The position numbers were made by a program, and so were the translations under genes. A DNA stretch of 64,000 nt from Candidatus Heimdallarchaeota archaeon (GTDB lineage Archaea > Asgardarchaeota > Heimdallarchaeia > JABLTI01). Positions 1-64,000 of the stretch are shown in pieces. The stretch covers positions 62,001 to 126,000 of the forward strand of contig JAHLVW010000062.1 in assembly GCA_019058275.1 (NCBI GenBank), in the 5' to 3' direction. The notes beneath the pieces are model-generated. The model saw nothing but the letters and a program-made list of their open reading frames with translations, ran no database searches and had not been told where the DNA came from. Position 1 is the first letter of the stretch. Each line of letters opens with the position of its first letter.

Positions 1-329
1 AATTTGCAACCTAATTTATTAGTATCTGATTCTATATGGAAAATTTCAGGAACCGGAACCATACTTCTCTCTTTAATAGGTATTCCAGTAGCTTTTTTGA
101 CTACAGAGAATTGTCTCATAAGTTCTGCTTCTTTTTCTAATCGGTAAAATTCGTTTTCAACAGTAACTGGTCTAGTTAAAATTTTCATTACATACCTTTT
201 TCCTTCAACTTCAAAACTGTATAGAGTATTTACAGCCAATTTAGTGAGCAATTGTAATTTCATTATTTTATCTGTTTCAAAAATTTCCACAAGAATTGAT
301 TTAATGCTATTTGAAGTTAATTCAGTCAC
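1..329 (-). CDS. Phosphotransferase-like protein, N-terminal part (runs off window)
   Basis: This reading frame is not in the ORF track because it leaves the window at base 1. The visible 109 residues begin VTELTSNSIKSILVE and include YSFEVEGKRYVMKIL followed by FYRLEKEAELMRQF and VPVPEIFHIES. That order (beta hairpin with VMK lysine, helix with Glu, then a VPVPE turn) is typical of the N-lobe of aminoglycoside phosphotransferase/choline-kinase-like enzymes. The catalytic lobe lies outside, so the substrate is unknown. I chose GTG at 329; a second in-frame GTG lies at 338. The gene is divergent from the isomerase gene at 453, with about 120 bases between them. The family call is inference from an incomplete protein. 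Confidence 0.55.
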   Translation of the reverse strand, partial: MTELTSNSIKSILVEIFETDKIMKLQLLTKLAVNTLYSFEVEGKRYVMKILTRPVTVENEFYRLEKEAELMRQFSVVKKATGIPIKERSMVPVPEIFHIESDTNKLGCK

Positions 330-452
330 TGTTTCCACCAGTTATCATTCGCGAAAATTATTTTGCTTATGAATTTCAGAGTTTATATTGAAACCTTTTA
401 AAATAAAAAATAATTCTAGAATCTGTAATAAGAAGCTTTTGAGGATTACAAA

Positions 453-1271
453 TTGAAACTGGGCATTTCGTTTACAATGGGGTTTAAGGGAATTAACACA
501 ATTTCAGATTTCCTAGCATTTGCTTATAAAAAAGAATTAGCTGGTGTAGAACTTGTCGCAGAACCACCATTTTGTTTCATTGACAACATGAATGATAAAG
601 ATGTTCAAGATATTAAAAAGCAAGCAGCTAATTTTGGTTTGGAACTCTCTCTTCATGCAACATTCTCAGATGTAAATATCTCAGCTTATAATCCAAATGT
701 AAGAAATTACTTTCTCAATTTAATGAAGCAAAATATTGATTTTAGTCAAAAAATTGGTTCTGAAATTGTTACAATACATCCTGGAGAGCTTAGTGCAGCA
801 GGAGCTTCATTTCCTGATGATGTAAAACGTTTGAATTTTGAATCATTTCAGTTTCTAGCAAAATATGCTGAAAAAAAGTTTGTAAAGATTGGTTATGAAA
901 ATATGCCTATAATGACTTGGAGTCAAATGGAAGAAAGCTATACACCAATATTGATACAATCGATAGTTGACAAAATTAACTCTAAATCATTAGGAATAAC
1001 TTGGGATGTAGGGCATTCAAAAACAACAGAATTCAGTATGGAGGGTTTTGCTAACTCATTTAAGGGTAATTTAGTTCATGTTCATATCCATGATAATACT
1101 GGACCAGGTAAAGGCTGGGTTGATAAACATCTCGAGATAGGTAAAGGAACAATTGATTGGTCGAATCTATTGGGTTTGATAAAAAAACTCGATTATCGTG
1201 GTGTATTAATAATGGAATTAGATAATTGCTCCAAAATTGAGAACTCTTTAGAGTACTTGAAAAATTTGTAA
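453..1271 (+). CDS. Sugar phosphate isomerase/epimerase-like TIM-barrel protein
   Basis: The 272-residue protein fits the xylose-isomerase-like TIM barrel family (Pfam AP_endonuc_2), which includes sugar epimerases, isomerases and endonuclease IV. Likely metal-binding strand ends are visible: LSLHATFSD near residue 67, IVTIHPGELS near 107, IGYENMP near 148, ITWDVGHS near 183, VHVHIHDN near 211 and VLIMELDN near 251. Those His, Glu and Asp residues are the usual divalent metal ligands. The start is TTG, supported by GAGG about 8 bases upstream. The gene stands alone, convergent with the DtxR-like gene. The fold is clear; whether it acts on a sugar phosphate or on DNA cannot be decided here, although the length and sequence look more like an isomerase. 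Confidence 0.75.
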   Translation: MKLGISFTMGFKGINTISDFLAFAYKKELAGVELVAEPPFCFIDNMNDKDVQDIKKQAANFGLELSLHATFSDVNISAYNPNVRNYFLNLMKQNIDFSQKIGSEIVTIHPGELSAAGASFPDDVKRLNFESFQFLAKYAEKKFVKIGYENMPIMTWSQMEESYTPILIQSIVDKINSKSLGITWDVGHSKTTEFSMEGFANSFKGNLVHVHIHDNTGPGKGWVDKHLEIGKGTIDWSNLLGLIKKLDYRGVLIMELDNCSKIENSLEYLKNL

Positions 1272-1292
1272 CAAAAAATACTTGGGTTTGAT

Positions 1293-1739
1293 CTATCCTT
1301 TTTTGATAAATTCATTAAACCTTTTAAGAATATCCTCTTGGTTGTTTTCTTGTAAGAATTTAGTAAATAGCTTAATTTTTTCAACAGTATCTTTCGATAA
1401 ATCATGTTCCATTATACAACAATCATGATTGGCATCTTCTTCGTTTACACCTATTAATTTTAAGAATTGATTTATCATCTCATGTCTTTCTTTAACATCT
1501 AATGCTATTTTGGAACCCTCTTCTGTCAAAGTAATAGTACTATATTTTTCATAATATACCAAATTGTTGCTTTTTAGTTTAATAATCATCTCAGTAACAC
1601 TTGCTTTGCTAACACCAAGGGATTTAGCTATTTCTGTCACTTGAGCAAATCCTTTATTCTCACTAAGAACAAGAATACTTTCTAAATAATCTTCGATAGT
1701 TGATGTAATTGTTAGAACAGAATCTGTTTTCATACTCAA
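1293..1739 (-). CDS. DtxR/MntR-family metal-dependent transcriptional regulator
   Basis: The 148-residue protein has the two-domain core of metal-responsive DtxR/MntR repressors. Residues 10-70 form a winged helix (TIEDYLESILVLSENKG, then VTEIAKSLGVSKASVTEMIIKL), and residues 70-148 form the helical dimer domain. The segment HDCCIMEHDLS near residues 105-115 matches the metal-binding Cys/Asp-x-x-Glu-His motif. There is no C-terminal SH3/FeoA domain, so it is the short MntR-like form. Family members sense Fe2+ or Mn2+ and repress uptake genes; no metal transporter is visible nearby, so the target is unknown. It is convergent with the isomerase gene and has a possible operator directly upstream of its start. 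Confidence 0.88.
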   Translation of the reverse strand: MSMKTDSVLTITSTIEDYLESILVLSENKGFAQVTEIAKSLGVSKASVTEMIIKLKSNNLVYYEKYSTITLTEEGSKIALDVKERHEMINQFLKLIGVNEEDANHDCCIMEHDLSKDTVEKIKLFTKFLQENNQEDILKRFNEFIKKG

Positions 1740-1740
1740 T

Positions 1741-1756
1741 ACTAGCTCGCCTAACT
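1741..1756. promoter_or_regulatory. Possible DtxR-type operator
   Basis: Directly upstream of the DtxR-like start codon the sequence reads AGTTAGGCGAGCTAGT on the minus strand. The TTAGGC core with a partly mirrored GCTAG half resembles the TTAGG...CTAA half-sites bound by DtxR/IdeR-type proteins. The dyad is imperfect, so autoregulation is only a suggestion. Confidence 0.25.
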
Positions 1757-1951
1757 GAAATAGATATATGTAGATTATTGTTCTTTTTATCTATATAATT
1801 AATGGATTATATGCTTAAGTGAAAGTGATATTTCAAATAAAAGCAATATGCTAGTATGCAAATAAGTAATAATTTTCATAGGAAAATTTATCTTTATATG
1901 GAATTTTTCTTATCATGAAAGCAATGGAATTTTCATATTAACACAATAATT

Positions 1952-2896
1952 GTGTGGTATGTAGTTTTGAAAGAAGATCTAAAGTGGTTAGTAAAAGAAT
2001 CTAAAAATAAGAATTCAAAGAAGGTTAAAACATTGCAAAAGGATAAAGAAATCAAGATAAAGAAAGTTGGTATTTTAAAATTAGGCAATATTGCTTCTTC
2101 TGTTCTCCTGGAAATGTTATTGGATGAACGTGCAGATCGTCTAGACATTGATATAAAGACAGTATCTTCAGGAGCAAAACTGATTTCGGAATCAATTGAT
2201 GCTGCTTATAAGATATTCTCAAAGCTTAATTTTGACTTAATTATTGTTGCTACTCCTAATGCTTCGCTTAAGGCTCCTTTAAAAATTATTAATAAAATAA
2301 TTGATCAGAAATTACCTCTAATTGTATTAACAGACGTAATGAAGAAAGAAGTAAGAGAAGAACTTGTTGAGAAAAATGTTGGTTACTTAATAATAAAATC
2401 TGATGCAATGATTGGTGCTAGAAGAGAGTTTCTGGATCCTATTGAAATGGCGCTCTTTAACTCTGATCTAATCAAGGTCTTATCAATAGGTGGGGTGTTT
2501 AATCTTATCTATAAGAAAATCGACATGGTTTTAGAACAGCTAATTGCTGATAAGAAAGTAAAATTCCCACAAAAAATTGTTACTTCTAGAAAAGCTGTAA
2601 AATTTGCTGGATTCTCGAATCCCTATGCTGAAGCTAAAGCTCGAGCAGCACTAGAAATCGCTGAAAACGTAGCAAAAGTAAATACAGAAGGTTGTTTCAA
2701 AATCAATGAGCGATTTGAATATATTCCACAAGTCGCAATGGGTCATGAAATGATGAGAATTGCTGCAAAACTTGCAGATGAAGCTAGAGAAATAGAGAAA
2801 TCATTGAATCAAGTAAGAAGATGTCCACATGGTTATGAAGGGGAAATCCAAGATAAACGTACTTTAACTGAAAAACCAGATTCTGGTTACGAATAA
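1952..2896 (+). CDS. mtd: F420-dependent methylenetetrahydromethanopterin dehydrogenase
   Basis: Mtd reversibly oxidises methylene-H4MPT to methenyl-H4MPT with coenzyme F420 in the archaeal C1 pathway. The family N-terminal strand appears as KVGILKLGNIASSVLLEMLLDERADR, followed by IDIKTVSSGAKL, the central DLIIVATPNAS and TDVMKKEVREELVEKNVGYLIIKSDAMIGARREFLDP, and a helical end with NPYAEAKARAALEIAENVAKVNTEG. The GTG start used in the track adds a basic tail of about 35 residues before the family start. An in-frame TTG at 2033, with AAGGTT about 8 bases upstream, would give 287 residues, closer to the usual 270-285, and I prefer it. The partner enzyme Ftr is encoded at 54.3 kb. A TATA-like tttatatgg lies near 1892. 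Confidence 0.92.
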   Translation: MWYVVLKEDLKWLVKESKNKNSKKVKTLQKDKEIKIKKVGILKLGNIASSVLLEMLLDERADRLDIDIKTVSSGAKLISESIDAAYKIFSKLNFDLIIVATPNASLKAPLKIINKIIDQKLPLIVLTDVMKKEVREELVEKNVGYLIIKSDAMIGARREFLDPIEMALFNSDLIKVLSIGGVFNLIYKKIDMVLEQLIADKKVKFPQKIVTSRKAVKFAGFSNPYAEAKARAALEIAENVAKVNTEGCFKINERFEYIPQVAMGHEMMRIAAKLADEAREIEKSLNQVRRCPHGYEGEIQDKRTLTEKPDSGYE

Positions 2897-2913
2897 AGAG
2901 ATGATTAAAAGAA

Positions 2914-3570
2914 ATGCCATTATTGCTTGATGAATTATTTACCTGCCCAAATTGTAGTGTAGTTTTCCAATCAAAAATAGTTGGAAGTTATGACACATTT
3001 GGTAAAAATTATAGTGATTTGTATATTGCAAGCCAAGAGGATCCACAACCAGTTTTACATTTAATTAATATATGCCCAAAATGTGGCTTTGCAGCTTACT
3101 CTCTTGACTTTCGATTTTTTGACATAAGTTTAGATTTAGTTAAAGAATCGATAAAGAAAACAGAGGATTATACTGGCAGAAAAGCAACAGAATTTAATGT
3201 TGGTGATGGATATCTGCTGATAGCTGAGTATTTAGTTAATAAATCCTTAGAGCAAAGAACATCATCTCGGTTACAAGCATGTTATGCTTATAGAGAGCTC
3301 AAAGACAAGAATCTAGACAAAACTAGAAAATTAGTTCTAAAATCAATTGAGGAAATACTACACAGTAAAACATTCAATCAGAATCCTGAAGAGGTTTATC
3401 TTTACCTAGCTGGTGAGATAAATCGCTTGTTAGGTAATAATTTGGAATCATTAGAGTATTTTGAGTTAGCATTGAATAAAGCAACAAAGAATTCTGTAGT
3501 TTCTAAGCTTACACAACATCAATTAACAAGACCTCGCGAAGAAATTCCAAAAGATATCGTTAGACCATAA
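2914..3570 (+). CDS. DUF2225-like zinc-ribbon/helical-repeat protein
   Basis: The 218-residue protein opens with a rubredoxin-like knuckle pair: CPNC at residues 11-14 and CPKCGFAAY at about 54-62. This spacing and the CGFAA ending are features of DUF2225, a family of unknown role. The rest is a TPR-like helical array (YAYRELKDKNLDKTRKLVLKSIEE, then YLYLAGEINRLLGNNLESLEYFELAL). The C-terminal tail is Pro/Arg-rich. It starts 17 bases after mtd on the same strand, so the two may be cotranscribed, though no functional link is known. Confidence 0.65.
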   Translation: MPLLLDELFTCPNCSVVFQSKIVGSYDTFGKNYSDLYIASQEDPQPVLHLINICPKCGFAAYSLDFRFFDISLDLVKESIKKTEDYTGRKATEFNVGDGYLLIAEYLVNKSLEQRTSSRLQACYAYRELKDKNLDKTRKLVLKSIEEILHSKTFNQNPEEVYLYLAGEINRLLGNNLESLEYFELALNKATKNSVVSKLTQHQLTRPREEIPKDIVRP

Positions 3571-3708
3571 TTTTCGATAAAATTTGTTTGATACCTTGCA
3601 TTTATTCCTATTAAATAATACTTAAAAGCAATAAAACAATGAAATTTCTGAAAAATCAAGAAAGATTTCACAAATTTCGTGCATATGGAAATTATCTGAG
3701 GATAACAA

Positions 3709-4332
3709 ATGAATGCAATTACAGGTGAGAATATGAGTGTAGCAGATGAAGAAGCATTTTTCAAAATCATAATAGTTGGTGATGGCGCTGTAGGTAAAAC
3801 AAGCATTTGCAATCATATTACAACAAAAGAATTCTTTTCGGATTATCGTTTAACAGTTGGCTGTGATTTCTTCATAAAGAAATTTTATGTAAATAATGTA
3901 AGTGTCACATTACAAATGTTCGATGTTGGAGGACAAGATCATTTTGCTCGTATGAGATCAGCATTTGCTGGTGGAGCAAAAGGTATCTTTCTAGCTTTTG
4001 ATATAACCAGACGAGATAGCTTATTTAATTTAGTTGATTGGTTAGAATCAGTTAAAGATGAATTGGATCCCCGAGCACCAAAAGTACTAGTTGCTACAAA
4101 ATCTGACTTAAACAAAGAAGCTGAAATTTGGAAAGATGATATTGATGGCTTTAAAGAGAAGCTAAAAGTTGATGCTTATTTTGACACTTCCTCATACACT
4201 GGCGATGGTGTTAAAGAAGCATTTGAAGCAATGGCTCTACTACTTATCTCAAAGTATGATGAAGTAGAATATACAAGATCTGCTCAGAAAATGAAATTTC
4301 TTGAAGGATTTTATCCTGGGTTTAAAGCTTGA
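3709..4332 (+). CDS. Ras-superfamily small GTPase with variant G3 and G4 motifs
   Basis: The 207-residue protein is a single G domain of the Ras/Rab kind found in many copies in Asgard archaea. G1 is GDGAVGKTS (residues 24-32), the switch I Thr is T49 in TVG, G3 is DVGGQ (72-76) instead of DTAGQ, G4 is TKSD (130-133) instead of NKxD, and G5 is probably TSS. The G3 glutamine is kept, so intrinsic or GAP-stimulated hydrolysis is plausible. There is no C-terminal Cys motif, so lipid attachment by prenylation is not expected. ATG at 3709 is supported by GAGG 8 bases upstream; an internal ATG lies at 3733. It stands alone. Family assignment is firm; its cellular role is unknown. Confidence 0.9.
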   Translation: MNAITGENMSVADEEAFFKIIIVGDGAVGKTSICNHITTKEFFSDYRLTVGCDFFIKKFYVNNVSVTLQMFDVGGQDHFARMRSAFAGGAKGIFLAFDITRRDSLFNLVDWLESVKDELDPRAPKVLVATKSDLNKEAEIWKDDIDGFKEKLKVDAYFDTSSYTGDGVKEAFEAMALLLISKYDEVEYTRSAQKMKFLEGFYPGFKA

Positions 4333-4437
4333 TAGAAAATTCATAAGGAATTTTTCAAGTGAAAAGTTCTTTTTCTTTAGATTTGTAAATTAGAGAAAAA
4401 ATAAAATCAAAGTAGATTTTGGACATCTACTTTTCAT

Positions 4438-5115
4438 TTAATACCCAACATAACTACCGCATTTTGGACAGTACGTTGTTTGTTTATCTATCTCTTCACC
4501 GCAGGTAGAACAAATTGATGACCCTTTAGTTTTTCTTTTATCATCATCTACGATTTCTACTTTTACATCATGCATTTTACCTTGTTTTTTGGCTTTGCGA
4601 ATTGTTTCACTGCTTTTTGCTTGTTGCTGTTTCATTCCTCGTTTATAACGCATTTCAGGGCATTCATTCACAAGTTTTTTCCAGTTACCAAAAGTTATTC
4701 GATACATAACATTAGTTAGGAGACGCCATTCTTCAATAAAGATAAATATTGGAAAAATCAAACCCAGTGAAATTACCAGAAGTAGCCAATTTACAAATGC
4801 TACAATAAACCCGAAATAGACATAGTACATGCTACCGAAATCTCTCCACACTTCATCTTTGTCATGGATTGCACCGTAGAGAAGAGCAGAATTAAAGTAA
4901 ACCCATAAGTATAGTGTTTTTGCTGGTCGACCTCGTCCGAAATATACTACTACGTAGTAGGGGAATAGGACTATATGTGCTGGGAGAGTTATTAAACTAA
5001 ATATAAATGCAACAAGTGGTGCATAGGTAAAATAAGCAAAAACGACTCTTCTAGGTAAACATACTGTTCGTAAAAATGGTAAATTAAGATCGTATCTTTC
5101 ACTTACTTCAGACAT
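4438..5115 (-). CDS. Polytopic membrane protein with C-terminal zinc ribbon
   Basis: The 225-residue protein has about three to four membrane segments in its first 140 residues (VFAYFTYAPLVAFIFSLITLPAHIVLFPYYVVVYF, TLYLWVYFNSALLYG, YFGFIVAFVNWLLLVISLGLIFPIFIF). A basic linker with KKQGK follows, and the end is a treble-clef ribbon, CSTCGEEIDKQTTYCPKCGSY, near residues 202-223. The positive-inside rule places the ribbon in the cytoplasm. I do not recognise the family. Membrane proteins with a terminal zinc ribbon are common in archaea, often of unknown use. It is convergent with the GTPase gene and upstream of the HEAT-repeat gene, which also lies on the minus strand. Confidence 0.6.
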   Translation of the reverse strand: MSEVSERYDLNLPFLRTVCLPRRVVFAYFTYAPLVAFIFSLITLPAHIVLFPYYVVVYFGRGRPAKTLYLWVYFNSALLYGAIHDKDEVWRDFGSMYYVYFGFIVAFVNWLLLVISLGLIFPIFIFIEEWRLLTNVMYRITFGNWKKLVNECPEMRYKRGMKQQQAKSSETIRKAKKQGKMHDVKVEIVDDDKRKTKGSSICSTCGEEIDKQTTYCPKCGSYVGY

Positions 5116-5177
5116 TTTTCATCACAACTCTTTTTTGAACTTTATCTTATAAAATAGTTTGTAAATAAAGAATAATG

Positions 5178-7571
5178 CTAGTCATTCTGTTGTTCTGTCA
5201 TTATCCTTTTTATAATCCAATCTGGTGATTGATAAATTTTCTTGGATATTTTTTCAAGTTGAGAACTTTCTATTTTTTTTAATATTTTAGCAATTTCTCT
5301 CGCTCGAGTAAAATCAACAACGTCAAATAATCCTATTAGTTCGTTAATAGCAAACTGATCATTTGTTTTAGCTAGAATTATTAAAGCATCCTTGTAAAGT
5401 TCTTCATCAACAGGATGTTCAATTAATTCTTTAATTTCTGTCATTGGTATACTTGCGTTTGATATTTTTAATCCTTCAATTACACTTTCGACAATTGAAA
5501 TCTTTCTAAAATGCTCGCCAAGTTCTGATAACCATTCTTCATCAGAATCATCAATATTTTCCGAATCTGGAAAAATCTCTGAAGGATCATATACATTTGA
5601 ACCGTTAAAGAAATCAGTTTGTTCAGGTAGTTCACTATCAAAATTTTGCAAATCTTCACGTAATTCAATAGGTTTTTGAGCTTTGGAATTTAGTCTATTT
5701 ATCCATCGAGGTATATCTCTATCTGGTAGATTCTTGTCTAATAAAGATATGCTCTCACGAACCTTAGGTGTTGCTCCAATTTCCTTTGTATCTCTAATTT
5801 GTCCTTCTATTGGACTGTCAAAGATTTCATCCACTTCCCATCGAGAATCATAGATTTCATCGATTTCTCCTGCAAGCTCCAGAGTTCCTTCTTCAATTGC
5901 TTGGAAAATTATTTTAATGAACAATGAGATTGCTTCTTGTGAATTTAGTTTGCCTAAAGTGATAATTGCTTCTCGTTGCACGTTCATGAATTGCTCATAC
6001 AAAGCTAAGGAAACCAATTTTTCTTCTATTTCAGGTGTGATAACTGATATTTTTTTAATGCTATTTATAGCTTGAAACTTTATCTTTGGATCGTAATCAT
6101 CTAGTGCTTCAAGAAGAATAGGGATTCCTTCTCCTAATCCAATATTTCCTAAAGCATACAGAGCATTCCAATAGTAAATTTCGTTAAAATCAGCATTGAA
6201 CCATTGGAGAAAATCAAGGTCAAACGATTTGTGAAATGTTGTTAAAAGCTCGTTATTAAAATCATCAATAAAATCAATATCTGAATGATAGGAATTATGT
6301 TCCTGATCCAAAGTGCTTCTCTTTTCAAAATCAACTTGTTGATTAATTTTAGATATAATAAACTCAGCTGAAAGTTTGCCACCAATTTGACTAAGACAAC
6401 TTATAAGTTCAAAATCCTGCTCTTGATCTAGATTGCTATTTTTAGCTATTTCAAGTAAATAATCTTCATATTCATCTAAATTGAAATTTCGAATGATCCT
6501 AAGAGCAAGTATAAAATCTTCATTATGGGGATTTAAAGAGCTTTGAACATATGATTTCAGATATTGAAGAATTTGATTATTTGGAAATTTGTTTAGTTTA
6601 TTCCATGAATTAATAATTTGATCCCTTATATCTTTATTGATTGAATATGGATCAATACTAGTGTATAATTCCTCCAAAGCTATTTTCAAAGCATAGATTG
6701 TTTTGATTAAATCAAAGGAAGGTTCTTCTTTACTCATTCCAAGCAATTTATCAATAATATTTTCTAATTCAATTTCCTCAATTAATTCAAGCTCATATGG
6801 GAGAATAACTGAGATGACATTGATTAGTTTTAAAGTAATTGGCTGTAGAAAATCATCATTTGAATCTACAAATAAAGAGGGTTTAATACCCATCCAAACA
6901 AGTTCTCTCGATAGATAAATGCTTCTTGAAAAGGGAGTAATAAAATCAAATTCTTTTCTTTTATAAAGCCATAGTGCTGCTAATGGATTGCCTTTTTGTA
7001 CTAATATCTTTGCAATGGATAATCTTTGTATTTCATTTTTATTTTGGAAAACAAATTTTGTACTTAGTAGTTCAACTATTCTCTTATTTGTCATTAGTCC
7101 TAAGGTATAGTAAGCATCTTCAAATAAAATATCATAATTAGATATTCTTTCAATTACATCGAAGAACTCATCAATATCAAAATAACCCGCCATTAGCAGG
7201 CCTATTCGTCTTTCTTCTGCTATTGGTGATTTTAATAATCTCTCCACATTCCTAAAAATATGGTCCTCATAAGAGCTGAGATTAATATTACGAAAGAGCT
7301 TAATTAATGCAATAGATAAAGAAATGGAATTACCAATTATATGGGCAAGAGAAAGAATGTCTATAATCATATGAAAATCAAGTTTTGAAGAAATATCATC
7401 TAATATTAATTCAATTTCATATGGAGTAAGCTTGAAATAATTGTCAGTAAATATCTTCCAATTTTCTAAATCATAGGATAGGAGATATTTGTTGACAGCT
7501 TTCTTGTAATCTTTCGATGTAAGTGCAAGCATAACTTCACGAGAATATTTGTCCAAACTTTTTTTCACCAT
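5178..7571 (-). CDS. HEAT-repeat scaffold protein
   Basis: The 797-residue protein is an all-helical repeat array with no membrane segment or signal peptide. The clearest HEAT/PBS-lyase-like units lie near residues 470-560: NALYALGNIGLGEGIPILLEALDDYDPKIKFQAINSIKKIS and VQREAIITLGKLNSQEAISLFIKII. Earlier units (EERRIGLLMAGYFD) are weaker. A long acidic, probably unstructured insert runs from about 575 to 690 (SRWEVDEIFDSPIEGQ, EIFPDSENIDDSDEEWL), then helices resume to the end. HEAT arrays act as protein-binding scaffolds; no enzyme domain is seen. It follows the membrane Zn-ribbon gene only by strand (62 bases apart), so coexpression is possible. Confidence 0.7.
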   Translation of the reverse strand: MVKKSLDKYSREVMLALTSKDYKKAVNKYLLSYDLENWKIFTDNYFKLTPYEIELILDDISSKLDFHMIIDILSLAHIIGNSISLSIALIKLFRNINLSSYEDHIFRNVERLLKSPIAEERRIGLLMAGYFDIDEFFDVIERISNYDILFEDAYYTLGLMTNKRIVELLSTKFVFQNKNEIQRLSIAKILVQKGNPLAALWLYKRKEFDFITPFSRSIYLSRELVWMGIKPSLFVDSNDDFLQPITLKLINVISVILPYELELIEEIELENIIDKLLGMSKEEPSFDLIKTIYALKIALEELYTSIDPYSINKDIRDQIINSWNKLNKFPNNQILQYLKSYVQSSLNPHNEDFILALRIIRNFNLDEYEDYLLEIAKNSNLDQEQDFELISCLSQIGGKLSAEFIISKINQQVDFEKRSTLDQEHNSYHSDIDFIDDFNNELLTTFHKSFDLDFLQWFNADFNEIYYWNALYALGNIGLGEGIPILLEALDDYDPKIKFQAINSIKKISVITPEIEEKLVSLALYEQFMNVQREAIITLGKLNSQEAISLFIKIIFQAIEEGTLELAGEIDEIYDSRWEVDEIFDSPIEGQIRDTKEIGATPKVRESISLLDKNLPDRDIPRWINRLNSKAQKPIELREDLQNFDSELPEQTDFFNGSNVYDPSEIFPDSENIDDSDEEWLSELGEHFRKISIVESVIEGLKISNASIPMTEIKELIEHPVDEELYKDALIILAKTNDQFAINELIGLFDVVDFTRAREIAKILKKIESSQLEKISKKIYQSPDWIIKRIMTEQQND

Positions 7572-7821
7572 TAATGCAATGCTAGATTTAACCAGTTATC
7601 TCGCAACGGTCGAAAATGGTTTTAAAATCTTTGGATAGACTAAACATAATTATCGAAGAAAGCAGAAAAGAGCTTCTTATATCGTCTTATATACCTATAA
7701 TTCCAGTAAAAGTTACCTTTATAGAATAAGAGGTCAGATATAATAGTTGACATTCAGTTAATTTGAGAACCAATTCTTATGAAAAAAGAGAAGCAAAAAG
7801 CTCCATTAGAAAAAAACTAGA

Positions 7822-9153
7822 ATGTCTCTAAAAAATATTGGTTTGAACGATTTGAACATTCCAACTTTAAAGTTAAAGGAAGGGAGGAAATACGCACTAT
7901 TCCTAGGTTTAGCAATAGTCAGTATTATGCTCTTAACAATCATTGTTTATGTTCAGTCAAACAACTCTCACTTGCCCCAAATAGAAGGTATAATTGATCC
8001 TGAAGAAGATAATTGGGAAGCTCCAGTTGAAACGTATGATTATAGCTTTATTAGCAGCTTAAAGTTTAAGGATAGAGAAGGTGATTCTGATAATGATGGC
8101 CTAACAGACAAAGAAGAAAAGATTCATTTTTGTAATCCTATGAACAATGATTCAGATTTCGACGGACTTTTAGATGGCGAAGAAGTTCATATATATCACA
8201 CAATACCAATCTCTCCAGATTCGGATAGAGACTATATAATTGATCCACTAGAGATCTTCAAATTCAAAACCAAACCTTTAGATGCTGACACAGATGACGA
8301 TGGTCTTAATGATGGCCTTGAAATTTATCGGTATCATACAAATCCATTTCTGAAAGATTCTGATTTAGACATGTTAGATGACTTTGATGAAGTAAAAGTC
8401 TACTATACTGATCCATCTGATATTGATACTGATTGTGATGGTCTTCTTGATGGCGAAGAAGTTCACATTTACTTTACGGATCCCCTTACAAGAGATACAG
8501 ATGGAGATGGTTGGATAGACTCTTGGGAGGTCAACAAAAATCATAATCCACTGAGGAAAGATAATTGGGATAATATTATAGGTAAATATATTATCATTCC
8601 AAGTGTTTTCGTTATTGTCTTAGTCATTGGTCTATTTGCTTCGGTTGATGTAAAATCAATTAGCTTGTTTAATTTCCGGATCACATATCAACAGAAATTA
8701 CAGACAGATGCTAACCGTCAACTATTGTTTGAGTTACTTACCAAACTTCCTGATAACAAACAGATTAATGTTCAAGAATTTGCTAGAATAATTGGTAAAT
8801 CTGAAGAAGATGTTTGTCAACTACTAAGCAGTATTTTTGAACCAGATGAAGTCGATGATGAACAATTGAAACCAGAAGATTTTATAATTCACACACATTC
8901 AAATCTCCCATCTTTTGATTTCACATGTTTCTATTGTGGAAATCCCATTGATATCAACTCTGATGATTGCAAATTCTGTGATGAATACATTGTAAGATGC
9001 AAAGTTTGCAATATCCCTATAACACACAATGAGTCTTATGCTACTTGTGCGAGTTGTGGCATTGTGGGGAAACCTGAGGACATATACGGTTTCATGTCTC
9101 TAGAACTCATTTGTGAACGATGTATAATGAGTAGCAAGTACATGACTATATAA
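7822..9153 (+). CDS. TSP3-repeat ectodomain / TM / cytoplasmic helical and zinc-ribbon protein
   Basis: This 443-residue membrane protein has TM1 at about residues 26-46 (YALFLGLAIVSIMLLTIIVYV) and then five or so thrombospondin type 3-like calcium-binding repeats between 88 and 245 (GDSDNDGLTDKEE, NDSDFDGLLDGEE, ADTDDDGLNDGLE, IDTDCDGLLDGEE, RDTDGDGWIDSWE). TM2 is at about 256-277 (IIIPSVFVIVLVIGLFASV). A cytoplasmic helical domain resembling a winged helix follows (QLLFELLTKLPDNKQINVQEFARIIGKSEEDVCQLL), then two Cys4 ribbons (CFYCGNPIDINSDDCKFC; CKVCNIPI...CASCG). It probably links outside calcium or protein contacts to an internal output. A 13-codon frame, MKKEKQKAPLEKN, ends one base before the start and may be a leader. 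A poly-T terminator follows at about 9158-9179. Confidence 0.72.
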   Translation: MSLKNIGLNDLNIPTLKLKEGRKYALFLGLAIVSIMLLTIIVYVQSNNSHLPQIEGIIDPEEDNWEAPVETYDYSFISSLKFKDREGDSDNDGLTDKEEKIHFCNPMNNDSDFDGLLDGEEVHIYHTIPISPDSDRDYIIDPLEIFKFKTKPLDADTDDDGLNDGLEIYRYHTNPFLKDSDLDMLDDFDEVKVYYTDPSDIDTDCDGLLDGEEVHIYFTDPLTRDTDGDGWIDSWEVNKNHNPLRKDNWDNIIGKYIIIPSVFVIVLVIGLFASVDVKSISLFNFRITYQQKLQTDANRQLLFELLTKLPDNKQINVQEFARIIGKSEEDVCQLLSSIFEPDEVDDEQLKPEDFIIHTHSNLPSFDFTCFYCGNPIDINSDDCKFCDEYIVRCKVCNIPITHNESYATCASCGIVGKPEDIYGFMSLELICERCIMSSKYMTI

Positions 9154-9236
9154 TTTCCCTTTTTTTCTTTATTTTATTTAACTATGCAAGTTTGAATTTT
9201 TGAATAACTTTAAAATAAAACTAAAATAATCACTTC

Positions 9237-10367
9237 ATGGTGTTGCATTTGAAACGAATGGTTATGCTTGCAAGAGAAATAACTAAGAAAGAGATTGATT
9301 TAGGAATCGGAACTGAAAGAAGTAGCACAAGACTATCGCCAATATTCAAAACTCTTAATCTTAACATCCCAATTAAAGATGGGAAACCCTACAAACCTGA
9401 AATTCCTATTAATCCCTTTGAAGGTACACCAATGATGGTGATGCCATTATTGTATATTCCTCATGATGAATCTTATTTGTTTGGAACACCATCAATTTTA
9501 GAAAAAGCAAGCGAACAAACAATAAAACCTACAAAAGCAATTTCTGATCCTGGAAAAGGAACAGGTTCACCTGTAATTGCTGCTTCTTTAACTGCTAAAG
9601 ATGATAATATCTTAATAGTCGCACCTTGTGATCAGTACCTAAGTTCTGCAGTGAAATCTGCTGTAAAGCAAATCTTAGAGAATATGGAGAAGGGTGGCTA
9701 CTCTAGTGGAACACTCTTAACAACCGGGACAAGAAATCCAGCTTTTAGTTATCTTAAAGTCAAAGGTGAAAAAGCAACTGAATTTATTTTAAAGGGAACA
9801 ATTCCTACTGATGATATGATTGCTGAAACAATGGTGGTTTGTATTCGTTCAGATTATTTGAAAAAACAGATTCTTGCAACAAAAGATGCGAAATTAAAAG
9901 ATTTGCAGAAAATATATCCCTATCCTAAAGAAGAGATCATAAAGATACAGAATCAACTTCGAGTAATAAGCATTTTAATTGAAACTTGTAAGGATATTGA
10001 TGAATATCTAAAGACTTGTCCATTCTGTGATTTTTCTAAAGTGATTCACAGGTTGCTAATTTCTGATATGACTTATGCTACAGTTGAATATCAAGAGGAA
10101 TGGGACGATCTTGGTGACTGGCAGAAAGTCTATCGTACACCTATTTATCCAAAGGATGAAAGCAATAATGTTGTTTTTTCTAAATCCGGTTTGTTATCAT
10201 ATGCTGATTGTAAGAATTCGATCATAGCGAATTTCACTGAAAATAAAGTAATTGTTAATGGGCTCGAAAATCGGATATATGCAGTTGGTCCAAGAGGTTC
10301 CATTGATTTACCTCTGGATTTGGATCCACAAATCTTCAAAAAAGAGGTTAGTAAAATTAAGATGTAA
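9237..10367 (+). CDS. Mannose-1-phosphate guanylyltransferase-like nucleotidyltransferase, divergent
   Basis: The 376-residue protein aligns by eye with the ManC-type sugar nucleotidyltransferases that make GDP-mannose. The family features are degraded at the N-terminus: GIGTERSSTRLSPIFK replaces the usual GGxGTRLWPLSR. ISDPGKGTGSPVIAASLTA near residue 105 corresponds to the substrate motif, and LIVAPCDQYL corresponds to the VxPSDH motif. The C-terminal half is better kept, with EEWDDLGDWQKVY (compare WxDVGxW) and NSIIANFTENKVIVNGLENRIYAVGP. The altered glycine-rich loop makes normal catalysis uncertain; it may be a shifted-specificity or regulatory paralogue. It stands between the TSP3 protein and the convergent TGT-like gene, with no sugar cluster nearby. 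The first Met at 9237 is uncertain; MVMLAREITKK further in is possible. Confidence 0.55.
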   Translation: MVLHLKRMVMLAREITKKEIDLGIGTERSSTRLSPIFKTLNLNIPIKDGKPYKPEIPINPFEGTPMMVMPLLYIPHDESYLFGTPSILEKASEQTIKPTKAISDPGKGTGSPVIAASLTAKDDNILIVAPCDQYLSSAVKSAVKQILENMEKGGYSSGTLLTTGTRNPAFSYLKVKGEKATEFILKGTIPTDDMIAETMVVCIRSDYLKKQILATKDAKLKDLQKIYPYPKEEIIKIQNQLRVISILIETCKDIDEYLKTCPFCDFSKVIHRLLISDMTYATVEYQEEWDDLGDWQKVYRTPIYPKDESNNVVFSKSGLLSYADCKNSIIANFTENKVIVNGLENRIYAVGPRGSIDLPLDLDPQIFKKEVSKIKM

Positions 10368-10374
10368 AAAGTAT

Positions 10375-11499
10375 TTACTTGGAATATTTTGCTAACTTTT
10401 TCAGTGTATATTTTAGAATTCCTTTAAAGAAACGATGTTCACCAAGCTTCTCTTTACAAAATTCAATTAATCGGTTTTCTTTTAGAGCATCTTGCGCTTC
10501 AACTAAAATTTGTTGATAGATATATGCATTATGCATTGCTCTATTTCTAAACCCTTCATTACCACCTAATTTCATTTTCTGTTCTATTTCTTCAAAATTG
10601 GCATTATTACAAATTGGACATGAGCAACAATATTGATCCCATTTAACACTCGTAGTACACATGGTTGTTTTATTAGATACTTTTCTTGCACCAATTTTAT
10701 CTTGATAAACTAAGAAGTATTTAGCATTTATAATCCATGATATACTTTCAATACTATCAGCTCCTGAAAGCAGAAATAATAAGCCTGCAAGTGGGCTCCC
10801 AACACCAAAAAGATGTAGGATTAAATCTTCACTATTGGAATTGAGCTGTTTTCTTCCTTCTATGACTCTGTCTATAATATTGAAGTATCTTGTATGCGAT
10901 GTAGATGATTGTTTCATTTGAGGAACTAACCCACCAATTCCCCATATTTTAAAATCAGCTATTTTCTTTACTTTTGTAAAATATTGTTTTATCTCTTCAG
11001 GATTTATACCATGAAGTACAGGCATAACCTCAATACCATTGTTTATCTGTTCATTTGCTAATTTAATATTTGAAATAGATTTTTTAGCTAGGTCTTCAGC
11101 TTTTTTAAGTGAGAAATCCTGTAGGATAGGATAATCTAAACCTACAGCAATATCTGCTTTTGAAGCTATTTGAAGATTAATGACTTTATTCGGGTCAATT
11201 TCCTCTCCTTCCCCTCGAGAAATAAATTGAAATCCCCCGGAATCCATTGCACAAATTTCATTTTTCAAACCAAGTTCTTTATGAATTCCGTTTTCTCGTA
11301 TTCTCTTTTCAAGTCGTCCATTACGTAATATATCATAAGCATTTGTCATTACAGAAATATTTGGAATGTTCAACCATGGTCTAGGGTTATTATCTCTAAA
11401 AGAATAAGTTAACATCATTGTCGGAGTATGGAAATCCTTAGCGTTTACTTTAGTTATTTTTTCTATTGCTAAACCATTTGACTCCTTAGGTTTCAACAT
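10375..11499 (-). CDS. Archaeal tRNA-guanine transglycosylase-like protein
   Basis: TGT enzymes swap a base in RNA for a 7-deazaguanine; archaeal members insert preQ0 at tRNA position 15 on the way to archaeosine, and the DpdA branch acts on DNA. Here DSGGFQ lies at residues 86-91 (catalytic Asp), GLDYPI at 120-125, and MPVLHGINPEEIKQYF...WGIGGLVP matches the base-recognition strand. The zinc site CSCPIC plus a distal His in RNRAMHNAYIY is complete, like archaeal CxCxxC-xn-H. The length of 374 residues lacks the extra C-terminal domains of full archaeal TgtA/ArcS. A DUF5591-like protein is encoded 24 bases upstream on the same strand, which suggests a split two-protein version. RNA versus DNA substrate cannot be decided from sequence. 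Confidence 0.75.
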   Translation of the reverse strand: MLKPKESNGLAIEKITKVNAKDFHTPTMMLTYSFRDNNPRPWLNIPNISVMTNAYDILRNGRLEKRIRENGIHKELGLKNEICAMDSGGFQFISRGEGEEIDPNKVINLQIASKADIAVGLDYPILQDFSLKKAEDLAKKSISNIKLANEQINNGIEVMPVLHGINPEEIKQYFTKVKKIADFKIWGIGGLVPQMKQSSTSHTRYFNIIDRVIEGRKQLNSNSEDLILHLFGVGSPLAGLLFLLSGADSIESISWIINAKYFLVYQDKIGARKVSNKTTMCTTSVKWDQYCCSCPICNNANFEEIEQKMKLGGNEGFRNRAMHNAYIYQQILVEAQDALKENRLIEFCKEKLGEHRFFKGILKYTLKKLAKYSK

Positions 11500-11523
11500 A
11501 TTCTTAATCGCCTATATTACAAA

Positions 11524-12108
11524 CTAGTCGTGATTAATCTTTAGAGTATTTTCGATAATAACCCGTGCTTTTGGAAGATTGTAGGTTAGAGGAGGAGCAT
11601 ATTTTATTCTTGAAAGAAGCTCAGTAATATTATACTGTTTACTCTCTTCATTTTGAAATATTTTTCCGAGTGCTTCCTCAAATATACCCCTGTGATGTTT
11701 AGGAAGGATATAGAATGAATACTTATGTGCTTTAATTAGTTTTGGTAAAACATTAGTTAATCTTCTAATGAAAATATCTCTACCTTTCTTCTGCATTTTC
11801 GAAGGTGGAAACTCATACTTAGTAACAGCAGTATCATCAAATTCCTCTGGAACAACAATTGCTGGTTCTGATATAGTATATATTTGACTGATGTCTCTAA
11901 TCTTCAACTTACTATCAAGCATAGCATAAAAAACTCGTCTATAAGGAGATTTGTAGTAGGGTTTGTATTTAGAACAGCTTAGGAAAAAAGCAATTGGTTT
12001 TTCAATTCTTGGAATGTACTCATTTAACATGAAGTTATAGTGGTTAATAAATCTAGGAGCTTGAAATAATTCATCTCCTCCAATGAGAAATTCATCTAGT
12101 GATTCCAT
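11524..12108 (-). CDS. DUF5591 / ArcS-core-like protein
   Basis: The 194-residue protein carries FFLSCSKYKPYYKSPYRRVFYAMLD at about residues 41-65. This resembles the conserved PC-x3-KPY-x2-S-x2-H core of archaeosine synthase (ArcS/TgtA2) and related DUF5591 domains, which convert or amidate the preQ0 base in tRNA. The usual His in the last position is Arg here. A second family-like stretch is YTISEPAIVVPEEFDDTAVTKYEFPPSKM, similar to the PxExE...YD region. It is the first gene of a two-gene unit with the TGT-like gene, only 24 bases apart. In many euryarchaea these domains are fused; here they are separate. Function in base modification is inferred from the family and neighbour. Confidence 0.6.
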   Translation of the reverse strand: MESLDEFLIGGDELFQAPRFINHYNFMLNEYIPRIEKPIAFFLSCSKYKPYYKSPYRRVFYAMLDSKLKIRDISQIYTISEPAIVVPEEFDDTAVTKYEFPPSKMQKKGRDIFIRRLTNVLPKLIKAHKYSFYILPKHHRGIFEEALGKIFQNEESKQYNITELLSRIKYAPPLTYNLPKARVIIENTLKINHD

Positions 12109-12293
12109 GAGGAAACCTACTTTTTCCTATTTGTACTACATTTACTAGAAACTGTTCTTAAAAAATTAGTGTATAATGAAAGAATCTAAATCTAAAGTAT
12201 AAAATTGGTTTAGAATATAAAAATGAACTCTTATCTTGAATCCTATGCTAATTACTCTAGATAAAAAGTAAATTCTTACAGGATGAAAAGCTA

Positions 12294-12617
12294 TTGTTAG
12301 ACGAAATTCTAGTTATTCGAGAGAGTATACAAATATTCTATTACAATAGAGATCCAAATAGAGCAATGTCTAATGATTGGTATATCTTACAATCGGGATT
12401 TTTCGTAGCCCTATCAGCATTTGCAAATGAGATGAGTGATGATAAACTCAAATATGTAGTTTTAGAAAACAAATTGTACGCTCTCGATGAAGTATCAGAT
12501 ATTCTTGTAATTTTTGGTGACAAAGAAAAAATGACTCAAGAAGTTGTCAGCAAATTACAAGGTGAAATAACGAAAACAGCTAATTATCTTAGCTATATAT
12601 TAGACAAGTATGATTGA
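12294..12617 (+). CDS. Longin/roadblock-like sensor domain (possible N-terminal part of interrupted gene)
   Basis: The 107-residue product EILVIRESIQIFYYN...LQSGFFVALSAFANEM...LKYVVLENKLYAL follows the same pattern as the C-terminal domain of the TPR protein at 15.2 kb (ILLLILSHGGLPIYSHYF...LVSGFLGAIVSFAEKL). I read it as a longin/roadblock-superfamily sensor of the kind common in archaea. The start is TTG at 12294. It ends at TGA (12615-12617), but the same frame stays open for 40 more codons into the membrane protein at 12738, giving DKYD-stop-ETFVTSPSQLNEIANDFGDYL. The two ORFs may therefore be one gene with a nonsense codon or readthrough. Confidence 0.5.
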   Translation: MLDEILVIRESIQIFYYNRDPNRAMSNDWYILQSGFFVALSAFANEMSDDKLKYVVLENKLYALDEVSDILVIFGDKEKMTQEVVSKLQGEITKTANYLSYILDKYD

Positions 12618-12737
12618 GAAACATTTGTTACAAGTCCTTCACAATTAAATGAAATTGCTAACGATTTTGGAGATTATTTAAAACAAGAAGATCTAGTTGA
12701 AGATGATTCACCTTTTGATCCTCATGAATCAAGAAGT

Positions 12738-13007
12738 ATGATGCAGAAATTTATCTTCAAATCAATTGGTTATACACCTGGTCAATGCAATATTGGAAGA
12801 GCAGAACGCCTCAAAAGGCTACTAATAGGAATGATGGGCTTTGTTGCTGCAATTATCTCTGCAATTCTAATCATGTTCTTCAATGGAAATCCTTGGTTTA
12901 TGCTTACTTTAGATGTACCATTAGGGATGGGTTTCTTTAGTCTATATCAATATCTGTTCAAATTCTGCGTTGTTAATGGATTAACTAAAAAATATGATAT
13001 GCATTAA
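12738..13007 (+). CDS. Small membrane protein with CNIG and FCVVNG motifs
   Basis: The 89-residue product contains GYTPGQCNIGRAERLKRLLIGMMGFVAAIISAILIMFF, a short loop, and MGFFSLYQYLFKFCVVNGLTKKY. The CNIG-x2-E-x2-R-x3-G start, two membrane helices and a closing F-C-V-x-N-G are a recurring pattern in small uncharacterised membrane proteins of bacteria and archaea. The two conserved Cys suggest redox or metal binding. It lies in the same frame as the longin-like ORF ending at 12617 with no stop between, and its ATG has no clear ribosome binding site, so it may be the C-terminal part of that gene. The stop is followed at once by the GGAGG of the next small gene. Confidence 0.55.
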   Translation: MMQKFIFKSIGYTPGQCNIGRAERLKRLLIGMMGFVAAIISAILIMFFNGNPWFMLTLDVPLGMGFFSLYQYLFKFCVVNGLTKKYDMH

Positions 13008-13019
13008 GGAGGATTAAAT

Positions 13020-13193
13020 TTGTCAGAAACTACAAAATTAAAATTACCCAAACCTGAGTTGTTTGAAGGAGAAGTAGATTTCCCTGAAATGATTAAAAAA
13101 GACTTTCATAAAGCAGTTTTGATCCTTTCACTAACAGCTCTTTCAACTATTATTTTAGTCGGTGCATTGTGGGCTTTAGCATTTTTCCTTTAA
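13020..13193 (+). CDS. 57-residue single-pass membrane protein (missed by ORF track)
   Basis: A TTG at 13020 follows a strong ribosome binding site, AAGGAGGATT (13006-13015), 5 bases away. The product LSETTKLKLPKPELFEGEVDFPEMIKKDFHKAVLILSLTALSTIILVGALWALAFFL has an acidic soluble N-terminus and one C-terminal membrane helix ending at the stop codon, so it is tail-anchored. It begins 12 bases after the CNIG membrane protein and is probably translated from the same message. I do not recognise the family. The strong Shine-Dalgarno and clean topology make it a credible gene despite its size. Confidence 0.6.
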   Translation: MSETTKLKLPKPELFEGEVDFPEMIKKDFHKAVLILSLTALSTIILVGALWALAFFL

Positions 13194-13317
13194 AAAAGGT
13201 AAACCTACTATTACAATTTTTTTGTTACTAGTATTATTTATCTTTTCGAAATACTTTTTTTAAGAAGAGAATCTTTTGTGAACATAGATCTATAATAAGT
13301 ACAATGTTGGAATAAAG

Positions 13318-14322
13318 ATGGCAAAAAAAGTTGCTATTAATGGGTTTGGACGTATAGGACGTAACTTCTACAGAAGTGTGGTTGAAAACTATCCGGAAAT
13401 TGATGTTGTTTCAATTAACGATTTGTTTGAACCGAGATATTTAGCTTATGTACTAAAGTATGATTCGGTTTTTGGGAAATTCAAGGGAACAGTAGAAGCT
13501 ACTGACAATTCTCTGATTATTAACGAAAAAGAAATTCCAGTGACAGCTGAAAGAGATCCAGCTAATTTATCTCATTCAAAGAATGAAGTTGATGTTGCTG
13601 TGGAATGTACTGGTTTCTTTGTAGATAGAGATGGTGCAAAAAAACATCTTGAAGCAGGAGCTAATAAAGTTCTCATAAGCGCTCCAGCAAAGAAACCTGA
13701 TATTACTGTGGTACTGGGTTGCAATGATGATAAACTAACTGATGAGCATAAAATAGTATCAAGTGCTTCTTGCACAACAAACTGTTTGGCACCAATTGTA
13801 AAAGTATTGGATGACAATTACAAAATAATACAAGGTGTAATGACAACAATTCACTCTTATACTGGTAATCAAAATCCTGTAGATACTGGCAGATCAGGTG
13901 ATCCAGTAAAAATGATTCGTGGTAGAGCTTGTGCAGTAAACATTATACCAACATCAACAGGAGCTGCCAAAGCAATAGGAGAGGTTTTCCCACATCTAAA
14001 AGGCAAGTTAGATGGTTTTGCAATGAGGGTCCCAACAGTTAATGGTAGTGTGGTAGATTTGAAAATAAATGTCGAGAAAATTCCTACTATCGAAGACATT
14101 AATAAAGAAATGAAAGCTGCTGCTAAAGGAAGTCTTAAGGGAATTTTGGCTTATACAGACGATCCAATTGTTTCAACAGATATAATTGGTGATCCACATA
14201 GCTCAATCTATTCTAGTATCTGGACTAAAATTGTAGGAAATATGATTTCTGTTGTTAGTTGGTACGATAATGAATGGGGATACTCTAATCGAATGGTTGA
14301 ATTGATTGTAAAATATCTATGA
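13318..14322 (+). CDS. gap: Glyceraldehyde-3-phosphate dehydrogenase, bacterial/eukaryotic type
   Basis: GAPDH oxidises glyceraldehyde 3-phosphate to 1,3-bisphosphoglycerate with NAD. The 334-residue protein is the class I form: GFGRIGR Rossmann motif at residues 9-15, SINDL with D35 favouring NAD over NADP, the active-site SASCTTNCLAP with Cys152, TTIHSYTGNQN with the catalytic His, RRxR-like RGRACAVNIIPTSTGAAKA, and WYDNEWGYSNRMVEL at the end. Most archaea carry the unrelated-in-detail class II enzyme, so this copy suggests gene transfer from bacteria. It stands alone with its own upstream region (13194-13317) and a hairpin terminator overlapping its stop. Confidence 0.96.
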   Translation: MAKKVAINGFGRIGRNFYRSVVENYPEIDVVSINDLFEPRYLAYVLKYDSVFGKFKGTVEATDNSLIINEKEIPVTAERDPANLSHSKNEVDVAVECTGFFVDRDGAKKHLEAGANKVLISAPAKKPDITVVLGCNDDKLTDEHKIVSSASCTTNCLAPIVKVLDDNYKIIQGVMTTIHSYTGNQNPVDTGRSGDPVKMIRGRACAVNIIPTSTGAAKAIGEVFPHLKGKLDGFAMRVPTVNGSVVDLKINVEKIPTIEDINKEMKAAAKGSLKGILAYTDDPIVSTDIIGDPHSSIYSSIWTKIVGNMISVVSWYDNEWGYSNRMVELIVKYL

Positions 14323-14341
14323 AAAGTGATTTCTCACTTTT
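14322..14341. terminator. Hairpin between convergent genes
   Basis: AAAAGTGA-tttc-TCACTTTT is a perfect 8-bp stem with a 4-base loop, starting on the last base of the gap stop codon and followed by a T-rich run. The next gene is convergent, so it may serve both strands. Confidence 0.5.
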
Positions 14342-14350
14342 CTTTATTTC

Positions 14351-14998
14351 TTATTTAGCTGTTGAAACTTTTTTTCTTTGATAAAGAATGACTCCAATGA
14401 CTACACCAGAAATCGGAATCAGTGCTAAAAATGCATAAGGCCATTTAACACTTTTAGTTAATTCACTTGTTCTGATAAATTCAAATTCACCAATTTCCAG
14501 TGTACTTACTAATAAAGGATGGTTATACGCATAAATATGCACTAAAACACCATCATGCTTCCAGTAAGTAGCATTAATGATGAGGGATGAATTAAAGACC
14601 TGAAAACCCCAGTAATCTTTATCTTCGACAATTTCATATCCAAATTCCTGATACTCTATAGCCAATTTATCCCACGTTCGATTTTTTATTAATATACCAA
14701 CGAAGAAAATTGTAGCTGTTGAAAATCCTTCAATAGTTAATTTTGTTTTTAATAGAGGTGGATCGACAATGGAGAATTCTACTTTCATTGTAACATTTTC
14801 TCGAAAAGTAACTGCTCCTAAAGATGCAGTTATTGCAGAATTATTTAGTGCTCTAAAACGATTTATATAGAAATTAAAGTTATCTCCAACTTTAACATTG
14901 TATTTACCAGTAGTATATTGAGGGAATGTTGTAAAAACAAATAGACCTATGATAACATATGAAATAAAGATTGTAATTTTCTTCTTCTTTGTAAGCAA
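14351..14998 (-). CDS. Secreted protein anchored by a C-terminal membrane helix
   Basis: The 215-residue protein has a basic start and hydrophobic segment (KKKKITIFISYVIIGLFVFTTF) that looks like a signal peptide. A beta-rich outer domain follows (KVGDNFNFYINRFRALN, LKTKLTIEGFSTATIFFVGI, LVHIYAYNHPLLVSTLEIGEFEFIRTS). The C-terminal helix is WPYAFLALIPISGVVIGVILYQ followed by RKKVSTAK. This is type I topology with the body outside. No family is recognised. The start is TTG with GAGGT 12 bases upstream. It is convergent with gap. Confidence 0.5.
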   Translation of the reverse strand: MLTKKKKITIFISYVIIGLFVFTTFPQYTTGKYNVKVGDNFNFYINRFRALNNSAITASLGAVTFRENVTMKVEFSIVDPPLLKTKLTIEGFSTATIFFVGILIKNRTWDKLAIEYQEFGYEIVEDKDYWGFQVFNSSLIINATYWKHDGVLVHIYAYNHPLLVSTLEIGEFEFIRTSELTKSVKWPYAFLALIPISGVVIGVILYQRKKVSTAK

Positions 14999-15165
14999 AT
15001 TGAACCAACTACCTCAATTAATTTTCTTAACTGTAAATCATTTATTTTTAATGTCTAAAATGTCTTGTTAAATTTTACTATTATATCAAACTTAGTGTTT
15101 GCCTTTGTATAATGACTTATTAATCAAATTGGAATAATAAATTTGTAATTTATTGAAAAAGAAAT

Positions 15166-17271
15166 ATGGTGATTTTATTAATGGGATTAGATAAAATTGA
15201 AAACAAACTAACAAAATCATTTTTTCCCAGAGAGTTTAAGCAATATAAGAGAAACTTGTCCGATGTTGAAATAGCACTGATTAGAAATGCATTTGAAAAA
15301 GCAAACGCTTTGGAAAAATGTGATTATTTCACATTTTGTAAAACGGTTATTTGTGTCTCATTAGATTATCTTGGACAGTATCCTGAGCTTGAATATTTTG
15401 CAGCTGAAATTGCTTATGAAATCAGAAGATTAGATGATTTAGAGTTTATTGTTAGAGTATCAAATAATCCCTATGTTTTGTTACCTCTCGCTAAAGGTTT
15501 AATTGCTAAGAATTCTCTTGGTAGAGCAGCTGCTAATATTAGAATTGTGGAATCTAAAATAAAACCCGATGATTTAGTTTACCAATTGGAATTATATCTT
15601 GTAAAATCCTATTATGCAGTTGCTAATGGAAATCTCACAGATGCACTTTTTCACATTTTAGCAGCAAAAGAATTTCTTAGATCCTCAGAAAACGAACTTG
15701 ATATCATTCAAGCTAATACCTTTGATGCACAAATTTTGGTTGATGAGTGCAAGATATTATTCGAAATGGGTCGTTATGACAAAGTTTTCGACAACGTTAA
15801 TGAAGGTTTAACTTTAGCAAAGAAAATTGGCAATAGACCATTAACTGTATTGTTTGAGATTTTTTATGGAATGTATTTAATAGATTACAAAAGTTCACTG
15901 GATGAAGGAAATCAACATCACTATATAGCTGCATCTATTGCTAGAAAATTAAGGAATCCATATTTAATTGCAATTACACTAGAGACAATAGGTAATAACT
16001 TACAACTACAAAGAAAAATCGAAGAAGGAATCAAATTCTGTAAACATGCAGAGAGATTATATAAGAAAATTGGTGATGAACAAAATCGAATGATAATTGC
16101 TATTAAAATTGCTAATTTGCAAATAGCTTTTGGTAATGTTTCATCTGCAATGAGTATACTTCTGGACTTAGAAACATTAGGCAGTAAAAACCCATTAACA
16201 TATCTTAATTTGGTCTATGCATTTATCAAAATTGACGATTTAGATCTAGCTGAGACTTATCTTGAGAAAACTAAAAAACATTTAAGAGGAAGAGGGGACC
16301 TTACAGGTGAATTTCTATTAATTTACTATGAAGGATTAATAGAATTCCAATCAGGGAATTTCGGTAAAGCAGAAATGCTCTTTGCACATGCACAGGAATT
16401 TGCTGAATTAAATAAATTATCAAAACAAGCTCTAAACGCAAGTCTGCAATTAGTGAATGTTTTGGTCTCAAAAAATATAGCTTTTCCATCAAAAAGAAAT
16501 TTCAAAAAAGCGAAATTTTCTATTGTTGAGCTAAGTAGTCAAGTTAAGAAAGATGAACAATCAATAGAATATAATAATTGTGAATTACTAAAAGCAATAC
16601 TTTTGTTTTCAAATAATAACTACCAAGAAGCAAAAGATATTTTCAAACGATTGGAATCATTCTACTTCTCAATACGTTTATTTGAGAAAATTAGCACTGT
16701 ACAAGAATATCTAGAAAGATTATCTCACCTTGAAGAAATTGGTGCTATAAGCTTAGATAAAACAGAAAGAACTACTAAAGAATTTTCAGAATTTGAAAAA
16801 ACTCCTGCTCCAATACTTCCTCCAAATGTCGAACCCCCACAATCATATATTGAAGATGATGCCAATCCAATTCTCTTACTAATTCTATCTCATGGAGGTT
16901 TGCCAATATACTCCCATTATTTCAGAGAAGGGTTCGAAAATCTAGATGAAACTTTAGTATCTGGGTTTTTAGGAGCAATAGTGTCATTCGCAGAGAAGCT
17001 AGGTGAAAGCAATATAAGACAAACAAGAAGTGGATTAGGTAGGGGTTTCTTACAAGGCATAAGGCATGGTGACTTTGAAATTTTACTTGAGAGAAGTGAA
17101 AGATACCTGATCGCATTAGTCGCAGATCAAGAAAATTATCTAATACGAAAACAACTGAAAAGGTTAGTAGATGAAATAAATGTTCTATTTCTAATAGATG
17201 ATGAACCAATCATTGTATTAGGTGAAAATAACCGTCTCTATATTCAAAGTGTTGTGAATAGGATCTTTTAA
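15166..17271 (+). CDS. TPR-repeat protein with C-terminal longin/roadblock-like domain
   Basis: The 701-residue protein has an N-terminal helical repeat array from about 60 to 510 with TPR-like units (LARKLRNPYLIAITLETIGNNLQLQRKIEEGIKFCKHAERLYKKIG, LTGEFLLIYYEGLIEFQSGNFGKAEMLFAHAQEFAELN). A Pro-rich linker (PAPILPPNVEPPQ) leads to a 140-residue alpha/beta domain, ILLLILSHGGLPIYSHYF...TLVSGFLGAIVSFAEKL...YLIALVADQENYLIRKQLKRLVDEIN. That domain matches the standalone ORFs at 12294 and 29131 and looks like the longin/roadblock superfamily, which commonly binds small GTPases. The same TPR-plus-sensor plan occurs, broken, at 29.1-31.2 kb. An adaptor for GTPase or membrane sensing is a reasonable inference, not shown. 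Confidence 0.65.
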   Translation: MVILLMGLDKIENKLTKSFFPREFKQYKRNLSDVEIALIRNAFEKANALEKCDYFTFCKTVICVSLDYLGQYPELEYFAAEIAYEIRRLDDLEFIVRVSNNPYVLLPLAKGLIAKNSLGRAAANIRIVESKIKPDDLVYQLELYLVKSYYAVANGNLTDALFHILAAKEFLRSSENELDIIQANTFDAQILVDECKILFEMGRYDKVFDNVNEGLTLAKKIGNRPLTVLFEIFYGMYLIDYKSSLDEGNQHHYIAASIARKLRNPYLIAITLETIGNNLQLQRKIEEGIKFCKHAERLYKKIGDEQNRMIIAIKIANLQIAFGNVSSAMSILLDLETLGSKNPLTYLNLVYAFIKIDDLDLAETYLEKTKKHLRGRGDLTGEFLLIYYEGLIEFQSGNFGKAEMLFAHAQEFAELNKLSKQALNASLQLVNVLVSKNIAFPSKRNFKKAKFSIVELSSQVKKDEQSIEYNNCELLKAILLFSNNNYQEAKDIFKRLESFYFSIRLFEKISTVQEYLERLSHLEEIGAISLDKTERTTKEFSEFEKTPAPILPPNVEPPQSYIEDDANPILLLILSHGGLPIYSHYFREGFENLDETLVSGFLGAIVSFAEKLGESNIRQTRSGLGRGFLQGIRHGDFEILLERSERYLIALVADQENYLIRKQLKRLVDEINVLFLIDDEPIIVLGENNRLYIQSVVNRIF

Positions 17272-17296
17272 GTAAGAAAAAAACTAATAATGGAAA

Positions 17297-17315
17297 CTTG
17301 ATTAAAAAAATCAAG
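17297..17315. terminator. Hairpin between convergent genes
   Basis: CTTGATT-aaaaa-AATCAAG, a perfect 7-bp stem, lies in the short gap between the convergent TPR and TrmB-like genes. Confidence 0.4.
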
Positions 17316-17336
17316 AATCCAATTATATTACTACAT

Positions 17337-19595
17337 TTAAGAATTACCTGGTAAAACAACTCTCTTTGTTTTTGGAGTGAGTATTGCATTAATAATCTCA
17401 GCATTGATTAACTCCACAAATGCTTGGGAATTACTTATTATTGAGATAACTTCTCCAGAATCATCCAATGTGCCTATAAGTCCTTCTTCCGCATCACGAC
17501 CTATGGCAAAATAAGGTTTCGATGTTGAACTAATTGCTAAAGACTTAAGTTGAATGTTCTCTTTTGACATAAGTTGCTTAATAATATCAGCATTTTTGAA
17601 TGGATCAAAGTCTGAGATAACAATAATTCTGGTTCTAGGATTACTATTTAGCAATGCATTCAAATGTATGTCTTTTATTTCCGGATAGACAAGAGTAACA
17701 GTTGATTTTACTCTATCAAAGATTTCCTTCATTTGAGATAAAGTTGCTTCTCTGCCAAGAATTGTTGTTGTATTAACAATTGGTCTTGGAACATCCTTGA
17801 TCTTACTTGCCAATTCACGGAATGTTAATTCCATATTTGTTAACAATTTCTCTATTGTTTTATTGCTTTCTTTGAATTTGTCACCGTAACCTCTGAATTG
17901 ATTCTTTACGTTAGAAGTTTCAGCAATTATTGTATCCTCTATGCCAGTTTGTGATTGGTCTATGGTTTTATTTACAAGTGTTGCTTGATCTTGGACACAT
18001 TGTATAGCTGTTTGCTTTCCTCTATTAAGAAGTGTTTTCGCTGGCATTTCAATTTTAGCAATTGCTGATTTAGCTCTGTCTTCAGTATCTTTAATGAAGG
18101 CTTTACTCTTTATTTCACTAGAATTGTTTAAAACTCTAATATCATCAATGATTTTTGAGCTTATATTTGTGAAAGCATTTTCTTTTTCTTTGAATTCAGT
18201 TTTAATACTGATAATAGTGGCATCACGAGCTTCCTGATATTTTGTGTTAATGTCAACATTTGTCCTGGAAATTGTTCCAGACATGTTGTTCTTAGAGGTT
18301 TCAAAATCAGTATTAGCTTTAGTGAAGCTATTTGTCAAATCCATGTCAATCTTTTCACCGATTTCAGTCATCTTGCGATTTGTTATATCAACAACTGTTT
18401 TGAGCTCATTACCAAGCCTAACTTCTTTAGATTTGATTTCATCTTTTGTATCGGCTGCACTCTTTTCCAAATTATCCTTTAATTGATTAAAGAGATTTGA
18501 TAAGGCTTCTGTATTGGTCTTGGTTTTTACTGCAACTATGCTCTCAAGTTGAGCATTAGTGTCTGTAAATAGAGTTTCAACATTTCGAGAGAATGATTCA
18601 ATCATTTGCTCATATTCTCTTTTAATACCAGCAATACGTTCACGTATTACTTTTCCGAATTCATCATTCATTTCAGAGATGGAATCAGAAATATTGCGAA
18701 TTCTTTCTTCAAGAATCTGATTAGTTTGTTTGTCATGAACTCCTAACTTAGAGCTAACAAGTTCAATTATACTTGCATAATTTTCCTTTACATTTTGACT
18801 TGTTAAGGTCATATTATCCTTTGCAGAAGCATTGTATTCAGAAAGTGCACGATTGATTTTTTCTTGAATATCAGTAGTAACTTTTTCATAATCACTGAAA
18901 TTATTATCCAATGAAGCTTGTAAAGTACTTTCCATAACAGTAGCAGCTTCTTCTACTTTTGAAGAGGACCCCTCAAATGATCTTGTGATATTCCCTTCAG
19001 ATTCAGCAAGTGAATTGACAATATCACTAGCTGCTGAGCTTATCATATTACCTGCAGCTTCTGTTGTTTCAGCATAATGCTTACTCATCTCTGTTGTTGT
19101 AATAAGAGATAATGATGTAATTGCTTGTTTTTCATCATTCAGAATTTGACTGATTTCTTCGATTAATTTATCAAGTTCTGTTGATATTTCAGTCGATGAA
19201 GCTTCAGTAGAAACTCTAATTTCATCTTTTGCTGAATTAGTAATTTGATGTATATTCTCCTTTTGTTGTTTGACAATTTGATCTAATGTGTCAGATCTCT
19301 CTTGAGCAAAAACATTAATCTCATTTCCAATAGCTTGTATTGACTCAAGGGAATCCTTAGCCTTCTCAGTTAGCGAGACTAAGGGATAAACTGCAGAGAA
19401 CTTCTTAATGATTGCAGGATTAGTGAAAATAAGATTCTTCTCTTTCAGAGCTTCTATACTATTCTCCACTTCACTGATTTTACTATCAATTTGCTCAGCA
19501 ATCTCAGGAATAGATAGTTGTCCTGCAGATAAAAGCAAGAGATAGACTTTTTCCTCAACTGGAGAGAGTTGAAGGTTACTTAAAATTTTAGACAA
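17337..19595 (-). CDS. TrmB-like regulator with a very long coiled-coil insert
   Basis: The 752-residue protein starts with a TrmB-type winged helix (LSPVEEKVYLLLLSAGQLSIPEIAEQIDSKISEVENSIEALKEKNLIFTNP, residues 10-65). It ends with a 130-residue alpha/beta domain (LVYPEIKDIHLNALLNSNPRTRIIVISDF...KPYFAIGRDAEEGLIGTLDDSGEVISIISNSQAFVELINAEI) like the phospholipase D-like effector domain of TrmB proteins. Between them, roughly residues 80-620 form a Ser/Thr-, Asn- and Glu-rich helical rod that resembles the signalling part of methyl-accepting chemotaxis proteins (TEAAGNMISSAASDIVNSLAESEG). Usual TrmB proteins are 250-350 residues. No membrane segment is present. A DNA-binding head separated from an effector domain by a long rod is odd; the ligand is unknown. 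Confidence 0.7.
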   Translation of the reverse strand: MSKILSNLQLSPVEEKVYLLLLSAGQLSIPEIAEQIDSKISEVENSIEALKEKNLIFTNPAIIKKFSAVYPLVSLTEKAKDSLESIQAIGNEINVFAQERSDTLDQIVKQQKENIHQITNSAKDEIRVSTEASSTEISTELDKLIEEISQILNDEKQAITSLSLITTTEMSKHYAETTEAAGNMISSAASDIVNSLAESEGNITRSFEGSSSKVEEAATVMESTLQASLDNNFSDYEKVTTDIQEKINRALSEYNASAKDNMTLTSQNVKENYASIIELVSSKLGVHDKQTNQILEERIRNISDSISEMNDEFGKVIRERIAGIKREYEQMIESFSRNVETLFTDTNAQLESIVAVKTKTNTEALSNLFNQLKDNLEKSAADTKDEIKSKEVRLGNELKTVVDITNRKMTEIGEKIDMDLTNSFTKANTDFETSKNNMSGTISRTNVDINTKYQEARDATIISIKTEFKEKENAFTNISSKIIDDIRVLNNSSEIKSKAFIKDTEDRAKSAIAKIEMPAKTLLNRGKQTAIQCVQDQATLVNKTIDQSQTGIEDTIIAETSNVKNQFRGYGDKFKESNKTIEKLLTNMELTFRELASKIKDVPRPIVNTTTILGREATLSQMKEIFDRVKSTVTLVYPEIKDIHLNALLNSNPRTRIIVISDFDPFKNADIIKQLMSKENIQLKSLAISSTSKPYFAIGRDAEEGLIGTLDDSGEVISIISNSQAFVELINAEIINAILTPKTKRVVLPGNS

Positions 19596-19792
19596 TTAAA
19601 GAATCTCCTTTCAAATAGTTCCTTTTTTGTATTATTTCTTATTTTTGACTATTAATTAAGCTTTTTTTAGAGCTATATTAATGACAAATCATTATCAATA
19701 GCTACTTTTCGCAAAAAATAGCTGAAAAAGATTCCTAATAATATTTATTTTCATGTAGTGTATTAAGAGCATATTAAGTTTGGGTGTTATAA

Positions 19793-21622
19793 ATGACTAT
19801 ATTTGGGAATACTGGCAAAATACTTGAAGTAAATTTAACGGAAGAAAAAATTAGTACGATCAAACCAGATCCAGAAGTTTACCGAAAATTCATTGGTGGT
19901 AGTGGAATAGCTGCACACATATTATTTGATAGACTTTCCAAAGATCTTGATCCTCTGTCTCCAGAAAATCCTTTAGGTTTCTTCACTGGACCATTATCAG
20001 GAACTAAAACACCAAGTTGCGGTAGACATGTTGTCTGTGCAAAATCACCCTTGACAAACATCTGGGGTGAAGCAAATTCTGGAGGGAAATTTGGTGCTTA
20101 CATGAAGTTTCTTGGATTTGATGGTTTAGTCTTCACAGGTAAAGCTAGTGAACCAAAATCACTGATGATATTTGATAAAGATATAGCCATAGTTGATGCT
20201 GCTTATTTATGGGGTAAAAATGTCTTTGATGTTGAAAAGGAATTAAAACAACGTTTTGAAAAAATTTCTAGTTTTGCAACGATTGGTGTTGCAGGAGAGA
20301 AACAAGTTAAAATTGCTTCAGTAATGAATGATGGTGATAGAGCTGCAGGAAGAACAGGAATGGGTGGAGTTATGGGATCGAAGAACCTCAAAGCAATTCT
20401 TTTGCAATCCTCTACTCGAGATGTTAAAGTAGCAAAAGCAGAAGATCTAAAAGAACTTGGAAAAATCATGAGAAAGGACATTTATGATAATACAGTTGCA
20501 AGAAGATTGTTTGGAACTGCTGCATATGTTTCAGGAGGAATGAAATGGGGAGATGTAGCAGTAAAATATTGGTATAAAGGGCACATGGAAAATACAGAAG
20601 CTTTTGATGGCGCTCAAATGAAGGAAACAATTCTATTAAAAAGGTATCATTGTTACAGTTGTGTCATTGGTTGTGGTAGAATTATAAAAATCGATGAAGG
20701 GAAATATGCATTACCTCAAACAGCTGGTCCTGAATATGAGACCCTTGCTAGTTTTGGAACAAATTTACTAATTGATGATTTGAAAGGAATATCTTACGCA
20801 AATTATCTTTGTAATCATTATGGTATGGATACAATTTCCGCTGGTATGATAGTTGGTTTAGTTTTCCATCTCTTTGAAAAGGGAATTATTCCTAAGAAAG
20901 ATCTTGAGAATGTAGATGCCAAATGGGGTAGCGTAGATGCATTATTTGAGTTACTTAAGAAAATGGCCCATAGAGAAGGTATTGGCGATTTAATGGCTGA
21001 GGGTTCTAATACATTAGCTGAACATTATCACATGCCAGACGAAGCACATACAGTAAATGGTTTAGAATTACCATTTCATGATCCAAGAGCATTTTATTCA
21101 ATGGCTTCCGTGTATGCTACATCCTCTCGAGGAGCTTGTCACAATAACGGTGATGGATATAAAATGGGACTTGGGGTGACAGTCCCTGAGATAAATCTTA
21201 ATTGTGAAGATAGATTTGATGATCTTGAAGGAGCTAGAATTGCTGTAAAAGTTCAGGATTTTAGAGCAGTTTACAATACACTAATTATGTGTCATTTTGC
21301 TATGCCACCTTTCAAAGATACAGTGAAAGCTCTGGAGTATGCAACTGGTTGGGAATATTCCATTGATGATGTAATGAAAGTAGGAACAAGAATTACAAAT
21401 CTAAAACGTCTGTTAAATATAAAAATGGGATTAACAATAAAGAATGATCGTCTGCCAAAAGTAATGTCATATAAGCTTAAGGAAGGTGGAGCTGAAGGAA
21501 GAGTTCCTGATTTGGAATTACAACTAAAAGAGTATTATAACCTAAGAAAATGGGATAACAAAACTGGAGTGCCTATGAAAGATTTGTTAGAAGAAATGGA
21601 CTTATTTGAATACACTACATAA
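19793..21622 (+). CDS. aor: Tungsten/molybdopterin aldehyde:ferredoxin oxidoreductase
   Basis: AOR-family enzymes oxidise aldehydes to acids (or the reverse) with ferredoxin, using a tungsten-bispterin and one 4Fe-4S cluster. The 609-residue length is standard. The N-terminal pterin-binding domain begins GNTGKILEVNLTEEKIS and includes GFFTGPLSGTKTPSCGRHVV. Cluster ligands C287, C290 and C294 lie in YHCYSCVIGC, and the fourth is probably C500 in LIMCHF. GPEYETLASFG is the conserved substrate-pocket strand. The gene is followed by a CrtI-like oxidoreductase 158 bases on. Substrate specificity cannot be read from the sequence. A short in-frame open stretch after the TAA is probably chance. Confidence 0.93.
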   Translation: MTIFGNTGKILEVNLTEEKISTIKPDPEVYRKFIGGSGIAAHILFDRLSKDLDPLSPENPLGFFTGPLSGTKTPSCGRHVVCAKSPLTNIWGEANSGGKFGAYMKFLGFDGLVFTGKASEPKSLMIFDKDIAIVDAAYLWGKNVFDVEKELKQRFEKISSFATIGVAGEKQVKIASVMNDGDRAAGRTGMGGVMGSKNLKAILLQSSTRDVKVAKAEDLKELGKIMRKDIYDNTVARRLFGTAAYVSGGMKWGDVAVKYWYKGHMENTEAFDGAQMKETILLKRYHCYSCVIGCGRIIKIDEGKYALPQTAGPEYETLASFGTNLLIDDLKGISYANYLCNHYGMDTISAGMIVGLVFHLFEKGIIPKKDLENVDAKWGSVDALFELLKKMAHREGIGDLMAEGSNTLAEHYHMPDEAHTVNGLELPFHDPRAFYSMASVYATSSRGACHNNGDGYKMGLGVTVPEINLNCEDRFDDLEGARIAVKVQDFRAVYNTLIMCHFAMPPFKDTVKALEYATGWEYSIDDVMKVGTRITNLKRLLNIKMGLTIKNDRLPKVMSYKLKEGGAEGRVPDLELQLKEYYNLRKWDNKTGVPMKDLLEEMDLFEYTT

Positions 21623-21780
21623 GATAATAAAGAGAAATTGGAGAAACTATTAAATCCAAGATATTTTGTAGATGTTGATAACAAATAAATACTAGCAATT
21701 TGAGGAAATTGATTTTTTTCCTCAATAGTTTTTTATTTTTAATAGATTAATATCTTTATTAGAATATTCAATTTTTACGG

Positions 21781-23223
21781 GTGCGAATTTTGAAAGATAA
21801 ATATGATGTAATTATTATTGGTTGTGGAATGGGTGGATTGGGTTCTGGCATTATGCTTCAAACTGAAAATTCAGATTTGAAAACCATTATTTTCGAACAA
21901 CACAATATCCCTGGAGGATATGTTACTGGTTTCAAGAGAAAAGGTTACTATTTTGATGGAGGGGCAGAAGGAATTACTAGTGTAGGCGAGAATGGACTGG
22001 TTAAAAAAGCATTAACAGAACTAGGGATTGATTATGAGTTTATACCAATAGAACCATTAGATGTTTATTATTTTGATGATAAAAAGTTCAACTTCTATTT
22101 GGATAAAGAGAAGTTAATTAAAGAAGTTAAAAGGGTCTTTCCAAAGCATTTGGATGGTTTTAAGGAATTTTTAGCTGAATGTGATAGGATCTTTCAAGAA
22201 ATTAGCAGTGGAAATAAAATCCCCGAATATGATAATCTATGCTACCTTGATTTAATTGGAAAATTTGTACCTAATGATTACATAAAGGATGTTTTCAATC
22301 TCTTTTGTCTTTGGTACGGTGCTAAACCAAGTGAAATGCCAGGTGTTTTTGGAGCTATGGTAACTAGAAGTGTAATGAATGGTGGAGTTTACTATCCAAA
22401 AGGTGGTATGCAAGAATTCTCAAACATGTTAAGAGATACCTATACATCTAGAGGTGGAGAAGTAGTTTTTAGTACAATGGCTAAGAAAATACTAATAGAA
22501 GATAACAAGGTAATTGGTGTGGAATTAGAAAATGGTAAAAGAATAAAATGTGATTGGTTAATTTCAAATGCTGACATTAAAAGAACTATTTTGGAGTATT
22601 CAGGAGAGAAGTATTTTCCAAAAGAATATGTTGATTTTATTAAAAATCTAAAATTAACACCATCAGGATTCATGTTGCATTTAGGAGTAGAAATGGATCT
22701 ATCAAACTATCCTTCTCATTTCCAAATAGGAAAAGATTATGCAATTTTAGAAAAAACAAGTAAAGGGCAATTTAAATTATCAAAGTTAGCAGTTAGAATT
22801 CCAGCAAATATCGATCCTGATTTGAAAAATGGTGATAATTACTCGATAGTTGCTTTCATGTTTGCACCCTATGATTGGAAAGATTACTGGCTAGCTGGTC
22901 CTGAGAAAGATAGGGGAATCAAATATAAAGAATACAAAGAGCAAGTTGCTGATGAAGTAATAAGTATCATTGAAAAAGTGATTCTAGGACTAAGAGAGAA
23001 AATCGCTGTAAAGGAATTGGCTACTCCTTTAACCTTTGAAAGATACTTGCAAGTTACAGAAGGTGCATGGTTTGGTTCGCATAAATTCCAAAAGCTTCCT
23101 GATTCAGAGACACCAATAGACAATTTGCTTCTTGTAGGAGCAAGTGTTAGAGGTAGTGGAGCTCCAAGTGCATTAAATCATGGATTTACTGTAGGAGACG
23201 AATTGGCTAAGAAAATCTCTTAA
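21781..23223 (+). CDS. CrtI/CrtISO-like FAD-dependent oxidoreductase
   Basis: The 480-residue protein belongs to the phytoene desaturase/carotenoid isomerase/retinol saturase group. The FAD-binding dinucleotide fold DVIIIGCGMGGLGSGIML lies at residues 9-26, followed by the acidic strand end TIIFEQHNIPGGYVTGFKRKGYYFDGGAEGI, the signature turn of this group. The C-terminal FAD motif is LLLVGASVRGSGAPSALNHGFTVGDELAKKI. Members desaturate or isomerise polyprenyl chains, such as carotenoids or the geranylgeranyl chains of archaeal lipids. No carotenoid cluster is nearby, but a CrtQ-like glycosyltransferase is at 56.2 kb. Start GTG at 21781. It is convergent with the flavin reductase gene. Confidence 0.8.
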   Translation: MRILKDKYDVIIIGCGMGGLGSGIMLQTENSDLKTIIFEQHNIPGGYVTGFKRKGYYFDGGAEGITSVGENGLVKKALTELGIDYEFIPIEPLDVYYFDDKKFNFYLDKEKLIKEVKRVFPKHLDGFKEFLAECDRIFQEISSGNKIPEYDNLCYLDLIGKFVPNDYIKDVFNLFCLWYGAKPSEMPGVFGAMVTRSVMNGGVYYPKGGMQEFSNMLRDTYTSRGGEVVFSTMAKKILIEDNKVIGVELENGKRIKCDWLISNADIKRTILEYSGEKYFPKEYVDFIKNLKLTPSGFMLHLGVEMDLSNYPSHFQIGKDYAILEKTSKGQFKLSKLAVRIPANIDPDLKNGDNYSIVAFMFAPYDWKDYWLAGPEKDRGIKYKEYKEQVADEVISIIEKVILGLREKIAVKELATPLTFERYLQVTEGAWFGSHKFQKLPDSETPIDNLLLVGASVRGSGAPSALNHGFTVGDELAKKIS

Positions 23224-23233
23224 TTTCTTCGAT

Positions 23234-23800
23234 TCAATCTCCTTTTTTCTTTGAAAATCCATAAGCAGCGACTCTGTCTTTTAAATTATAGTAATGGCCA
23301 GTCCCATATGCTAAAGCATCTGATAAGAGTAAGTCTGGACTGCCTTTTTCATCAATCATTGACTCATCATAGTATACTTTTAGTACCTCACCAAATATAG
23401 CATAATGAGTACCTACTTTGTAAATGTGTGTAACTTTACATTCAACATTAATTGGACACTCTTGAATTAGAGGAACATCTACTTCTTTTCCTTTGAAAAC
23501 AGTTAATCCAGTATCTTTGAATTTATCAGTATCTCGACCAGAGACTACTCCAAAATAATCTGCTTCTTTAGTAATAGCAACATTGGGGATATTCACACCA
23601 AAACATTGTGCCTTTTCTATTAATTCATAAGTATATCTTATATCTCTAATACCTACAACGACTGTTACTGGATCAGCACAAATGTTAGCTATCCAAGCAG
23701 CTGTCATAGCATTTGGTTTTCCTTTATCATCATATGCAGATACTAATGCTGCAGGTGCTGGATAAACAGCAGCTCTGGGTTCTTTTTCGACTTTTACCAT
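23234..23800 (-). CDS. Flavin reductase-like FMN-binding protein
   Basis: The protein has the split-barrel FMN-binding fold of the flavin reductase-like family: AAVYPAPAALVSAYDDKGKPNAMTAAWIANICADPVTVVVGIRD at the N-terminus, then TYELIEKAQCFGVNIPN and FGVVSGRDTDKFKDTGLT, and CPINVECKVTHIYKVGTHYAIFGEVLKVY near the end. Such proteins pass electrons through bound FMN. The ORF track begins at 23833, but the family N-terminus MVKVEKEPRAAVYPAP fits ATG at 23800 (188 residues), which I prefer. It is convergent with the CrtI-like gene and divergent from the five-repeat secreted protein; their shared upstream region has inverted repeats. Confidence 0.85.
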   Translation of the reverse strand: MVKVEKEPRAAVYPAPAALVSAYDDKGKPNAMTAAWIANICADPVTVVVGIRDIRYTYELIEKAQCFGVNIPNVAITKEADYFGVVSGRDTDKFKDTGLTVFKGKEVDVPLIQECPINVECKVTHIYKVGTHYAIFGEVLKVYYDESMIDEKGSPDLLLSDALAYGTGHYYNLKDRVAAYGFSKKKGD

Positions 23801-23877
23801 GATTATCACTAGAACATATGTTGAAACAATCATATTGATAATTTTTGTGTAAAAAAACCAAAACGTTGTTTTTTCTA

Positions 23878-23898
23878 TGGTTCAAAAAAAGTGAACCA
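23878..23898. promoter_or_regulatory. Inverted repeat in divergent promoter region
   Basis: TGGTTCA-aaaaaag-TGAACCA is a perfect 7-bp dyad between the flavin reductase and the five-repeat gene. A weaker dyad, GTTTCA...TGAAAC, follows at 23924-23949. Position and symmetry suggest a regulator-binding site; the regulator is unknown. Confidence 0.35.
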
Positions 23899-23982
23899 AG
23901 TGTAATGTTTAGTTTTTTAGGTTGTTTCATCCTATTGTTTCCTTGAAACAGAAGAGAGGTATCCAAAAAAGGAGCAAATAAA

Positions 23983-25377
23983 ATGAAACAAATAAAATTA
24001 ACCAAAAAAGCATCAACAACAGTAGTACTCTCAGTTATTATTGGATCAATAATAGCTGGCGCTATTGTAACAGGAACTCTACTAGCTAGAAATCGTAAAA
24101 ATAATGACTACATTACATTTCAAGAAGCTATAGATATTGCAAGCGCCATACCAGAAGTTGCTGCATTTATTGAAGAGAATGATATCAATTCTGTTTCAGC
24201 AAATCGATATGAAGAGAAATGGATAGTGGAGTTTTTTGATGATAACTTCAATTATACTGAAGATGTCTATTGTTGGATGAATTACGCTTATGTTGAAATT
24301 GATGCATTAACAGGCGAAATTCTCTATTATGAAGTATTTAATCCTTCAGAACCAAATTATATAGAACAAGAGATAATAGCTATTGCCAATGCAATACCCG
24401 AGATAGTATTTTGGATTGAAAACCAAGGAGGAGATATTACAATTTCTGCTTGGTATGATGGCTATGAACTCTGGTATGTTGATTATTGGTCAGATGCAAT
24501 ACGAACATATCCTTTCGTAATCATATCTAATAGAAATGGTTCTGTTGTTTACTATGAGATTTATGATCCTCTAGAGAATGCCAACCATACAACAGAAGAA
24601 ATTATTGAGATTGTTGAATCATTGGGAATTGTACAGACTTGGATTACTAACAACCCAGAATATGGCAGAGATATCAACTACTATGATACTATTTGGTTTG
24701 GTAATTGCTCATTACAAAGTAGTCTGGGTTTAGCGAAAACGAATCTTGTAGAAGTAAATTACATCAATTTAACTGGTGGTATCTGGATAGTTGATTATTG
24801 GGCATTAGATAATCCATATGATAATTGGCTTTCAGTAACTATTGATGACGAAACTGGCGAAGTTGCAGAGATTAGACAGAGTTTAATACCAACCTTAACT
24901 GAACAAGAAGCTATTGCAATAGCAGAATCACAACCAGAAGTTAGTGCATTCTTAGCTGGTCTAACTTCATACTCAATTAATGTTTGGTTTGATAGCTTCT
25001 ATGGTTATTGGAATGTCTTCTTTGAAAACGATTTCAATTATCAAGAATATGCTACAGTAGACATAATTGATGCAACTGGAGAAATTTTCTACTACTATAT
25101 TAACGATTTACCAGATCCAAATTTGACAGGTGAAGAAGCACTAACAATTGCACTAGCTGAACAAGAAGTTCAAGACTGGATCAGTACTATTTCTGAATAT
25201 GAAACTTACATTGGATTCTTTGAAGGACTCTGGAATGTTGATTTCGTTATTGACAATAGGACCTTAGCAGATGGTTTAATTCCACAAGATGGAATAATCG
25301 GTATAAGTGTAATTATTGATGATGCTACTGAAGAGGTTGTTGAAGTCAACTATATTATAATGGAAGAAATTTCATAA
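23983..25377 (+). CDS. Membrane-anchored protein with five PepSY-like repeats
   Basis: The 464-residue protein has an N-terminal membrane helix (TTVVLSVIIGSIIAGAIVTGTLLA) followed by RNRKNND. The remainder is five tandem units of about 75-100 residues. Each opens with a helix like LTEQEAIAIAESQPEVSAFL, continues with W-rich strands (YWNVFFENDF) and closes with a D-x-TGEV/I-x-YY turn (IDALTGEILYYEV, IDDETGEVAEI, IDATGEIFYYY). This layout resembles PepSY domains, which inhibit peptidases or bind ligands outside the cell, but the match is by pattern only. Start ATG has GGAG 11 bases upstream. It is divergent from the flavin reductase gene. Confidence 0.6.
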   Translation: MKQIKLTKKASTTVVLSVIIGSIIAGAIVTGTLLARNRKNNDYITFQEAIDIASAIPEVAAFIEENDINSVSANRYEEKWIVEFFDDNFNYTEDVYCWMNYAYVEIDALTGEILYYEVFNPSEPNYIEQEIIAIANAIPEIVFWIENQGGDITISAWYDGYELWYVDYWSDAIRTYPFVIISNRNGSVVYYEIYDPLENANHTTEEIIEIVESLGIVQTWITNNPEYGRDINYYDTIWFGNCSLQSSLGLAKTNLVEVNYINLTGGIWIVDYWALDNPYDNWLSVTIDDETGEVAEIRQSLIPTLTEQEAIAIAESQPEVSAFLAGLTSYSINVWFDSFYGYWNVFFENDFNYQEYATVDIIDATGEIFYYYINDLPDPNLTGEEALTIALAEQEVQDWISTISEYETYIGFFEGLWNVDFVIDNRTLADGLIPQDGIIGISVIIDDATEEVVEVNYIIMEEIS

Positions 25378-25602
25378 AAATTAGTCAATACCAATAACAA
25401 CCTCAAGAATTAATTAGCCACCACCCCAAATGAAAGTTTGAATAAGTTGGAGAGTAGGATAAGAAATTCTATCTTATGTGAGATATTATAGACAATCAAG
25501 CTAAAGAATTTCTAATCTACTCTTCTAATATTTTCTTTAAATGGAAAATTATCAGTCTTAAAGAAACCCCTAATATTAACGATTGAGAGAATAATATAGT
25601 GA

Positions 25603-27003
25603 GTGGGATTAGAAGTGAAAAGAAGTTTCAAGAAATTATTACTATTGATACTCTTCATTATTAGTTTAATCTCAGCTCATGCTGTATTTGCAATTTATAT
25701 TTCGGATTCTTTTTTAACTACAAACAATGTCACAGAGAAACGATTTTCATCTTTTGAAAGTCAATTAATTAAAACTGATACATTAAATGATATCGTTACA
25801 GTAAAAGTTACTTGCTATTTACACTTAAGAACAGCACAAGTACAATTAGATATTGATTTCTTGGGTGCAGATTTTAATCAGATCAAAACAAAAAATGGCT
25901 TTTATACTACAATAGAAGAAATTTCCATCTTTGGAGATATCCGAAGTGTACAAGTTATTGAATCAGGAAGTATAGAATTAGAACATAGTGAAATTATTGA
26001 TAGTAATAGTACTAGAATTCAATTCACACTTTCATCTGATATTCCTATTGGTTTCACAAGGAATGTTAAGATAACCTACATTCAAGATACAGATGATTTT
26101 CTTACCTTTTATAATTATCAATTAGGAGTTGATTGGTTAAGACGTATTGGGAATCAAAACGTGATAATTATTTGTGATAAAGGAATTTCATTGATGAATT
26201 GTTTACCTTCACCACATTCCATTTCAACTGTAAGTGATAAATTAGTACTATCTTGGCTCGAGGCAAATCGCTATAGTTTCTATGCTAATGTAAACTATAC
26301 AAGTCTAGTTGAAATAGATGATTTGATCATTTCACCTCATGAGTGGGACATAGGAAGAGCAAGAAAAGATAGTAAACCTTTGGAAAAGGTTTTTGCGATA
26401 ACTAATTCTGAAAATCAAAAATTAGATGGTACAATAATAAAACCTGATTGGGTTGAAACAAATCTTACTGATTGGGAATTAAATATAGGTGAAACCATTT
26501 ATTTGAAGGTAACAATTGATAGATCAATATCAAGAAATTGTGATTGCAATGTATCTTTACAATGTTCTATAGCGTCTTTTCCTGTAAATATTGAAATATC
26601 TGGTTTTGTTTCTACCATTTCAATTGCATCAATTATTGCAATTGCTTTATCATCTGCTGCTTTAGTTGGTTTGTTAACCTTTGAAATAATGTATTATTAT
26701 CGAAAAAGAACAAAAGGTAGAGAACTGGAATTAGCAATGGAAACCTATGTAGTAGATTTAATTGAAAATATTGATCTTGATAAATGGAAAGAAATACTAA
26801 CTGAGAGGGAATTTACTATTTTTCAAATTATTCTTGATAAAAGGGAGCTTACACAAGCAGATTTAGTAAGACAAACAACTTTGTCCAAATCTACAATATC
26901 TAGAGCAGTTGGTAGGTTAGTAACTAAAGGTTTGGTCAAAAAAGTGAAATATGGTATGAGTAATGTTATATCATTAGAAACTGATTTCTTCAAAAATAGT
27001 TAA
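25603..27003 (+). CDS. Membrane-tethered winged-helix regulator with outer sensor domain
   Basis: The 466-residue protein has a signal-like N-terminus (RSFKKLLLLILFIISLISAHAVFAI), a beta-rich outer region to about residue 335, and a membrane helix (SIASIIAIALSSAALVGLLTFEIMYYY, 343-369) followed by RKRTKGRE. The cytoplasmic tail is a MarR-like winged helix, LTEREFTIFQIILDKRELTQADLVRQTTLSKSTISRAVGRLVTKGLVKKVKYG. The plan (outside sensor, one helix, inside DNA-binding head) is that of a one-component membrane regulator. GTG at 25603 or 25615 could start it. It sits 66 bases upstream of a secreted beta-propeller-like gene on the same strand. Signal and target genes are unknown. Confidence 0.7.
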   Translation: MGLEVKRSFKKLLLLILFIISLISAHAVFAIYISDSFLTTNNVTEKRFSSFESQLIKTDTLNDIVTVKVTCYLHLRTAQVQLDIDFLGADFNQIKTKNGFYTTIEEISIFGDIRSVQVIESGSIELEHSEIIDSNSTRIQFTLSSDIPIGFTRNVKITYIQDTDDFLTFYNYQLGVDWLRRIGNQNVIIICDKGISLMNCLPSPHSISTVSDKLVLSWLEANRYSFYANVNYTSLVEIDDLIISPHEWDIGRARKDSKPLEKVFAITNSENQKLDGTIIKPDWVETNLTDWELNIGETIYLKVTIDRSISRNCDCNVSLQCSIASFPVNIEISGFVSTISIASIIAIALSSAALVGLLTFEIMYYYRKRTKGRELELAMETYVVDLIENIDLDKWKEILTEREFTIFQIILDKRELTQADLVRQTTLSKSTISRAVGRLVTKGLVKKVKYGMSNVISLETDFFKNS

Positions 27004-27069
27004 TCTCTTTTTTAAAATTTAAAATAACATTTTAATTGAATATATTCAATATTATATTGGGGAAAGGCT

Positions 27070-28482
27070 TTGATAAAATGTAAAAGAGAGTTATGGCTCA
27101 GTTCAATTTCATTTTTATTTATTGTACTGATTTTAACAAGTGGATTTTCTAAAACTATGCAGTTAAGTAATTCGAAAATTATTCATAATAAACAACCTGA
27201 GAATAATCAACCATCAATAAATAATTTGATATCTATTGAAGCTTCTAATAAATTAATTATTGACAATGAAAAAGCATACCTTTTTGATTGGGCGAGAATA
27301 AACGTTTTTGATTTGAAAAATCCAAAAAGTCCAAAATTTCTTGTTAAAATTGATGATTTGCTTTTTTATTATCAATCAGTTATTGATATTGAAGATTCAA
27401 TATTATACTCGTTAAAAATTGAAAAATTTAACAATTCATTTATTTTTTGCTTAAATGCTAACAATTTAAGTGATATTAGTAATCCATCTCAAACAACAAA
27501 GAATGTTTTATTTGAATGTGAAATTCTAAATATTGAAGATTGTAACATTTTTGTTAAAGATGATTTATTAACAGTTGTATTTTTCTCTGAATATAATTGT
27601 AATTACAATGTTAGTATAATTAAAATCAATTTTATGGATAAGTTAAATCCTTATCTAATAAGCAATAGTACTGTGCAATTTAATTTAGATTATAATTTCT
27701 CAAATCCAAAATTATATACCATTTATAACAAGCACAATTCAATTATCACTGATGATTCAGTATATATCTGGAGTCAATATTATTATTATGAAGAGAGTGG
27801 CTCTAGAAGAACAATCCTTTACGGATTTTTAAAGCACTTAGATTTAACTAATGTTTCATCTATAACTCAAAACGAGTTGTTGAATTTTAATGACAAATAT
27901 TATGAAAATATCCTGAAAAATGATAATCATTTGTTTTTCTTACGAGAAGATGGTTTTGATGTCTACAATGATTCGAGTTTAAATGATAATGAAAAGTTAT
28001 CTAGTTTTACTGCTAATGATACACCAAATTTATGTCTTTTTCACGACTCAATACTTTTTCTTTTATGTTGGGAATCTGTAATTGTTCTAAATATTTCGGA
28101 TATAATAAATATAAAAAAGATCGATAGATATAATTTAGTAGGTGGGGATAAACCAGGTCAATTTACAGATGGTTTATTTGAAAATAACTATCTGTATCTG
28201 ACAAAAACAGCATATTTTCATTATGAAAGAACTTATTTTTTCTTTGAAGTGGAAGAAAACTATCACATTAGCAAAGTTTATCCTAATGGTATAATTTTAT
28301 CTTATGATTTTAAAGTAAATGTATTACCATTTATCATTATAACAGGCATAATCATAGGTTGTTTGTTTGTCATTGTTTTACCTGCAACAGTGTTGATAGT
28401 TTATTCAATAAAGAAGAAAAGGAAGGTCATTACTAAGGATGCTGAATTAGCTGTAGCAATTTCAGATACAAGTGAAAACTAA
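27070..28482 (+). CDS. Secreted beta-propeller-like (LVIVD-type) protein, C-terminal anchor
   Basis: The 470-residue protein has a signal peptide (WLSSISFLFIVLILTSGFS) and a C-terminal membrane helix (VLPFIIITGIIIGCLFVIVLPATVLIVYSI) followed by KKKRK, so the body lies outside. Repeats such as NKLIIDNEKAYLFDWARINVFDLKNPKSPKFLVKI and ESVIVLNISDIINIKKIDRYNL resemble LVIVD propeller blades, in which a phrase like DVSNPxxP recurs. Asn is abundant. Start is TTG at 27070. It follows the membrane-tethered regulator, and the two may form one unit. No enzymatic motif is visible. Confidence 0.5.
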   Translation: MIKCKRELWLSSISFLFIVLILTSGFSKTMQLSNSKIIHNKQPENNQPSINNLISIEASNKLIIDNEKAYLFDWARINVFDLKNPKSPKFLVKIDDLLFYYQSVIDIEDSILYSLKIEKFNNSFIFCLNANNLSDISNPSQTTKNVLFECEILNIEDCNIFVKDDLLTVVFFSEYNCNYNVSIIKINFMDKLNPYLISNSTVQFNLDYNFSNPKLYTIYNKHNSIITDDSVYIWSQYYYYEESGSRRTILYGFLKHLDLTNVSSITQNELLNFNDKYYENILKNDNHLFFLREDGFDVYNDSSLNDNEKLSSFTANDTPNLCLFHDSILFLLCWESVIVLNISDIINIKKIDRYNLVGGDKPGQFTDGLFENNYLYLTKTAYFHYERTYFFFEVEENYHISKVYPNGIILSYDFKVNVLPFIIITGIIIGCLFVIVLPATVLIVYSIKKKRKVITKDAELAVAISDTSEN

Positions 28483-28486
28483 TATT

Positions 28487-29110
28487 TTACTCTTTTATTT
28501 CAAAATACTTTTGCTTATAATATCTCGAGTAAATTACTGCTGCAGGATTGTGTGTTGTTACTCTATCTTTCACAATTAGAATTGTTGTTGGAGCTTTTGA
28601 ATGTTTATTGAAGTTTATGTCATGTCCTATGCATAAACCCACAACAATATTTAGATCTGTTTCTTTGGAGTTCAGAAAATAAGCTTGCCCAACTGGGTTG
28701 CATCCAACTTCCTCTGCAGTAGAGAAAGTATCTTCATCAGGTATATCAAGTTCCTTTTTCTGTAAAGTTCCTATTGTACATATTCCTGTTACAACTTCAA
28801 AGTTATTCTTCTCAAGAATTTTAGTTAATACTTTAGCTTCTGCTTGTAAACCTATACAAAATGCTATACCCAATCGTTTATATCCCATTTTATTTGCGAA
28901 AACAATTAATTCCTTGACTCTAGGCCATTTCATATATCCAGTGACTTCTACATGAGCTGCTGTTTGAGATATTCTTCTTATATCTGGTTTTTCATATTCC
29001 TTCCTTGCTTCATCAAACACTGTTTGATCATCAACGGATGGGCATCTATTTGGTGCTTTTTTCAAATCATTCTCTTGACATGCTAGTATTGTACATTTTG
29101 AGCATTGCAT
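28487..29110 (-). CDS. DUF1847 metal-binding protein
   Basis: The 207-residue protein starts MQCSKCTILACQENDLKKAPNRCPS, a Cys-rich knuckle characteristic of DUF1847. Later conserved stretches are KRLGIAFCIGLQAEA, TGICTIGTLQKKE, GCNPVGQAYFLN and VVGLCIGHDINFNKHSKAPTTILIVKDRVTTHNPAAVIY. The many conserved Cys suggest an Fe-S or zinc centre. Members occur in anaerobes and their reaction is unknown. It is convergent with the propeller-like gene and followed on the minus strand side by the broken TPR-longin locus upstream. Confidence 0.75.
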   Translation of the reverse strand: MQCSKCTILACQENDLKKAPNRCPSVDDQTVFDEARKEYEKPDIRRISQTAAHVEVTGYMKWPRVKELIVFANKMGYKRLGIAFCIGLQAEAKVLTKILEKNNFEVVTGICTIGTLQKKELDIPDEDTFSTAEEVGCNPVGQAYFLNSKETDLNIVVGLCIGHDINFNKHSKAPTTILIVKDRVTTHNPAAVIYSRYYKQKYFEIKE

Positions 29111-29130
29111 TTACATTTCCCTCATGAAAT

Positions 29131-29508
29131 TTAAATTAGATATTCCTCAACAATTTTAGTAATTTGATAATCTCGATATTCGTTTATTTCAACTACACTA
29201 TGATCTATTTTCTTAAAGAATTTTTCTTGGTGTAGTTTGAAAGCTAATTCACGAAGTTTTTCTCTTAAAAGAAATGTTTCTCTCGAGACAACAAGTGCTA
29301 TAAAACTCTCTGTACCAGTTTCTAACATAATTGATATGTCTCCATGATCTATTAGCTTTAATCCACCTTCTTTTGCTTCAAGAATAGTTTGACCCATAGT
29401 ACGGATTGCTGAAAGCAATCCTGAAAGTAGATTTGGATCTATTCTTTTCTGTTCACCAAATTCCTTTTGGTAGAATGATAATCCAGTTTTCTTTGAGATA
29501 ATATACAA
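29131..29508 (-). CDS. Longin/roadblock-like domain, third piece of a frameshifted TPR gene
   Basis: The 125 residues LYIISKKTGLSFYQKEF...LLSGLLSAIRTMGQTI...SFIALVVSRETFLLREKLRELAFKLHQEKF match the C-terminal domain of the intact TPR protein at 15.2 kb. The frame is open further upstream to base 29619 and reads ...SFESVTKPKTVEAEIKALYIIS, a typical linker, so the TTG at 29508 is probably not a real start. The stretch overlaps the end of the previous ORF by about 20 bases, which contain the run TAAAAGAAAAG. A +1 shift there would join them. Treat it as part of one TPR-sensor gene that is mutated, mis-sequenced or recoded. Confidence 0.55.
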   Translation of the reverse strand: MYIISKKTGLSFYQKEFGEQKRIDPNLLSGLLSAIRTMGQTILEAKEGGLKLIDHGDISIMLETGTESFIALVVSRETFLLREKLRELAFKLHQEKFFKKIDHSVVEINEYRDYQITKIVEEYLI

Positions 29509-29599
29509 TGCTTTTATTTCAGCTTCAACTGTTTTTGGTTTAGTTACACTTTCGAAAGAAATAGTGTTACGAATAGATTGGTTTATTCTAGTGAAAATT

Positions 29600-30043
29600 C
29601 TAACAAGTATGCTTTTCTTTTACAATTTCCTTTAGTTGATTTCTTGCTTCTTGTTCCTTTTCAGGTAAGTTTAATTCTTTGGCTAAATTGATTGCTTCAT
29701 CTAATACTTTCTTATTATCCTTTTGCTGGTTATTCATAGACAGAAGTAAACTTTGTAAGATAAACACATCAATTAAAACCAATTTGTAGTCTTGCTCTAT
29801 ACATAATTGCCTTGTATCTTCTATTTTTCTTAATGCATTTGCAATAAGTATAGACTCATTTGTCTTCCTATATCGAAGTAAATCAATCTCTGCAAGCTGA
29901 AGTTTGGCATTAACAATTATCTCGAGTAAATTGTTTTCATAAGCAATTTCCAAAGCATCTTGCAAGAATTTACTTGCTTCACCTAAATTTGATTGTCTTG
30001 CAGATAACCTGACTTTTTCTAAGAAATACTTTGGATGATTCAT
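29600..30043 (-). CDS. TPR segment, second piece of a frameshifted gene
   Basis: The 147 residues consist of TPR-like helices (FLEKVRLSARQSNLGEASKFLQDALEIAYENNLLEIIVNAKLQLAEIDLLRYR; LDEAINLAKELNLPEKEQEARNQLKEIV). The overlap with the upstream ORF is about 65 bases in another frame. In the upstream frame the sequence reads VFLRKSQV and in this frame YFLEKVRLSA, which is the natural TPR continuation, so the shift probably lies at the A5 run in TTAGAAAAAGTC. The ATG at 30043 is then internal. See the findings for the whole locus. Confidence 0.55.
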   Translation of the reverse strand: MNHPKYFLEKVRLSARQSNLGEASKFLQDALEIAYENNLLEIIVNAKLQLAEIDLLRYRKTNESILIANALRKIEDTRQLCIEQDYKLVLIDVFILQSLLLSMNNQQKDNKKVLDEAINLAKELNLPEKEQEARNQLKEIVKEKHTC

Positions 30044-31217
30044 TGGTCAGATTAGCTTCATTAATATCAATTAACGCTTCATCTAATATCTTATCAGCAT
30101 CATTAAATTGATCAAGATTTTCATATATATCAGCACGACACAAATCTAGTGTAATCTTAATTTGTGGTGGAATAGGCACTTTACTTTTGTTAAGGTTTTC
30201 TAAAGCAATTTCTGAATTAGATAAAGCAAGTTTTGGATTACCAAAATCAAGATGAAGGTGAGCAATATTTGTTTCAGAAGCAACAATATAAAGAGAAATA
30301 TTAGCTTTCTTTGAATTCTCTAATGCAATGTAGAAGTATTTCATAGCACTCTCAATATCACCCATATTTCTGTAGATAAAGCCAATATTATTGGCACTAA
30401 TTGCTAGCTGCACCTCATTTGCTAATATTTGAGAAAATTTGAAGTGTTCTTCAAGATACCCAAGACCATCTTTCAAATTCCCACTTTCAATCAGACAAAG
30501 AGCAGTATTATTCAATAATCTATTCAGCAAATACCTGTTTTGATTTTTCCTAATAAGATAGATTAACTCATTACCTATAGTCGCACCCTCTTCCAAATTG
30601 CCCTCTCTTCTTCTCAAATTGATTAATATGGACTTTCCTAATGCATATGCTTCAGTAATTGCTATTAGTAGATTATCATCAGTAGAATATCTATCACACA
30701 ATTCCCTGTAAAGATGAGTAAAATTCTCTATTTCATTTGGAATCTTATCAAAATCTTGTGAGTAATAATAAAATAATAATCGATTTGCATTAGCTAATAA
30801 GAAGTTATATGGATCAATATGCTGAGATAGCTCATTTGCTTTCTCTATTATTTTTTTTACTTCATCAAATTTTCTTTGTGAAATTAGAGTATAAGCTTCT
30901 ACATTAAATAAACCTGGATGTAAATCATCCAACGACACTATCTCGAAAACTTTGTTATATTTTCCTTGAATCTGATAAGCATTAGCAGCTAAAAATAAGA
31001 ACTCAGAATTTCTGGTAATTATTCCTTTTCTTTCGTAAAGTTCAATTATTCCATCTAGAAAGTTCTTAAGCTTATCCACCCCACTTTTGGAAATCTTTTG
31101 AACATGTGTAATAATTGCTTCTCTGAAGTTATCTTCTAAACGCCAATAATGTACGAGTAATTCATTGGGCCAAAGGTTTAGTATTTCCATTTGCTTAACC
31201 ATAGAAATTGAATGCAT
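29979..31217 (-). CDS. TPR-repeat protein, N-terminal piece of a frameshifted gene
   Basis: The 412 residues are a TPR array (LAISANNIGFIYRNMGDIESAMKYFYIALENSKKANISLYIVASETNIAHLHLDFGNPKLALSNSEIALENL). Its start WPNELLVHYWRLEDNFREAIITHVQK and the overall helical rhythm parallel those of the 701-residue TPR protein at 15.2 kb. It ends early with a non-TPR tail (SQVICKTIKFR) produced by a frame change, while the TPR continues in the next frame. Adding the three pieces gives roughly 690 residues, close to the intact homologue. It is divided by a short gap from the PAS gene, which lies on the same strand upstream. Confidence 0.6.
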   Translation of the reverse strand: MHSISMVKQMEILNLWPNELLVHYWRLEDNFREAIITHVQKISKSGVDKLKNFLDGIIELYERKGIITRNSEFLFLAANAYQIQGKYNKVFEIVSLDDLHPGLFNVEAYTLISQRKFDEVKKIIEKANELSQHIDPYNFLLANANRLLFYYYSQDFDKIPNEIENFTHLYRELCDRYSTDDNLLIAITEAYALGKSILINLRRREGNLEEGATIGNELIYLIRKNQNRYLLNRLLNNTALCLIESGNLKDGLGYLEEHFKFSQILANEVQLAISANNIGFIYRNMGDIESAMKYFYIALENSKKANISLYIVASETNIAHLHLDFGNPKLALSNSEIALENLNKSKVPIPPQIKITLDLCRADIYENLDQFNDADKILDEALIDINEANLTNESSKVFLRKSQVICKTIKFR

Positions 31218-31298
31218 ATATTTTGTTTCAACTAGAAATAATAGTTTTATGTTTGATGTGAAGAAAAGAAAAAATTACAAACTGAGTTTGTGTTTGCT

Positions 31299-32114
31299 TC
31301 ATATTGGTTTCGTTTTTAGATTGGTTATATCTCTAATAATTGTTACAACCTTTTTTGTTTCACCATTTGTTACTTGTACAGGAATAGCTTGAGATTGAAA
31401 CCAACGGACCATATTCTCAATTGGCAAATGGTATTCCATTGTAACAATAGTATTCTTTTCTATAGCTTCAATACAATGTGATAAAAAGAAATCAGCTTGA
31501 CCTTTGGGAAAAATTTCATCGAATTTTATACCAATAATTTCTGCTTTTGGTTTATATAGAAATCTATTATCTACATTTGGTGAAACAAATAGGATTCTTC
31601 CTTCTTCATTTACAATCATAATGAGTGCATCGAATGTATCAAAGAATTCTCGAAATGTCTCAACTTCTTTTTCAATGGTCTTATATTCAGAACTTTGAGT
31701 TGATTCACTATCTACCACTTTCAAAGATTCTTGAAAAATTCCTCTAATGAAAATCGTGTCACCATCAATATCTGCTTTAATACTTGAATTCACGAGCATT
31801 GGATTGCCATCTTTCCTTTTTAGAAGAAATTGCTGATTATTAACTACTAATGATCCATTTTTAGTTATACGTTCAAGAATTTGTATATTATCTACAGTCA
31901 TCTCAGGATTCATTAATAATTCAAAAATATTAAATTCTGAATCAAGTTTCTCTTTAGGTAAAATCATACCAAATAATTCTTTAGCTACATTATTTAGATA
32001 ATTAAATTTCCCCATTTTGGATGAATATGAATATTCTAATTCAAAAATTGCTACCGGAATATTTTCCAGCAAATGGCTAAGGTCATCGAAATTTATATTC
32101 AGTTCTTTTGTCAT
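31299..32114 (-). CDS. Double-PAS sensor protein without output domain
   Basis: The 271-residue protein contains two PAS units: residues 8-130 (LLENIPVAIFELEYS...FNYLNNVAKELFG...LLKRKDGNPMLVNSSIK) and 150-268 (FREFFDTFDALIMIVNEEGRILFVSPNVDNRFLYKPKAEIIGIKFDEIFP...VTIIRDITNLK). There is no histidine kinase, cyclase or HTH part. PAS proteins sense small molecules, light or redox state; a standalone one would act through a partner. The TPR-longin locus directly downstream on the same strand (about 80 bases) is a possible partner, by position only. Confidence 0.8.
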   Translation of the reverse strand: MTKELNINFDDLSHLLENIPVAIFELEYSYSSKMGKFNYLNNVAKELFGMILPKEKLDSEFNIFELLMNPEMTVDNIQILERITKNGSLVVNNQQFLLKRKDGNPMLVNSSIKADIDGDTIFIRGIFQESLKVVDSESTQSSEYKTIEKEVETFREFFDTFDALIMIVNEEGRILFVSPNVDNRFLYKPKAEIIGIKFDEIFPKGQADFFLSHCIEAIEKNTIVTMEYHLPIENMVRWFQSQAIPVQVTNGETKKVVTIIRDITNLKTKPI

Positions 32115-32240
32115 TTAAACTCTCTTCACAGACTATCGTTTTATTTAAATTTATATGTCGTGGAAATTGAAAAATCTTTCTCAAAATAAAGAAAAAAAGA
32201 GAAAAATGGCTTGAATTATACCATTTTCTTAGCAATTGTT

Positions 32241-32543
32241 CTATTTTCGTATTTTACGTACTAGAATAGGAACAGCTAAAAAACCTAATGCAATGAAAGT
32301 GATAAACCATTCATATCCTGGTAGACCTGCTCCTGGACCTAAAACAAAATCCCCTAAATTGTAATTTTCTAATTCAATGTGATAATCTAATTCAAGAGAT
32401 ATATCCTGTCCAGTATGTGTACCATCAGCTAATGATTTTAGTTTCAAACTTTGCATAACACCTGAAGCTAGATTGTAAACAATTTTGAATTGATGTTCAA
32501 TGTCATAATTGAAAATGTATGTACTTGCTGTATAATCCATCAT
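32241..32543 (-). pseudogene. C-terminal remnant of a secreted protein with GYEWF-type sorting anchor
   Basis: The 100 residues lack a signal peptide. They end AGLPGYEWFITFIALGFLAVPILVRKIRK: a PGYEWF motif, one hydrophobic helix and a basic tail. This is the layout of archaeal CTERM sorting signals described for Asgard secreted proteins. The preceding part, ASGVMQSLKLKSLADGTHTGQDISLELDYHIELENY, looks like the end of an outer beta domain. An in-frame TAA lies about 20 codons upstream of the ATG, so no longer gene exists. A short exported protein is possible, but a truncated remnant is more likely. Confidence 0.5.
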
Positions 32544-32817
32544 TGAACAACTAAAGAAGGCACATGAAATACTCTCTCGTTAATCTATAGAAAATTGATT
32601 TGGGACTTTGCGATTTTGTTAGAGTTACAAAGTCACTATAAAGCTTGGCTAAGGGATAGCATAGTTACTACTCACTGAGCATACTCAATGAAAAGACTTT
32701 TTTACTGAAAAAAACCATTAATCAGCAATAGGTCTTAATATATAGATCTAACAATATACAGGGCTAACATCCAATGCAACAAGCAATTTTTGATTTAATG
32801 ATAATGGACGATGAAGC

Positions 32818-34251
32818 ATGATTAAGAAAATAGTTTTTCTTGAACCGAAAACTGAAAAAAAGCATATATATTCTAAATTTGATCTCCCAAGACTCGGCAA
32901 TATTATTTTAGCAACCATTATGAAGAACAAGAACTGTGATGTTAAAGCTTATTTCTTGGAGGAAAGTGAAATTTACAGTCGATTTGATGGTAATCTTATG
33001 GTTGATTTGATGGCAATCTCAACAATTACTGCAACTGCATTAGTTTCATTCCGACTTGCTGATTACTTTAGATCGAAAGGAATCAAGGTTGTTATTGGAG
33101 GACCACATGTCACATTCAACCCAAAAGAAGCTTTAGAACACGCAGACTTTTGCATTATGGGAGAAGGGGAAAAATCTTTACCTATGCTTGTTGATGCTTT
33201 AAATAATCAAACATCATTAAAAGAGGTCCCAGGTTTAGCATGGAAAGATGATCATAAGGAAATTATTATTAATGAAATAGCCAAACCGATAGATAATTTA
33301 GATTCTATTCCTTATCCAGACTTTACCCTCCTTGACTCAGGTGGTAAAGTCAAGAGCATCGGTAGTGGTGGAAGGAAAGATATAATACCTATTCAAACTT
33401 CGAGAGGATGTCCTTTTGGATGCACATTTTGCTCAGTAACGCCAATGTTCGGAAGGAGATTTAGATATCGAAGCGTCCAGAATGTAATTGGAGAGCTGAA
33501 AAAGTATAATCCAAAAAAACACTCCATATTTTTTTACGATGATAATTTCACTTCAAGTGTAAAGAGAGCCAAAGAACTCCTAAGAGAAATGATTAGATTA
33601 GGACTAAATTTTAGATGGTCCACTCAGGTTAGGACGGATGTTGTTAAGGATCCAGAGCTCTTAGACCTTATGGTAAAAGCGGGTTGTAGGCTTCTTTATA
33701 TTGGCTTTGAATCGATCGATCCAGAAGCACTAAAAGAAATGAAGAAGCACCAATCTGTTGAAGAAATTAAATGGGCTATCAAGGAAATAAGAAAGAGGAG
33801 GATTCATGTCCATGGAATGTTTGTTTTTGGCTTTGATGTCGATACTCTCCAAACATTGCGGGCTACCGTAGATTTTACTATCAAAGAAAAGATTGATACT
33901 GTACAATTTCTCATTTTGACTCCGTTTCCGGGTACAGAATTCTATTCTAGAATGGAGGATGAAAACCGACTCATAGATTATCAATGGGATGAGTATGAGG
34001 GACATCACGTGAAGTTCCTTCCAAAGAAAATGTCAGTGTGGGAACTTCAACAAGCACAGATTGAAGCACATAGGCGCTTCTATACCATTAAACAAGTGAT
34101 TTTAAGATTGTTGAGAGGTCGTATCCAGGCTTTTTTTATTGGTATTTATGCCAACCAGCTCAATAGGAAATGGGTAAAATGGGAAAGTACATACTTAAAA
34201 GGGCTTAAAAGCTTTAATGGAATCAAGAAAATCTTAGCAGTGATGATCTAG
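32818..34251 (+). CDS. B12-binding radical SAM enzyme
   Basis: The 477-residue protein has an N-terminal cobalamin-binding-like Rossmann domain (residues 1-150, including VVIGGPHVTFNPKEALEHADFCIMGEGEKSLPMLVDAL). A radical SAM barrel follows with the 4Fe-4S ligands C198, C202 and C205 in RGCPFGCTFCSV. Later strands ILFYDDNFT, RWSTQVRTDVVKDPELLDLMVKAGCRLLYIGFES and FGFDVDTLQTLRATVDF are standard. Members methylate unreactive carbons or build cyclic products (BchE-like group). The substrate is unknown. A 15-codon frame (32774-32821) ends by overlapping the ATG in ATGA fashion and could couple translation. The 3' end overlaps the convergent secreted-protein gene by 29 bases. Confidence 0.88.
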   Translation: MIKKIVFLEPKTEKKHIYSKFDLPRLGNIILATIMKNKNCDVKAYFLEESEIYSRFDGNLMVDLMAISTITATALVSFRLADYFRSKGIKVVIGGPHVTFNPKEALEHADFCIMGEGEKSLPMLVDALNNQTSLKEVPGLAWKDDHKEIIINEIAKPIDNLDSIPYPDFTLLDSGGKVKSIGSGGRKDIIPIQTSRGCPFGCTFCSVTPMFGRRFRYRSVQNVIGELKKYNPKKHSIFFYDDNFTSSVKRAKELLREMIRLGLNFRWSTQVRTDVVKDPELLDLMVKAGCRLLYIGFESIDPEALKEMKKHQSVEEIKWAIKEIRKRRIHVHGMFVFGFDVDTLQTLRATVDFTIKEKIDTVQFLILTPFPGTEFYSRMEDENRLIDYQWDEYEGHHVKFLPKKMSVWELQQAQIEAHRRFYTIKQVILRLLRGRIQAFFIGIYANQLNRKWVKWESTYLKGLKSFNGIKKILAVMI

Positions 34252-34978
34252 AGAAACAAAAGTAAAGCTGACAATAAAAACAATAGCTTGAAAATAGAAA
34301 CCAATTAGCAAGTGTTATCTCATAGTATTCTATGTACCAGTCAAAAATCATGTTTCCGCCACTTTCAGCATAATTTCCTTCCATTGTTAAATCTTGGAAA
34401 CCTGTCTCAGTTTGTATTTCACTAATAGCAGATTCATCAGCAAGATTTTCAAAACCTTCAAAATAGTCAGTATCCCAGAAAGGTAGAATAATCAAACCAG
34501 TACCTTCTTCCACTGTATCTTCTATCAAGTTCCAAGCTATATTACCATAACCCTCAAATAATATTATAGGCTGGAGCATCTGAATTGCTAAACCAAAAGC
34601 ATCACCAAAAAGACTTGATTGGTAAGTTTCTGTATATAATCCAGATGTGATATTCCAGTCTACATTATTTGCTTCATCAACAGCTGTTATTTCAACTACC
34701 ACCTGTGTACCTGAAGAAAAAGAATGACCATCTAAAATGTACCCATCACCAGAGGCACTATTTGAATCAATTGTAACATCAATACTGGCAGTAATTATGT
34801 CATATGTATATGTCATACCTGAAGAAATTTGATAATCAGCTCTAACCATTATTGGTGTAAAAATCACAAAAATTATAATTAGACATAAAAAGAATTTCTT
34901 CAACAAATTTACTCTCCAAATAATTATAATATACAATATCTTATACAAAGAAAAAAGTAGTTGCGACAATATTAGCAT
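34223..34978 (-). CDS. Secreted protein of unknown function
   Basis: The 251-residue ORF contains a signal peptide, LLKKFFLCLIIIFVIFTPIMVRADYQ; the preceding 20 residues suggest that the true start is nearer this point (TTG or ATA-rich region near 34903). The mature part begins ISSGMTYTYDIITASIDVTID and is rich in acidic and aromatic residues (ILPFWDTDYFEGFENLADESA), as in Asgard and Thorarchaeal surface proteins of unknown role. The last 25 residues (WFLFSSYCFYCQLYFCFSRSSLLRFS) are odd. In the +1 frame the DNA encodes a smoother helix, LIGFYFQAIVFIVSFTFVSL, so a small frameshift near the end is possible. Confidence 0.5.
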   Translation of the reverse strand: MLILSQLLFSLYKILYIIIIWRVNLLKKFFLCLIIIFVIFTPIMVRADYQISSGMTYTYDIITASIDVTIDSNSASGDGYILDGHSFSSGTQVVVEITAVDEANNVDWNITSGLYTETYQSSLFGDAFGLAIQMLQPIILFEGYGNIAWNLIEDTVEEGTGLIILPFWDTDYFEGFENLADESAISEIQTETGFQDLTMEGNYAESGGNMIFDWYIEYYEITLANWFLFSSYCFYCQLYFCFSRSSLLRFS

Positions 34979-35075
34979 TTCATCAATTACTTAGCTATTT
35001 CATCTTAACTTGGACAAATTTTAATAAACATAATTGTAATACAAAAAAGAATATAATAAAACGAGTGGAAGAATA

Positions 35076-37199
35076 ATGGCTGTTGTGGTACCATTAACTC
35101 TAATTATAGCTTTAGTGATTGGTGTACTTTCAATAATAGTAGCTATAATTTTCAGTATATTAATATTAAGAGAAGATCCTGGGAACGAAAAAATGGTCGA
35201 AATTTCAGGATACATCGAAGATGGAGCCAAAAAATTTCTTTGGGTTCAATATCGAATATTGTCAATATTTGTACTAGTTTTATTCGTGGTTATCTTACTA
35301 TTTTTACCATCCGATTTAACATCAAATAATGTTCCAGTTATCAGTGGCGATATGAACTGGGAGCAAGCTATAGCTTACATTGTTGGATCCGTTGCTTCAA
35401 TGTTTGCAGGATGGTTAGGAATGATCATTGGTGTGAAAGCAAACACTCGTGCAGCTCAAGGTTGCACAAAAAGCATAGACAAAGGGTTTGATGTTGCTTT
35501 CTTTGGTGGATCTGTAATGGGCCTTGCTGTTGTAGGTTCAGCACTTATTGGAATATCAGTAATCTATTGGATATTTCAAACCCCAGCAGTTGTTTTGGGT
35601 TTCAGTTTTGGTGCCAGTACCATTGCATTATTTATGAAATGTGGTGGAGGAATTTACACAAAAACAGCAGATGTAGGTGCAGATTTGGTAGGAAAAGCAG
35701 AATATCAGTTGCCTGAAGATGATATTCGAAATCCTGCAACAATAGCTGATAATGTTGGTGATAACGTAGGTGACATTGCAGGAATGGGAAGTGATCTTTT
35801 TGATTCATATGTTGCATCAATACTGGCTGCAATGATTTTGGCTAATCTTCTAATGTCAGGTGCAAGTGACGCTGTAAGGGGCACTTTTATTATATTTCCT
35901 ATTATTTTATCCTCAGTAGGATTGATTGCTTCTCTAATCGGTATATTGTTGATAAAAGCATTGAAAACAAAAGATCCTGGAAAATTACTTAATTTTGGAA
36001 CTTACATTGCAACTTTTATCTTTGCTGCACTAGGTGCACTATTTGTTTGGATTATGATATTAACAACAGACGGAATTACCGATGCACAGATCGTAAGGAT
36101 GTGGAAGGATTATGCATGTGTGGTCATTGGTCTTCTGAGTGGTGTACTCATAGGGTGGACAAGTGATATCTTTACTAGAGATGATAAAGCTCCTACAAGA
36201 AATATTGCTCGGTCAGCTCAAGAAGGTGATGCAGTAGTTATTCTCTCAGGATTTGCTTATGGTATGTTGAGTGTTGTTCCACCAGCACTTGGAATAGCTG
36301 TAGCTATGTCTCTTTCTTATTTCCTTGATGGTGTGTTTGGTGTTGCTATGGCTGCTGTTGGTATGTTAGCAATCGTAGGAACTGTTGTTTCAAATGACGC
36401 TTATGGACCTATAGTTGATAATTCAAGAGCAATAGCTGAACAAGGAGGTCTAGGAGAAGAAGTTATTCGAATAGCTGATAAATTGGATTCTGCAGGAAAC
36501 ACTGCAAAAGCTATAACAAAAGGTTTCGCAATTGGTGCTGCAAATTTGGCAGTTTTTGCTTTACTGTTTTCTTATGCTGAAGATGTTGGTGTAGATTTTA
36601 CTATGGATCTATTGAATATGAACATCTTAATTGGAGCATTTCTGGGTGTAGTAGCTCCTGTACTATTCTCTGCATTGTTAATTTTAGCAGTTCAACGAAA
36701 TGCTGCAAAAATGGTTGATGAAATCAGAGATCAATTTGAAAATAATCTCAAAATACTGGAGGGTAAAGAACCTCCTAATTTCCATAGTACTATTGAAATT
36801 GCAACAAAAGGAGCTCTAAGAGAATTAATTCTTCCAAGCATAATATCAATCTCATTCCCAATTTTGGTTGGTGCTATTTTTGGTGTCGCTGCGTTGGGAG
36901 CCTTTTTAGTAGGAGCGATTCTCTCAGGTTTTGTTTTTGCAATATTTATGTCTAATGCAGGAGGAGCATGGGATAATGCTAAGAAATGGATAGAAGATGG
37001 TAATCTGGGAGGAAAAGGCACTGCTACTCATAAAGCATCGATCACTGGTGATACAGTTGGTGATCCATTTAAGGATACTGCTGGTCCAAGCATTAATACT
37101 CTACTAGTTGTTATGGTTCTTACTGCAACCATCTTTTTGGGCTTGCTTCTACTGATTAATGGTGGAGCAGGTTGGCTGGGTCAATTTCTAACTCCATAA
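35076..37199 (+). CDS. hppA: Membrane-bound proton-translocating pyrophosphatase, K+-independent type
   Basis: The 707-residue membrane protein couples hydrolysis of pyrophosphate to H+ export. The core substrate motifs are present: YTKTADVGADLVGKAEYQLPEDDIRNPATIADNVGDNVGDIAGMGSDLFDSYVAS near residues 195-250, then NDAYGPIVDNSRAIAE and the closing SNAGGAWDNAKKWIEDG...KASITGDTVGDPFKDTAGPSINTL. The K+ determinant reads GNTAKA with Lys at about residue 478; Lys at this place marks the K+-independent, H+-pumping subfamily. About 16 helices are expected. It stands alone and is followed by a long T-rich terminator stretch. Confidence in function is high. Confidence 0.95.
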   Translation: MAVVVPLTLIIALVIGVLSIIVAIIFSILILREDPGNEKMVEISGYIEDGAKKFLWVQYRILSIFVLVLFVVILLFLPSDLTSNNVPVISGDMNWEQAIAYIVGSVASMFAGWLGMIIGVKANTRAAQGCTKSIDKGFDVAFFGGSVMGLAVVGSALIGISVIYWIFQTPAVVLGFSFGASTIALFMKCGGGIYTKTADVGADLVGKAEYQLPEDDIRNPATIADNVGDNVGDIAGMGSDLFDSYVASILAAMILANLLMSGASDAVRGTFIIFPIILSSVGLIASLIGILLIKALKTKDPGKLLNFGTYIATFIFAALGALFVWIMILTTDGITDAQIVRMWKDYACVVIGLLSGVLIGWTSDIFTRDDKAPTRNIARSAQEGDAVVILSGFAYGMLSVVPPALGIAVAMSLSYFLDGVFGVAMAAVGMLAIVGTVVSNDAYGPIVDNSRAIAEQGGLGEEVIRIADKLDSAGNTAKAITKGFAIGAANLAVFALLFSYAEDVGVDFTMDLLNMNILIGAFLGVVAPVLFSALLILAVQRNAAKMVDEIRDQFENNLKILEGKEPPNFHSTIEIATKGALRELILPSIISISFPILVGAIFGVAALGAFLVGAILSGFVFAIFMSNAGGAWDNAKKWIEDGNLGGKGTATHKASITGDTVGDPFKDTAGPSINTLLVVMVLTATIFLGLLLLINGGAGWLGQFLTP

Positions 37200-37545
37200 T
37201 ATTATGGAAAGCTCAACCAAAATTTTTCTTTTTTTTAGCTTCTTCTTTTTTTGGATATATCATTTAATTAAGGCATAAAAGAATCAAAAGGGATCATGTA
37301 AACTTAAATGGAGAGAAATAATAAGAAAAAGGATTTTATTGATTTCTTCTTTACAAAAATTTTTTATAAAAACTTCTGATATATTGAGTAGAAGGATATT
37401 TGTTGCTAAAATTACATTGATTTAAACTAGGAATATAGTTTTACCTTGGAGGGGTATCTTTCAAAATTAAATTCTGCTTTAAATGTTAGCTTAAATCGTA
37501 AGTTAATCAGTAAACACTACATTAAATCTAGGAGATAGATATTTA
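37200..37545. other. 346-base intergenic region with poly-T terminator
   Basis: After hppA the + strand has long T runs (about 37223-37252) that fit an archaeal poly-U terminator. The rest is AT-rich with no ORF of note. The 37546 gene has GGAG about 10 bases before its ATG. A CCTTGGAGGGG patch near 37445 is unexplained and I see no RNA gene there. Confidence 0.45.
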
Positions 37546-38565
37546 ATGAGAGTTGGTATACCCAGAGCATTGATGTATTATAAATTCGCAGACATGTGGG
37601 TAACATTTTTTCAAGAATTAGGTGCAGAAGTTATTATTTCTCCCAAAACAACAAAGAAGATAAAACAAGAGGCTGTAAATATAGCACCTAATGAGGATTG
37701 CTATTCTACAAAACTGTATTATGGTCATGTAATGGCCATTAAAGATCAAGTTGATTATCTTTTCATACCTAGATATGGTGCAAGCGATAAAAGGTATGTT
37801 GGTTGTCCGAAATTTATTGGCTTGGCTGAAGTTTTAAGATCTATGTTTCCTAACTTGCCACCAATAATTATGCCACATTATAATACTGCTAAAGGTAGAG
37901 ATGGAAAATTAAGCTTCTTCTTCAAAGCTATGAAAATAGGATCAATGTTTACAAAAAATCCCTTTAAGAAAATCAGAGCTCTTCGTTTAGCTTTGAAAAA
38001 ACACAATCAACACAAAAAGGATTTGGTAATTGATGAAAAGACCCTTTACAAATGGGAGCAATCAGAATTATTCTTGAATGATCCACCAAATTCTAATCAT
38101 GGTAAGAGACAGTTAAAAATAGCATTAGTTGGTCATTCTTATGTGTTAAATGATCCTTATGCATCGTTAGATATTCGTACAATATTAAAAGAACAAGAAG
38201 TGGACATAATTACCTCTGAACAAATGCCTAGAGAATTAATTGAAAAACAAATGGACAAACAGAATTTCCAACTATATTTTTACTATGAAAGAGAAATTTT
38301 AGGAACAATAATGCATTTCCTAGAGAGCAAGACTGTTGATGGAATAATCCATATTATGGTTTTTAGCTGTGGACCAGATTCCATAGCTGGAGAAATGGCT
38401 GCAAGATTTTCAAATAGAAATCCTGCGGTTCCTTTACTTCAATTAGTTTTTGATGAATTAACAGCAGAAACTGGATTGAAAACAAGGATTGAAGCATTCA
38501 TAGACATGCTGAGAAGAAGTATAGATGCGCAGATAACATTCCAAACTACAAAAGTGCATGTCTAA
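37546..38565 (+). CDS. DUF2229 / 2-hydroxyacyl-CoA dehydratase-like subunit A
   Basis: The 339-residue protein starts MRVGIPRALMYYKFADMWVTFFQELGAEVIISPKT and continues with APNEDCYSTKLYYGHVMAI and DYLFIPRYGASDKRYVGCPKF. This is the DUF2229 / HgdB-like fold found in 2-hydroxyacyl-CoA dehydratases and double-cubane proteins. Cysteines in EDCYSTK, VGCPK and FSCGPDS are the likely cluster ligands. The C-terminal PLLQLVFDELTAETGLKTRIEAFIDML motif is shared with the next gene. With the activase at 39743 it forms a three-gene operon. Such systems use ATP to drive very low-potential electron transfer to a substrate. The substrate here is unknown. Start ATG has GGAG about 10 bases upstream. Confidence 0.8.
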   Translation: MRVGIPRALMYYKFADMWVTFFQELGAEVIISPKTTKKIKQEAVNIAPNEDCYSTKLYYGHVMAIKDQVDYLFIPRYGASDKRYVGCPKFIGLAEVLRSMFPNLPPIIMPHYNTAKGRDGKLSFFFKAMKIGSMFTKNPFKKIRALRLALKKHNQHKKDLVIDEKTLYKWEQSELFLNDPPNSNHGKRQLKIALVGHSYVLNDPYASLDIRTILKEQEVDIITSEQMPRELIEKQMDKQNFQLYFYYEREILGTIMHFLESKTVDGIIHIMVFSCGPDSIAGEMAARFSNRNPAVPLLQLVFDELTAETGLKTRIEAFIDMLRRSIDAQITFQTTKVHV

Positions 38566-38622
38566 ATGGAGGAAAATATTTAATCAAATAAAAACAAGAG
38601 AAATACCCAAGGGAGCATCACT

Positions 38623-39720
38623 ATGTCAATTTCATTTCCACATGTCGGAAGTTTTACTTATGTAATGGAATCTATAGTTCGAGAGATGGGTAGAACGGAT
38701 GTAGTAGTTCCAAACAAACCTACAAACAAAACTAAGCAGCTTGGTTCTCGTCATTCACCTGAATGGATCTGTACTCCATTCAAAATGCTTTTTGGATCCT
38801 TCATTGAGGTATTAGAACGCGGTGCATATGAATTAGTAGGAACCTTGTTTATTGATTATTGTAGATTGGGTTACTATACACCTATTTATGAACTAATCTT
38901 AGAGGATTTGGGTTATGATTTTGAATTTCTATACTTGAATTTTGATAACCCTATTGGTTTCATACAAGAGATGAAAAGGCGTACAGAGGGACTAACATAT
39001 CTACAAACATTTAGAGCATTCCAAATTGGGTGGATAAAAAATCGATACATAGACATCGCAGATAAATGTCTTTACAGCTATCAAGCTGTTGAACTAGAAA
39101 AGGGTGTATCACAAAGAGTTGCTGAAAAAGCTTATAGATTAATTGTGGAAACCAGGGGAATGAGAAACATCAGAAAATTGAGAAAGATTATTCCAAAGAT
39201 GTTTGAAGATGAAGTAGAAATCGATAAGAAAGCTGATCCACTGAAAGTAGTAGTTCTTGGAGAATTATACGCAGTAGTAGAACCATCAATCAATCTAGAT
39301 GTTATGACTAAATTAAATGAACTTGGAGTGATTTCTCATACTCCTATCACATTTTGCAGATGGATAGATATCGGATCAAGAGCAAATCCATTCAAAAGAC
39401 CTAGTTTTAAGACTGCAGTTAAAAAAGCAAAACCTTATGTAGAATATAGACTTGGTGGAAAAACGCAGGAATCTATAGGTTATTCAATCATGTATAAGGA
39501 AAAAGGTTGGGATGGTGTTATTCATCTTTATCCCTTTACATGTATGCCTGAAATCATTTCTCGAAGTATAATACCTCAAATTAGTCGTGAATATGAAATA
39601 CCAATTCTCTCACTAGTATTAGATGAGCATACTGGTGAAACGGGATTAAAAACTAGATTAGAAGCGTTTATTGATTTAATAGAACGCAAAAGGAAAGTCA
39701 ATGGTGATAACATAAAATGA
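38623..39720 (+). CDS. DUF2229 / 2-hydroxyacyl-CoA dehydratase-like subunit B
   Basis: The 365-residue protein is a paralogue of the previous gene product. It begins SISFPHVGSFTYVMESIVREMGRTDVVVPNKPT and shows SPEWICTPFKMLFG (cf. EDCYSTKLYYG), VGTLFIDYCRLGYY, HLYPFTCMPE and the shared end PILSLVLDEHTGETGLKTRLEAFIDLIE. The conserved Cys positions match subunit A, so an A-B heterodimer holding one or two Fe-S clusters is likely. It is preceded by GGGAG and starts 57 bases after subunit A; the activase gene follows 22 bases later. By family, the partner receives electrons from the activase. Confidence 0.8.
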   Translation: MSISFPHVGSFTYVMESIVREMGRTDVVVPNKPTNKTKQLGSRHSPEWICTPFKMLFGSFIEVLERGAYELVGTLFIDYCRLGYYTPIYELILEDLGYDFEFLYLNFDNPIGFIQEMKRRTEGLTYLQTFRAFQIGWIKNRYIDIADKCLYSYQAVELEKGVSQRVAEKAYRLIVETRGMRNIRKLRKIIPKMFEDEVEIDKKADPLKVVVLGELYAVVEPSINLDVMTKLNELGVISHTPITFCRWIDIGSRANPFKRPSFKTAVKKAKPYVEYRLGGKTQESIGYSIMYKEKGWDGVIHLYPFTCMPEIISRSIIPQISREYEIPILSLVLDEHTGETGLKTRLEAFIDLIERKRKVNGDNIK

Positions 39721-39742
39721 AATTTATGTAAGGTGTTAGAAA

Positions 39743-40717
39743 ATGAAAAATAAAGTAGACAAGTATTTTCTGGGAGTTGATGTTGGCTCAATTAGCACAA
39801 ATCTAGCTGTGATAAATAATTCAAAAGAACTAATCGAATCAGTTTATATTAGAACAGAGGGCAAACCAGTCAATTCTATTCAAAAAGGCATTAAATTGAT
39901 GAAGGAAAAAATCGATAATGGGATAGAAATATCAGGTGCTGGATCAACTGGTAGTGCGAGACAATTAACCGGAGTGATAATTAGTGCTGATATTGTCAAG
40001 AATGAAATAACTGCTCACGCTTTAGCTTCTTTGCATTATAATCCAGAAATACAAACTGTAATTGAAATCGGAGGGCAAGATAGCAAAATAATAATCATAA
40101 GAAATGGTGTTGCTGTGGATTTCGCGATGAATACAGTCTGTGCAGCAGGAACTGGTTCATTTTTAGATATGCAAGCCTCACGACTGGATATACCAATTGA
40201 ACAATTTGGTTGTTTGGCATGTAAATCAAATAATGCTGTTTCTATTGCTGGACGTTGTACAGTTTTTGCAGAAAGTGACATGATACACAAACAACAATTG
40301 GGTCATTCAACTGAAGATATAATTAAAGGTTTGTGTGAAGCATTAGCTCGAAATTATCTTAACAATGTTGGTAAAGGAAAGGATATTTTACCACCTATTA
40401 TGTTCCAAGGTGGAGTGGCTGCGAACGAAGGAATGAAGGAAGCATTTGAAAAATATCTTGGGCATAAGGTAATAATTCCAGAATATTATGACGTTATGGG
40501 TGCTATTGGTGCAGCAATTTTGGCTCAAGAAGAGATTATTAAACGTCCAAGAAAAACAAAATTTGTTGGATGGAATTTACCAGATTTGGATTTTAAAACA
40601 GTTGGTTTTGAGTGTAGTGACTGTTCTAATGCTTGCGAAATTGTTGAAATAATGAAGAATGGTGATGTTATAGCAAGATGGGGTAGCAGATGTGGTAAAA
40701 GAAACATGATTGATTAG
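39743..40717 (+). CDS. BadF/BcrA/HgdC-type ATP-dependent activase
   Basis: The 324-residue protein has the ASKHA ATPase fold. Phosphate-1 is YFLGVDVGSISTNLAVI (residues 7-23), phosphate-2 is QTVIEIGGQDSKIIII, and the cluster-binding core is NTVCAAGTGSFLDMQASRL followed by SIAGRCTVFAESDMIHKQQLGH. The Cys in VCAAGTG and the RCTVFAESD Cys hold the 4Fe-4S cluster bridging a homodimer in HgdC. The C-terminus carries an extra Cys-rich end, CSDCSNACEIVEIMKNGDVIARWGSRCGK, as in longer activase fusions. It injects low-potential electrons into the two DUF2229 proteins encoded upstream in the same operon. Confidence 0.88.
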   Translation: MKNKVDKYFLGVDVGSISTNLAVINNSKELIESVYIRTEGKPVNSIQKGIKLMKEKIDNGIEISGAGSTGSARQLTGVIISADIVKNEITAHALASLHYNPEIQTVIEIGGQDSKIIIIRNGVAVDFAMNTVCAAGTGSFLDMQASRLDIPIEQFGCLACKSNNAVSIAGRCTVFAESDMIHKQQLGHSTEDIIKGLCEALARNYLNNVGKGKDILPPIMFQGGVAANEGMKEAFEKYLGHKVIIPEYYDVMGAIGAAILAQEEIIKRPRKTKFVGWNLPDLDFKTVGFECSDCSNACEIVEIMKNGDVIARWGSRCGKRNMID

Positions 40718-40790
40718 TTTCGAATGCTAAAAATACTTAATGTGTACTGGAAGAAATTCAAATAAATACCAGTACCTGTAAAAAGAACTG

Positions 40791-41048
40791 GTGTTATTTA
40801 TTATTTTAATTCGTCAACTTAGTACAATAAAAAGTGAACCAGTAACTAATTATGGTTCAACAAAAACAAATATTCAATGGCTTATTAGCAAAGAACAAGG
40901 AGCTCCAAGATTTGCTATGAGACTTTTCACTTTAAAACCTGGGGCAAATATAGGCATTCATAGTCATCCAGAAGAACATGAAATCTATATCGTACAAGGT
41001 GAATGTGCTCTTATCTCTGAGGATGGAACAAGAATATATTATTTTTAA
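40791..41048 (+). pseudogene. Cupin gene, 5' half
   Basis: The frame encodes SEPVTNYGSTKTNIQWLISKEQGAPRFAMRLFTLKPGANIGIHSHPEEHEIYIVQGECALISEDGTR, the first cupin motif with its metal-binding His-x-His...Glu, then stops after four unrelated residues (IYYF). The second motif (the P-D-x-x-H-x-x-x-N part) is missing. The GTG start adds a poor N-terminus; the family start would be near the ATA in ACAATAAAAAGTGAA, perhaps a lost ATG. A terminator hairpin follows directly. The missing half has a divergent counterpart at 47.2 kb, across the ABC cassette. Confidence 0.7.
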
Positions 41049-41066
41049 GCTATATTTATCTTAAGG

Positions 41067-41096
41067 GAAGAATAATAAAGTATTCTTCTTTTTTTT
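41067..41096 (+). terminator. Stem-loop with T8 tail
   Basis: GAAGAATA-ataaag-TATTCTTC is a perfect 8-bp stem with a 6-base loop, followed by eight T residues. It ends transcription from the truncated cupin before the ABC cassette. Confidence 0.6.
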
Positions 41097-41118
41097 AAAA
41101 TGAATGGTGATTTAATAG

Positions 41119-43830
41119 ATGAAAAACAGGAATCTATTTACAATTTTCTTTAGAAGATATTTCACAAAAATAATTCCTTCCTTTATTGTAAGCTTTATGA
41201 TTTTTTGCATAATTGGAGCGATTTCAATACTGGTCGCACATCAATCAAATCTAGCATTCAAAGAAGCAATTTCAAATGGATATTCCGATTTAGATGGTAA
41301 AATATCATCACCAGGAGGATTTGAGGATCTAGATTTAGAGGATATTCCTTTAAAACTAAGTAATATATCAATAGATTCTAACCTTTCTGTTTGTTTTAGC
41401 GTAATCATTGCTGTCAACATAGTTGCAGAGAATAATGAAACTTTTACTATTCCTTTTTTTGGTCTTGATGATAATCTATTGACTAGAATGAACATTTCAG
41501 ATAGGAATTCAATTGTAACTAGAATGGACCAAGACTTGATTAATGTTTCCTCGATAGATGATAGCTCAAAAAACTACCAAATATCAATAAATGAGAATGA
41601 GAGTATAGTCAATGATTGGCTATTTTCAAGCATAATTAGAAAAACCCAAAGTTATTATAGTCTCCAATTAAAACATGATAAATATAATTACAGAAAATAT
41701 TTTCTAATGGGAAATCTAAGTTTTTGTATTGAGGTTGCAAAGGAATTAGAAATTACTGAAGCTAATGTAGGTAGTTTTTTCTATGGTTTTATTGATGAAA
41801 GTATTTTAGAGAATTTCTCTCCTGAAGAAGTACTTGACATAATAGATCAATATGAAAAAAATCTTTATTTGGAATTAGTTAGAATTGGAATAGACCCTGA
41901 TTACATAAGTATTTCTTCTTCAATAGATATAGATATACATAATACGTTGGTTTCAATTTATAGTGATATATATGATATACAATTGTTGTCAATTCCAAAT
42001 ATAGTACTTATATTCCTGCTAATTTTTACAATAGACGTAGGAGTTAATGGAATATTGAAAAGCCTAAGAAAGAAACTTTGGTTAAAAGGTTTCTCAGATA
42101 GAAAAATAAATACAATGTTCTTTATTATTGAGATTATTCCAGATTTGGCAGCATTTTTGTTGTCTATGCTTCTAGTTTTATTACTTGGACAAATTCTAAA
42201 CATAACAAATTTACTTAATATCACATTTGTAAAAACATTAGGTCTGACTTTTATAATCATCATTCTCTGTAAAGTTATTAATTTCTTCTTTCTAAACAAG
42301 ACTAAAAGAAATGGTACAACTGAAGAATCAGTTTCCAAAAGATTGTCTGATAGAACTCTCAATATTGTTAAAATTTCAAGTATTGTCTTATTGATGCTAG
42401 TTGTTTTTATGCAAATTGCTCGAGTATTTACTTCTCTTTTTTGGTTTCCACTTATTAACGGGTCAACAAAAATAATTTTCGATGTATTTACAGCGATAAT
42501 ATTACTTTTGATTATCATAATTTTATTTTCTTCTAAGTTTAAAGGGAAATCTGTTTTTTCTAAACAAAGTAAATTAAGAAATCTTTTCAAAAGATTGTTT
42601 ACAAATGAAAAGAAGAAGATTTTAGCTCAACAATTAATAGTTTTTAGCTTCTATTTATTATTGACATTTATGATTGTTAATTATCAAGCAATGAGTGTAT
42701 ATTCAAATAGAAATGAAAATATTTTTGATATAGAAATTACTTATCATGGTTCACAAGATACGGGTATAGATCTTTCTCAGATTCAGAATGTAACTACTGC
42801 TTTACCAGAAGTAAAAAATATGAGTCTTGAAGATAGATTAGATGCTAATGTAATTTTTGATTTAAAACAATGCAAGTCTAGAATTTGTGCAATAAATACA
42901 TCTATTTATTCAGAAAAGGATCTTGGTTGGAATCATTTTATAGGTATAACAGGCGATTCAAATAGGAATATTCTTAGCCAGATGAATAATGGAACTATTA
43001 TCATTAGCCAAAAACTAGCAGAAGAAATAGGTGCAAGAGTTGGTGACTATATTACACTAGATGATGAAGATTTTCTAATAGGAAATGGGACTGGTGTAGA
43101 TGTTATTATCGAAAACCTAGAAGTTGTAGGAATTTCTGATATGTTACCAAAACTTCACGGGAATGTTTATTATTCAAATCCTTGTGCTATTATTGATTTT
43201 AAAATAGTTGATGATTTAAGAAGAAATCTGAATTCAACAAGAATCGCTCAAACACTCAGATTTGATCTTGAATATGAAACGGAAAATGAAACCTTAATTC
43301 AAATTTTGCAAAGTCAGACTTTAGACTCTTTTATAGAAATATTGAATTTGGATTTATTGCCTTATGTTTTTATTACTATTAATTCAGCTTCTTATAACAA
43401 TCCTTCAAATGTAGGTCCTTCCTACTATGATATCTATTTAAACTTTCTAAGGTTCGAAATTGCTTTCGAGATTATTTTTTTGCCAATAATAACACTAATA
43501 TTCAATAAGAAAATTCTTAGCTCTATAAATTCAAAATTCCAAATTTTAGGTTCTCGTGGATTTGATGACAAATTGATGAGGAGACATTATAGAAAAGAGG
43601 TATTCTCTTCAATTATTGCAGGAAATATCCTTGGAATTGTTATTGGAATAACTGTCTGTTTAATGAAACTTAGTTATAGTTTACCTAGTTTATTTCTAAT
43701 TGGAAACTTTAGTATTTTAATTGAAGCAGCAATTTTAATTTTATTATCAATTATTATTGGATTAGGAACTTTGGGAATGCTGAACATAAGTCTTAACAAA
43801 AATCTAAAAACGCTAAAAGATGGAGGTTAA
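41119..43830 (+). CDS. FtsX-type ABC transporter permease
   Basis: The 903-residue protein has the MacB/FtsX plan: TM1 near residues 15-40 (IIPSFIVSFMIFCIIGAISILVA), a large outer domain, then helices at about 290-315, 335-360, 370-395, 425-475 and 505-530. A second outer domain follows (about 540-770), and the last three helices include LPIITLIFNKKILSSINSKFQILGSRGFDDKLMRRHYRKEVFSSIIAGNILGIVIGITVCLMKL. The cytoplasmic loop ILGSRGFDDK is a typical coupling helix of FtsX domains. It is followed 5 bases later by its ATPase. Such transporters move lipoproteins or peptides, or act as mechanical signalling devices, rather than importing small molecules. Confidence 0.82.
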   Translation: MKNRNLFTIFFRRYFTKIIPSFIVSFMIFCIIGAISILVAHQSNLAFKEAISNGYSDLDGKISSPGGFEDLDLEDIPLKLSNISIDSNLSVCFSVIIAVNIVAENNETFTIPFFGLDDNLLTRMNISDRNSIVTRMDQDLINVSSIDDSSKNYQISINENESIVNDWLFSSIIRKTQSYYSLQLKHDKYNYRKYFLMGNLSFCIEVAKELEITEANVGSFFYGFIDESILENFSPEEVLDIIDQYEKNLYLELVRIGIDPDYISISSSIDIDIHNTLVSIYSDIYDIQLLSIPNIVLIFLLIFTIDVGVNGILKSLRKKLWLKGFSDRKINTMFFIIEIIPDLAAFLLSMLLVLLLGQILNITNLLNITFVKTLGLTFIIIILCKVINFFFLNKTKRNGTTEESVSKRLSDRTLNIVKISSIVLLMLVVFMQIARVFTSLFWFPLINGSTKIIFDVFTAIILLLIIIILFSSKFKGKSVFSKQSKLRNLFKRLFTNEKKKILAQQLIVFSFYLLLTFMIVNYQAMSVYSNRNENIFDIEITYHGSQDTGIDLSQIQNVTTALPEVKNMSLEDRLDANVIFDLKQCKSRICAINTSIYSEKDLGWNHFIGITGDSNRNILSQMNNGTIIISQKLAEEIGARVGDYITLDDEDFLIGNGTGVDVIIENLEVVGISDMLPKLHGNVYYSNPCAIIDFKIVDDLRRNLNSTRIAQTLRFDLEYETENETLIQILQSQTLDSFIEILNLDLLPYVFITINSASYNNPSNVGPSYYDIYLNFLRFEIAFEIIFLPIITLIFNKKILSSINSKFQILGSRGFDDKLMRRHYRKEVFSSIIAGNILGIVIGITVCLMKLSYSLPSLFLIGNFSILIEAAILILLSIIIGLGTLGMLNISLNKNLKTLKDGG

Positions 43831-43835
43831 TAGAA

Positions 43836-44498
43836 ATGACATATATAATCATTGAATCATTATACAAAATCTATCAAGGAACTGTTGAAACAGTTGCTCT
43901 AGAGAATTTCAATGAGAAAATCGATAAGGGTGAAGCTGTTGCTATTGCAGGCCCTAGTGGAAGTGGGAAAACAAGTCTTCTGTCTTGTATTGGTGGTGTT
44001 TTGAAACCAACAAGTGGAAGAATACTGATAGATGGTATTGATATCACCAAATTATCGGATGATGAGTTAGTTGATTATCGCAGAGATCAAGTAGGATTAA
44101 TTTATCAAGATTTTAATCTAATTGATGAATTTTCGATCTATGAAAATGTTGTTTTACCTATGCTAATAGCAAAAAAAACCAAATCAGAAATTGAAGCACG
44201 CGCTAATGAACTTTTAGAAGCATTAGATATTCAACGTTACATAAAAACTTTTCCAAATTACCTCTCAGGAGGTGAAAAGCAAAGGGTTGCTATTGCTGTA
44301 GCTTTAGCAAACGATCCGGATATTATCTTAGCTGATGAACCTACAGGAAATCTTGATTTAGCATCACGAGAGAATGTTATAGATATACTCACCACCAAGT
44401 GTAAAGATCTGAATAAAGCTCTTCTGATTGCTACCCATGATCCATTTATAATGAAAAAAATCGATCGTATAATTGATTTGCCAAAATTAATCAGGTGA
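43836..44498 (+). CDS. ABC transporter ATPase (LolD/MacB type)
   Basis: The 220-residue ATPase powers the flanking permeases. Walker A is GPSGSGKTS at residues 39-47, the Q-loop lies in QVGLIYQDFNLIDEFSIYENVVLP, the ABC signature is LSGGEKQRVAIAVALANDPDIILADEPTGNLD (with Walker B DIILADEP), and the H-loop is LIATHD. The phrase LADEPTGNLD is characteristic of the LolD/MacB/FtsE group. It lies 5 bases after the first permease and 7 bases before the second, so all three are one operon. Confidence 0.96.
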   Translation: MTYIIIESLYKIYQGTVETVALENFNEKIDKGEAVAIAGPSGSGKTSLLSCIGGVLKPTSGRILIDGIDITKLSDDELVDYRRDQVGLIYQDFNLIDEFSIYENVVLPMLIAKKTKSEIEARANELLEALDIQRYIKTFPNYLSGGEKQRVAIAVALANDPDIILADEPTGNLDLASRENVIDILTTKCKDLNKALLIATHDPFIMKKIDRIIDLPKLIR

Positions 44499-44505
44499 TT
44501 CCTAT

Positions 44506-46839
44506 TTGAAAATATCATTGCTCTTCCTTAGGAGATATTGGAAGCTGTACTCTCAGCATTTCTTTTATATATTACTAAGTATACTGATAGTTTCTACACC
44601 AGCAATTGGAGGAGCAATTTTTGATAAATTAACAATTGCAAGTTTTTTAAATGCCCAAAATAATGACCTTGAAATTTCAAATGATTTGGAATTAGGATAT
44701 TCAGCAACTAATATTTCAGATTTAGAATCAGTTATTCTTGATTTGTCTAATTATAGTGAACAATGGAACAAATATTTTTCAAATTATTCATTGTTGTTAA
44801 TATCAGATTATGAAGTCAATAATTTAACTTTTACAATTGGAATTGATTTTTCAATAAGTTCAACTAATTTAAAAAATGCTAATTTTCCATTACACCAATT
44901 TAATTATTTTAATAATAACATATCTTTAGAGAATTTTCTTGCAAGCTCTGAAATACCTTTTGAGGTATCATTAATTTTTAGCTATGATTTTTTCCAAACT
45001 CTGGACCTTACAGCTCTTAGAATTATGTCTAAAGTATCATATATAGGTCAAATCATTGATTTTAACACAAAAAAAATTAGATCACCTGAATCATATTTGA
45101 AATTTATTGAGGAGTTACTCGATAAAATAGATTATTATTTATCGACTAATAATATTCCTCTTTACAGCTCAAATGAAGAAAGTTCTTTTCAGATTGAAGA
45201 CATTATTTTTTACAAGAATCAGTTCGACTCTTTAATTTTGTTAATTTCATTAGTCACACTAATTATTACAATTTGGCTAAGTGAATTCTTTAGTGATAAT
45301 TTCTCAAAAGAAATTAGGAGAAAAATTGACAAATTATATATAAGAGGTTTAGAACACAAAAGAGAAAAGATTATTTCAGTTTTCATTCCATTAATTGTTG
45401 ACTTGTCCTGTTTTCTTTTTATTGGAATAGTATTACTTGTTACAAATATCATAATAAGCTTGGATTTTCTCTTGACAATTATTATCATAGGCATTTTTTT
45501 AATTTTGCTTATTTACAGGAATTATAAGAAATACAGTAAATCAGATCAAACAATTTTGAATTCTAAATCAATAATTTTATTTGTATTAATATTGGCGATA
45601 GTCTCAATAACACCTATTTTACTAAGGCAATTCATCTTTACTCTCATCCCAGATACCATCTATTCATACATTATACTCTTCTCTCAAGCAATTCAATATT
45701 TCATTATTACATTGCTTATAGCGGAAATATTCATCAAGAAAATTGCTACTAGACTATTTAGTAAATTTGGGATAAAAAATCTCATTAACAAATTATTCAA
45801 TAAAAGGGAATACGTTTTTCGACAGTTATTTCATTCAACATTGCTTTTAATATGGGGCTCTACAGTAGTAACTGGCGGTTTTCAAACTTTCTCTACTAAC
45901 TATAATCTAAATTTTGGGATGGAATATCCAACAGATTTAGTGATTTCTACTGATGTTTATTTATTTAATATTTCATCTATACAAAATAATGACAATTTTT
46001 CTTCAGTTATACCAATATCTCATACACAAGAAAGTTTCTTTTTAAACTATGATCTTTATTTAATGAATATTTCAGTAATCCAAAAGCTAATACCTAATCT
46101 AAAGAAATACTATGGTTTATCTAAGCTAAAAGAAGGTATATCCTATATGTCAAAAGATTTTGCTAAAGAATTTAATTTTGTTGATGGAGAATATTTTCCA
46201 ACTAAAATGGGAGAAAATGAATCATCTGTATATATTGACCAAGAGATTAAGATTATAGATTATTTTCCATTTGTAAAGAAAATTGAAAATAGACCATTTA
46301 TTGTTTCATCTTTTAATTTGCAGTATAGTAACATAACTAGAGTATCAAAACTTTATTTGAATATGAATAATGAAATCAATAAAAGTGTAGCAATAGAATA
46401 TTTAGAACAACAATTAGATATATCTGTTCAGGAAATTGATATGCCTATTTATGTGAATTATAATTTTCTTATTGGTATCTTTCAAGCCTATTTTATATTA
46501 GTATCTTTAGCTATAGTTTGGTTAAGCATAAAACAATTATTAGCAAAAATACGGATTCCAATGAAAACATTTTATCAGAGAGGAATGTCAATTAGGCTTA
46601 TCAAAAAAAGGCAATTTAATAACTTAGCTTTAGTACTATTAATTTCAGCTCTATTGGGTGTTTCATTAGGAATTCTCTTTTTGTTTCTTCAGCTACCAAC
46701 TGCTGTGTACACTATTCATCAATATTATCCTATACAAATCACTTTTTGGTATAGTTTATTATTTATTCCAGTCTTACCACTACTATATGATTATACTATT
46801 ATTACTCAAAGGAATTTTCATTTCTCAAATAATACTTAG
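44506..46839 (+). CDS. FtsX-type ABC transporter permease, second subunit
   Basis: The 777-residue protein repeats the permease plan: TM1 near residues 14-38 (HFFYILLSILIVSTPAIGGAIF), an outer domain to about 240, paired helices between 245 and 430, a second outer domain and three C-terminal helices (FLIGIFQAYFILVSLAIVWLSIKQL, FNNLALVLLISALLGVSLGILFLFL, ITFWYSLLFIPVLPLLYDYTII). The coupling loop TFYQRGMSIRLIKKRQFNN is visible. It completes a two-permease, one-ATPase cassette. Lys, Asn and Ile are abundant, more so than in neighbouring housekeeping genes, perhaps reflecting membrane content or different origin. Start is TTG at 44506. Confidence 0.82.
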   Translation: MKISLLFLRRYWKLYSQHFFYILLSILIVSTPAIGGAIFDKLTIASFLNAQNNDLEISNDLELGYSATNISDLESVILDLSNYSEQWNKYFSNYSLLLISDYEVNNLTFTIGIDFSISSTNLKNANFPLHQFNYFNNNISLENFLASSEIPFEVSLIFSYDFFQTLDLTALRIMSKVSYIGQIIDFNTKKIRSPESYLKFIEELLDKIDYYLSTNNIPLYSSNEESSFQIEDIIFYKNQFDSLILLISLVTLIITIWLSEFFSDNFSKEIRRKIDKLYIRGLEHKREKIISVFIPLIVDLSCFLFIGIVLLVTNIIISLDFLLTIIIIGIFLILLIYRNYKKYSKSDQTILNSKSIILFVLILAIVSITPILLRQFIFTLIPDTIYSYIILFSQAIQYFIITLLIAEIFIKKIATRLFSKFGIKNLINKLFNKREYVFRQLFHSTLLLIWGSTVVTGGFQTFSTNYNLNFGMEYPTDLVISTDVYLFNISSIQNNDNFSSVIPISHTQESFFLNYDLYLMNISVIQKLIPNLKKYYGLSKLKEGISYMSKDFAKEFNFVDGEYFPTKMGENESSVYIDQEIKIIDYFPFVKKIENRPFIVSSFNLQYSNITRVSKLYLNMNNEINKSVAIEYLEQQLDISVQEIDMPIYVNYNFLIGIFQAYFILVSLAIVWLSIKQLLAKIRIPMKTFYQRGMSIRLIKKRQFNNLALVLLISALLGVSLGILFLFLQLPTAVYTIHQYYPIQITFWYSLLFIPVLPLLYDYTIITQRNFHFSNNT

Positions 46840-47025
46840 TGATTGTTTTTTAAAAATGAAAAAAATTAATAGATAAAGTCTAACTATTCTTTTGTAAGCT
46901 TTGTTCGAGCGTTCACACTAAAAACATTTTCTTTTTGTTTTTGATGTTATTTTTTGTTTTCATATAATATGATAAAATCCCAGCGAAATACAGAAAGACT
47001 CTTTCCTATACTCTTGGTTTATGAT

Positions 47026-47124
47026 TTATTTAATCAGTGGTTTCCTATTCATATTCTCGTCTTCAAAGAATTTTTTCAGTGCTTCACTTTCGTAAAGTTC
47101 CTGATACTTTCGTGTCTTAACCAT
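47026..47124 (-). CDS. Possible 32-residue ORF
   Basis: Product MVKTRKYQELYESEALKKFFEDENMNRKPLIK is charged and coding-like, but no ribosome binding site is clear and no family is known. It lies in the otherwise gene-poor 46840-47421 region (580 bases), which also holds the cupin remnant. A remnant of a longer gene is as likely as a functional peptide. Confidence 0.25.
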   Translation of the reverse strand: MVKTRKYQELYESEALKKFFEDENMNRKPLIK

Positions 47125-47167
47125 AGTTAATACCTTATTTTTTGCATAAATATACAAAGAATTCTGA

Positions 47168-47386
47168 GTTTATAAATTAAGTAAAGCTACCTTCGTTCAT
47201 CCAGAAGAACATAAAATTCACATTGTTCAAGGGGAATGTGATTTAATTTCGGAAGATGGGACAAGAACCAAAGTAAAAGCAGCTGATTCCATTTACGTCC
47301 CTCCAGATGAAAAACATGGGTACGAAAACACTGGTTCTGAAACACTCAAATTCATTTGTGTTATTCCACTTCTAAAAAAAGAATGA
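47168..47386 (+). pseudogene. Cupin gene, 3' half
   Basis: The frame reads FVHPEEHKIHIVQGECDLISEDGTRTKVKAADSIYVPPDEKHGYENTGSETLKFICVIPLLKKE and then stops. It has the end of cupin motif 1 and all of motif 2 (PPDEKHGYENTG), but an in-frame TGA at 47165-47167 cuts off the N-terminal half and no start codon is visible. Over HPEEHxIxIVQGECxLISEDGTR it parallels the half gene at 40791. At DNA level the shared part is clearly diverged after the first 15 identical bases, so this is not a fresh target-site duplication. Confidence 0.65.
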
Positions 47387-47421
47387 ATATGATGAAATAA
47401 AAACTATCTATTCATCATTTC

Positions 47422-48774
47422 TTATTTCCAATTTTTAAATTCATCAATAACAGTGATAATCATTTTCATTCCATCTATGAAATCATCAATGTAAATATTC
47501 TCATTTGGTGCATGTGAATTAGTATTAGGATGTCCACAACCTAATGAAACAACTGGCATATGATCACCAAAAAGGTACATCGGACCAGAACCACCTGAAG
47601 TTGATTGAATTGTTGCTTCATGATCATAGACTCTTTTGTTAGCTCTTTTACAGAGTTTTACAAAATCATTATTAACATAGGTTTTAGATGGTGGATAACC
47701 ATTTGACCAATCGAATGTTAAATCGCTAAATCCATTATCATCAAGGTATTTTCGAAGATTCTTGAGTATTTTCTTAGGATCTTGGTTTTTAACTAATCTA
47801 AAGTCAATCTTTGCTGAGGCTTGTTTAGGAATGACTGTTTTTCCTCCTTCACCTTGCCAACCAGCTGTGAAGCCACAGAGATTACAAGTTGGTTTAGTAA
47901 AGTATGCTACTTTTGCTTCATCATCATTCATACCATAACGGTATTCATCAATGCCAAAGTGTTCTTTTGTTTCTTTAGGATAATTATTGTATTTTTCAAT
48001 AACCTCTAGCTCTTCTTTAGTTATCTTTTCAATGTCATCATAGAAATGAGGTACGAGGATTTTTCCATCTTTATCCTTTAAAGAGTTAATAGCTTGTAGC
48101 AATCTTTCACCAGCATTTGGTAAGTGTGTTGCATTTGCGGAATGCGAGTCAATATCCATTTGCTTTACAGAAAATTGTACATAAAGTATCCCTTTAACGC
48201 CTAGAATGAACTCCTGGAAGCCTTCACGGTTACTACCTCCAAATTCCCAAATACAACCATCAACATTCTTAAAGAAATCAAGATCTTTATCAAAATAATT
48301 TGTGAGATTTTTACTACTACTTTCTTCCTCGGTTTCTATTACAAATTTAATATTGCATGGGAGTTCTAAACCAGCATCCAACCAAGCTCTAACAGCATGA
48401 ATTCTACAAACAATTTCATCTTTGTTATCTGCTGTTCCTCTACCAAACATTCTTCCATCTCTGATACTTAGTTCAAAGGGAGGAGATTCCCATAAATCAA
48501 AAGGTTCCGCAGGCTGAACATCAGCATGATCATAAATCATCAAAGTTCGTTTTGCACCTACATCCATCAAACCTGTAACAACAGGTCCTCCACCAGTTTC
48601 ATGAATTTTAGTTTCAAAACCATTTTCCTTCAATAGTTTAGCTGAGAATTCAGCAGCTTCAACCAAAAATTCTTCCTTAGCAGAAACTGAAGGAATAGCT
48701 ATAAACTCAGCTAAATCCTTTATAGCTTTGTCCTTTCTTTCTTCTATTAATTTGTAAATTTTATCAAGTGACAA
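47422..48774 (-). CDS. M20-family metallopeptidase / dipeptidase
   Basis: M20 enzymes are di-zinc hydrolases for dipeptides, N-acyl amino acids or similar amides. The 450-residue protein has the first metal motif IYDHADVQPAE (H83, D85), the bridging Asp in FGRGTADNKDE (about D116), the catalytic Glu pair in VIETEEESSS (about 148-151) and the C-terminal metal His in SLGCGHPNTNSHAPNENI. The lid domain lies between roughly 200 and 320. ATG at 48774 is consistent with the family start. The truncated GTPase lies just upstream on the same strand. Confidence 0.9.
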   Translation of the reverse strand: MSLDKIYKLIEERKDKAIKDLAEFIAIPSVSAKEEFLVEAAEFSAKLLKENGFETKIHETGGGPVVTGLMDVGAKRTLMIYDHADVQPAEPFDLWESPPFELSIRDGRMFGRGTADNKDEIVCRIHAVRAWLDAGLELPCNIKFVIETEEESSSKNLTNYFDKDLDFFKNVDGCIWEFGGSNREGFQEFILGVKGILYVQFSVKQMDIDSHSANATHLPNAGERLLQAINSLKDKDGKILVPHFYDDIEKITKEELEVIEKYNNYPKETKEHFGIDEYRYGMNDDEAKVAYFTKPTCNLCGFTAGWQGEGGKTVIPKQASAKIDFRLVKNQDPKKILKNLRKYLDDNGFSDLTFDWSNGYPPSKTYVNNDFVKLCKRANKRVYDHEATIQSTSGGSGPMYLFGDHMPVVSLGCGHPNTNSHAPNENIYIDDFIDGMKMIITVIDEFKNWK

Positions 48775-48852
48775 AATAAAATCATCCTTTTGCGTTTTGT
48801 TTCTATAAACGCATGAGCATTAATTAATTTTGGTACTTTCTTAGAAAAACAA

Positions 48853-49092
48853 TTAATTGAAATATAGTTCTTGTCCTCCAACATCGATAGCTGATAATGA
48901 CCATCCACTTATTGTTATTGGATTCTGTCTTATATCAATACCCAAAGTTGTTCTTGGATCTTTCATAACTGGTTCGCCAGTTTCTAAATAACGTACTAAT
49001 GTAGTTTTACCTGCTCCTGAAGCTCCTAAGATAACCAAGCTTGCTTTGAGCTCTACCTTTTTTTGTCCAAAAAGTTTTGAAAGCCAACTCAT
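48853..49092 (-). pseudogene. Arf-like small GTPase truncated after G3
   Basis: The 79-residue product is the first half of an Arf/Sar-like G domain. An amphipathic start (SWLSKLFGQKKVELKASL) is followed by the P-loop GASGAGKTT (23-31), switch I TTLGID, and the G3 motif in SAIDVGGQELYF. Then N and TAA end the frame; the following bases have further stops and no G4 or G5 (NKxD, SAK) anywhere before the M20 gene. Without half the nucleotide pocket it should not bind GTP stably. It is most likely a broken GTPase gene, though a short P-loop protein cannot be excluded. Confidence 0.72.
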
Positions 49093-49182
49093 GTTATTAC
49101 CTTCAGTAGTTTCAGTAAAGAAAGTATAACAAAATGGATTAATAAATTAATTCCTAAAAAATAAAGATTTTAGAAATGAAAA

Positions 49183-50703
49183 TTATTCATTTCTAATTGT
49201 TATATCTCCAGAAAATGTTGCAATGTTATAGATATATTGAATGGTTTTCTCATCGAAATTTGCTGTTTTGTAGTATTCTTGTTCATTTGGTAAAACAATA
49301 TTTCCAGTAGTTGTATCTGTAGTGACTTCCACTCCAACATCTAATTCGCTCATTAAATAACTAATATCAATAATGCCAGATGAAGAATCAATATCAAAAG
49401 TTGCTGTATGATTAATCAATGGAATGGATTCTGGATAAAGATCTAAAACAATATCACCTGAAAAGGTCTCAATAATCCAAGAAATATTATTGTAAAAGGT
49501 TACGCCAATACAATTTACAGTTATAGAACCTGAACTACTATCTAATGCTATATCGCTAAGATAAATATCAACAAACTCTTGGAAATCAACTATTATATCA
49601 TCTGAAAATGTAGTAATTATTAAATCAGAAGCATTAAAGATACTTGAATGGTCAATACCAAAATTAATGTGGCCTGAACTTGAAGAAATTGTGAAATCAT
49701 CTAAATTTATATCAGTGTTATCTTCAAAAACAATTTCAATATCACCTGAAAATGTTTCAGCGATGAAGCTTGTTGAATCAAAATTTAAACAATGAAGGGA
49801 ATAAAAGTCAATACTTCCAGAGCTAGTTTTTAATTTGAAGGTTGAAGTGATGATCTCTGCATAAGATCCTATTTGCATTTCAATATCTCCTGAAAAAGTT
49901 TCAATAGTAAAGTTAAGGGAGTTCACAAGGAGATTATTAGATGCAAAGAAATTAATCCTGCCTGAGCTAGAGTAGATTGATACTGCAGCATTTGTAGTGA
50001 TATTTGTGTATGCTCCTAGATTGACATCAATATCACCTGAAAATGTTTCAATATCTAGTTTCCTGATTTCAACATTAGGAGTATCAATCATGCTAATATC
50101 AATATAACTTGAAAATGATTTCAAATTATATTCAATTGCTATTGCTGGATTTATAGTTATATAGAGCTCATGACGAATTGAAGTTTTGTCCCAATAATTA
50201 AATTCATCTTCAGCAAAGGAAATTGTTGTTCGATTGTTAATCATATTTTCTGAAAAGGACTTAGCATCAGTGATGTTAGCTTGGGATTGACCATAAACTT
50301 CAATGGTGACTGATAAAAGAGTGGATAAACTATTATCATGTTTTATTCTTATGTCCCCTTGAAACATATCCAGATTTAATTCGATAATCTCTGTTGTTTC
50401 AGAATGATATGTGTAGTAAAGATCACCCATGTAGTAATAGGTCTGGGTACTTCGAGTTGAAAAGTAAACAATAGGTGTAATTATCCCTATTGATGTAATT
50501 ATTATAAAACTAATAATTAAGATGGAACTTAGTTTCCTTCCTTGAATCTTCTTAGGTACAGGTTCATAATCAGTAATGGGTTCTTGATGTAGTTTCCTTT
50601 TTTCTTCAGTAGATTCTTTTACTTCCTCAATGATTCCACCACAATTATGACAGAAACGTGAATTATCATCTATTCTTGCTCCACAATTTTTACAATATCT
50701 CAT
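49183..50703 (-). CDS. Zinc-ribbon / TM / DUF4097-like repeat surface protein
   Basis: An N-terminal cytoplasmic ribbon (MRYCKNCGARIDDNSRFCHNCGG) is followed by a Pro/Lys linker, one membrane helix (ILIISFIIITSIGIITPIVYFS) and an outer domain of about 400 residues. The outer part is a right-handed array with alternating phrases ETFSGDI and SSSGxI repeated at least five times (DIETFSGDIDVNL, IYSSSGRINFF, IETFSGDIEMQI, TSSGSIDFY, AETFSGDIEIVF). This resembles DUF4097 / head-of-adhesin beta-helices. I start it at ATG 50703 because the zinc ribbon begins there; the track start 18 codons earlier adds an unlikely tail. Function is unknown; adhesion or envelope sensing is a guess. Confidence 0.7.
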   Translation of the reverse strand: MRYCKNCGARIDDNSRFCHNCGGIIEEVKESTEEKRKLHQEPITDYEPVPKKIQGRKLSSILIISFIIITSIGIITPIVYFSTRSTQTYYYMGDLYYTYHSETTEIIELNLDMFQGDIRIKHDNSLSTLLSVTIEVYGQSQANITDAKSFSENMINNRTTISFAEDEFNYWDKTSIRHELYITINPAIAIEYNLKSFSSYIDISMIDTPNVEIRKLDIETFSGDIDVNLGAYTNITTNAAVSIYSSSGRINFFASNNLLVNSLNFTIETFSGDIEMQIGSYAEIITSTFKLKTSSGSIDFYSLHCLNFDSTSFIAETFSGDIEIVFEDNTDINLDDFTISSSSGHINFGIDHSSIFNASDLIITTFSDDIIVDFQEFVDIYLSDIALDSSSGSITVNCIGVTFYNNISWIIETFSGDIVLDLYPESIPLINHTATFDIDSSSGIIDISYLMSELDVGVEVTTDTTTGNIVLPNEQEYYKTANFDEKTIQYIYNIATFSGDITIRNE

Positions 50704-50869
50704 GAAAACACCAATTTTGTCTTTAGTTACTACTGGAGTAGTGACATATATATACACCTTTTTCTATTCAAAATTGGAAAAAATATGGTTCAAATAGAAA
50801 TTTCCATGATAAATGTAAATTAGTTTCAAAGTTTCCTCTTTTAAACCTCTAAATTGTAATTAGTAATAT

Positions 50870-51280
50870 TTAATCTGGTTTTTCCTTTAAGTGTTGTATT
50901 TTTTTTACTATTAGCTCTAAATCTTCATGATATTTAGGAATCTCCATAGCTAGTGCTTTTAATAGAAGTAATTTCTCTAATGATATAATCAAATAATTTT
51001 CTTTTACTATTGCATTTTGATTTAGATCAAAATAATTATGCCAGCGTATTGTCTTCCAAATCTCGAAATCATAGATACAGACACCTTTGTCTCCAAAAAT
51101 ATCTTTTAAATTATTAGGGTATTTTTTAGCTAATTGAACATAATCATCTTTTATAACAATAATATCATTATCATTTCCTGCTTTCCTTAAACCATAATAT
51201 TCCATTGCTTTTCCTCCAACTAGCAATGGTTTCTTGATGAATTTGTAGTTTAATATTTCAAGGTTTAATTCCATCATCAA
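50870..51280 (-). CDS. Minimal nucleotidyltransferase-fold protein
   Basis: The 136-residue product has KKPLLVGGKAMEYYGLRKAGNDNDIIV near residues 16-42. A GG turn followed by a helix and a D-x-D pair (DND) is the active-site plan of pol-beta-type nucleotidyltransferases such as those of the AbiEii/MNT group. The rest is helical (LIISLEKLLLLKALAMEIPKYHEDLELIVKKI), like the KALA...K-x-H-DxxD ending of such toxins and enzymes. It overlaps the upstream CSK-motif gene by 4 bases (ATGA), so it is translationally coupled to it. Its substrate is unknown; AMP- or CMP-transfer to protein or tRNA is typical for relatives. Confidence 0.6.
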   Translation of the reverse strand: MMMELNLEILNYKFIKKPLLVGGKAMEYYGLRKAGNDNDIIVIKDDYVQLAKKYPNNLKDIFGDKGVCIYDFEIWKTIRWHNYFDLNQNAIVKENYLIISLEKLLLLKALAMEIPKYHEDLELIVKKIQHLKEKPD

Positions 51281-51978
51281 TCCTCAGTTGATCTTAACAT
51301 ACCTATCATTTGCTTCAAATCATTTGGATTGTCAAGAATTTCTATTAATGCTTTTTCTGGGTCTTTTTGATTTTCTAGAAATCTTGTTGTTAACATTAAA
51401 AGATCTCCTTTAAAACCAATAACTCCATGAATAGGCATTCCACCTATGCTTGAAACTTCTTTTACAGCAATATGATCTGCAGGTAGTGTAATTACTTTAT
51501 CTGATGTCGATTCCTCAAATGCTATTGTTTTGCATGGAAGATTTTCATCCCAGTTACCTAAAGCTGTCAAATAGCTTTTACCAAGTGCTAAATATATGAA
51601 ATCAGGATTCTCTTTCTCGATAATTTCTTGATAATCATTAGGGATAGTTAGCATATTTGCACGGTTGATAAGCTCTTCTTTTCTCATTTCAGTGAAACTG
51701 CATTCATATGGTGGCATCATATCATTTTCATTAACGATACCAAATCCTGCAGATACAATATAGTATCCAACATCAAACATTTTTCTCAAATGTCTTACAG
51801 CAGCATTTACACTGATATTAAGTGAACCTCGATACATGTCTTTAGCTTTATGCTTTTCTGTAAAATTCGGTAGATAAGCTTTTCTCATTTCCTTGGAACT
51901 GATTTGTTGACATGTAGGTTGATTTGGATAGGAAACTGCTTTTCTCTTGCTACATGAAGCGAATACTAGTATTTTCAT
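51277..51978 (-). CDS. DUF6884-like CSK-motif protein
   Basis: The 233-residue protein starts MKILVFASCSKRKAVSYPNQP and continues KAKDMYRGSLNI, VGYYIVSAGFGIVNENDMMPPYECSF and PDFIYLALGKSYLTAL. The CSK-R-K start, A-x-D-M/L-Y, and the ISAGFGxV...PPYE segment are the pattern of DUF6884, related to YaaA-like and to the DUF5591 core at 11.5 kb. Family members are often encoded near DNA- or nucleotide-acting genes, but their reaction is not known. It lies between the SLOG-HTH gene (6 bases) and the NTase gene (overlap 4 bases), so the three form one operon. Confidence 0.6.
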   Translation of the reverse strand: MKILVFASCSKRKAVSYPNQPTCQQISSKEMRKAYLPNFTEKHKAKDMYRGSLNISVNAAVRHLRKMFDVGYYIVSAGFGIVNENDMMPPYECSFTEMRKEELINRANMLTIPNDYQEIIEKENPDFIYLALGKSYLTALGNWDENLPCKTIAFEESTSDKVITLPADHIAVKEVSSIGGMPIHGVIGFKGDLLMLTTRFLENQKDPEKALIEILDNPNDLKQMIGMLRSTED

Positions 51979-51984
51979 TTTTAT

Positions 51985-52851
51985 TTATACACCCGTTTCT
52001 TTATTATGCAGATCTAGCGTCGAGGTTACTAAATCTACTAGTTTCCTTGCAAAAGGATTATCCATATTAATACTAAATAAGTGCTCATTGGCAATAGTTC
52101 TTTTTACCTTTACTAATTCTTGTATATCTAATTCTTCCAAATAAGAGTTTACCATCATTAGAGGTATTTTCACTTCATTTGACAATTCTTGTGGAGAGAG
52201 TGTTTTCTTCGTAGCTAGTAAAGTAAAGATGGCTAGTCGATTTCTATTAGAGATGATTTCAAGTTTAGCTGGTTCCATTTTTACTTTATCATATACTTTT
52301 TTCTCTTTTTTCACTCGATCTAATGCAAATTGTTTTGCTCGTTCTAGTGCCTTTTCACTATTTTCTACAAGATAGACTAGTTGTAATGAACGCATTTTCT
52401 GAAATGTTGTTTCTAATGATGTAAAAACTTCAGATGAAACTCCACCAGCTTTTGAGTATATCACTACATGAATTCCTAAATCCACTGCAAGAGATATTTG
52501 TATCCTTGTTTCGTTTCCCCCACCAATTGCAATCAAACAGTCACAAGAATAGACAAATGACCAGCTATATTCACTTCCGATTATTGTTGTAGCAACTGTT
52601 ACATGAGAATCTTGATTCCCAACATCTTTGTAGTTTCCTGGAACAATATTAACATTTATTCCTCCAGCATCATTGACTCCTTTTGTAATAGCTTCTGCTA
52701 CACCTGTTGCTCCACTTACAAGAACTGCTATATTCAATGTTCTTCCTAAAGCAAAACCCAATTTGTATGAGAAATCCCAAGTATCCTTATCTTGTTCATT
52801 ATTCATATCAAGTGTTTTGCTGCCTACAACAGATATCTGAAGTTTTCTCAT
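51985..52851 (-). CDS. SLOG nucleotide-binding domain fused to an ArsR-like winged helix
   Basis: The 288-residue protein has an N-terminal Rossmann-like SLOG/LOG domain (ISVVGSKTLDMN..., VLVSGATGVAEAITKGVNDAGGINVNIVPGN, CDCLIAIGGGNETRIQISLAVDLGIHVVIY) to about residue 175. The VSGATGVAEA and GGGNETR motifs are the nucleotide-binding loops. The C-terminus is a winged helix (ISNRNRLAIFTLLATKKTLSPQELSNEVKIPLMMVNSYLEELDIQELVKVKRT). SLOG domains sense or process nucleotide-derived ligands, so this looks like a ligand-responsive repressor or activator. It heads the operon and is divergent from the HD gene, whose control it may share. Confidence 0.78.
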   Translation of the reverse strand: MRKLQISVVGSKTLDMNNEQDKDTWDFSYKLGFALGRTLNIAVLVSGATGVAEAITKGVNDAGGINVNIVPGNYKDVGNQDSHVTVATTIIGSEYSWSFVYSCDCLIAIGGGNETRIQISLAVDLGIHVVIYSKAGGVSSEVFTSLETTFQKMRSLQLVYLVENSEKALERAKQFALDRVKKEKKVYDKVKMEPAKLEIISNRNRLAIFTLLATKKTLSPQELSNEVKIPLMMVNSYLEELDIQELVKVKRTIANEHLFSINMDNPFARKLVDLVTSTLDLHNKETGV

Positions 52852-52997
52852 GGATAGTAGACAAGAAACAAAGTATTTGTTTTTTTCGATTGAGATAGTT
52901 TGCTATTCTAATTATGGATTTATAAGGACAATTGATTAATACTTGATGAATGTTAGTTTGTCTAACAAAATTAAAAACATAATTTACAGGGATTAAA

Positions 52998-54320
52998 ATG
53001 ATAGTTCGAGATCCTGTCCATGGTGACATTAAATTCACTGAAAATGAAGCTCAAGTTATTGATTGTCTAGAAGTTCAAAGACTACGTGGTGTCAAGCAAT
53101 TAGGTACAACCTACTTGGTCTATCCAGGAGCATTACACACAAGATTTGATCATAGCTTAGGAACAGCTTACTTGTCCAAAATTATCATACAAAACATCAG
53201 AAAGAATGGATTTGAGATCGATAATGAAACAGAAGAACTTGTTTCAATTGCAGGAATAATACATGACATTACACATGTGCCTTATGGTCATACCTTTGAA
53301 GATGAAAGAAAAATCTTTCAAAGACATGACAAAAGTGATAATTTTAAAAATATTCTAGCAAGTGGACAGATTGGTGATTTATTAAATCAATTGGGTTACG
53401 AAACTAAATTGCTAAAAATGCTAACCCAAAAAGAAGATCCTACAATAAAATCCCGGGAAGATCCCTGGATGGGACAGATAATTAATGATACTATCTGTTC
53501 AGATTTACTAGATTATATTAGAAGAGATTGTTATTACACAGGCATTAACAAGAATTATGATAATCGAGTATTCAGCTATTTCATTGTTGAAGATGGAAAA
53601 TTAGTTCTTAATTTTGTGAAAAACAAAATGGAACGATCTGATGCCAGATCTGAAGTTCTTCATCTTTTACGATTAAGGTTCTTCCTTACTGAAAGAGTTT
53701 ATTTCCATCATGCAAAACTATCCTCTGGAGCAATGATCTCAAAAGCTGTAGAATTAGCAGTAATAGCTGGTCAACTTACTCGAGAAGGGCTCTACAAGTT
53801 AAATGACTGGACGTTATTTAGATTCCTAATAGGTGAACCAGATCCAAAACCAGTTGATTCTCCAATTCGCAAACTGATAGAACGTGTTCAAAACAGACAA
53901 TTATTAAAACGTGCTTATGTCCTATCAAGCGCAACCTTAAGTTCTAGGAAGAGTCGTGAGGATTTCATTCAGAAATTTAATCCACCAACAAATGAAAGAG
54001 AACAAGTAGAAGATATGATTATTGATCGTCTAAAAAATATTACAAAAGATAAAACCATCAATAAAGCAGATGTCATTATTCATTGTTTAAGCTCATCTTC
54101 CCTGAAGGAAGCAGAGGTTTTAATCAAAAACAAAGAGAGAAAAATTGTTCAACTTAATGTACGTCCCCATCCATCAGCTGATATTAAGGTTATTGAGGAT
54201 GCTTATGAAGATTTATGGCGTATGTATGTTTTTGCTAATCCTAAATATGCTAAAGAAGTAGGAAAAATATGTGAAGAAACCTTCGGACGAGATAATGAAT
54301 ATTCACCCAAAAAAATGTAG
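52998..54320 (+). CDS. HD-superfamily phosphohydrolase (SAMHD1/dGTPase-like)
   Basis: The 440-residue protein starts IVRDPVHGDIKFTENEAQVIDCLEVQRLRGVKQLGTTYLVYPGALHTRFDHSLGTAYL, the standard opening of the YdhJ/SAMHD1-like HD family. Metal ligands are H52, H89 and D90 in IAGIIHDITHVPYGHTFEDE, and an Asp in CSDLLDYIRRDCYYTG near 173. Members remove triphosphate from dNTPs or hydrolyse nucleotide signals. The C-terminal 150 residues (REDFIQKFNPPTNEREQVEDMIIDRL) are family-specific. It is divergent from the SLOG-HTH operon with a 146-base shared upstream region, and its stop faces ftr. Confidence 0.85.
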   Translation: MIVRDPVHGDIKFTENEAQVIDCLEVQRLRGVKQLGTTYLVYPGALHTRFDHSLGTAYLSKIIIQNIRKNGFEIDNETEELVSIAGIIHDITHVPYGHTFEDERKIFQRHDKSDNFKNILASGQIGDLLNQLGYETKLLKMLTQKEDPTIKSREDPWMGQIINDTICSDLLDYIRRDCYYTGINKNYDNRVFSYFIVEDGKLVLNFVKNKMERSDARSEVLHLLRLRFFLTERVYFHHAKLSSGAMISKAVELAVIAGQLTREGLYKLNDWTLFRFLIGEPDPKPVDSPIRKLIERVQNRQLLKRAYVLSSATLSSRKSREDFIQKFNPPTNEREQVEDMIIDRLKNITKDKTINKADVIIHCLSSSSLKEAEVLIKNKERKIVQLNVRPHPSADIKVIEDAYEDLWRMYVFANPKYAKEVGKICEETFGRDNEYSPKKM

Positions 54321-54335
54321 TTTAGTTATTGAATG

Positions 54336-55274
54336 CTACTTGTCTATCTTTCTGTCAATATCATTGTAGAGATCATTAAGGTGTATTTTGTATTTACCTA
54401 AATTTCCACCAAAATTACCTGCAGATATTTTCAGAACACCTTTAGATTTTACACCTACTTTTATTGCTAAACTCATAGCTTGTTTGACATCAACCATTGT
54501 TAGACCATTAATAACAATTTCAGGAATGCTAACAACACCCTCAGGAACAAGGCTCTCATCAATTTCCGTTCGCAAAGATGGACAGTATTGATGATTAGTT
54601 GTAGGTCCAATTTCAGGATGAGGTTGTCCTTTATAGACAGTTTTCGATCCTGCAGAGCAGATAGCGAAAGGAGTAACGATATTTTCTACATGTATTAAAG
54701 TATCAACTATTTTCTTACCAACTTTTAGGGCATTTTTCTCAGAATCGCACATCAACCAGATATTTCCACCAGATATGCCTGTTGTGTAACCAACATGACG
54801 TTCTATAAACCAATCACCCATCATTAAAGGGATTTTTATCATCTTACGATCAAATAATTCAACATCAGATTGGTAAACATCACCACAATAACCGACATTT
54901 TCCATTAAATCAAACTTGTCTTTAGATTCCAAGGCATTAAACACAGTTGTTGTGGGGATTACTAAAATACCTTGTCTAATTCTCAAACCAAGTTCTTTGT
55001 AGAATTTCTTCAAACTTTTCTCAGGATTTTCTGGATTCCACTCACCCCAAATCTGAGCAATAAAACCTGGGTTTTTATCGGGTGTTTTATCTCCTTGCAA
55101 CCATCGTTCTAAGCCTGCTTCTGTACGTCCTACAACTATTGATGGTAGTGCAGTACTTTGTGCTACTGTATAGTGCATAAGCTCTTCATCGCGAAGTGTT
55201 ACTAACAATCGAGTAACTATTCCTTCAAAAGCTTCGCAGTAAGTGTCTTCTATTTCTACTCCTTCAAGCATCAT
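54336..55274 (-). CDS. ftr: Formylmethanofuran:tetrahydromethanopterin formyltransferase
   Basis: Ftr moves a formyl group between methanofuran and H4MPT, an early step of the archaeal C1 (methyl-branch Wood-Ljungdahl or methanogenesis) route. The 312-residue protein has the family start GVEIEDTYCEAFEGIVTRLLVT, then STALPSIVVGRTEAGLERWL, IPTTTVFNAL, MGDWFIERHVGYTTGISGGNIWLMC and NHQYCPSLRT, and ends KSKGVLKISAGNFGGNLGKYKIHLNDL. Length is normal (about 300). It lies alone, convergent with the HD gene; the next pathway member in this window is mtd at 2 kb. No mcr genes are present here, so the direction is open. Confidence 0.95.
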   Translation of the reverse strand: MMLEGVEIEDTYCEAFEGIVTRLLVTLRDEELMHYTVAQSTALPSIVVGRTEAGLERWLQGDKTPDKNPGFIAQIWGEWNPENPEKSLKKFYKELGLRIRQGILVIPTTTVFNALESKDKFDLMENVGYCGDVYQSDVELFDRKMIKIPLMMGDWFIERHVGYTTGISGGNIWLMCDSEKNALKVGKKIVDTLIHVENIVTPFAICSAGSKTVYKGQPHPEIGPTTNHQYCPSLRTEIDESLVPEGVVSIPEIVINGLTMVDVKQAMSLAIKVGVKSKGVLKISAGNFGGNLGKYKIHLNDLYNDIDRKIDK

Positions 55275-55368
55275 GAGATGAAACCTTCACTATTTATCCA
55301 TGTGCAATAATGTCATTGAAAAAGATTTTGCTGGTAAAAAATGTTGATTGGTAAAATGAATTTAATTT

Positions 55369-55680
55369 CTAGTTTGTTTTTGGTTTTAGTAATCCAATAA
55401 ATTCTGCTTCCTCAGCTATATTATCGACTGTTATTGGATCATATTTCTCAATTAAATGAATGGAATTTGTTCCATAGATTAAATTATCTCGAGCATTATG
55501 AAACATTGCTTTAGTATCTTCCAGATCCTTCTCTTCAACTAAAGTGTCTTTTGGTAAACCAACGCATAGTAACGGTATCTCTGGTTGAAGTACACATTCA
55601 GCTGTTCCCAATTTTTTTAATGTTAAATTATACTGCTTATGTATTTTTTTAGCACCATCTCTCTTGAGGAATTTAAACAA
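55369..55680 (-). CDS. Alpha/beta hydrolase, C-terminal part after in-frame TGA
   Basis: The 103 residues contain PEIPLLCVGLPKDTLVEEKDLEDTKAMFHNARDNLIYGTNSIHLIEKYDPITVDNIAEEAEFIGLL. That is the end of an alpha/beta hydrolase: strand, KDTLV (acidic triad residue), and SIHLIE (catalytic His). It lies in exactly the same frame as the ORF ending at 55711, with one TGA and 10 open codons (RKKTFDTYFV) between. The TTG at 55680 is therefore probably internal. Read through, the two give a 256-residue hydrolase of normal size. Confidence 0.6.
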   Translation of the reverse strand: MFKFLKRDGAKKIHKQYNLTLKKLGTAECVLQPEIPLLCVGLPKDTLVEEKDLEDTKAMFHNARDNLIYGTNSIHLIEKYDPITVDNIAEEAEFIGLLKPKTN

Positions 55681-55710
55681 TACAAAATAAGTGTCAAATG
55701 TCTTCTTACG

Positions 55711-56139
55711 TCAAATAAACATTGTTATTGGAAATGCTAAGACTAAGAGGAAAGCAAAAATCCATAAGAAGAACCATGGAAAGCTCATCATAAATTTCAA
55801 ACCAGCATCCTCTTTAATTCTCTTTGATGAACCAATGAGTACGACCTCTTGTAAACCAGGTACCTTTTCTCTATTCATCAATTCAATAATTAAACTGCCA
55901 CCTAAACTATGACCACACAAAACAAAAGGTTCCTTTTTTGGCAAATTAGCTTTAAGTTTAACTAAATGAGAATCACTATCAGTACATGTTTCATCCCATC
56001 TAATTACCTCTACATTATCTTCACCAAATCTCTTGAGATAATCAGGATATTCTCTTCCAGAACCACCAAATCCAGTTGCAATTATAACTCTAGAATCACA
56101 TTTAAGTAGTACATGTTCTTTTCCAGCTTCTTTTCCCAA
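55711..56139 (-). CDS. Alpha/beta hydrolase, N-terminal part ending at in-frame TGA
   Basis: The 142 residues begin VIIATGFGGSGREYPDYLKRFG (oxyanion-loop side) and contain PFVLCGHSLGGSLIIELMN, the nucleophile elbow with the catalytic Ser in GHSLGGS. A cap-like hydrophobic stretch follows (LKFMMSFPWFFLWIFAFLLVLAFPITMFI), then TGA at 55711-55713. The acid and histidine of the triad are absent here but present in the next same-frame ORF. TTG at 56139 follows AGGAAG. Replacing TGA by TGG would give FIWRKKTF, a plausible end of a membrane-facing helix. It is downstream of, and on the same strand as, the GT2 gene. Confidence 0.6.
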   Translation of the reverse strand: MGKEAGKEHVLLKCDSRVIIATGFGGSGREYPDYLKRFGEDNVEVIRWDETCTDSDSHLVKLKANLPKKEPFVLCGHSLGGSLIIELMNREKVPGLQEVVLIGSSKRIKEDAGLKFMMSFPWFFLWIFAFLLVLAFPITMFI

Positions 56140-56215
56140 ATTCTCTTCCTCATATGGTTAGTTTAAGTTATAAATTCATATAATTGATACTGGTTTTGCT
56201 TTTATGATTTCATTA

Positions 56216-57523
56216 TCATCTTTTGTTTTTTGGTTTTCTTCGCATGTTGTATTTTCTCGCCATTTGCATAGAGTTGATCATTGGTTCAATTTCAACATCT
56301 GTTTCTAATTGGCCAAGCATATTATCATCAATAAATAACGGATTTTCTGCATACATTGTACCTGCAAATAAATCTGGAGTATACTCTCTTCCTCTCCATG
56401 TTATCTTCTTTTTTATCACAAGTTCTAAAGCAGAAACACCAAGTAATATGCAAAAAAATACGAATACGATTGGATAAAACGTATATGTAACCCACTGATG
56501 TGCTCCTTTTTTATTCCAATAGATGAAAACAGACAAACCACATAGAACATAGGCTATCGAAGTTACAAGTATATATGGCCAAGTTGCATAGTTTGCTGCT
56601 AAACCTACAGCAACTGGTGCAAGCATACCCCAAAGGTACCAAAGTAATGCTCCAGTAATATTTCGTGGATGAGTCAATTTTGTACCTGGAAACAAGCATT
56701 TCTTCCAACCATTCCAACATTGTTTTGGAGAATCTGGATACATTCTTGTGTACACAAATTTTGTACCATCTATGAAGAATAATCGTTTTAATTTTGTTTT
56801 AACAACCCTTGCTAAGGCAAGATCCTCAACAATAGAACCCTTTAAAAATTCATGACCACCAAATGCTTCATAATCTTTACGTTTAAATAACATGTATTGA
56901 CCTGAAGCAGTATAGCTTTTGGGTTTATTTGGATTGTTAACGCTGTTTTTACCACCATATGTTAAATTTGAAGCAAAATAAAATACCGGATTGATACTTT
57001 CCCACCAGCTTTTGATACGCTGGAAAGGAAATACACTTACTAATGCTGCATTTCTTTCCAATGCAACTTTCATGAAATGTTTTAATGAATCTGGTGTATG
57101 TTCTGTATCTGCATCTGCAAAAAGCAAATAGTCTCCTTTTGCTTGCTGATATCCTAGATGGCAACCATAGTTCTTACCAATCCAGCCTTGAGGTAAGGTT
57201 TCATCTACAATTACTTTATCAATAAATGACTTAGCCATCTCTATAGTTCTATCACTTGATCCTCCATCTGAGACAATTATTTCAAATTTAGAGTAATTAA
57301 GCTCTTTCAATGACTGTAAACAAACAGCGATATTATTCTCCTCATTGTAAGTAGGAACAATGATACTTACAAATGGTTGTTCAAAATCATCATCTAGTGG
57401 AGTTCTAGGTAAGATGCCCTTTCTACCACTAATAGTTAGAAAAAAATAGAATAATGAAAAAAATACTAGCACAGCATATATGCTGCCAGCTATAATTAGG
57501 AATAGTGTGATTACTGATGCCAT
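56216..57523 (-). CDS. GT2-family glycosyltransferase, CrtQ/HpnB-like membrane protein
   Basis: The 435-residue protein has an N-terminal helix (ITLFLIIAGSIYAVLVFFSLFYFFL), a GT-A catalytic domain (FVSIIVPTYNEENNIAVCLQSLKEL, EIIVSDGGSSDRTIEMAKSF, DYLLFADADTEHTPDSL with the DxD metal motif, GSIVEDLALARVVK), and three C-terminal helices starting NITGALLWYLWGMLAPVAVGLA. This plan matches carotenoid/hopanoid-associated glycosyltransferases that glycosylate polyprenyl acids or lipids. Acceptor and donor are unknown; a lipid or carotenoid acceptor would fit the CrtI-like gene at 21.8 kb. It is divergent from the 57816 gene across a palindrome-bearing promoter region. Confidence 0.8.
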   Translation of the reverse strand: MASVITLFLIIAGSIYAVLVFFSLFYFFLTISGRKGILPRTPLDDDFEQPFVSIIVPTYNEENNIAVCLQSLKELNYSKFEIIVSDGGSSDRTIEMAKSFIDKVIVDETLPQGWIGKNYGCHLGYQQAKGDYLLFADADTEHTPDSLKHFMKVALERNAALVSVFPFQRIKSWWESINPVFYFASNLTYGGKNSVNNPNKPKSYTASGQYMLFKRKDYEAFGGHEFLKGSIVEDLALARVVKTKLKRLFFIDGTKFVYTRMYPDSPKQCWNGWKKCLFPGTKLTHPRNITGALLWYLWGMLAPVAVGLAANYATWPYILVTSIAYVLCGLSVFIYWNKKGAHQWVTYTFYPIVFVFFCILLGVSALELVIKKKITWRGREYTPDLFAGTMYAENPLFIDDNMLGQLETDVEIEPMINSMQMARKYNMRRKPKNKR

Positions 57524-57659
57524 ATTATCGAATCTCCTGATTACAATATGCTAGATTTACCTTCTGCATACTTTTACTGATAAACTTCCTTTATTCTGTT
57601 TAATACCAAACCTATGCCCTTGAAGTTTATCACATTGTTGAATCTCTAAGAGTTTACTT

Positions 57660-57678
57660 AAGCAATTAGCAATTGCTT
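57660..57678. promoter_or_regulatory. Palindromic operator-like site beside a TATA-like box
   Basis: AAGCAATT-agc-AATTGCTT is a perfect 8-bp dyad in the 292-base gap between divergent genes, followed by ATTTATAATTTTT. Symmetry next to a TATA-like element suggests a repressor site. Confidence 0.4.
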
Positions 57679-57815
57679 ATTTATAATTTTTCAGTAATTA
57701 GATTCTTTGAGTAGATGTATTATTTTATGTTTATAAAATATTCTGAATAAAATTTCTTTATGATTAGAATTATAAAGAGAGGATTATAATTAGTTCAAAA
57801 GAGGAAGTATATGTT

Positions 57816-58514
57816 ATGTTTTCATTTGGTTTAAACTCAAGAAAGTGGATAAAATCTGCACAAAAAACTGAAAAGCAAACCAAAAACTATTCAAAAGTTG
57901 CTTATGATACTTGGACGAATGTAATTAATCACTATGATGTTGATATCAAGATTTTTCTTGAAGAAATTGCTGAAAAGAGAGCAGAATATGAGAACTCATT
58001 GGTTTTTATGGAAATGCTTGCCTTCATGAAAAGGTTGGCTAATGTTCAAAATCTAGCTGTTTGGGGATTCTATCACTCAGCACTATTAGAATTACGATTT
58101 CTTTTGGAAACAACTACTTTAGCCTTTTATTTAGATCATCAATTACCAAATACCGATACTGCTGAAAAGTTGAAATTAATGCAGAAGCACAAAGGTGAGC
58201 TTTGGGGTACGAGATTAAGAAGACGAGCATATATGTATGACAAGCCATTTGGTGAAGAAGTTGAAAAAGTTGTTCAAGCTATAAATAATTCCATAGATGA
58301 ATACATGGTAGATAAAACAGTTGAAATGTGGGAAGAATCCAGTTTACCATTTAGTGAAAATGACTTTAATGAATGTGTTTTTCATACGAAAAATGCAACT
58401 GCATTGATAATTAGGCATTTTACAAAAACATTATTCAATTTCAAATATAATGGTGAATTGATAGTTACTTACAAGGATGAAACTCAAACTGAAACAAAGC
58501 AATTGGAAGAATAG
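57816..58514 (+). CDS. Helical protein of unknown function
   Basis: The 232-residue product is soluble and all-helical: VYDTWTNVINHYDVD-like start (AYDTWTNVINHYDVDIKIFLEEIAEKRAEYENSL), then NLAVWGFYHSALLELRFLLETTTLAFYLDHQLP, and a charged middle with WGTRLRRRAYMYDK. The block ALLELRFLLE...LAFYL is loosely like DUF5677-type proteins with conserved Arg and Glu, but I would not assign it. It precedes the MBL-rhodanese gene by about 115 bases on the same strand. Start ATG has GAGGAAG upstream. Confidence 0.5.
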   Translation: MFSFGLNSRKWIKSAQKTEKQTKNYSKVAYDTWTNVINHYDVDIKIFLEEIAEKRAEYENSLVFMEMLAFMKRLANVQNLAVWGFYHSALLELRFLLETTTLAFYLDHQLPNTDTAEKLKLMQKHKGELWGTRLRRRAYMYDKPFGEEVEKVVQAINNSIDEYMVDKTVEMWEESSLPFSENDFNECVFHTKNATALIIRHFTKTLFNFKYNGELIVTYKDETQTETKQLEE

Positions 58515-58629
58515 AAATCTAATTACATTTTGTAAAATTATGAAAAATCCTCGAATTTTTCTGACTTTTTAATTGAAAAAAAATTTAAACTACAAATTAA
58601 TAGAATTGAAGAAAGGGTGTAATAGAAAA

Positions 58630-60000
58630 ATGAAGTTCGAAAGAATAGTTTCTAAAGGGATTTCTAGTAATTCTTACTTTATTGCTGCAGATAATGAAGC
58701 AGCTGTGATTGATCCTAGAAGAGATGTTGATATTTATCTTGAGTTCGCGCAAAAATATAACGTAAAGATAACTAAGATTTTTGACACTCATAGAAATGAG
58801 GATTTTGTAAATGGATCGCCACAATTAGCTTACTTTACCGATGCTAAAATCTATCATGGACACAAGCTTGATTTTAAATATGGCGAACCTGTAAAAGAAG
58901 ATGATAAATTTCAAATAGATGAACTAAAGTTTGAAATCCTAGAAACACCCGGACATACACCTGAAAGCATTTCTATATTACTTAAAGCAGAATCAAATCC
59001 TACAAAACCTTTCATGATATTCACTGGAGATACTCTTTTTGCAGGGGATGTAGGTAGAATAGATTTTTATCGTGATGCAAAGAAGCAATTGGAAGCAGCT
59101 AAATGGCTTTATAAAAGCATATTTAATAAAATCCTAAAATTAAATGATGGAACTATAGTTCTTCCTGCTCATGGAGCAGGTTCAATCTGTGGAGGGGGTA
59201 TAACTAGTTTACCCTTTACTACAGTGGGATATGAGAAATTAACAAATCCAATGCTTCAATTGAAAAAGGATGAATTTATTGATTACAAATCGAAAGAGAA
59301 ATTCGAAATTGCTCCTAATATGTCTATACTTGAAAAATTCAATTTAGAAGGTGCACCAATTCTAAAAAGTAGTATACAACCCAAAGCACTAACCATTGAT
59401 GAGGTTAAAAATTTCATGCAAGAGGGAGCTCAAATTATTGATGTTCGAGAGCCCGAAAGCTATGCAGGAGGTCATATTCCAAATACTATTAGCATCTGGA
59501 AAAATGGATTACCAACATATGCATTATGGTTTTTGAATTATAACGATCCCATAGTACTTATCAAAAGCACTCATCAAGATGTAGATCAAAGTGTCAGATA
59601 CTTGATCAGACTTGGTTTTGATAAAATTGTAGGTTATTTGCGAGGTTTTCGTAATTGGTATATGAAAGGAGAGAAATATGAGGAAACATTGGTTTGGTCT
59701 GTGCACGATCTAAAAGAACATCTTGATGATGATCTTTATGTTCTAGATGTTAGAACAAATCATAACGTAGAAGAGAATGGCAAAATAAAGGGATCACATA
59801 ATGTGTTCTTAGGGAATTTACCAGAAAAGATATCAGAAATTCCTAAGGATAAGAAAATTGCTGTTTATTGCGATTCAGGATTTAAGACATTTTCAGGTGT
59901 TAGCTATTTGCTAAAAAATAAATTCAAAGATGTTATTGGTGTTTTCGGAAGTATGAGTGCTTGGAAGAATGCTGGGTATCCAGTTGAAGATGACAAATAA
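58630..60000 (+). CDS. ETHE1-like metallo-beta-lactamase fold with two rhodanese domains
   Basis: The protein (456 residues from ATG 58630; the track start adds a weak 19-residue tail) has an MBL domain to about residue 240 and two rhodanese domains (about 255-360 and 370-456). The MBL part resembles persulfide dioxygenase: IDPRRDVDIYLEFAQKYNVKITKIFDTHRNEDFVNG, TPGHTPESISILL, FTGDTLFAGDVGRID, LPAHGAGS. The first motif reads THRNED-F instead of THxHxDH, so only the first His remains. ETHE1 enzymes are mononuclear Fe proteins whose ligands are that His, the PGHT His and the GDTLF Asp, all kept. Rhodanese 2 keeps a Cys loop, VYCDSGFKTF; rhodanese 1 has VLIKSTHQD with no Cys. A role in sulfur metabolism is likely. 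Confidence 0.78.
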   Translation: MKFERIVSKGISSNSYFIAADNEAAVIDPRRDVDIYLEFAQKYNVKITKIFDTHRNEDFVNGSPQLAYFTDAKIYHGHKLDFKYGEPVKEDDKFQIDELKFEILETPGHTPESISILLKAESNPTKPFMIFTGDTLFAGDVGRIDFYRDAKKQLEAAKWLYKSIFNKILKLNDGTIVLPAHGAGSICGGGITSLPFTTVGYEKLTNPMLQLKKDEFIDYKSKEKFEIAPNMSILEKFNLEGAPILKSSIQPKALTIDEVKNFMQEGAQIIDVREPESYAGGHIPNTISIWKNGLPTYALWFLNYNDPIVLIKSTHQDVDQSVRYLIRLGFDKIVGYLRGFRNWYMKGEKYEETLVWSVHDLKEHLDDDLYVLDVRTNHNVEENGKIKGSHNVFLGNLPEKISEIPKDKKIAVYCDSGFKTFSGVSYLLKNKFKDVIGVFGSMSAWKNAGYPVEDDK

Positions 60001-60105
60001 GCAAAAGAACTCAAATTATAACTAATAAACTTTCAAAGTCATGTGAATCTTATAAATCGAAATAATAATATATGCAATTTGTAACTAAAATATAAGCGAA
60101 TCTGA

Positions 60106-60456
60106 ATGAAACAAATTAACATAATAACTCAGGAGGGCTCTGGGATTACAAATAGTAAACTAAAAGATGAAATAAGTAAAAGATGTCCAAATCCACAATC
60201 ACCATGTACAATTATCTTTAGAATTGGTGAAAATCTTCAATCATTCAATGCTGTTGTAGATATATTTACAAAGAAAGGATTTATTGTCCAAGAATTCGTT
60301 GATGACTTTATGTGTGTTTTATCACGTGAAAAAGATGTAATAAATGAATCTGTAAAAATAGAGCGCAATCAAGTACAAATCCAAGCATGGAAAGATACAC
60401 TATTAGATTTGTGTGATGATTTAGCTGATCATTGCAAGGAATTTGTAGGCAACTAA
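60106..60456 (+). CDS. Small protein of unknown function
   Basis: The 116-residue product MKQINIITQEGSGITNSKLKDEISKRCPNPQSPCTIIFRIGENLQSFNAVVDIFTKKGFIVQEF has an alpha/beta look with three Cys (CPNPQSPC, CDDLADHC). No signal peptide or membrane segment is present. It starts about 105 bases after the rhodanese protein and ends before a strong hairpin, so it may be the last gene of that unit. No family is recognised. Confidence 0.5.
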   Translation: MKQINIITQEGSGITNSKLKDEISKRCPNPQSPCTIIFRIGENLQSFNAVVDIFTKKGFIVQEFVDDFMCVLSREKDVINESVKIERNQVQIQAWKDTLLDLCDDLADHCKEFVGN

Positions 60457-60462
60457 TTCGCC

Positions 60463-60495
60463 TTGAAAAACTAGTTTATACTACTAGTTTTTCAA
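60463..60495 (+). terminator. Perfect 13-bp hairpin
   Basis: TTGAAAAACTAGT-ttatact-ACTAGTTTTTCAA, beginning 7 bases after the stop of the upstream gene, forms a very stable stem-loop. The tail on the + strand is not T-rich, so it may be a terminator of unusual form, a processing site or a dyad binding site. Confidence 0.45.
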
Positions 60496-60562
60496 AAGCT
60501 TACGTTAGATTTATTTTAGGAACATCAAATAAATTTGAATATATATAGCAAAACCTACATAG

Positions 60563-61054
60563 ATGAAAATTGGAGTGTGTATTTTAAATTTGAATACAGA
60601 TGAAATTGTGTTTAAAATAAACAACACTGATAACAAAATGATCTTCTTGACGGGTATCTTTGAAGGATTTTCTGCTTACAATTTAGCTATTGATAATAAT
60701 TATTCTTATTTAGATTTCAATTCATTTCTAAAAGAAAATAGAATTGATTCAGAACATTTCAAATCCTCTGATGCTTCAAGAACAACAGGAATAATAATTA
60801 GTATAGATCAATGGACACAAAAGACAGCTTACAAAGAACAAAAGGCAACAATAATTATTGATGGATTTGACCCAAAGAAAATACCTGATCTATTAACCAA
60901 GAGTTTATTGATGCAAGATTTACTTTACTTATCAAAAAACAATGCTAAACTTAAAGCCAATTTAGTCTTTATTATTGATGAAAAAAACGGCGCATTAGAA
61001 GAACAAATACTGCCTAAAATTCTAACTAATAGTCATATCATAAATCTTGCTTAA
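60563..61054 (+). CDS. Protein of unknown function, alpha/beta
   Basis: The 163-residue product MKIGVCILNLNTDEIVFKINNTDNKMIFLTGIFEGFSAYNLAIDNNYSYLDFNSFLKENRIDSEHF has a beta-hairpin start and alternating strands and helices (GIIISIDQWTQ, ATIIIDGFDPKKIPDLLTKSLLMQDLL, LVFIIDEKNGALEEQILPKI). The pattern is that of a small single-domain protein, possibly a profilin- or longin-like fold, but no motif fixes it. It is followed about 55 bases on by the MutY-like gene on the same strand. Confidence 0.45.
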   Translation: MKIGVCILNLNTDEIVFKINNTDNKMIFLTGIFEGFSAYNLAIDNNYSYLDFNSFLKENRIDSEHFKSSDASRTTGIIISIDQWTQKTAYKEQKATIIIDGFDPKKIPDLLTKSLLMQDLLYLSKNNAKLKANLVFIIDEKNGALEEQILPKILTNSHIINLA

Positions 61055-61109
61055 AACATTCATGGTTTCATAACTTTGGTAAAATAAAGTAAATAGATAT
61101 GATGTATAA

Positions 61110-61913
61110 ATGAAAGATCAAGAATTAAGTAAAATTAAAACATTTCAAACAAAGATTTTTGACTGGTGGAATACAAACAAACGCGAATTTCCCTGGAGAG
61201 AAACCACAGATCCTTATTTTGTTCTGCTTTCTGAAGTTATGCTGCAGCAAACACAGGCTACAAGGTCTATTGAGAAGTTTAAGCAATTTGTCGAGTCATT
61301 TCCAACAATTGATAGTTTAGCTGAAGCTCAAAAATCTGAGGTTCTAAAACAATGGTCTGGATTGGGTTATAATAGAAGAGCACTGTGGTTACAAGAAGCA
61401 GCAAAACAAATAATTGAGTTGGGAGATTTTCCTAAGTTTCCTGAAGCATTACAAGCTTTGAAAGGTATAGGCCCCTATACAGGAAGAGCAATATTGATTT
61501 TTGCTTTTAATTATGATTTATCAACAGTTGATACAAACATAAGAAGGATTTTGATAGCAGAGGGATTTGCTTCTGAGACTAATACAGAGAAAGAACTTTA
61601 TGATATAGCATTCAAAATACAACCAAAAGGGCGTTCAAGAGATTGGTATAGTGCTTTAATGGATTATGGTGCTACTGTACTAACAGCTGCAAAAACCGGA
61701 ATAAAACCTGTAACAAGCCAATCAAAATACAAAAACTCGAAGAGATTCTTTAGAGGTAAGATAGTTAAATTACTAACAATTCGAGAGAAAGCAACAAAAA
61801 ATAGGATCAGTAAAGAATGTAAAATACCAATAGTTGAAATTGACACGATTTTAGAGAAACTAGTTTCAGATGGTTTAATAAAAAAAGAAAGAAAAAGCTA
61901 TTCTTTGCCATAA
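61110..61913 (+). CDS. MutY-like HhH-GPD DNA glycosylase without Fe-S cluster
   Basis: The 267-residue protein removes a base, by family most likely adenine opposite 8-oxoguanine. REFPWRETTDPYFVLLSEVMLQQTQA contains the MutY-type FPWR motif and E42 in SEVMLQQTQ, the helix-hairpin-helix is LKGIGPYTGRAI (117-128), and the catalytic Asp is D141 in STVDTNIRR. MutY normally ends this domain with four Cys holding a 4Fe-4S cluster; here the region reads YGATVLTAAKTGIKPVTSQSKY with no Cys. The NUDIX-like C-terminal domain is also missing and a winged helix (KATKNRISKECKIPIVEIDTILEKLVSDGLIKKE) replaces it. Cluster-free members exist, so activity is plausible. Confidence 0.85.
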   Translation: MKDQELSKIKTFQTKIFDWWNTNKREFPWRETTDPYFVLLSEVMLQQTQATRSIEKFKQFVESFPTIDSLAEAQKSEVLKQWSGLGYNRRALWLQEAAKQIIELGDFPKFPEALQALKGIGPYTGRAILIFAFNYDLSTVDTNIRRILIAEGFASETNTEKELYDIAFKIQPKGRSRDWYSALMDYGATVLTAAKTGIKPVTSQSKYKNSKRFFRGKIVKLLTIREKATKNRISKECKIPIVEIDTILEKLVSDGLIKKERKSYSLP

Positions 61914-61926
61914 AAAGGAAAAAAAG

Positions 61927-61948
61927 AATGATGATAAAAATCATCATT
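61927..61948. terminator. Hairpin between convergent genes
   Basis: AATGATGAT-aaaa-ATCATCATT is a perfect 9-bp stem overlapping the stop of the minus-strand gene. On that strand it is followed by a T-rich run (cattctttttttcctt), fitting an intrinsic-type terminator. Confidence 0.55.
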
Positions 61949-64000
61949 TGACTTGTGCAAGGATTGACTCTAATTCTGATAAAATATCATTAAACCCTAA
62001 TTTCCTACACATTTTGATATCATGTTCGATTCTTTCTTTTATAGTACGAATATCTTTTGAAGTAACAATAGATGATTCTTTTTTATCTAGCCACGAATAG
62101 TATTCATCGATGTTTTTATCTAACATTGAACGAGAAGTTAAGTAGACACGATTACCTTCTAAAGTAAATCCTTTAGCTTCAGAGAATTCATTGATTGTTT
62201 GCTTTACTTCTCCTCTGTTTAGTTTCTTGTCTAGATAAGTGGATATCTCCTTAACAGTTAAGCTTTCAACACCAGAATCTCTTTGTTTTGCAAGGTAACG
62301 AAACATTTTCTGTTCGGGTTGTGTGGTCCAATAAATAGTAAAGAACACTCCTAGAAGTACAATAATACCAACTGCAATTCCTCCACCAATAGATACATAG
62401 ATCATTCTCAACCTTTGGTCAGGATTACTATTTGGATTGTTTGGATTAGTTCCAGCAGTGACTTCATCTAAATCTGATGCTCCATCACCATCAGAATCTA
62501 ATCTATTTGGATTTGTGAAATAGGTTTTCACTTCTTCTCCATCTAATAAGCCATCGTCATCGCTGTCTGCGTCTAAAGGATCAGTATTTGCTGCCATTTC
62601 TTCTATATTCGTCAATCCATCAACATCATAGTCTTCATTTGCATCAGCGAGAGAGGCATTAGTTCCAGCTTCAACTTCCCATTGATCACCCATACCGTCA
62701 GAATCCGTGTCTGAGTTGTGTGGATTGGTTCCTGCTTGATATTCTTCTACATTAGACAATCCATCGGAGTCATCATCAAAGATACCATCCTCAACAAGAG
62801 GATCAAAGAGATTGTCGACTTCCCATCCGTCAGACATTCCATCATCATCTGTATCACTTTTAGTTGGGTTAGTACCTAACAGATATTCTTCATAATTAGT
62901 AAGACCATCTAGATCATAATCAAGAGTAGCATCATCTTCCAATGGATTTGTATTATAGGTGATTTCCCATGCATCAAGCATTAAGTCACCATCTGTATCG
63001 TCGTTATTAGGATCGGGATGAACGTATCCAGTAGAATTTGCACCAGGATTATTTGTTTTATATAAACCGTAAACTTCTTCATAATCACTTAATTGATCAT
63101 TATCAGAATCACTATTGTTAAAATCTGTAAATAAATAACCTGTTAGATTTGCATCCGGATGATAGGGATTGTATATACCTAAAACTTCTAGACCATCACT
63201 TAATTGATCAGCATCCGTGTCATCACTTAAAGGACTATTTGTTGTTATCCAGCCAGTAGCATTAGCATAGGGATGATCTGGTGTATAATAGCCGAGAATT
63301 TCTTCTCCATCATTTAAACCATCAGAATCTGAATCATATGCATTCGGTCTTATGCCACCTATTAATCCTTCCGAATAGTTATATTCAAAATAATTGGTTA
63401 AACCATCACTATCTAGATCTAGATTAGCATCATCGCTTAATGGATCAAGTGTATAGTACACTTCATAGAAATCACGCATACCATCTGTATCTGTGTCATT
63501 TGATAAAGGATTAGTTCCCAAAGCGATTTCTTCTCCATCTTTTAATTGGTCATCATCGGAATCAGAATCGGTAGGGTCTGTGAAATAGGTATAAATCTCG
63601 ACATAATCATCCAAACCATCGGAATCTGAATCATCATTCATAGGATCTGTATAAAATCCATCTACTCCTAAGAAAGCTTCTTCAGAATCATAAATTGTAT
63701 CACCATCTGTGTCATTGTTTAAAGGATCTAAACCATAGAAATAGTCGTTAGTTGCGTATTTGTTATTTGGAGAATGTAAACCATAGAATTCAATACCATC
63801 AAGTAAGGTGTCGCCATCTGTGTCTGCGATTAATGGGTTAGTAAAAACATCATTAATCTCATAACCATCGTACAATAAGTCACTATCATTATCGAGTGAA
63901 ATGACCTCTAACCCATCAATACCATCTGATAGGTAAGCGAATTCATCTCTTGCTGTGATACCTAAACCGTCTCCACCATCATTGAATCGTCCACTGAATT
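61944..64000 (-). CDS. TSP3-repeat ectodomain / TM / winged-helix protein (5' end beyond window)
   Basis: The track starts this ORF at an internal TTG (63875), but the frame is open to the end of the window and reads DGGDGLGITARDEFAYLSDGIDGLEVISLDNDSDLLYDGYE, so the gene continues outside. About 500 visible residues are calcium-binding TSP3-like units (SDGLDDYVEIYTYFTDPTDSDSDDDQLKDGEEIALGTNPLSNDTDTDGM) spaced 20-40 residues apart. A membrane helix, IYVSIGGGIAVGIIVLLGVFFTIYW, follows, then a cytoplasmic winged-helix-like domain, MFRYLAKQRDSGVESLTVKEISTYLDKKLNRGEVKQTINEFSEAKGF, and a helical tail. It has the same general plan as the protein at 7.8 kb. Role is unknown; adhesion or calcium sensing with cytoplasmic output is an inference. 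Confidence 0.75.
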   Translation of the reverse strand, partial: FSGRFNDGGDGLGITARDEFAYLSDGIDGLEVISLDNDSDLLYDGYEINDVFTNPLIADTDGDTLLDGIEFYGLHSPNNKYATNDYFYGLDPLNNDTDGDTIYDSEEAFLGVDGFYTDPMNDDSDSDGLDDYVEIYTYFTDPTDSDSDDDQLKDGEEIALGTNPLSNDTDTDGMRDFYEVYYTLDPLSDDANLDLDSDGLTNYFEYNYSEGLIGGIRPNAYDSDSDGLNDGEEILGYYTPDHPYANATGWITTNSPLSDDTDADQLSDGLEVLGIYNPYHPDANLTGYLFTDFNNSDSDNDQLSDYEEVYGLYKTNNPGANSTGYVHPDPNNDDTDGDLMLDAWEITYNTNPLEDDATLDYDLDGLTNYEEYLLGTNPTKSDTDDDGMSDGWEVDNLFDPLVEDGIFDDDSDGLSNVEEYQAGTNPHNSDTDSDGMGDQWEVEAGTNASLADANEDYDVDGLTNIEEMAANTDPLDADSDDDGLLDGEEVKTYFTNPNRLDSDGDGASDLDEVTAGTNPNNPNSNPDQRLRMIYVSIGGGIAVGIIVLLGVFFTIYWTTQPEQKMFRYLAKQRDSGVESLTVKEISTYLDKKLNRGEVKQTINEFSEAKGFTLEGNRVYLTSRSMLDKNIDEYYSWLDKKESSIVTSKDIRTIKERIEHDIKMCRKLGFNDILSELESILAQVK

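Follow-up and report, generated by a model that had tools for sequence, protein, structure and literature searches.

Remnants of a TM1459-like cupin gene on both sides of an FtsX/MacB-like transporter cassette in a Heimdallarchaeota genome

Results

The window, that is, the whole stretch of 64,000 nucleotides analysed in this study, lies on contig C55 of G000, a 4.12-Mb MAG of Candidatus Heimdallarchaeota archaeon. It was compared with relatives labelled by G numbers, among which G003 is the nearest and G003, G007, G008, G001 and G005 belong to the same genus. An intact permease-ATPase-permease cassette (41119-46839) is bracketed by a 5' remnant (copy A) and a 3' remnant (copy B) of a cupin gene (Table 1). 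The first-pass annotation had described two cupin halves around a three-gene cassette, and both were seen at those places. Its 5' half, 40791-41048, is correct as an ORF; the homology, however, is narrower and covers 40803-41034 and 47197-47386. The GTG at 40791 is merely the first possible start in the frame of copy A, and 47168, from which the 3' half had been counted, is only the first codon after an in-frame stop.

Table 1. Features at the cupin/M20 locus, in window coordinates.
Feature	Position	Strand	Remarks
Cupin 5' remnant (copy A)	40803..41034	+	92% DNA identity to G003; 76-79% to G007/G008/G001
Left junction and cassette leader	41035..41118	.	Homology of copy A to G003 ends at 41032-41034
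FtsX/MacB-like permease 1, 903 aa, intact	41119..43830	+	Weak MacB_PCD match, below Pfam cut-off
ABC transporter ATPase, 220 aa	43836..44498	+	ABC_tran, E 1.9e-34
Permease 2, 777 aa, intact	44506..46839	+	68% aa identity to own-genome paralogue on C61; 49% to G008
Tyrosine-recombinase (phage integrase family) N-terminal stub, 32 codons	47029..47124	-	54% over first 26 aa
Cupin 3' remnant (copy B)	47197..47386	+	Cupin_2, E 3e-13; no start codon
M20 peptidase, intact, divergent allele relative to G003	47422..48774	-	86-88% DNA identity to G003
Arf-like GTPase, truncated, 79 aa	48853..49092	-	191 aa and intact in G003:C287

Copy A is closely orthologous to the intact G003 cupin. Its start codon has been lost, ATT standing at 40803 where G003 has ATG, and its frame runs past the end of the homology to a stop at 41046-41048, a few codons on. 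In the frame of copy B, no ORF of at least 50 aa with a usual start was found. Decay of the two halves had been proposed earlier, and the lost ATG of copy A and the absence of a start codon from copy B agree with it; both remnants are dead. A small hairpin followed by a T-run, recognized by eye, is located at about 41062-41098. Both pieces match Pfam Cupin_2, and when the 5' piece was compared at the DNA level with all of the genome, only the piece itself and the 3' piece matched (E 1e-11); their likeness is thus far beyond chance. They share a 71-bp segment (40964-41034 and 47197-47267) with 80% identity, of which the first 16 bases are the same in both. Since no other copy of the TM1459-like cupin, intact or not, was found elsewhere in the G000 genome, the cupin function in G000 appears to have been lost.

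The intact orthologue in G003 matches TM1459 of Thermotoga maritima (PDB 1VJ2 / 5WSD) over residues 32-111 with an E-value of 5.8e-17. The metal ligands of TM1459 are H52, H54, H58 and H92 (PMC5031596), and the G003 cupin keeps all four of these histidine positions in the alignment. Copy A holds three of the metal histidines, and copy B holds the fourth without the first of the HxH pair, a complete four-histidine site in one chain being absent from both. The destroyed gene is regarded as a single-copy TM1459-like cupin of the manganese type.

In the five congeners, one intact TM1459-like cupin of about 115 aa was observed in the same slot, adjoining the pyrophosphatase gene with or without genes between. 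An uninterrupted cupin at the same locus without this transporter, which the first-pass annotation had proposed to look for, is therefore present in relatives, and none of them was seen to carry both half-cupins together with the cassette, the pattern that the annotation had named as contrary to its own reading. All 34 relatives that carry the gene have one copy per genome (second copy, 0/34). The M20 peptidase gene follows the cupin in G003, G007, G008 and G005, with a zinc-ribbon gene between the two in G003, and in G001 a gene for an FtsX-like permease lies directly downstream of the cupin, at the end of the contig. In G008 (L047:6712-8946), a complete MFS transporter gene, oriented like M20, takes the place of M20 residues about 120-392, and in G004 a 411-aa ORF stands at the place of the cupin, followed by the last 40 bp of the cupin and then by M20. 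The cupin/M20 place is variable among the relatives, and the locus in the window is one more such outcome.

Permease 1 has a MacB_PCD score of 17.6 bits (cut-off 27) and no FtsX match in the Pfam search; it is 34% identical to its counterpart in G008:C21 and 25-31% to two paralogues in its own genome. The ATPase has the Walker A motif GPSGSGKT, the signature LSGGE and the Walker B motif ILADEPTG, and is 84-88% identical in amino acids to paralogues in G008:C21 and G000:C61. For permease 2, no Pfam match was found. Related cassettes exist in G008, G039 and G048 and elsewhere in G000. The DNA at 43739-46829 is 78% identical to the cassette on C61, where permease 1 is only 25% identical as a protein; this abrupt change at 43739 points to exchange of permease 1 between cassettes or to far divergence. 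In three related cassettes, a gene for a small secreted protein lies just upstream of permease 1. This gene is missing here, so the left break would lie just after its expected place.

The comparison of codon use that the first-pass annotation had proposed gave no foreign signature: in codon use and GC3 the cassette does not differ from the window (GC3 0.19-0.20 against about 0.21), and it has the same values as the paralogous cassette on C61. Therefore, the low GC reflects amino-acid content and not foreign origin, and codon usage gave no sign of a distant origin of the cassette. With its genes intact and motifs kept, the cassette looks functional. By analogy with its family, the FtsX/MacB-type transporters, its substrate is probably one of the membrane or envelope.

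Downstream of permease 2, 49 bp (46886-46934) show 80-84% identity to the sequence that directly precedes a gene recognized by eye as ESCRT-III-like in G002, G004 and G006, and to sequence preceding another gene in G003. They may be a conserved leader or promoter element. They were not taken for the end of a mobile element, the 34-base core having no second close copy in the genus at three or fewer mismatches. Sigma-70-style promoter matches were near background, and that consensus is not meaningful for an archaeon.

The integrase stub was aligned start-to-start with a 454-aa PF00589 protein of G003:C350, and none of 20000 shuffles reached the score. On the same G003 contig (L106:4851-9238), the intact tyrosine recombinase gene diverges from genes for an FtsX-type permease and a 551-aa ABC ATPase. 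The stub suggests that a mobile element may have been involved. Viral contigs, searched for the integrase, gave no match. In the window, we found no intact transposase, terminal inverted repeats or short target duplication, and no attachment sites, tRNA target or integration-site pair; the junctions share only the 71-bp cupin overlap.

A second breakpoint is located at 48858-48862: the sequence is homologous to G003:C386 as far as 48858 and to G003:C287 from 48862 onwards. Here the M20 leader meets the middle of the Arf GTPase gene, which is whole in G003. Several further genes lie between the Arf GTPase and M20 in G003, and G000 seems to have lost several kilobases there. As read from these alignments, the integrase start and the truncated Arf GTPase mark further breakage. 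Two differences from G003 were seen nearby: of the 524-aa protein encoded at window 49183-50757, G003:C287 (L091:2266-2490) has no more than the last 62 aa, and window 49396-51279 is missing from G003. Elsewhere in the window, the minus-strand region 29131-31217 contains ORFs of 412, 147 and 125 aa, of which the first two match successive parts of one 687-694 aa gene in G007, G008 and G005; this region is probably a frameshifted or split gene.

The DNA identity between G000 and G003 is 94-95% in the aligned parts of 1-19.9 kb, 94% at 35.6-37.2 kb and 93% at 37.5-41.03 kb on the left side, and 94% over 51.3-55.4 and 57.5-64 kb on the right side. The values for M20 are 86-88% and those for copy B 77% (82% in amino acids); parts of 38.7-39.3 kb are likewise lower, at 81-88%. 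Copy B is 73-76% identical in DNA to the cupins of G007, G008 and G001. Third-position identity to G003 is 88% in the pyrophosphatase gene on the left, 65% and 77% in the N and C parts of M20, respectively, and 53% in the cupin 3' half (29/62 differ). Against G004, M20 (82-83%) is more conserved than the pyrophosphatase gene (78%), so a fast-evolving gene does not explain the drop. In copy B, 26 of the 38 codons changed relative to G003 are synonymous; it therefore functioned as a cupin during most of the time that it evolved apart. Identity to G004 is 88% over the last 40 bp of copy B and the intergenic DNA next to it.

Discussion

Since identity drops in both the cupin 3' half and M20, the right side most likely stems, as a divergent allele, from another lineage of the genus. 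Either G000 or G003 carries the divergent haplotype, which in the window includes the cupin 3' piece, and the simplest reading is that the two halves are mosaic pieces of two alleles of one single-copy gene. We consider it probable (roughly 0.6) that the locus is a rearrangement scar, in which recombination placed the cassette between the 5' half of a resident G003-like cupin and the 3' half of a divergent allele with its M20 gene. For the order of events, the direction of transfer, the donor and the involvement of the integrase, we infer the following. In a source lineage the cupin would already have been cut by the cassette, just as a different gene cut the cupin of G004. The block composed of the cassette, the cupin 3' stub and M20 would then have recombined into a G003-like locus, its left end joining inside the resident cupin at the breakpoint observed at about 41034. 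Its right side would end at the breakpoint observed at about 48860, at a deletion that took most of the Arf GTPase gene. The proposed donor arrangement was found in no genome examined. Further points count against recombination between two alleles: divergence in the cupin 3' half slightly exceeds that in M20, which would also be true of a paralogue, identity dips at 38.7-39.3 kb, and the junctions have no repeats beyond the 71-bp overlap.

The first-pass annotation had offered two origins, insertion between tandem cupin paralogues followed by decay, and recombination that carried the cassette in. In the former, cupins A and B would be ancestral neighbours whose inner halves decayed or were deleted after the cassette had inserted between them. 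In favour of this, both copies are related to the G003 cupin and are 20% apart in the overlap, and copy B evolved under purifying selection. However, the absence of a second copy from all 34 relatives makes ancestral tandem cupins unlikely, and cupin paralogy does not explain the raised divergence that reaches into M20. Recombination fits better, the 3' half and M20 being more diverged from G003 than most of the window.

The block from about 41034 to 48860 might instead come from a co-occurring congener and have been wrongly joined into this MAG, of which the contamination estimate is 6.8%. Its divergence from G003 differs from that of both flanks, and both of its edges lie inside genes, as a chimeric assembly would have it. 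On the other hand, no long shared sequence that could mislead an assembler was seen at either junction, the contig extends over 266 kb and its flanks are syntenic, and similar truncations occur in other MAGs of the genus; we regard an assembly chimera as rather improbable.

The 71-bp overlap of the halves and the integrase-like stub inside would also suit a mobile element that simply inserted into one cupin gene and duplicated 71 bp of its target. The identities in the overlap are 65/69 between A and G003, 53/69 between B and G003, and 55/69 between A and B. Therefore, no duplication later than the split from G003 can have given rise to both copies, unless one of them was subsequently replaced; they diverged before that split. 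This upholds the earlier view that the overlap is not a recent target-site duplication, and since terminal inverted repeats are also lacking, a simple insertion is very improbable. That the halves are separately expressed, functional split-cupin genes can hardly be credited: the 5' half is readable from the GTG at 40791, but the start is lost in A and there is none in B, neither holds the complete metal site, and no relative keeps the split form.

A wider idea is that in this genus FtsX-like cassettes move together with a tyrosine recombinase and insert repeatedly at the cupin/M20 junction. It is hinted at by the integrase stub, the integrase beside an FtsX-type permease in G003:C350, the permease gene in G001, and the swapping of permease 1 among cassettes in which the ATPase and permease 2 stay the same. 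Even so, we hold this to be quite improbable.

In conclusion, the locus is a genomic scar of an ordinary kind rather than a new system. This study records a mosaic locus in a genus of Asgard archaea (Heimdall group), where a cupin that is otherwise conserved has been lost, and shows to what extent gene order and integrity differ between close species around one convergent gene pair. For annotation, the locus contributes two pseudogenes and a truncated GTPase, and it illustrates how congeners recombine.

The intact congeneric cupin resembles the TM1459-type manganese cupin in sequence and in its four metal histidine positions, whereas the gene in the window is cut between the third and fourth of these histidines. 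The cassette is like FtsX/MacB-type (type VII) ABC operons in its ABC-family ATPase, large permeases and weak match to the MacB core domain, but differs in having two large dissimilar permeases around one ATPase. Eleven transposase/integrase families are described in Heimdallarchaeum genomes (PMC8813620). The start of a tyrosine-recombinase gene within the inserted stretch is shared with integrases and mobile elements of Heimdallarchaea, although only 32 codons of it remain in the window. Scars of allelic replacement and illegitimate recombination likewise have gene stubs at sharp breakpoints and a local change in divergence. From allelic replacement scars the locus shows no categorical difference; the cassette sits between pieces of two alleles.
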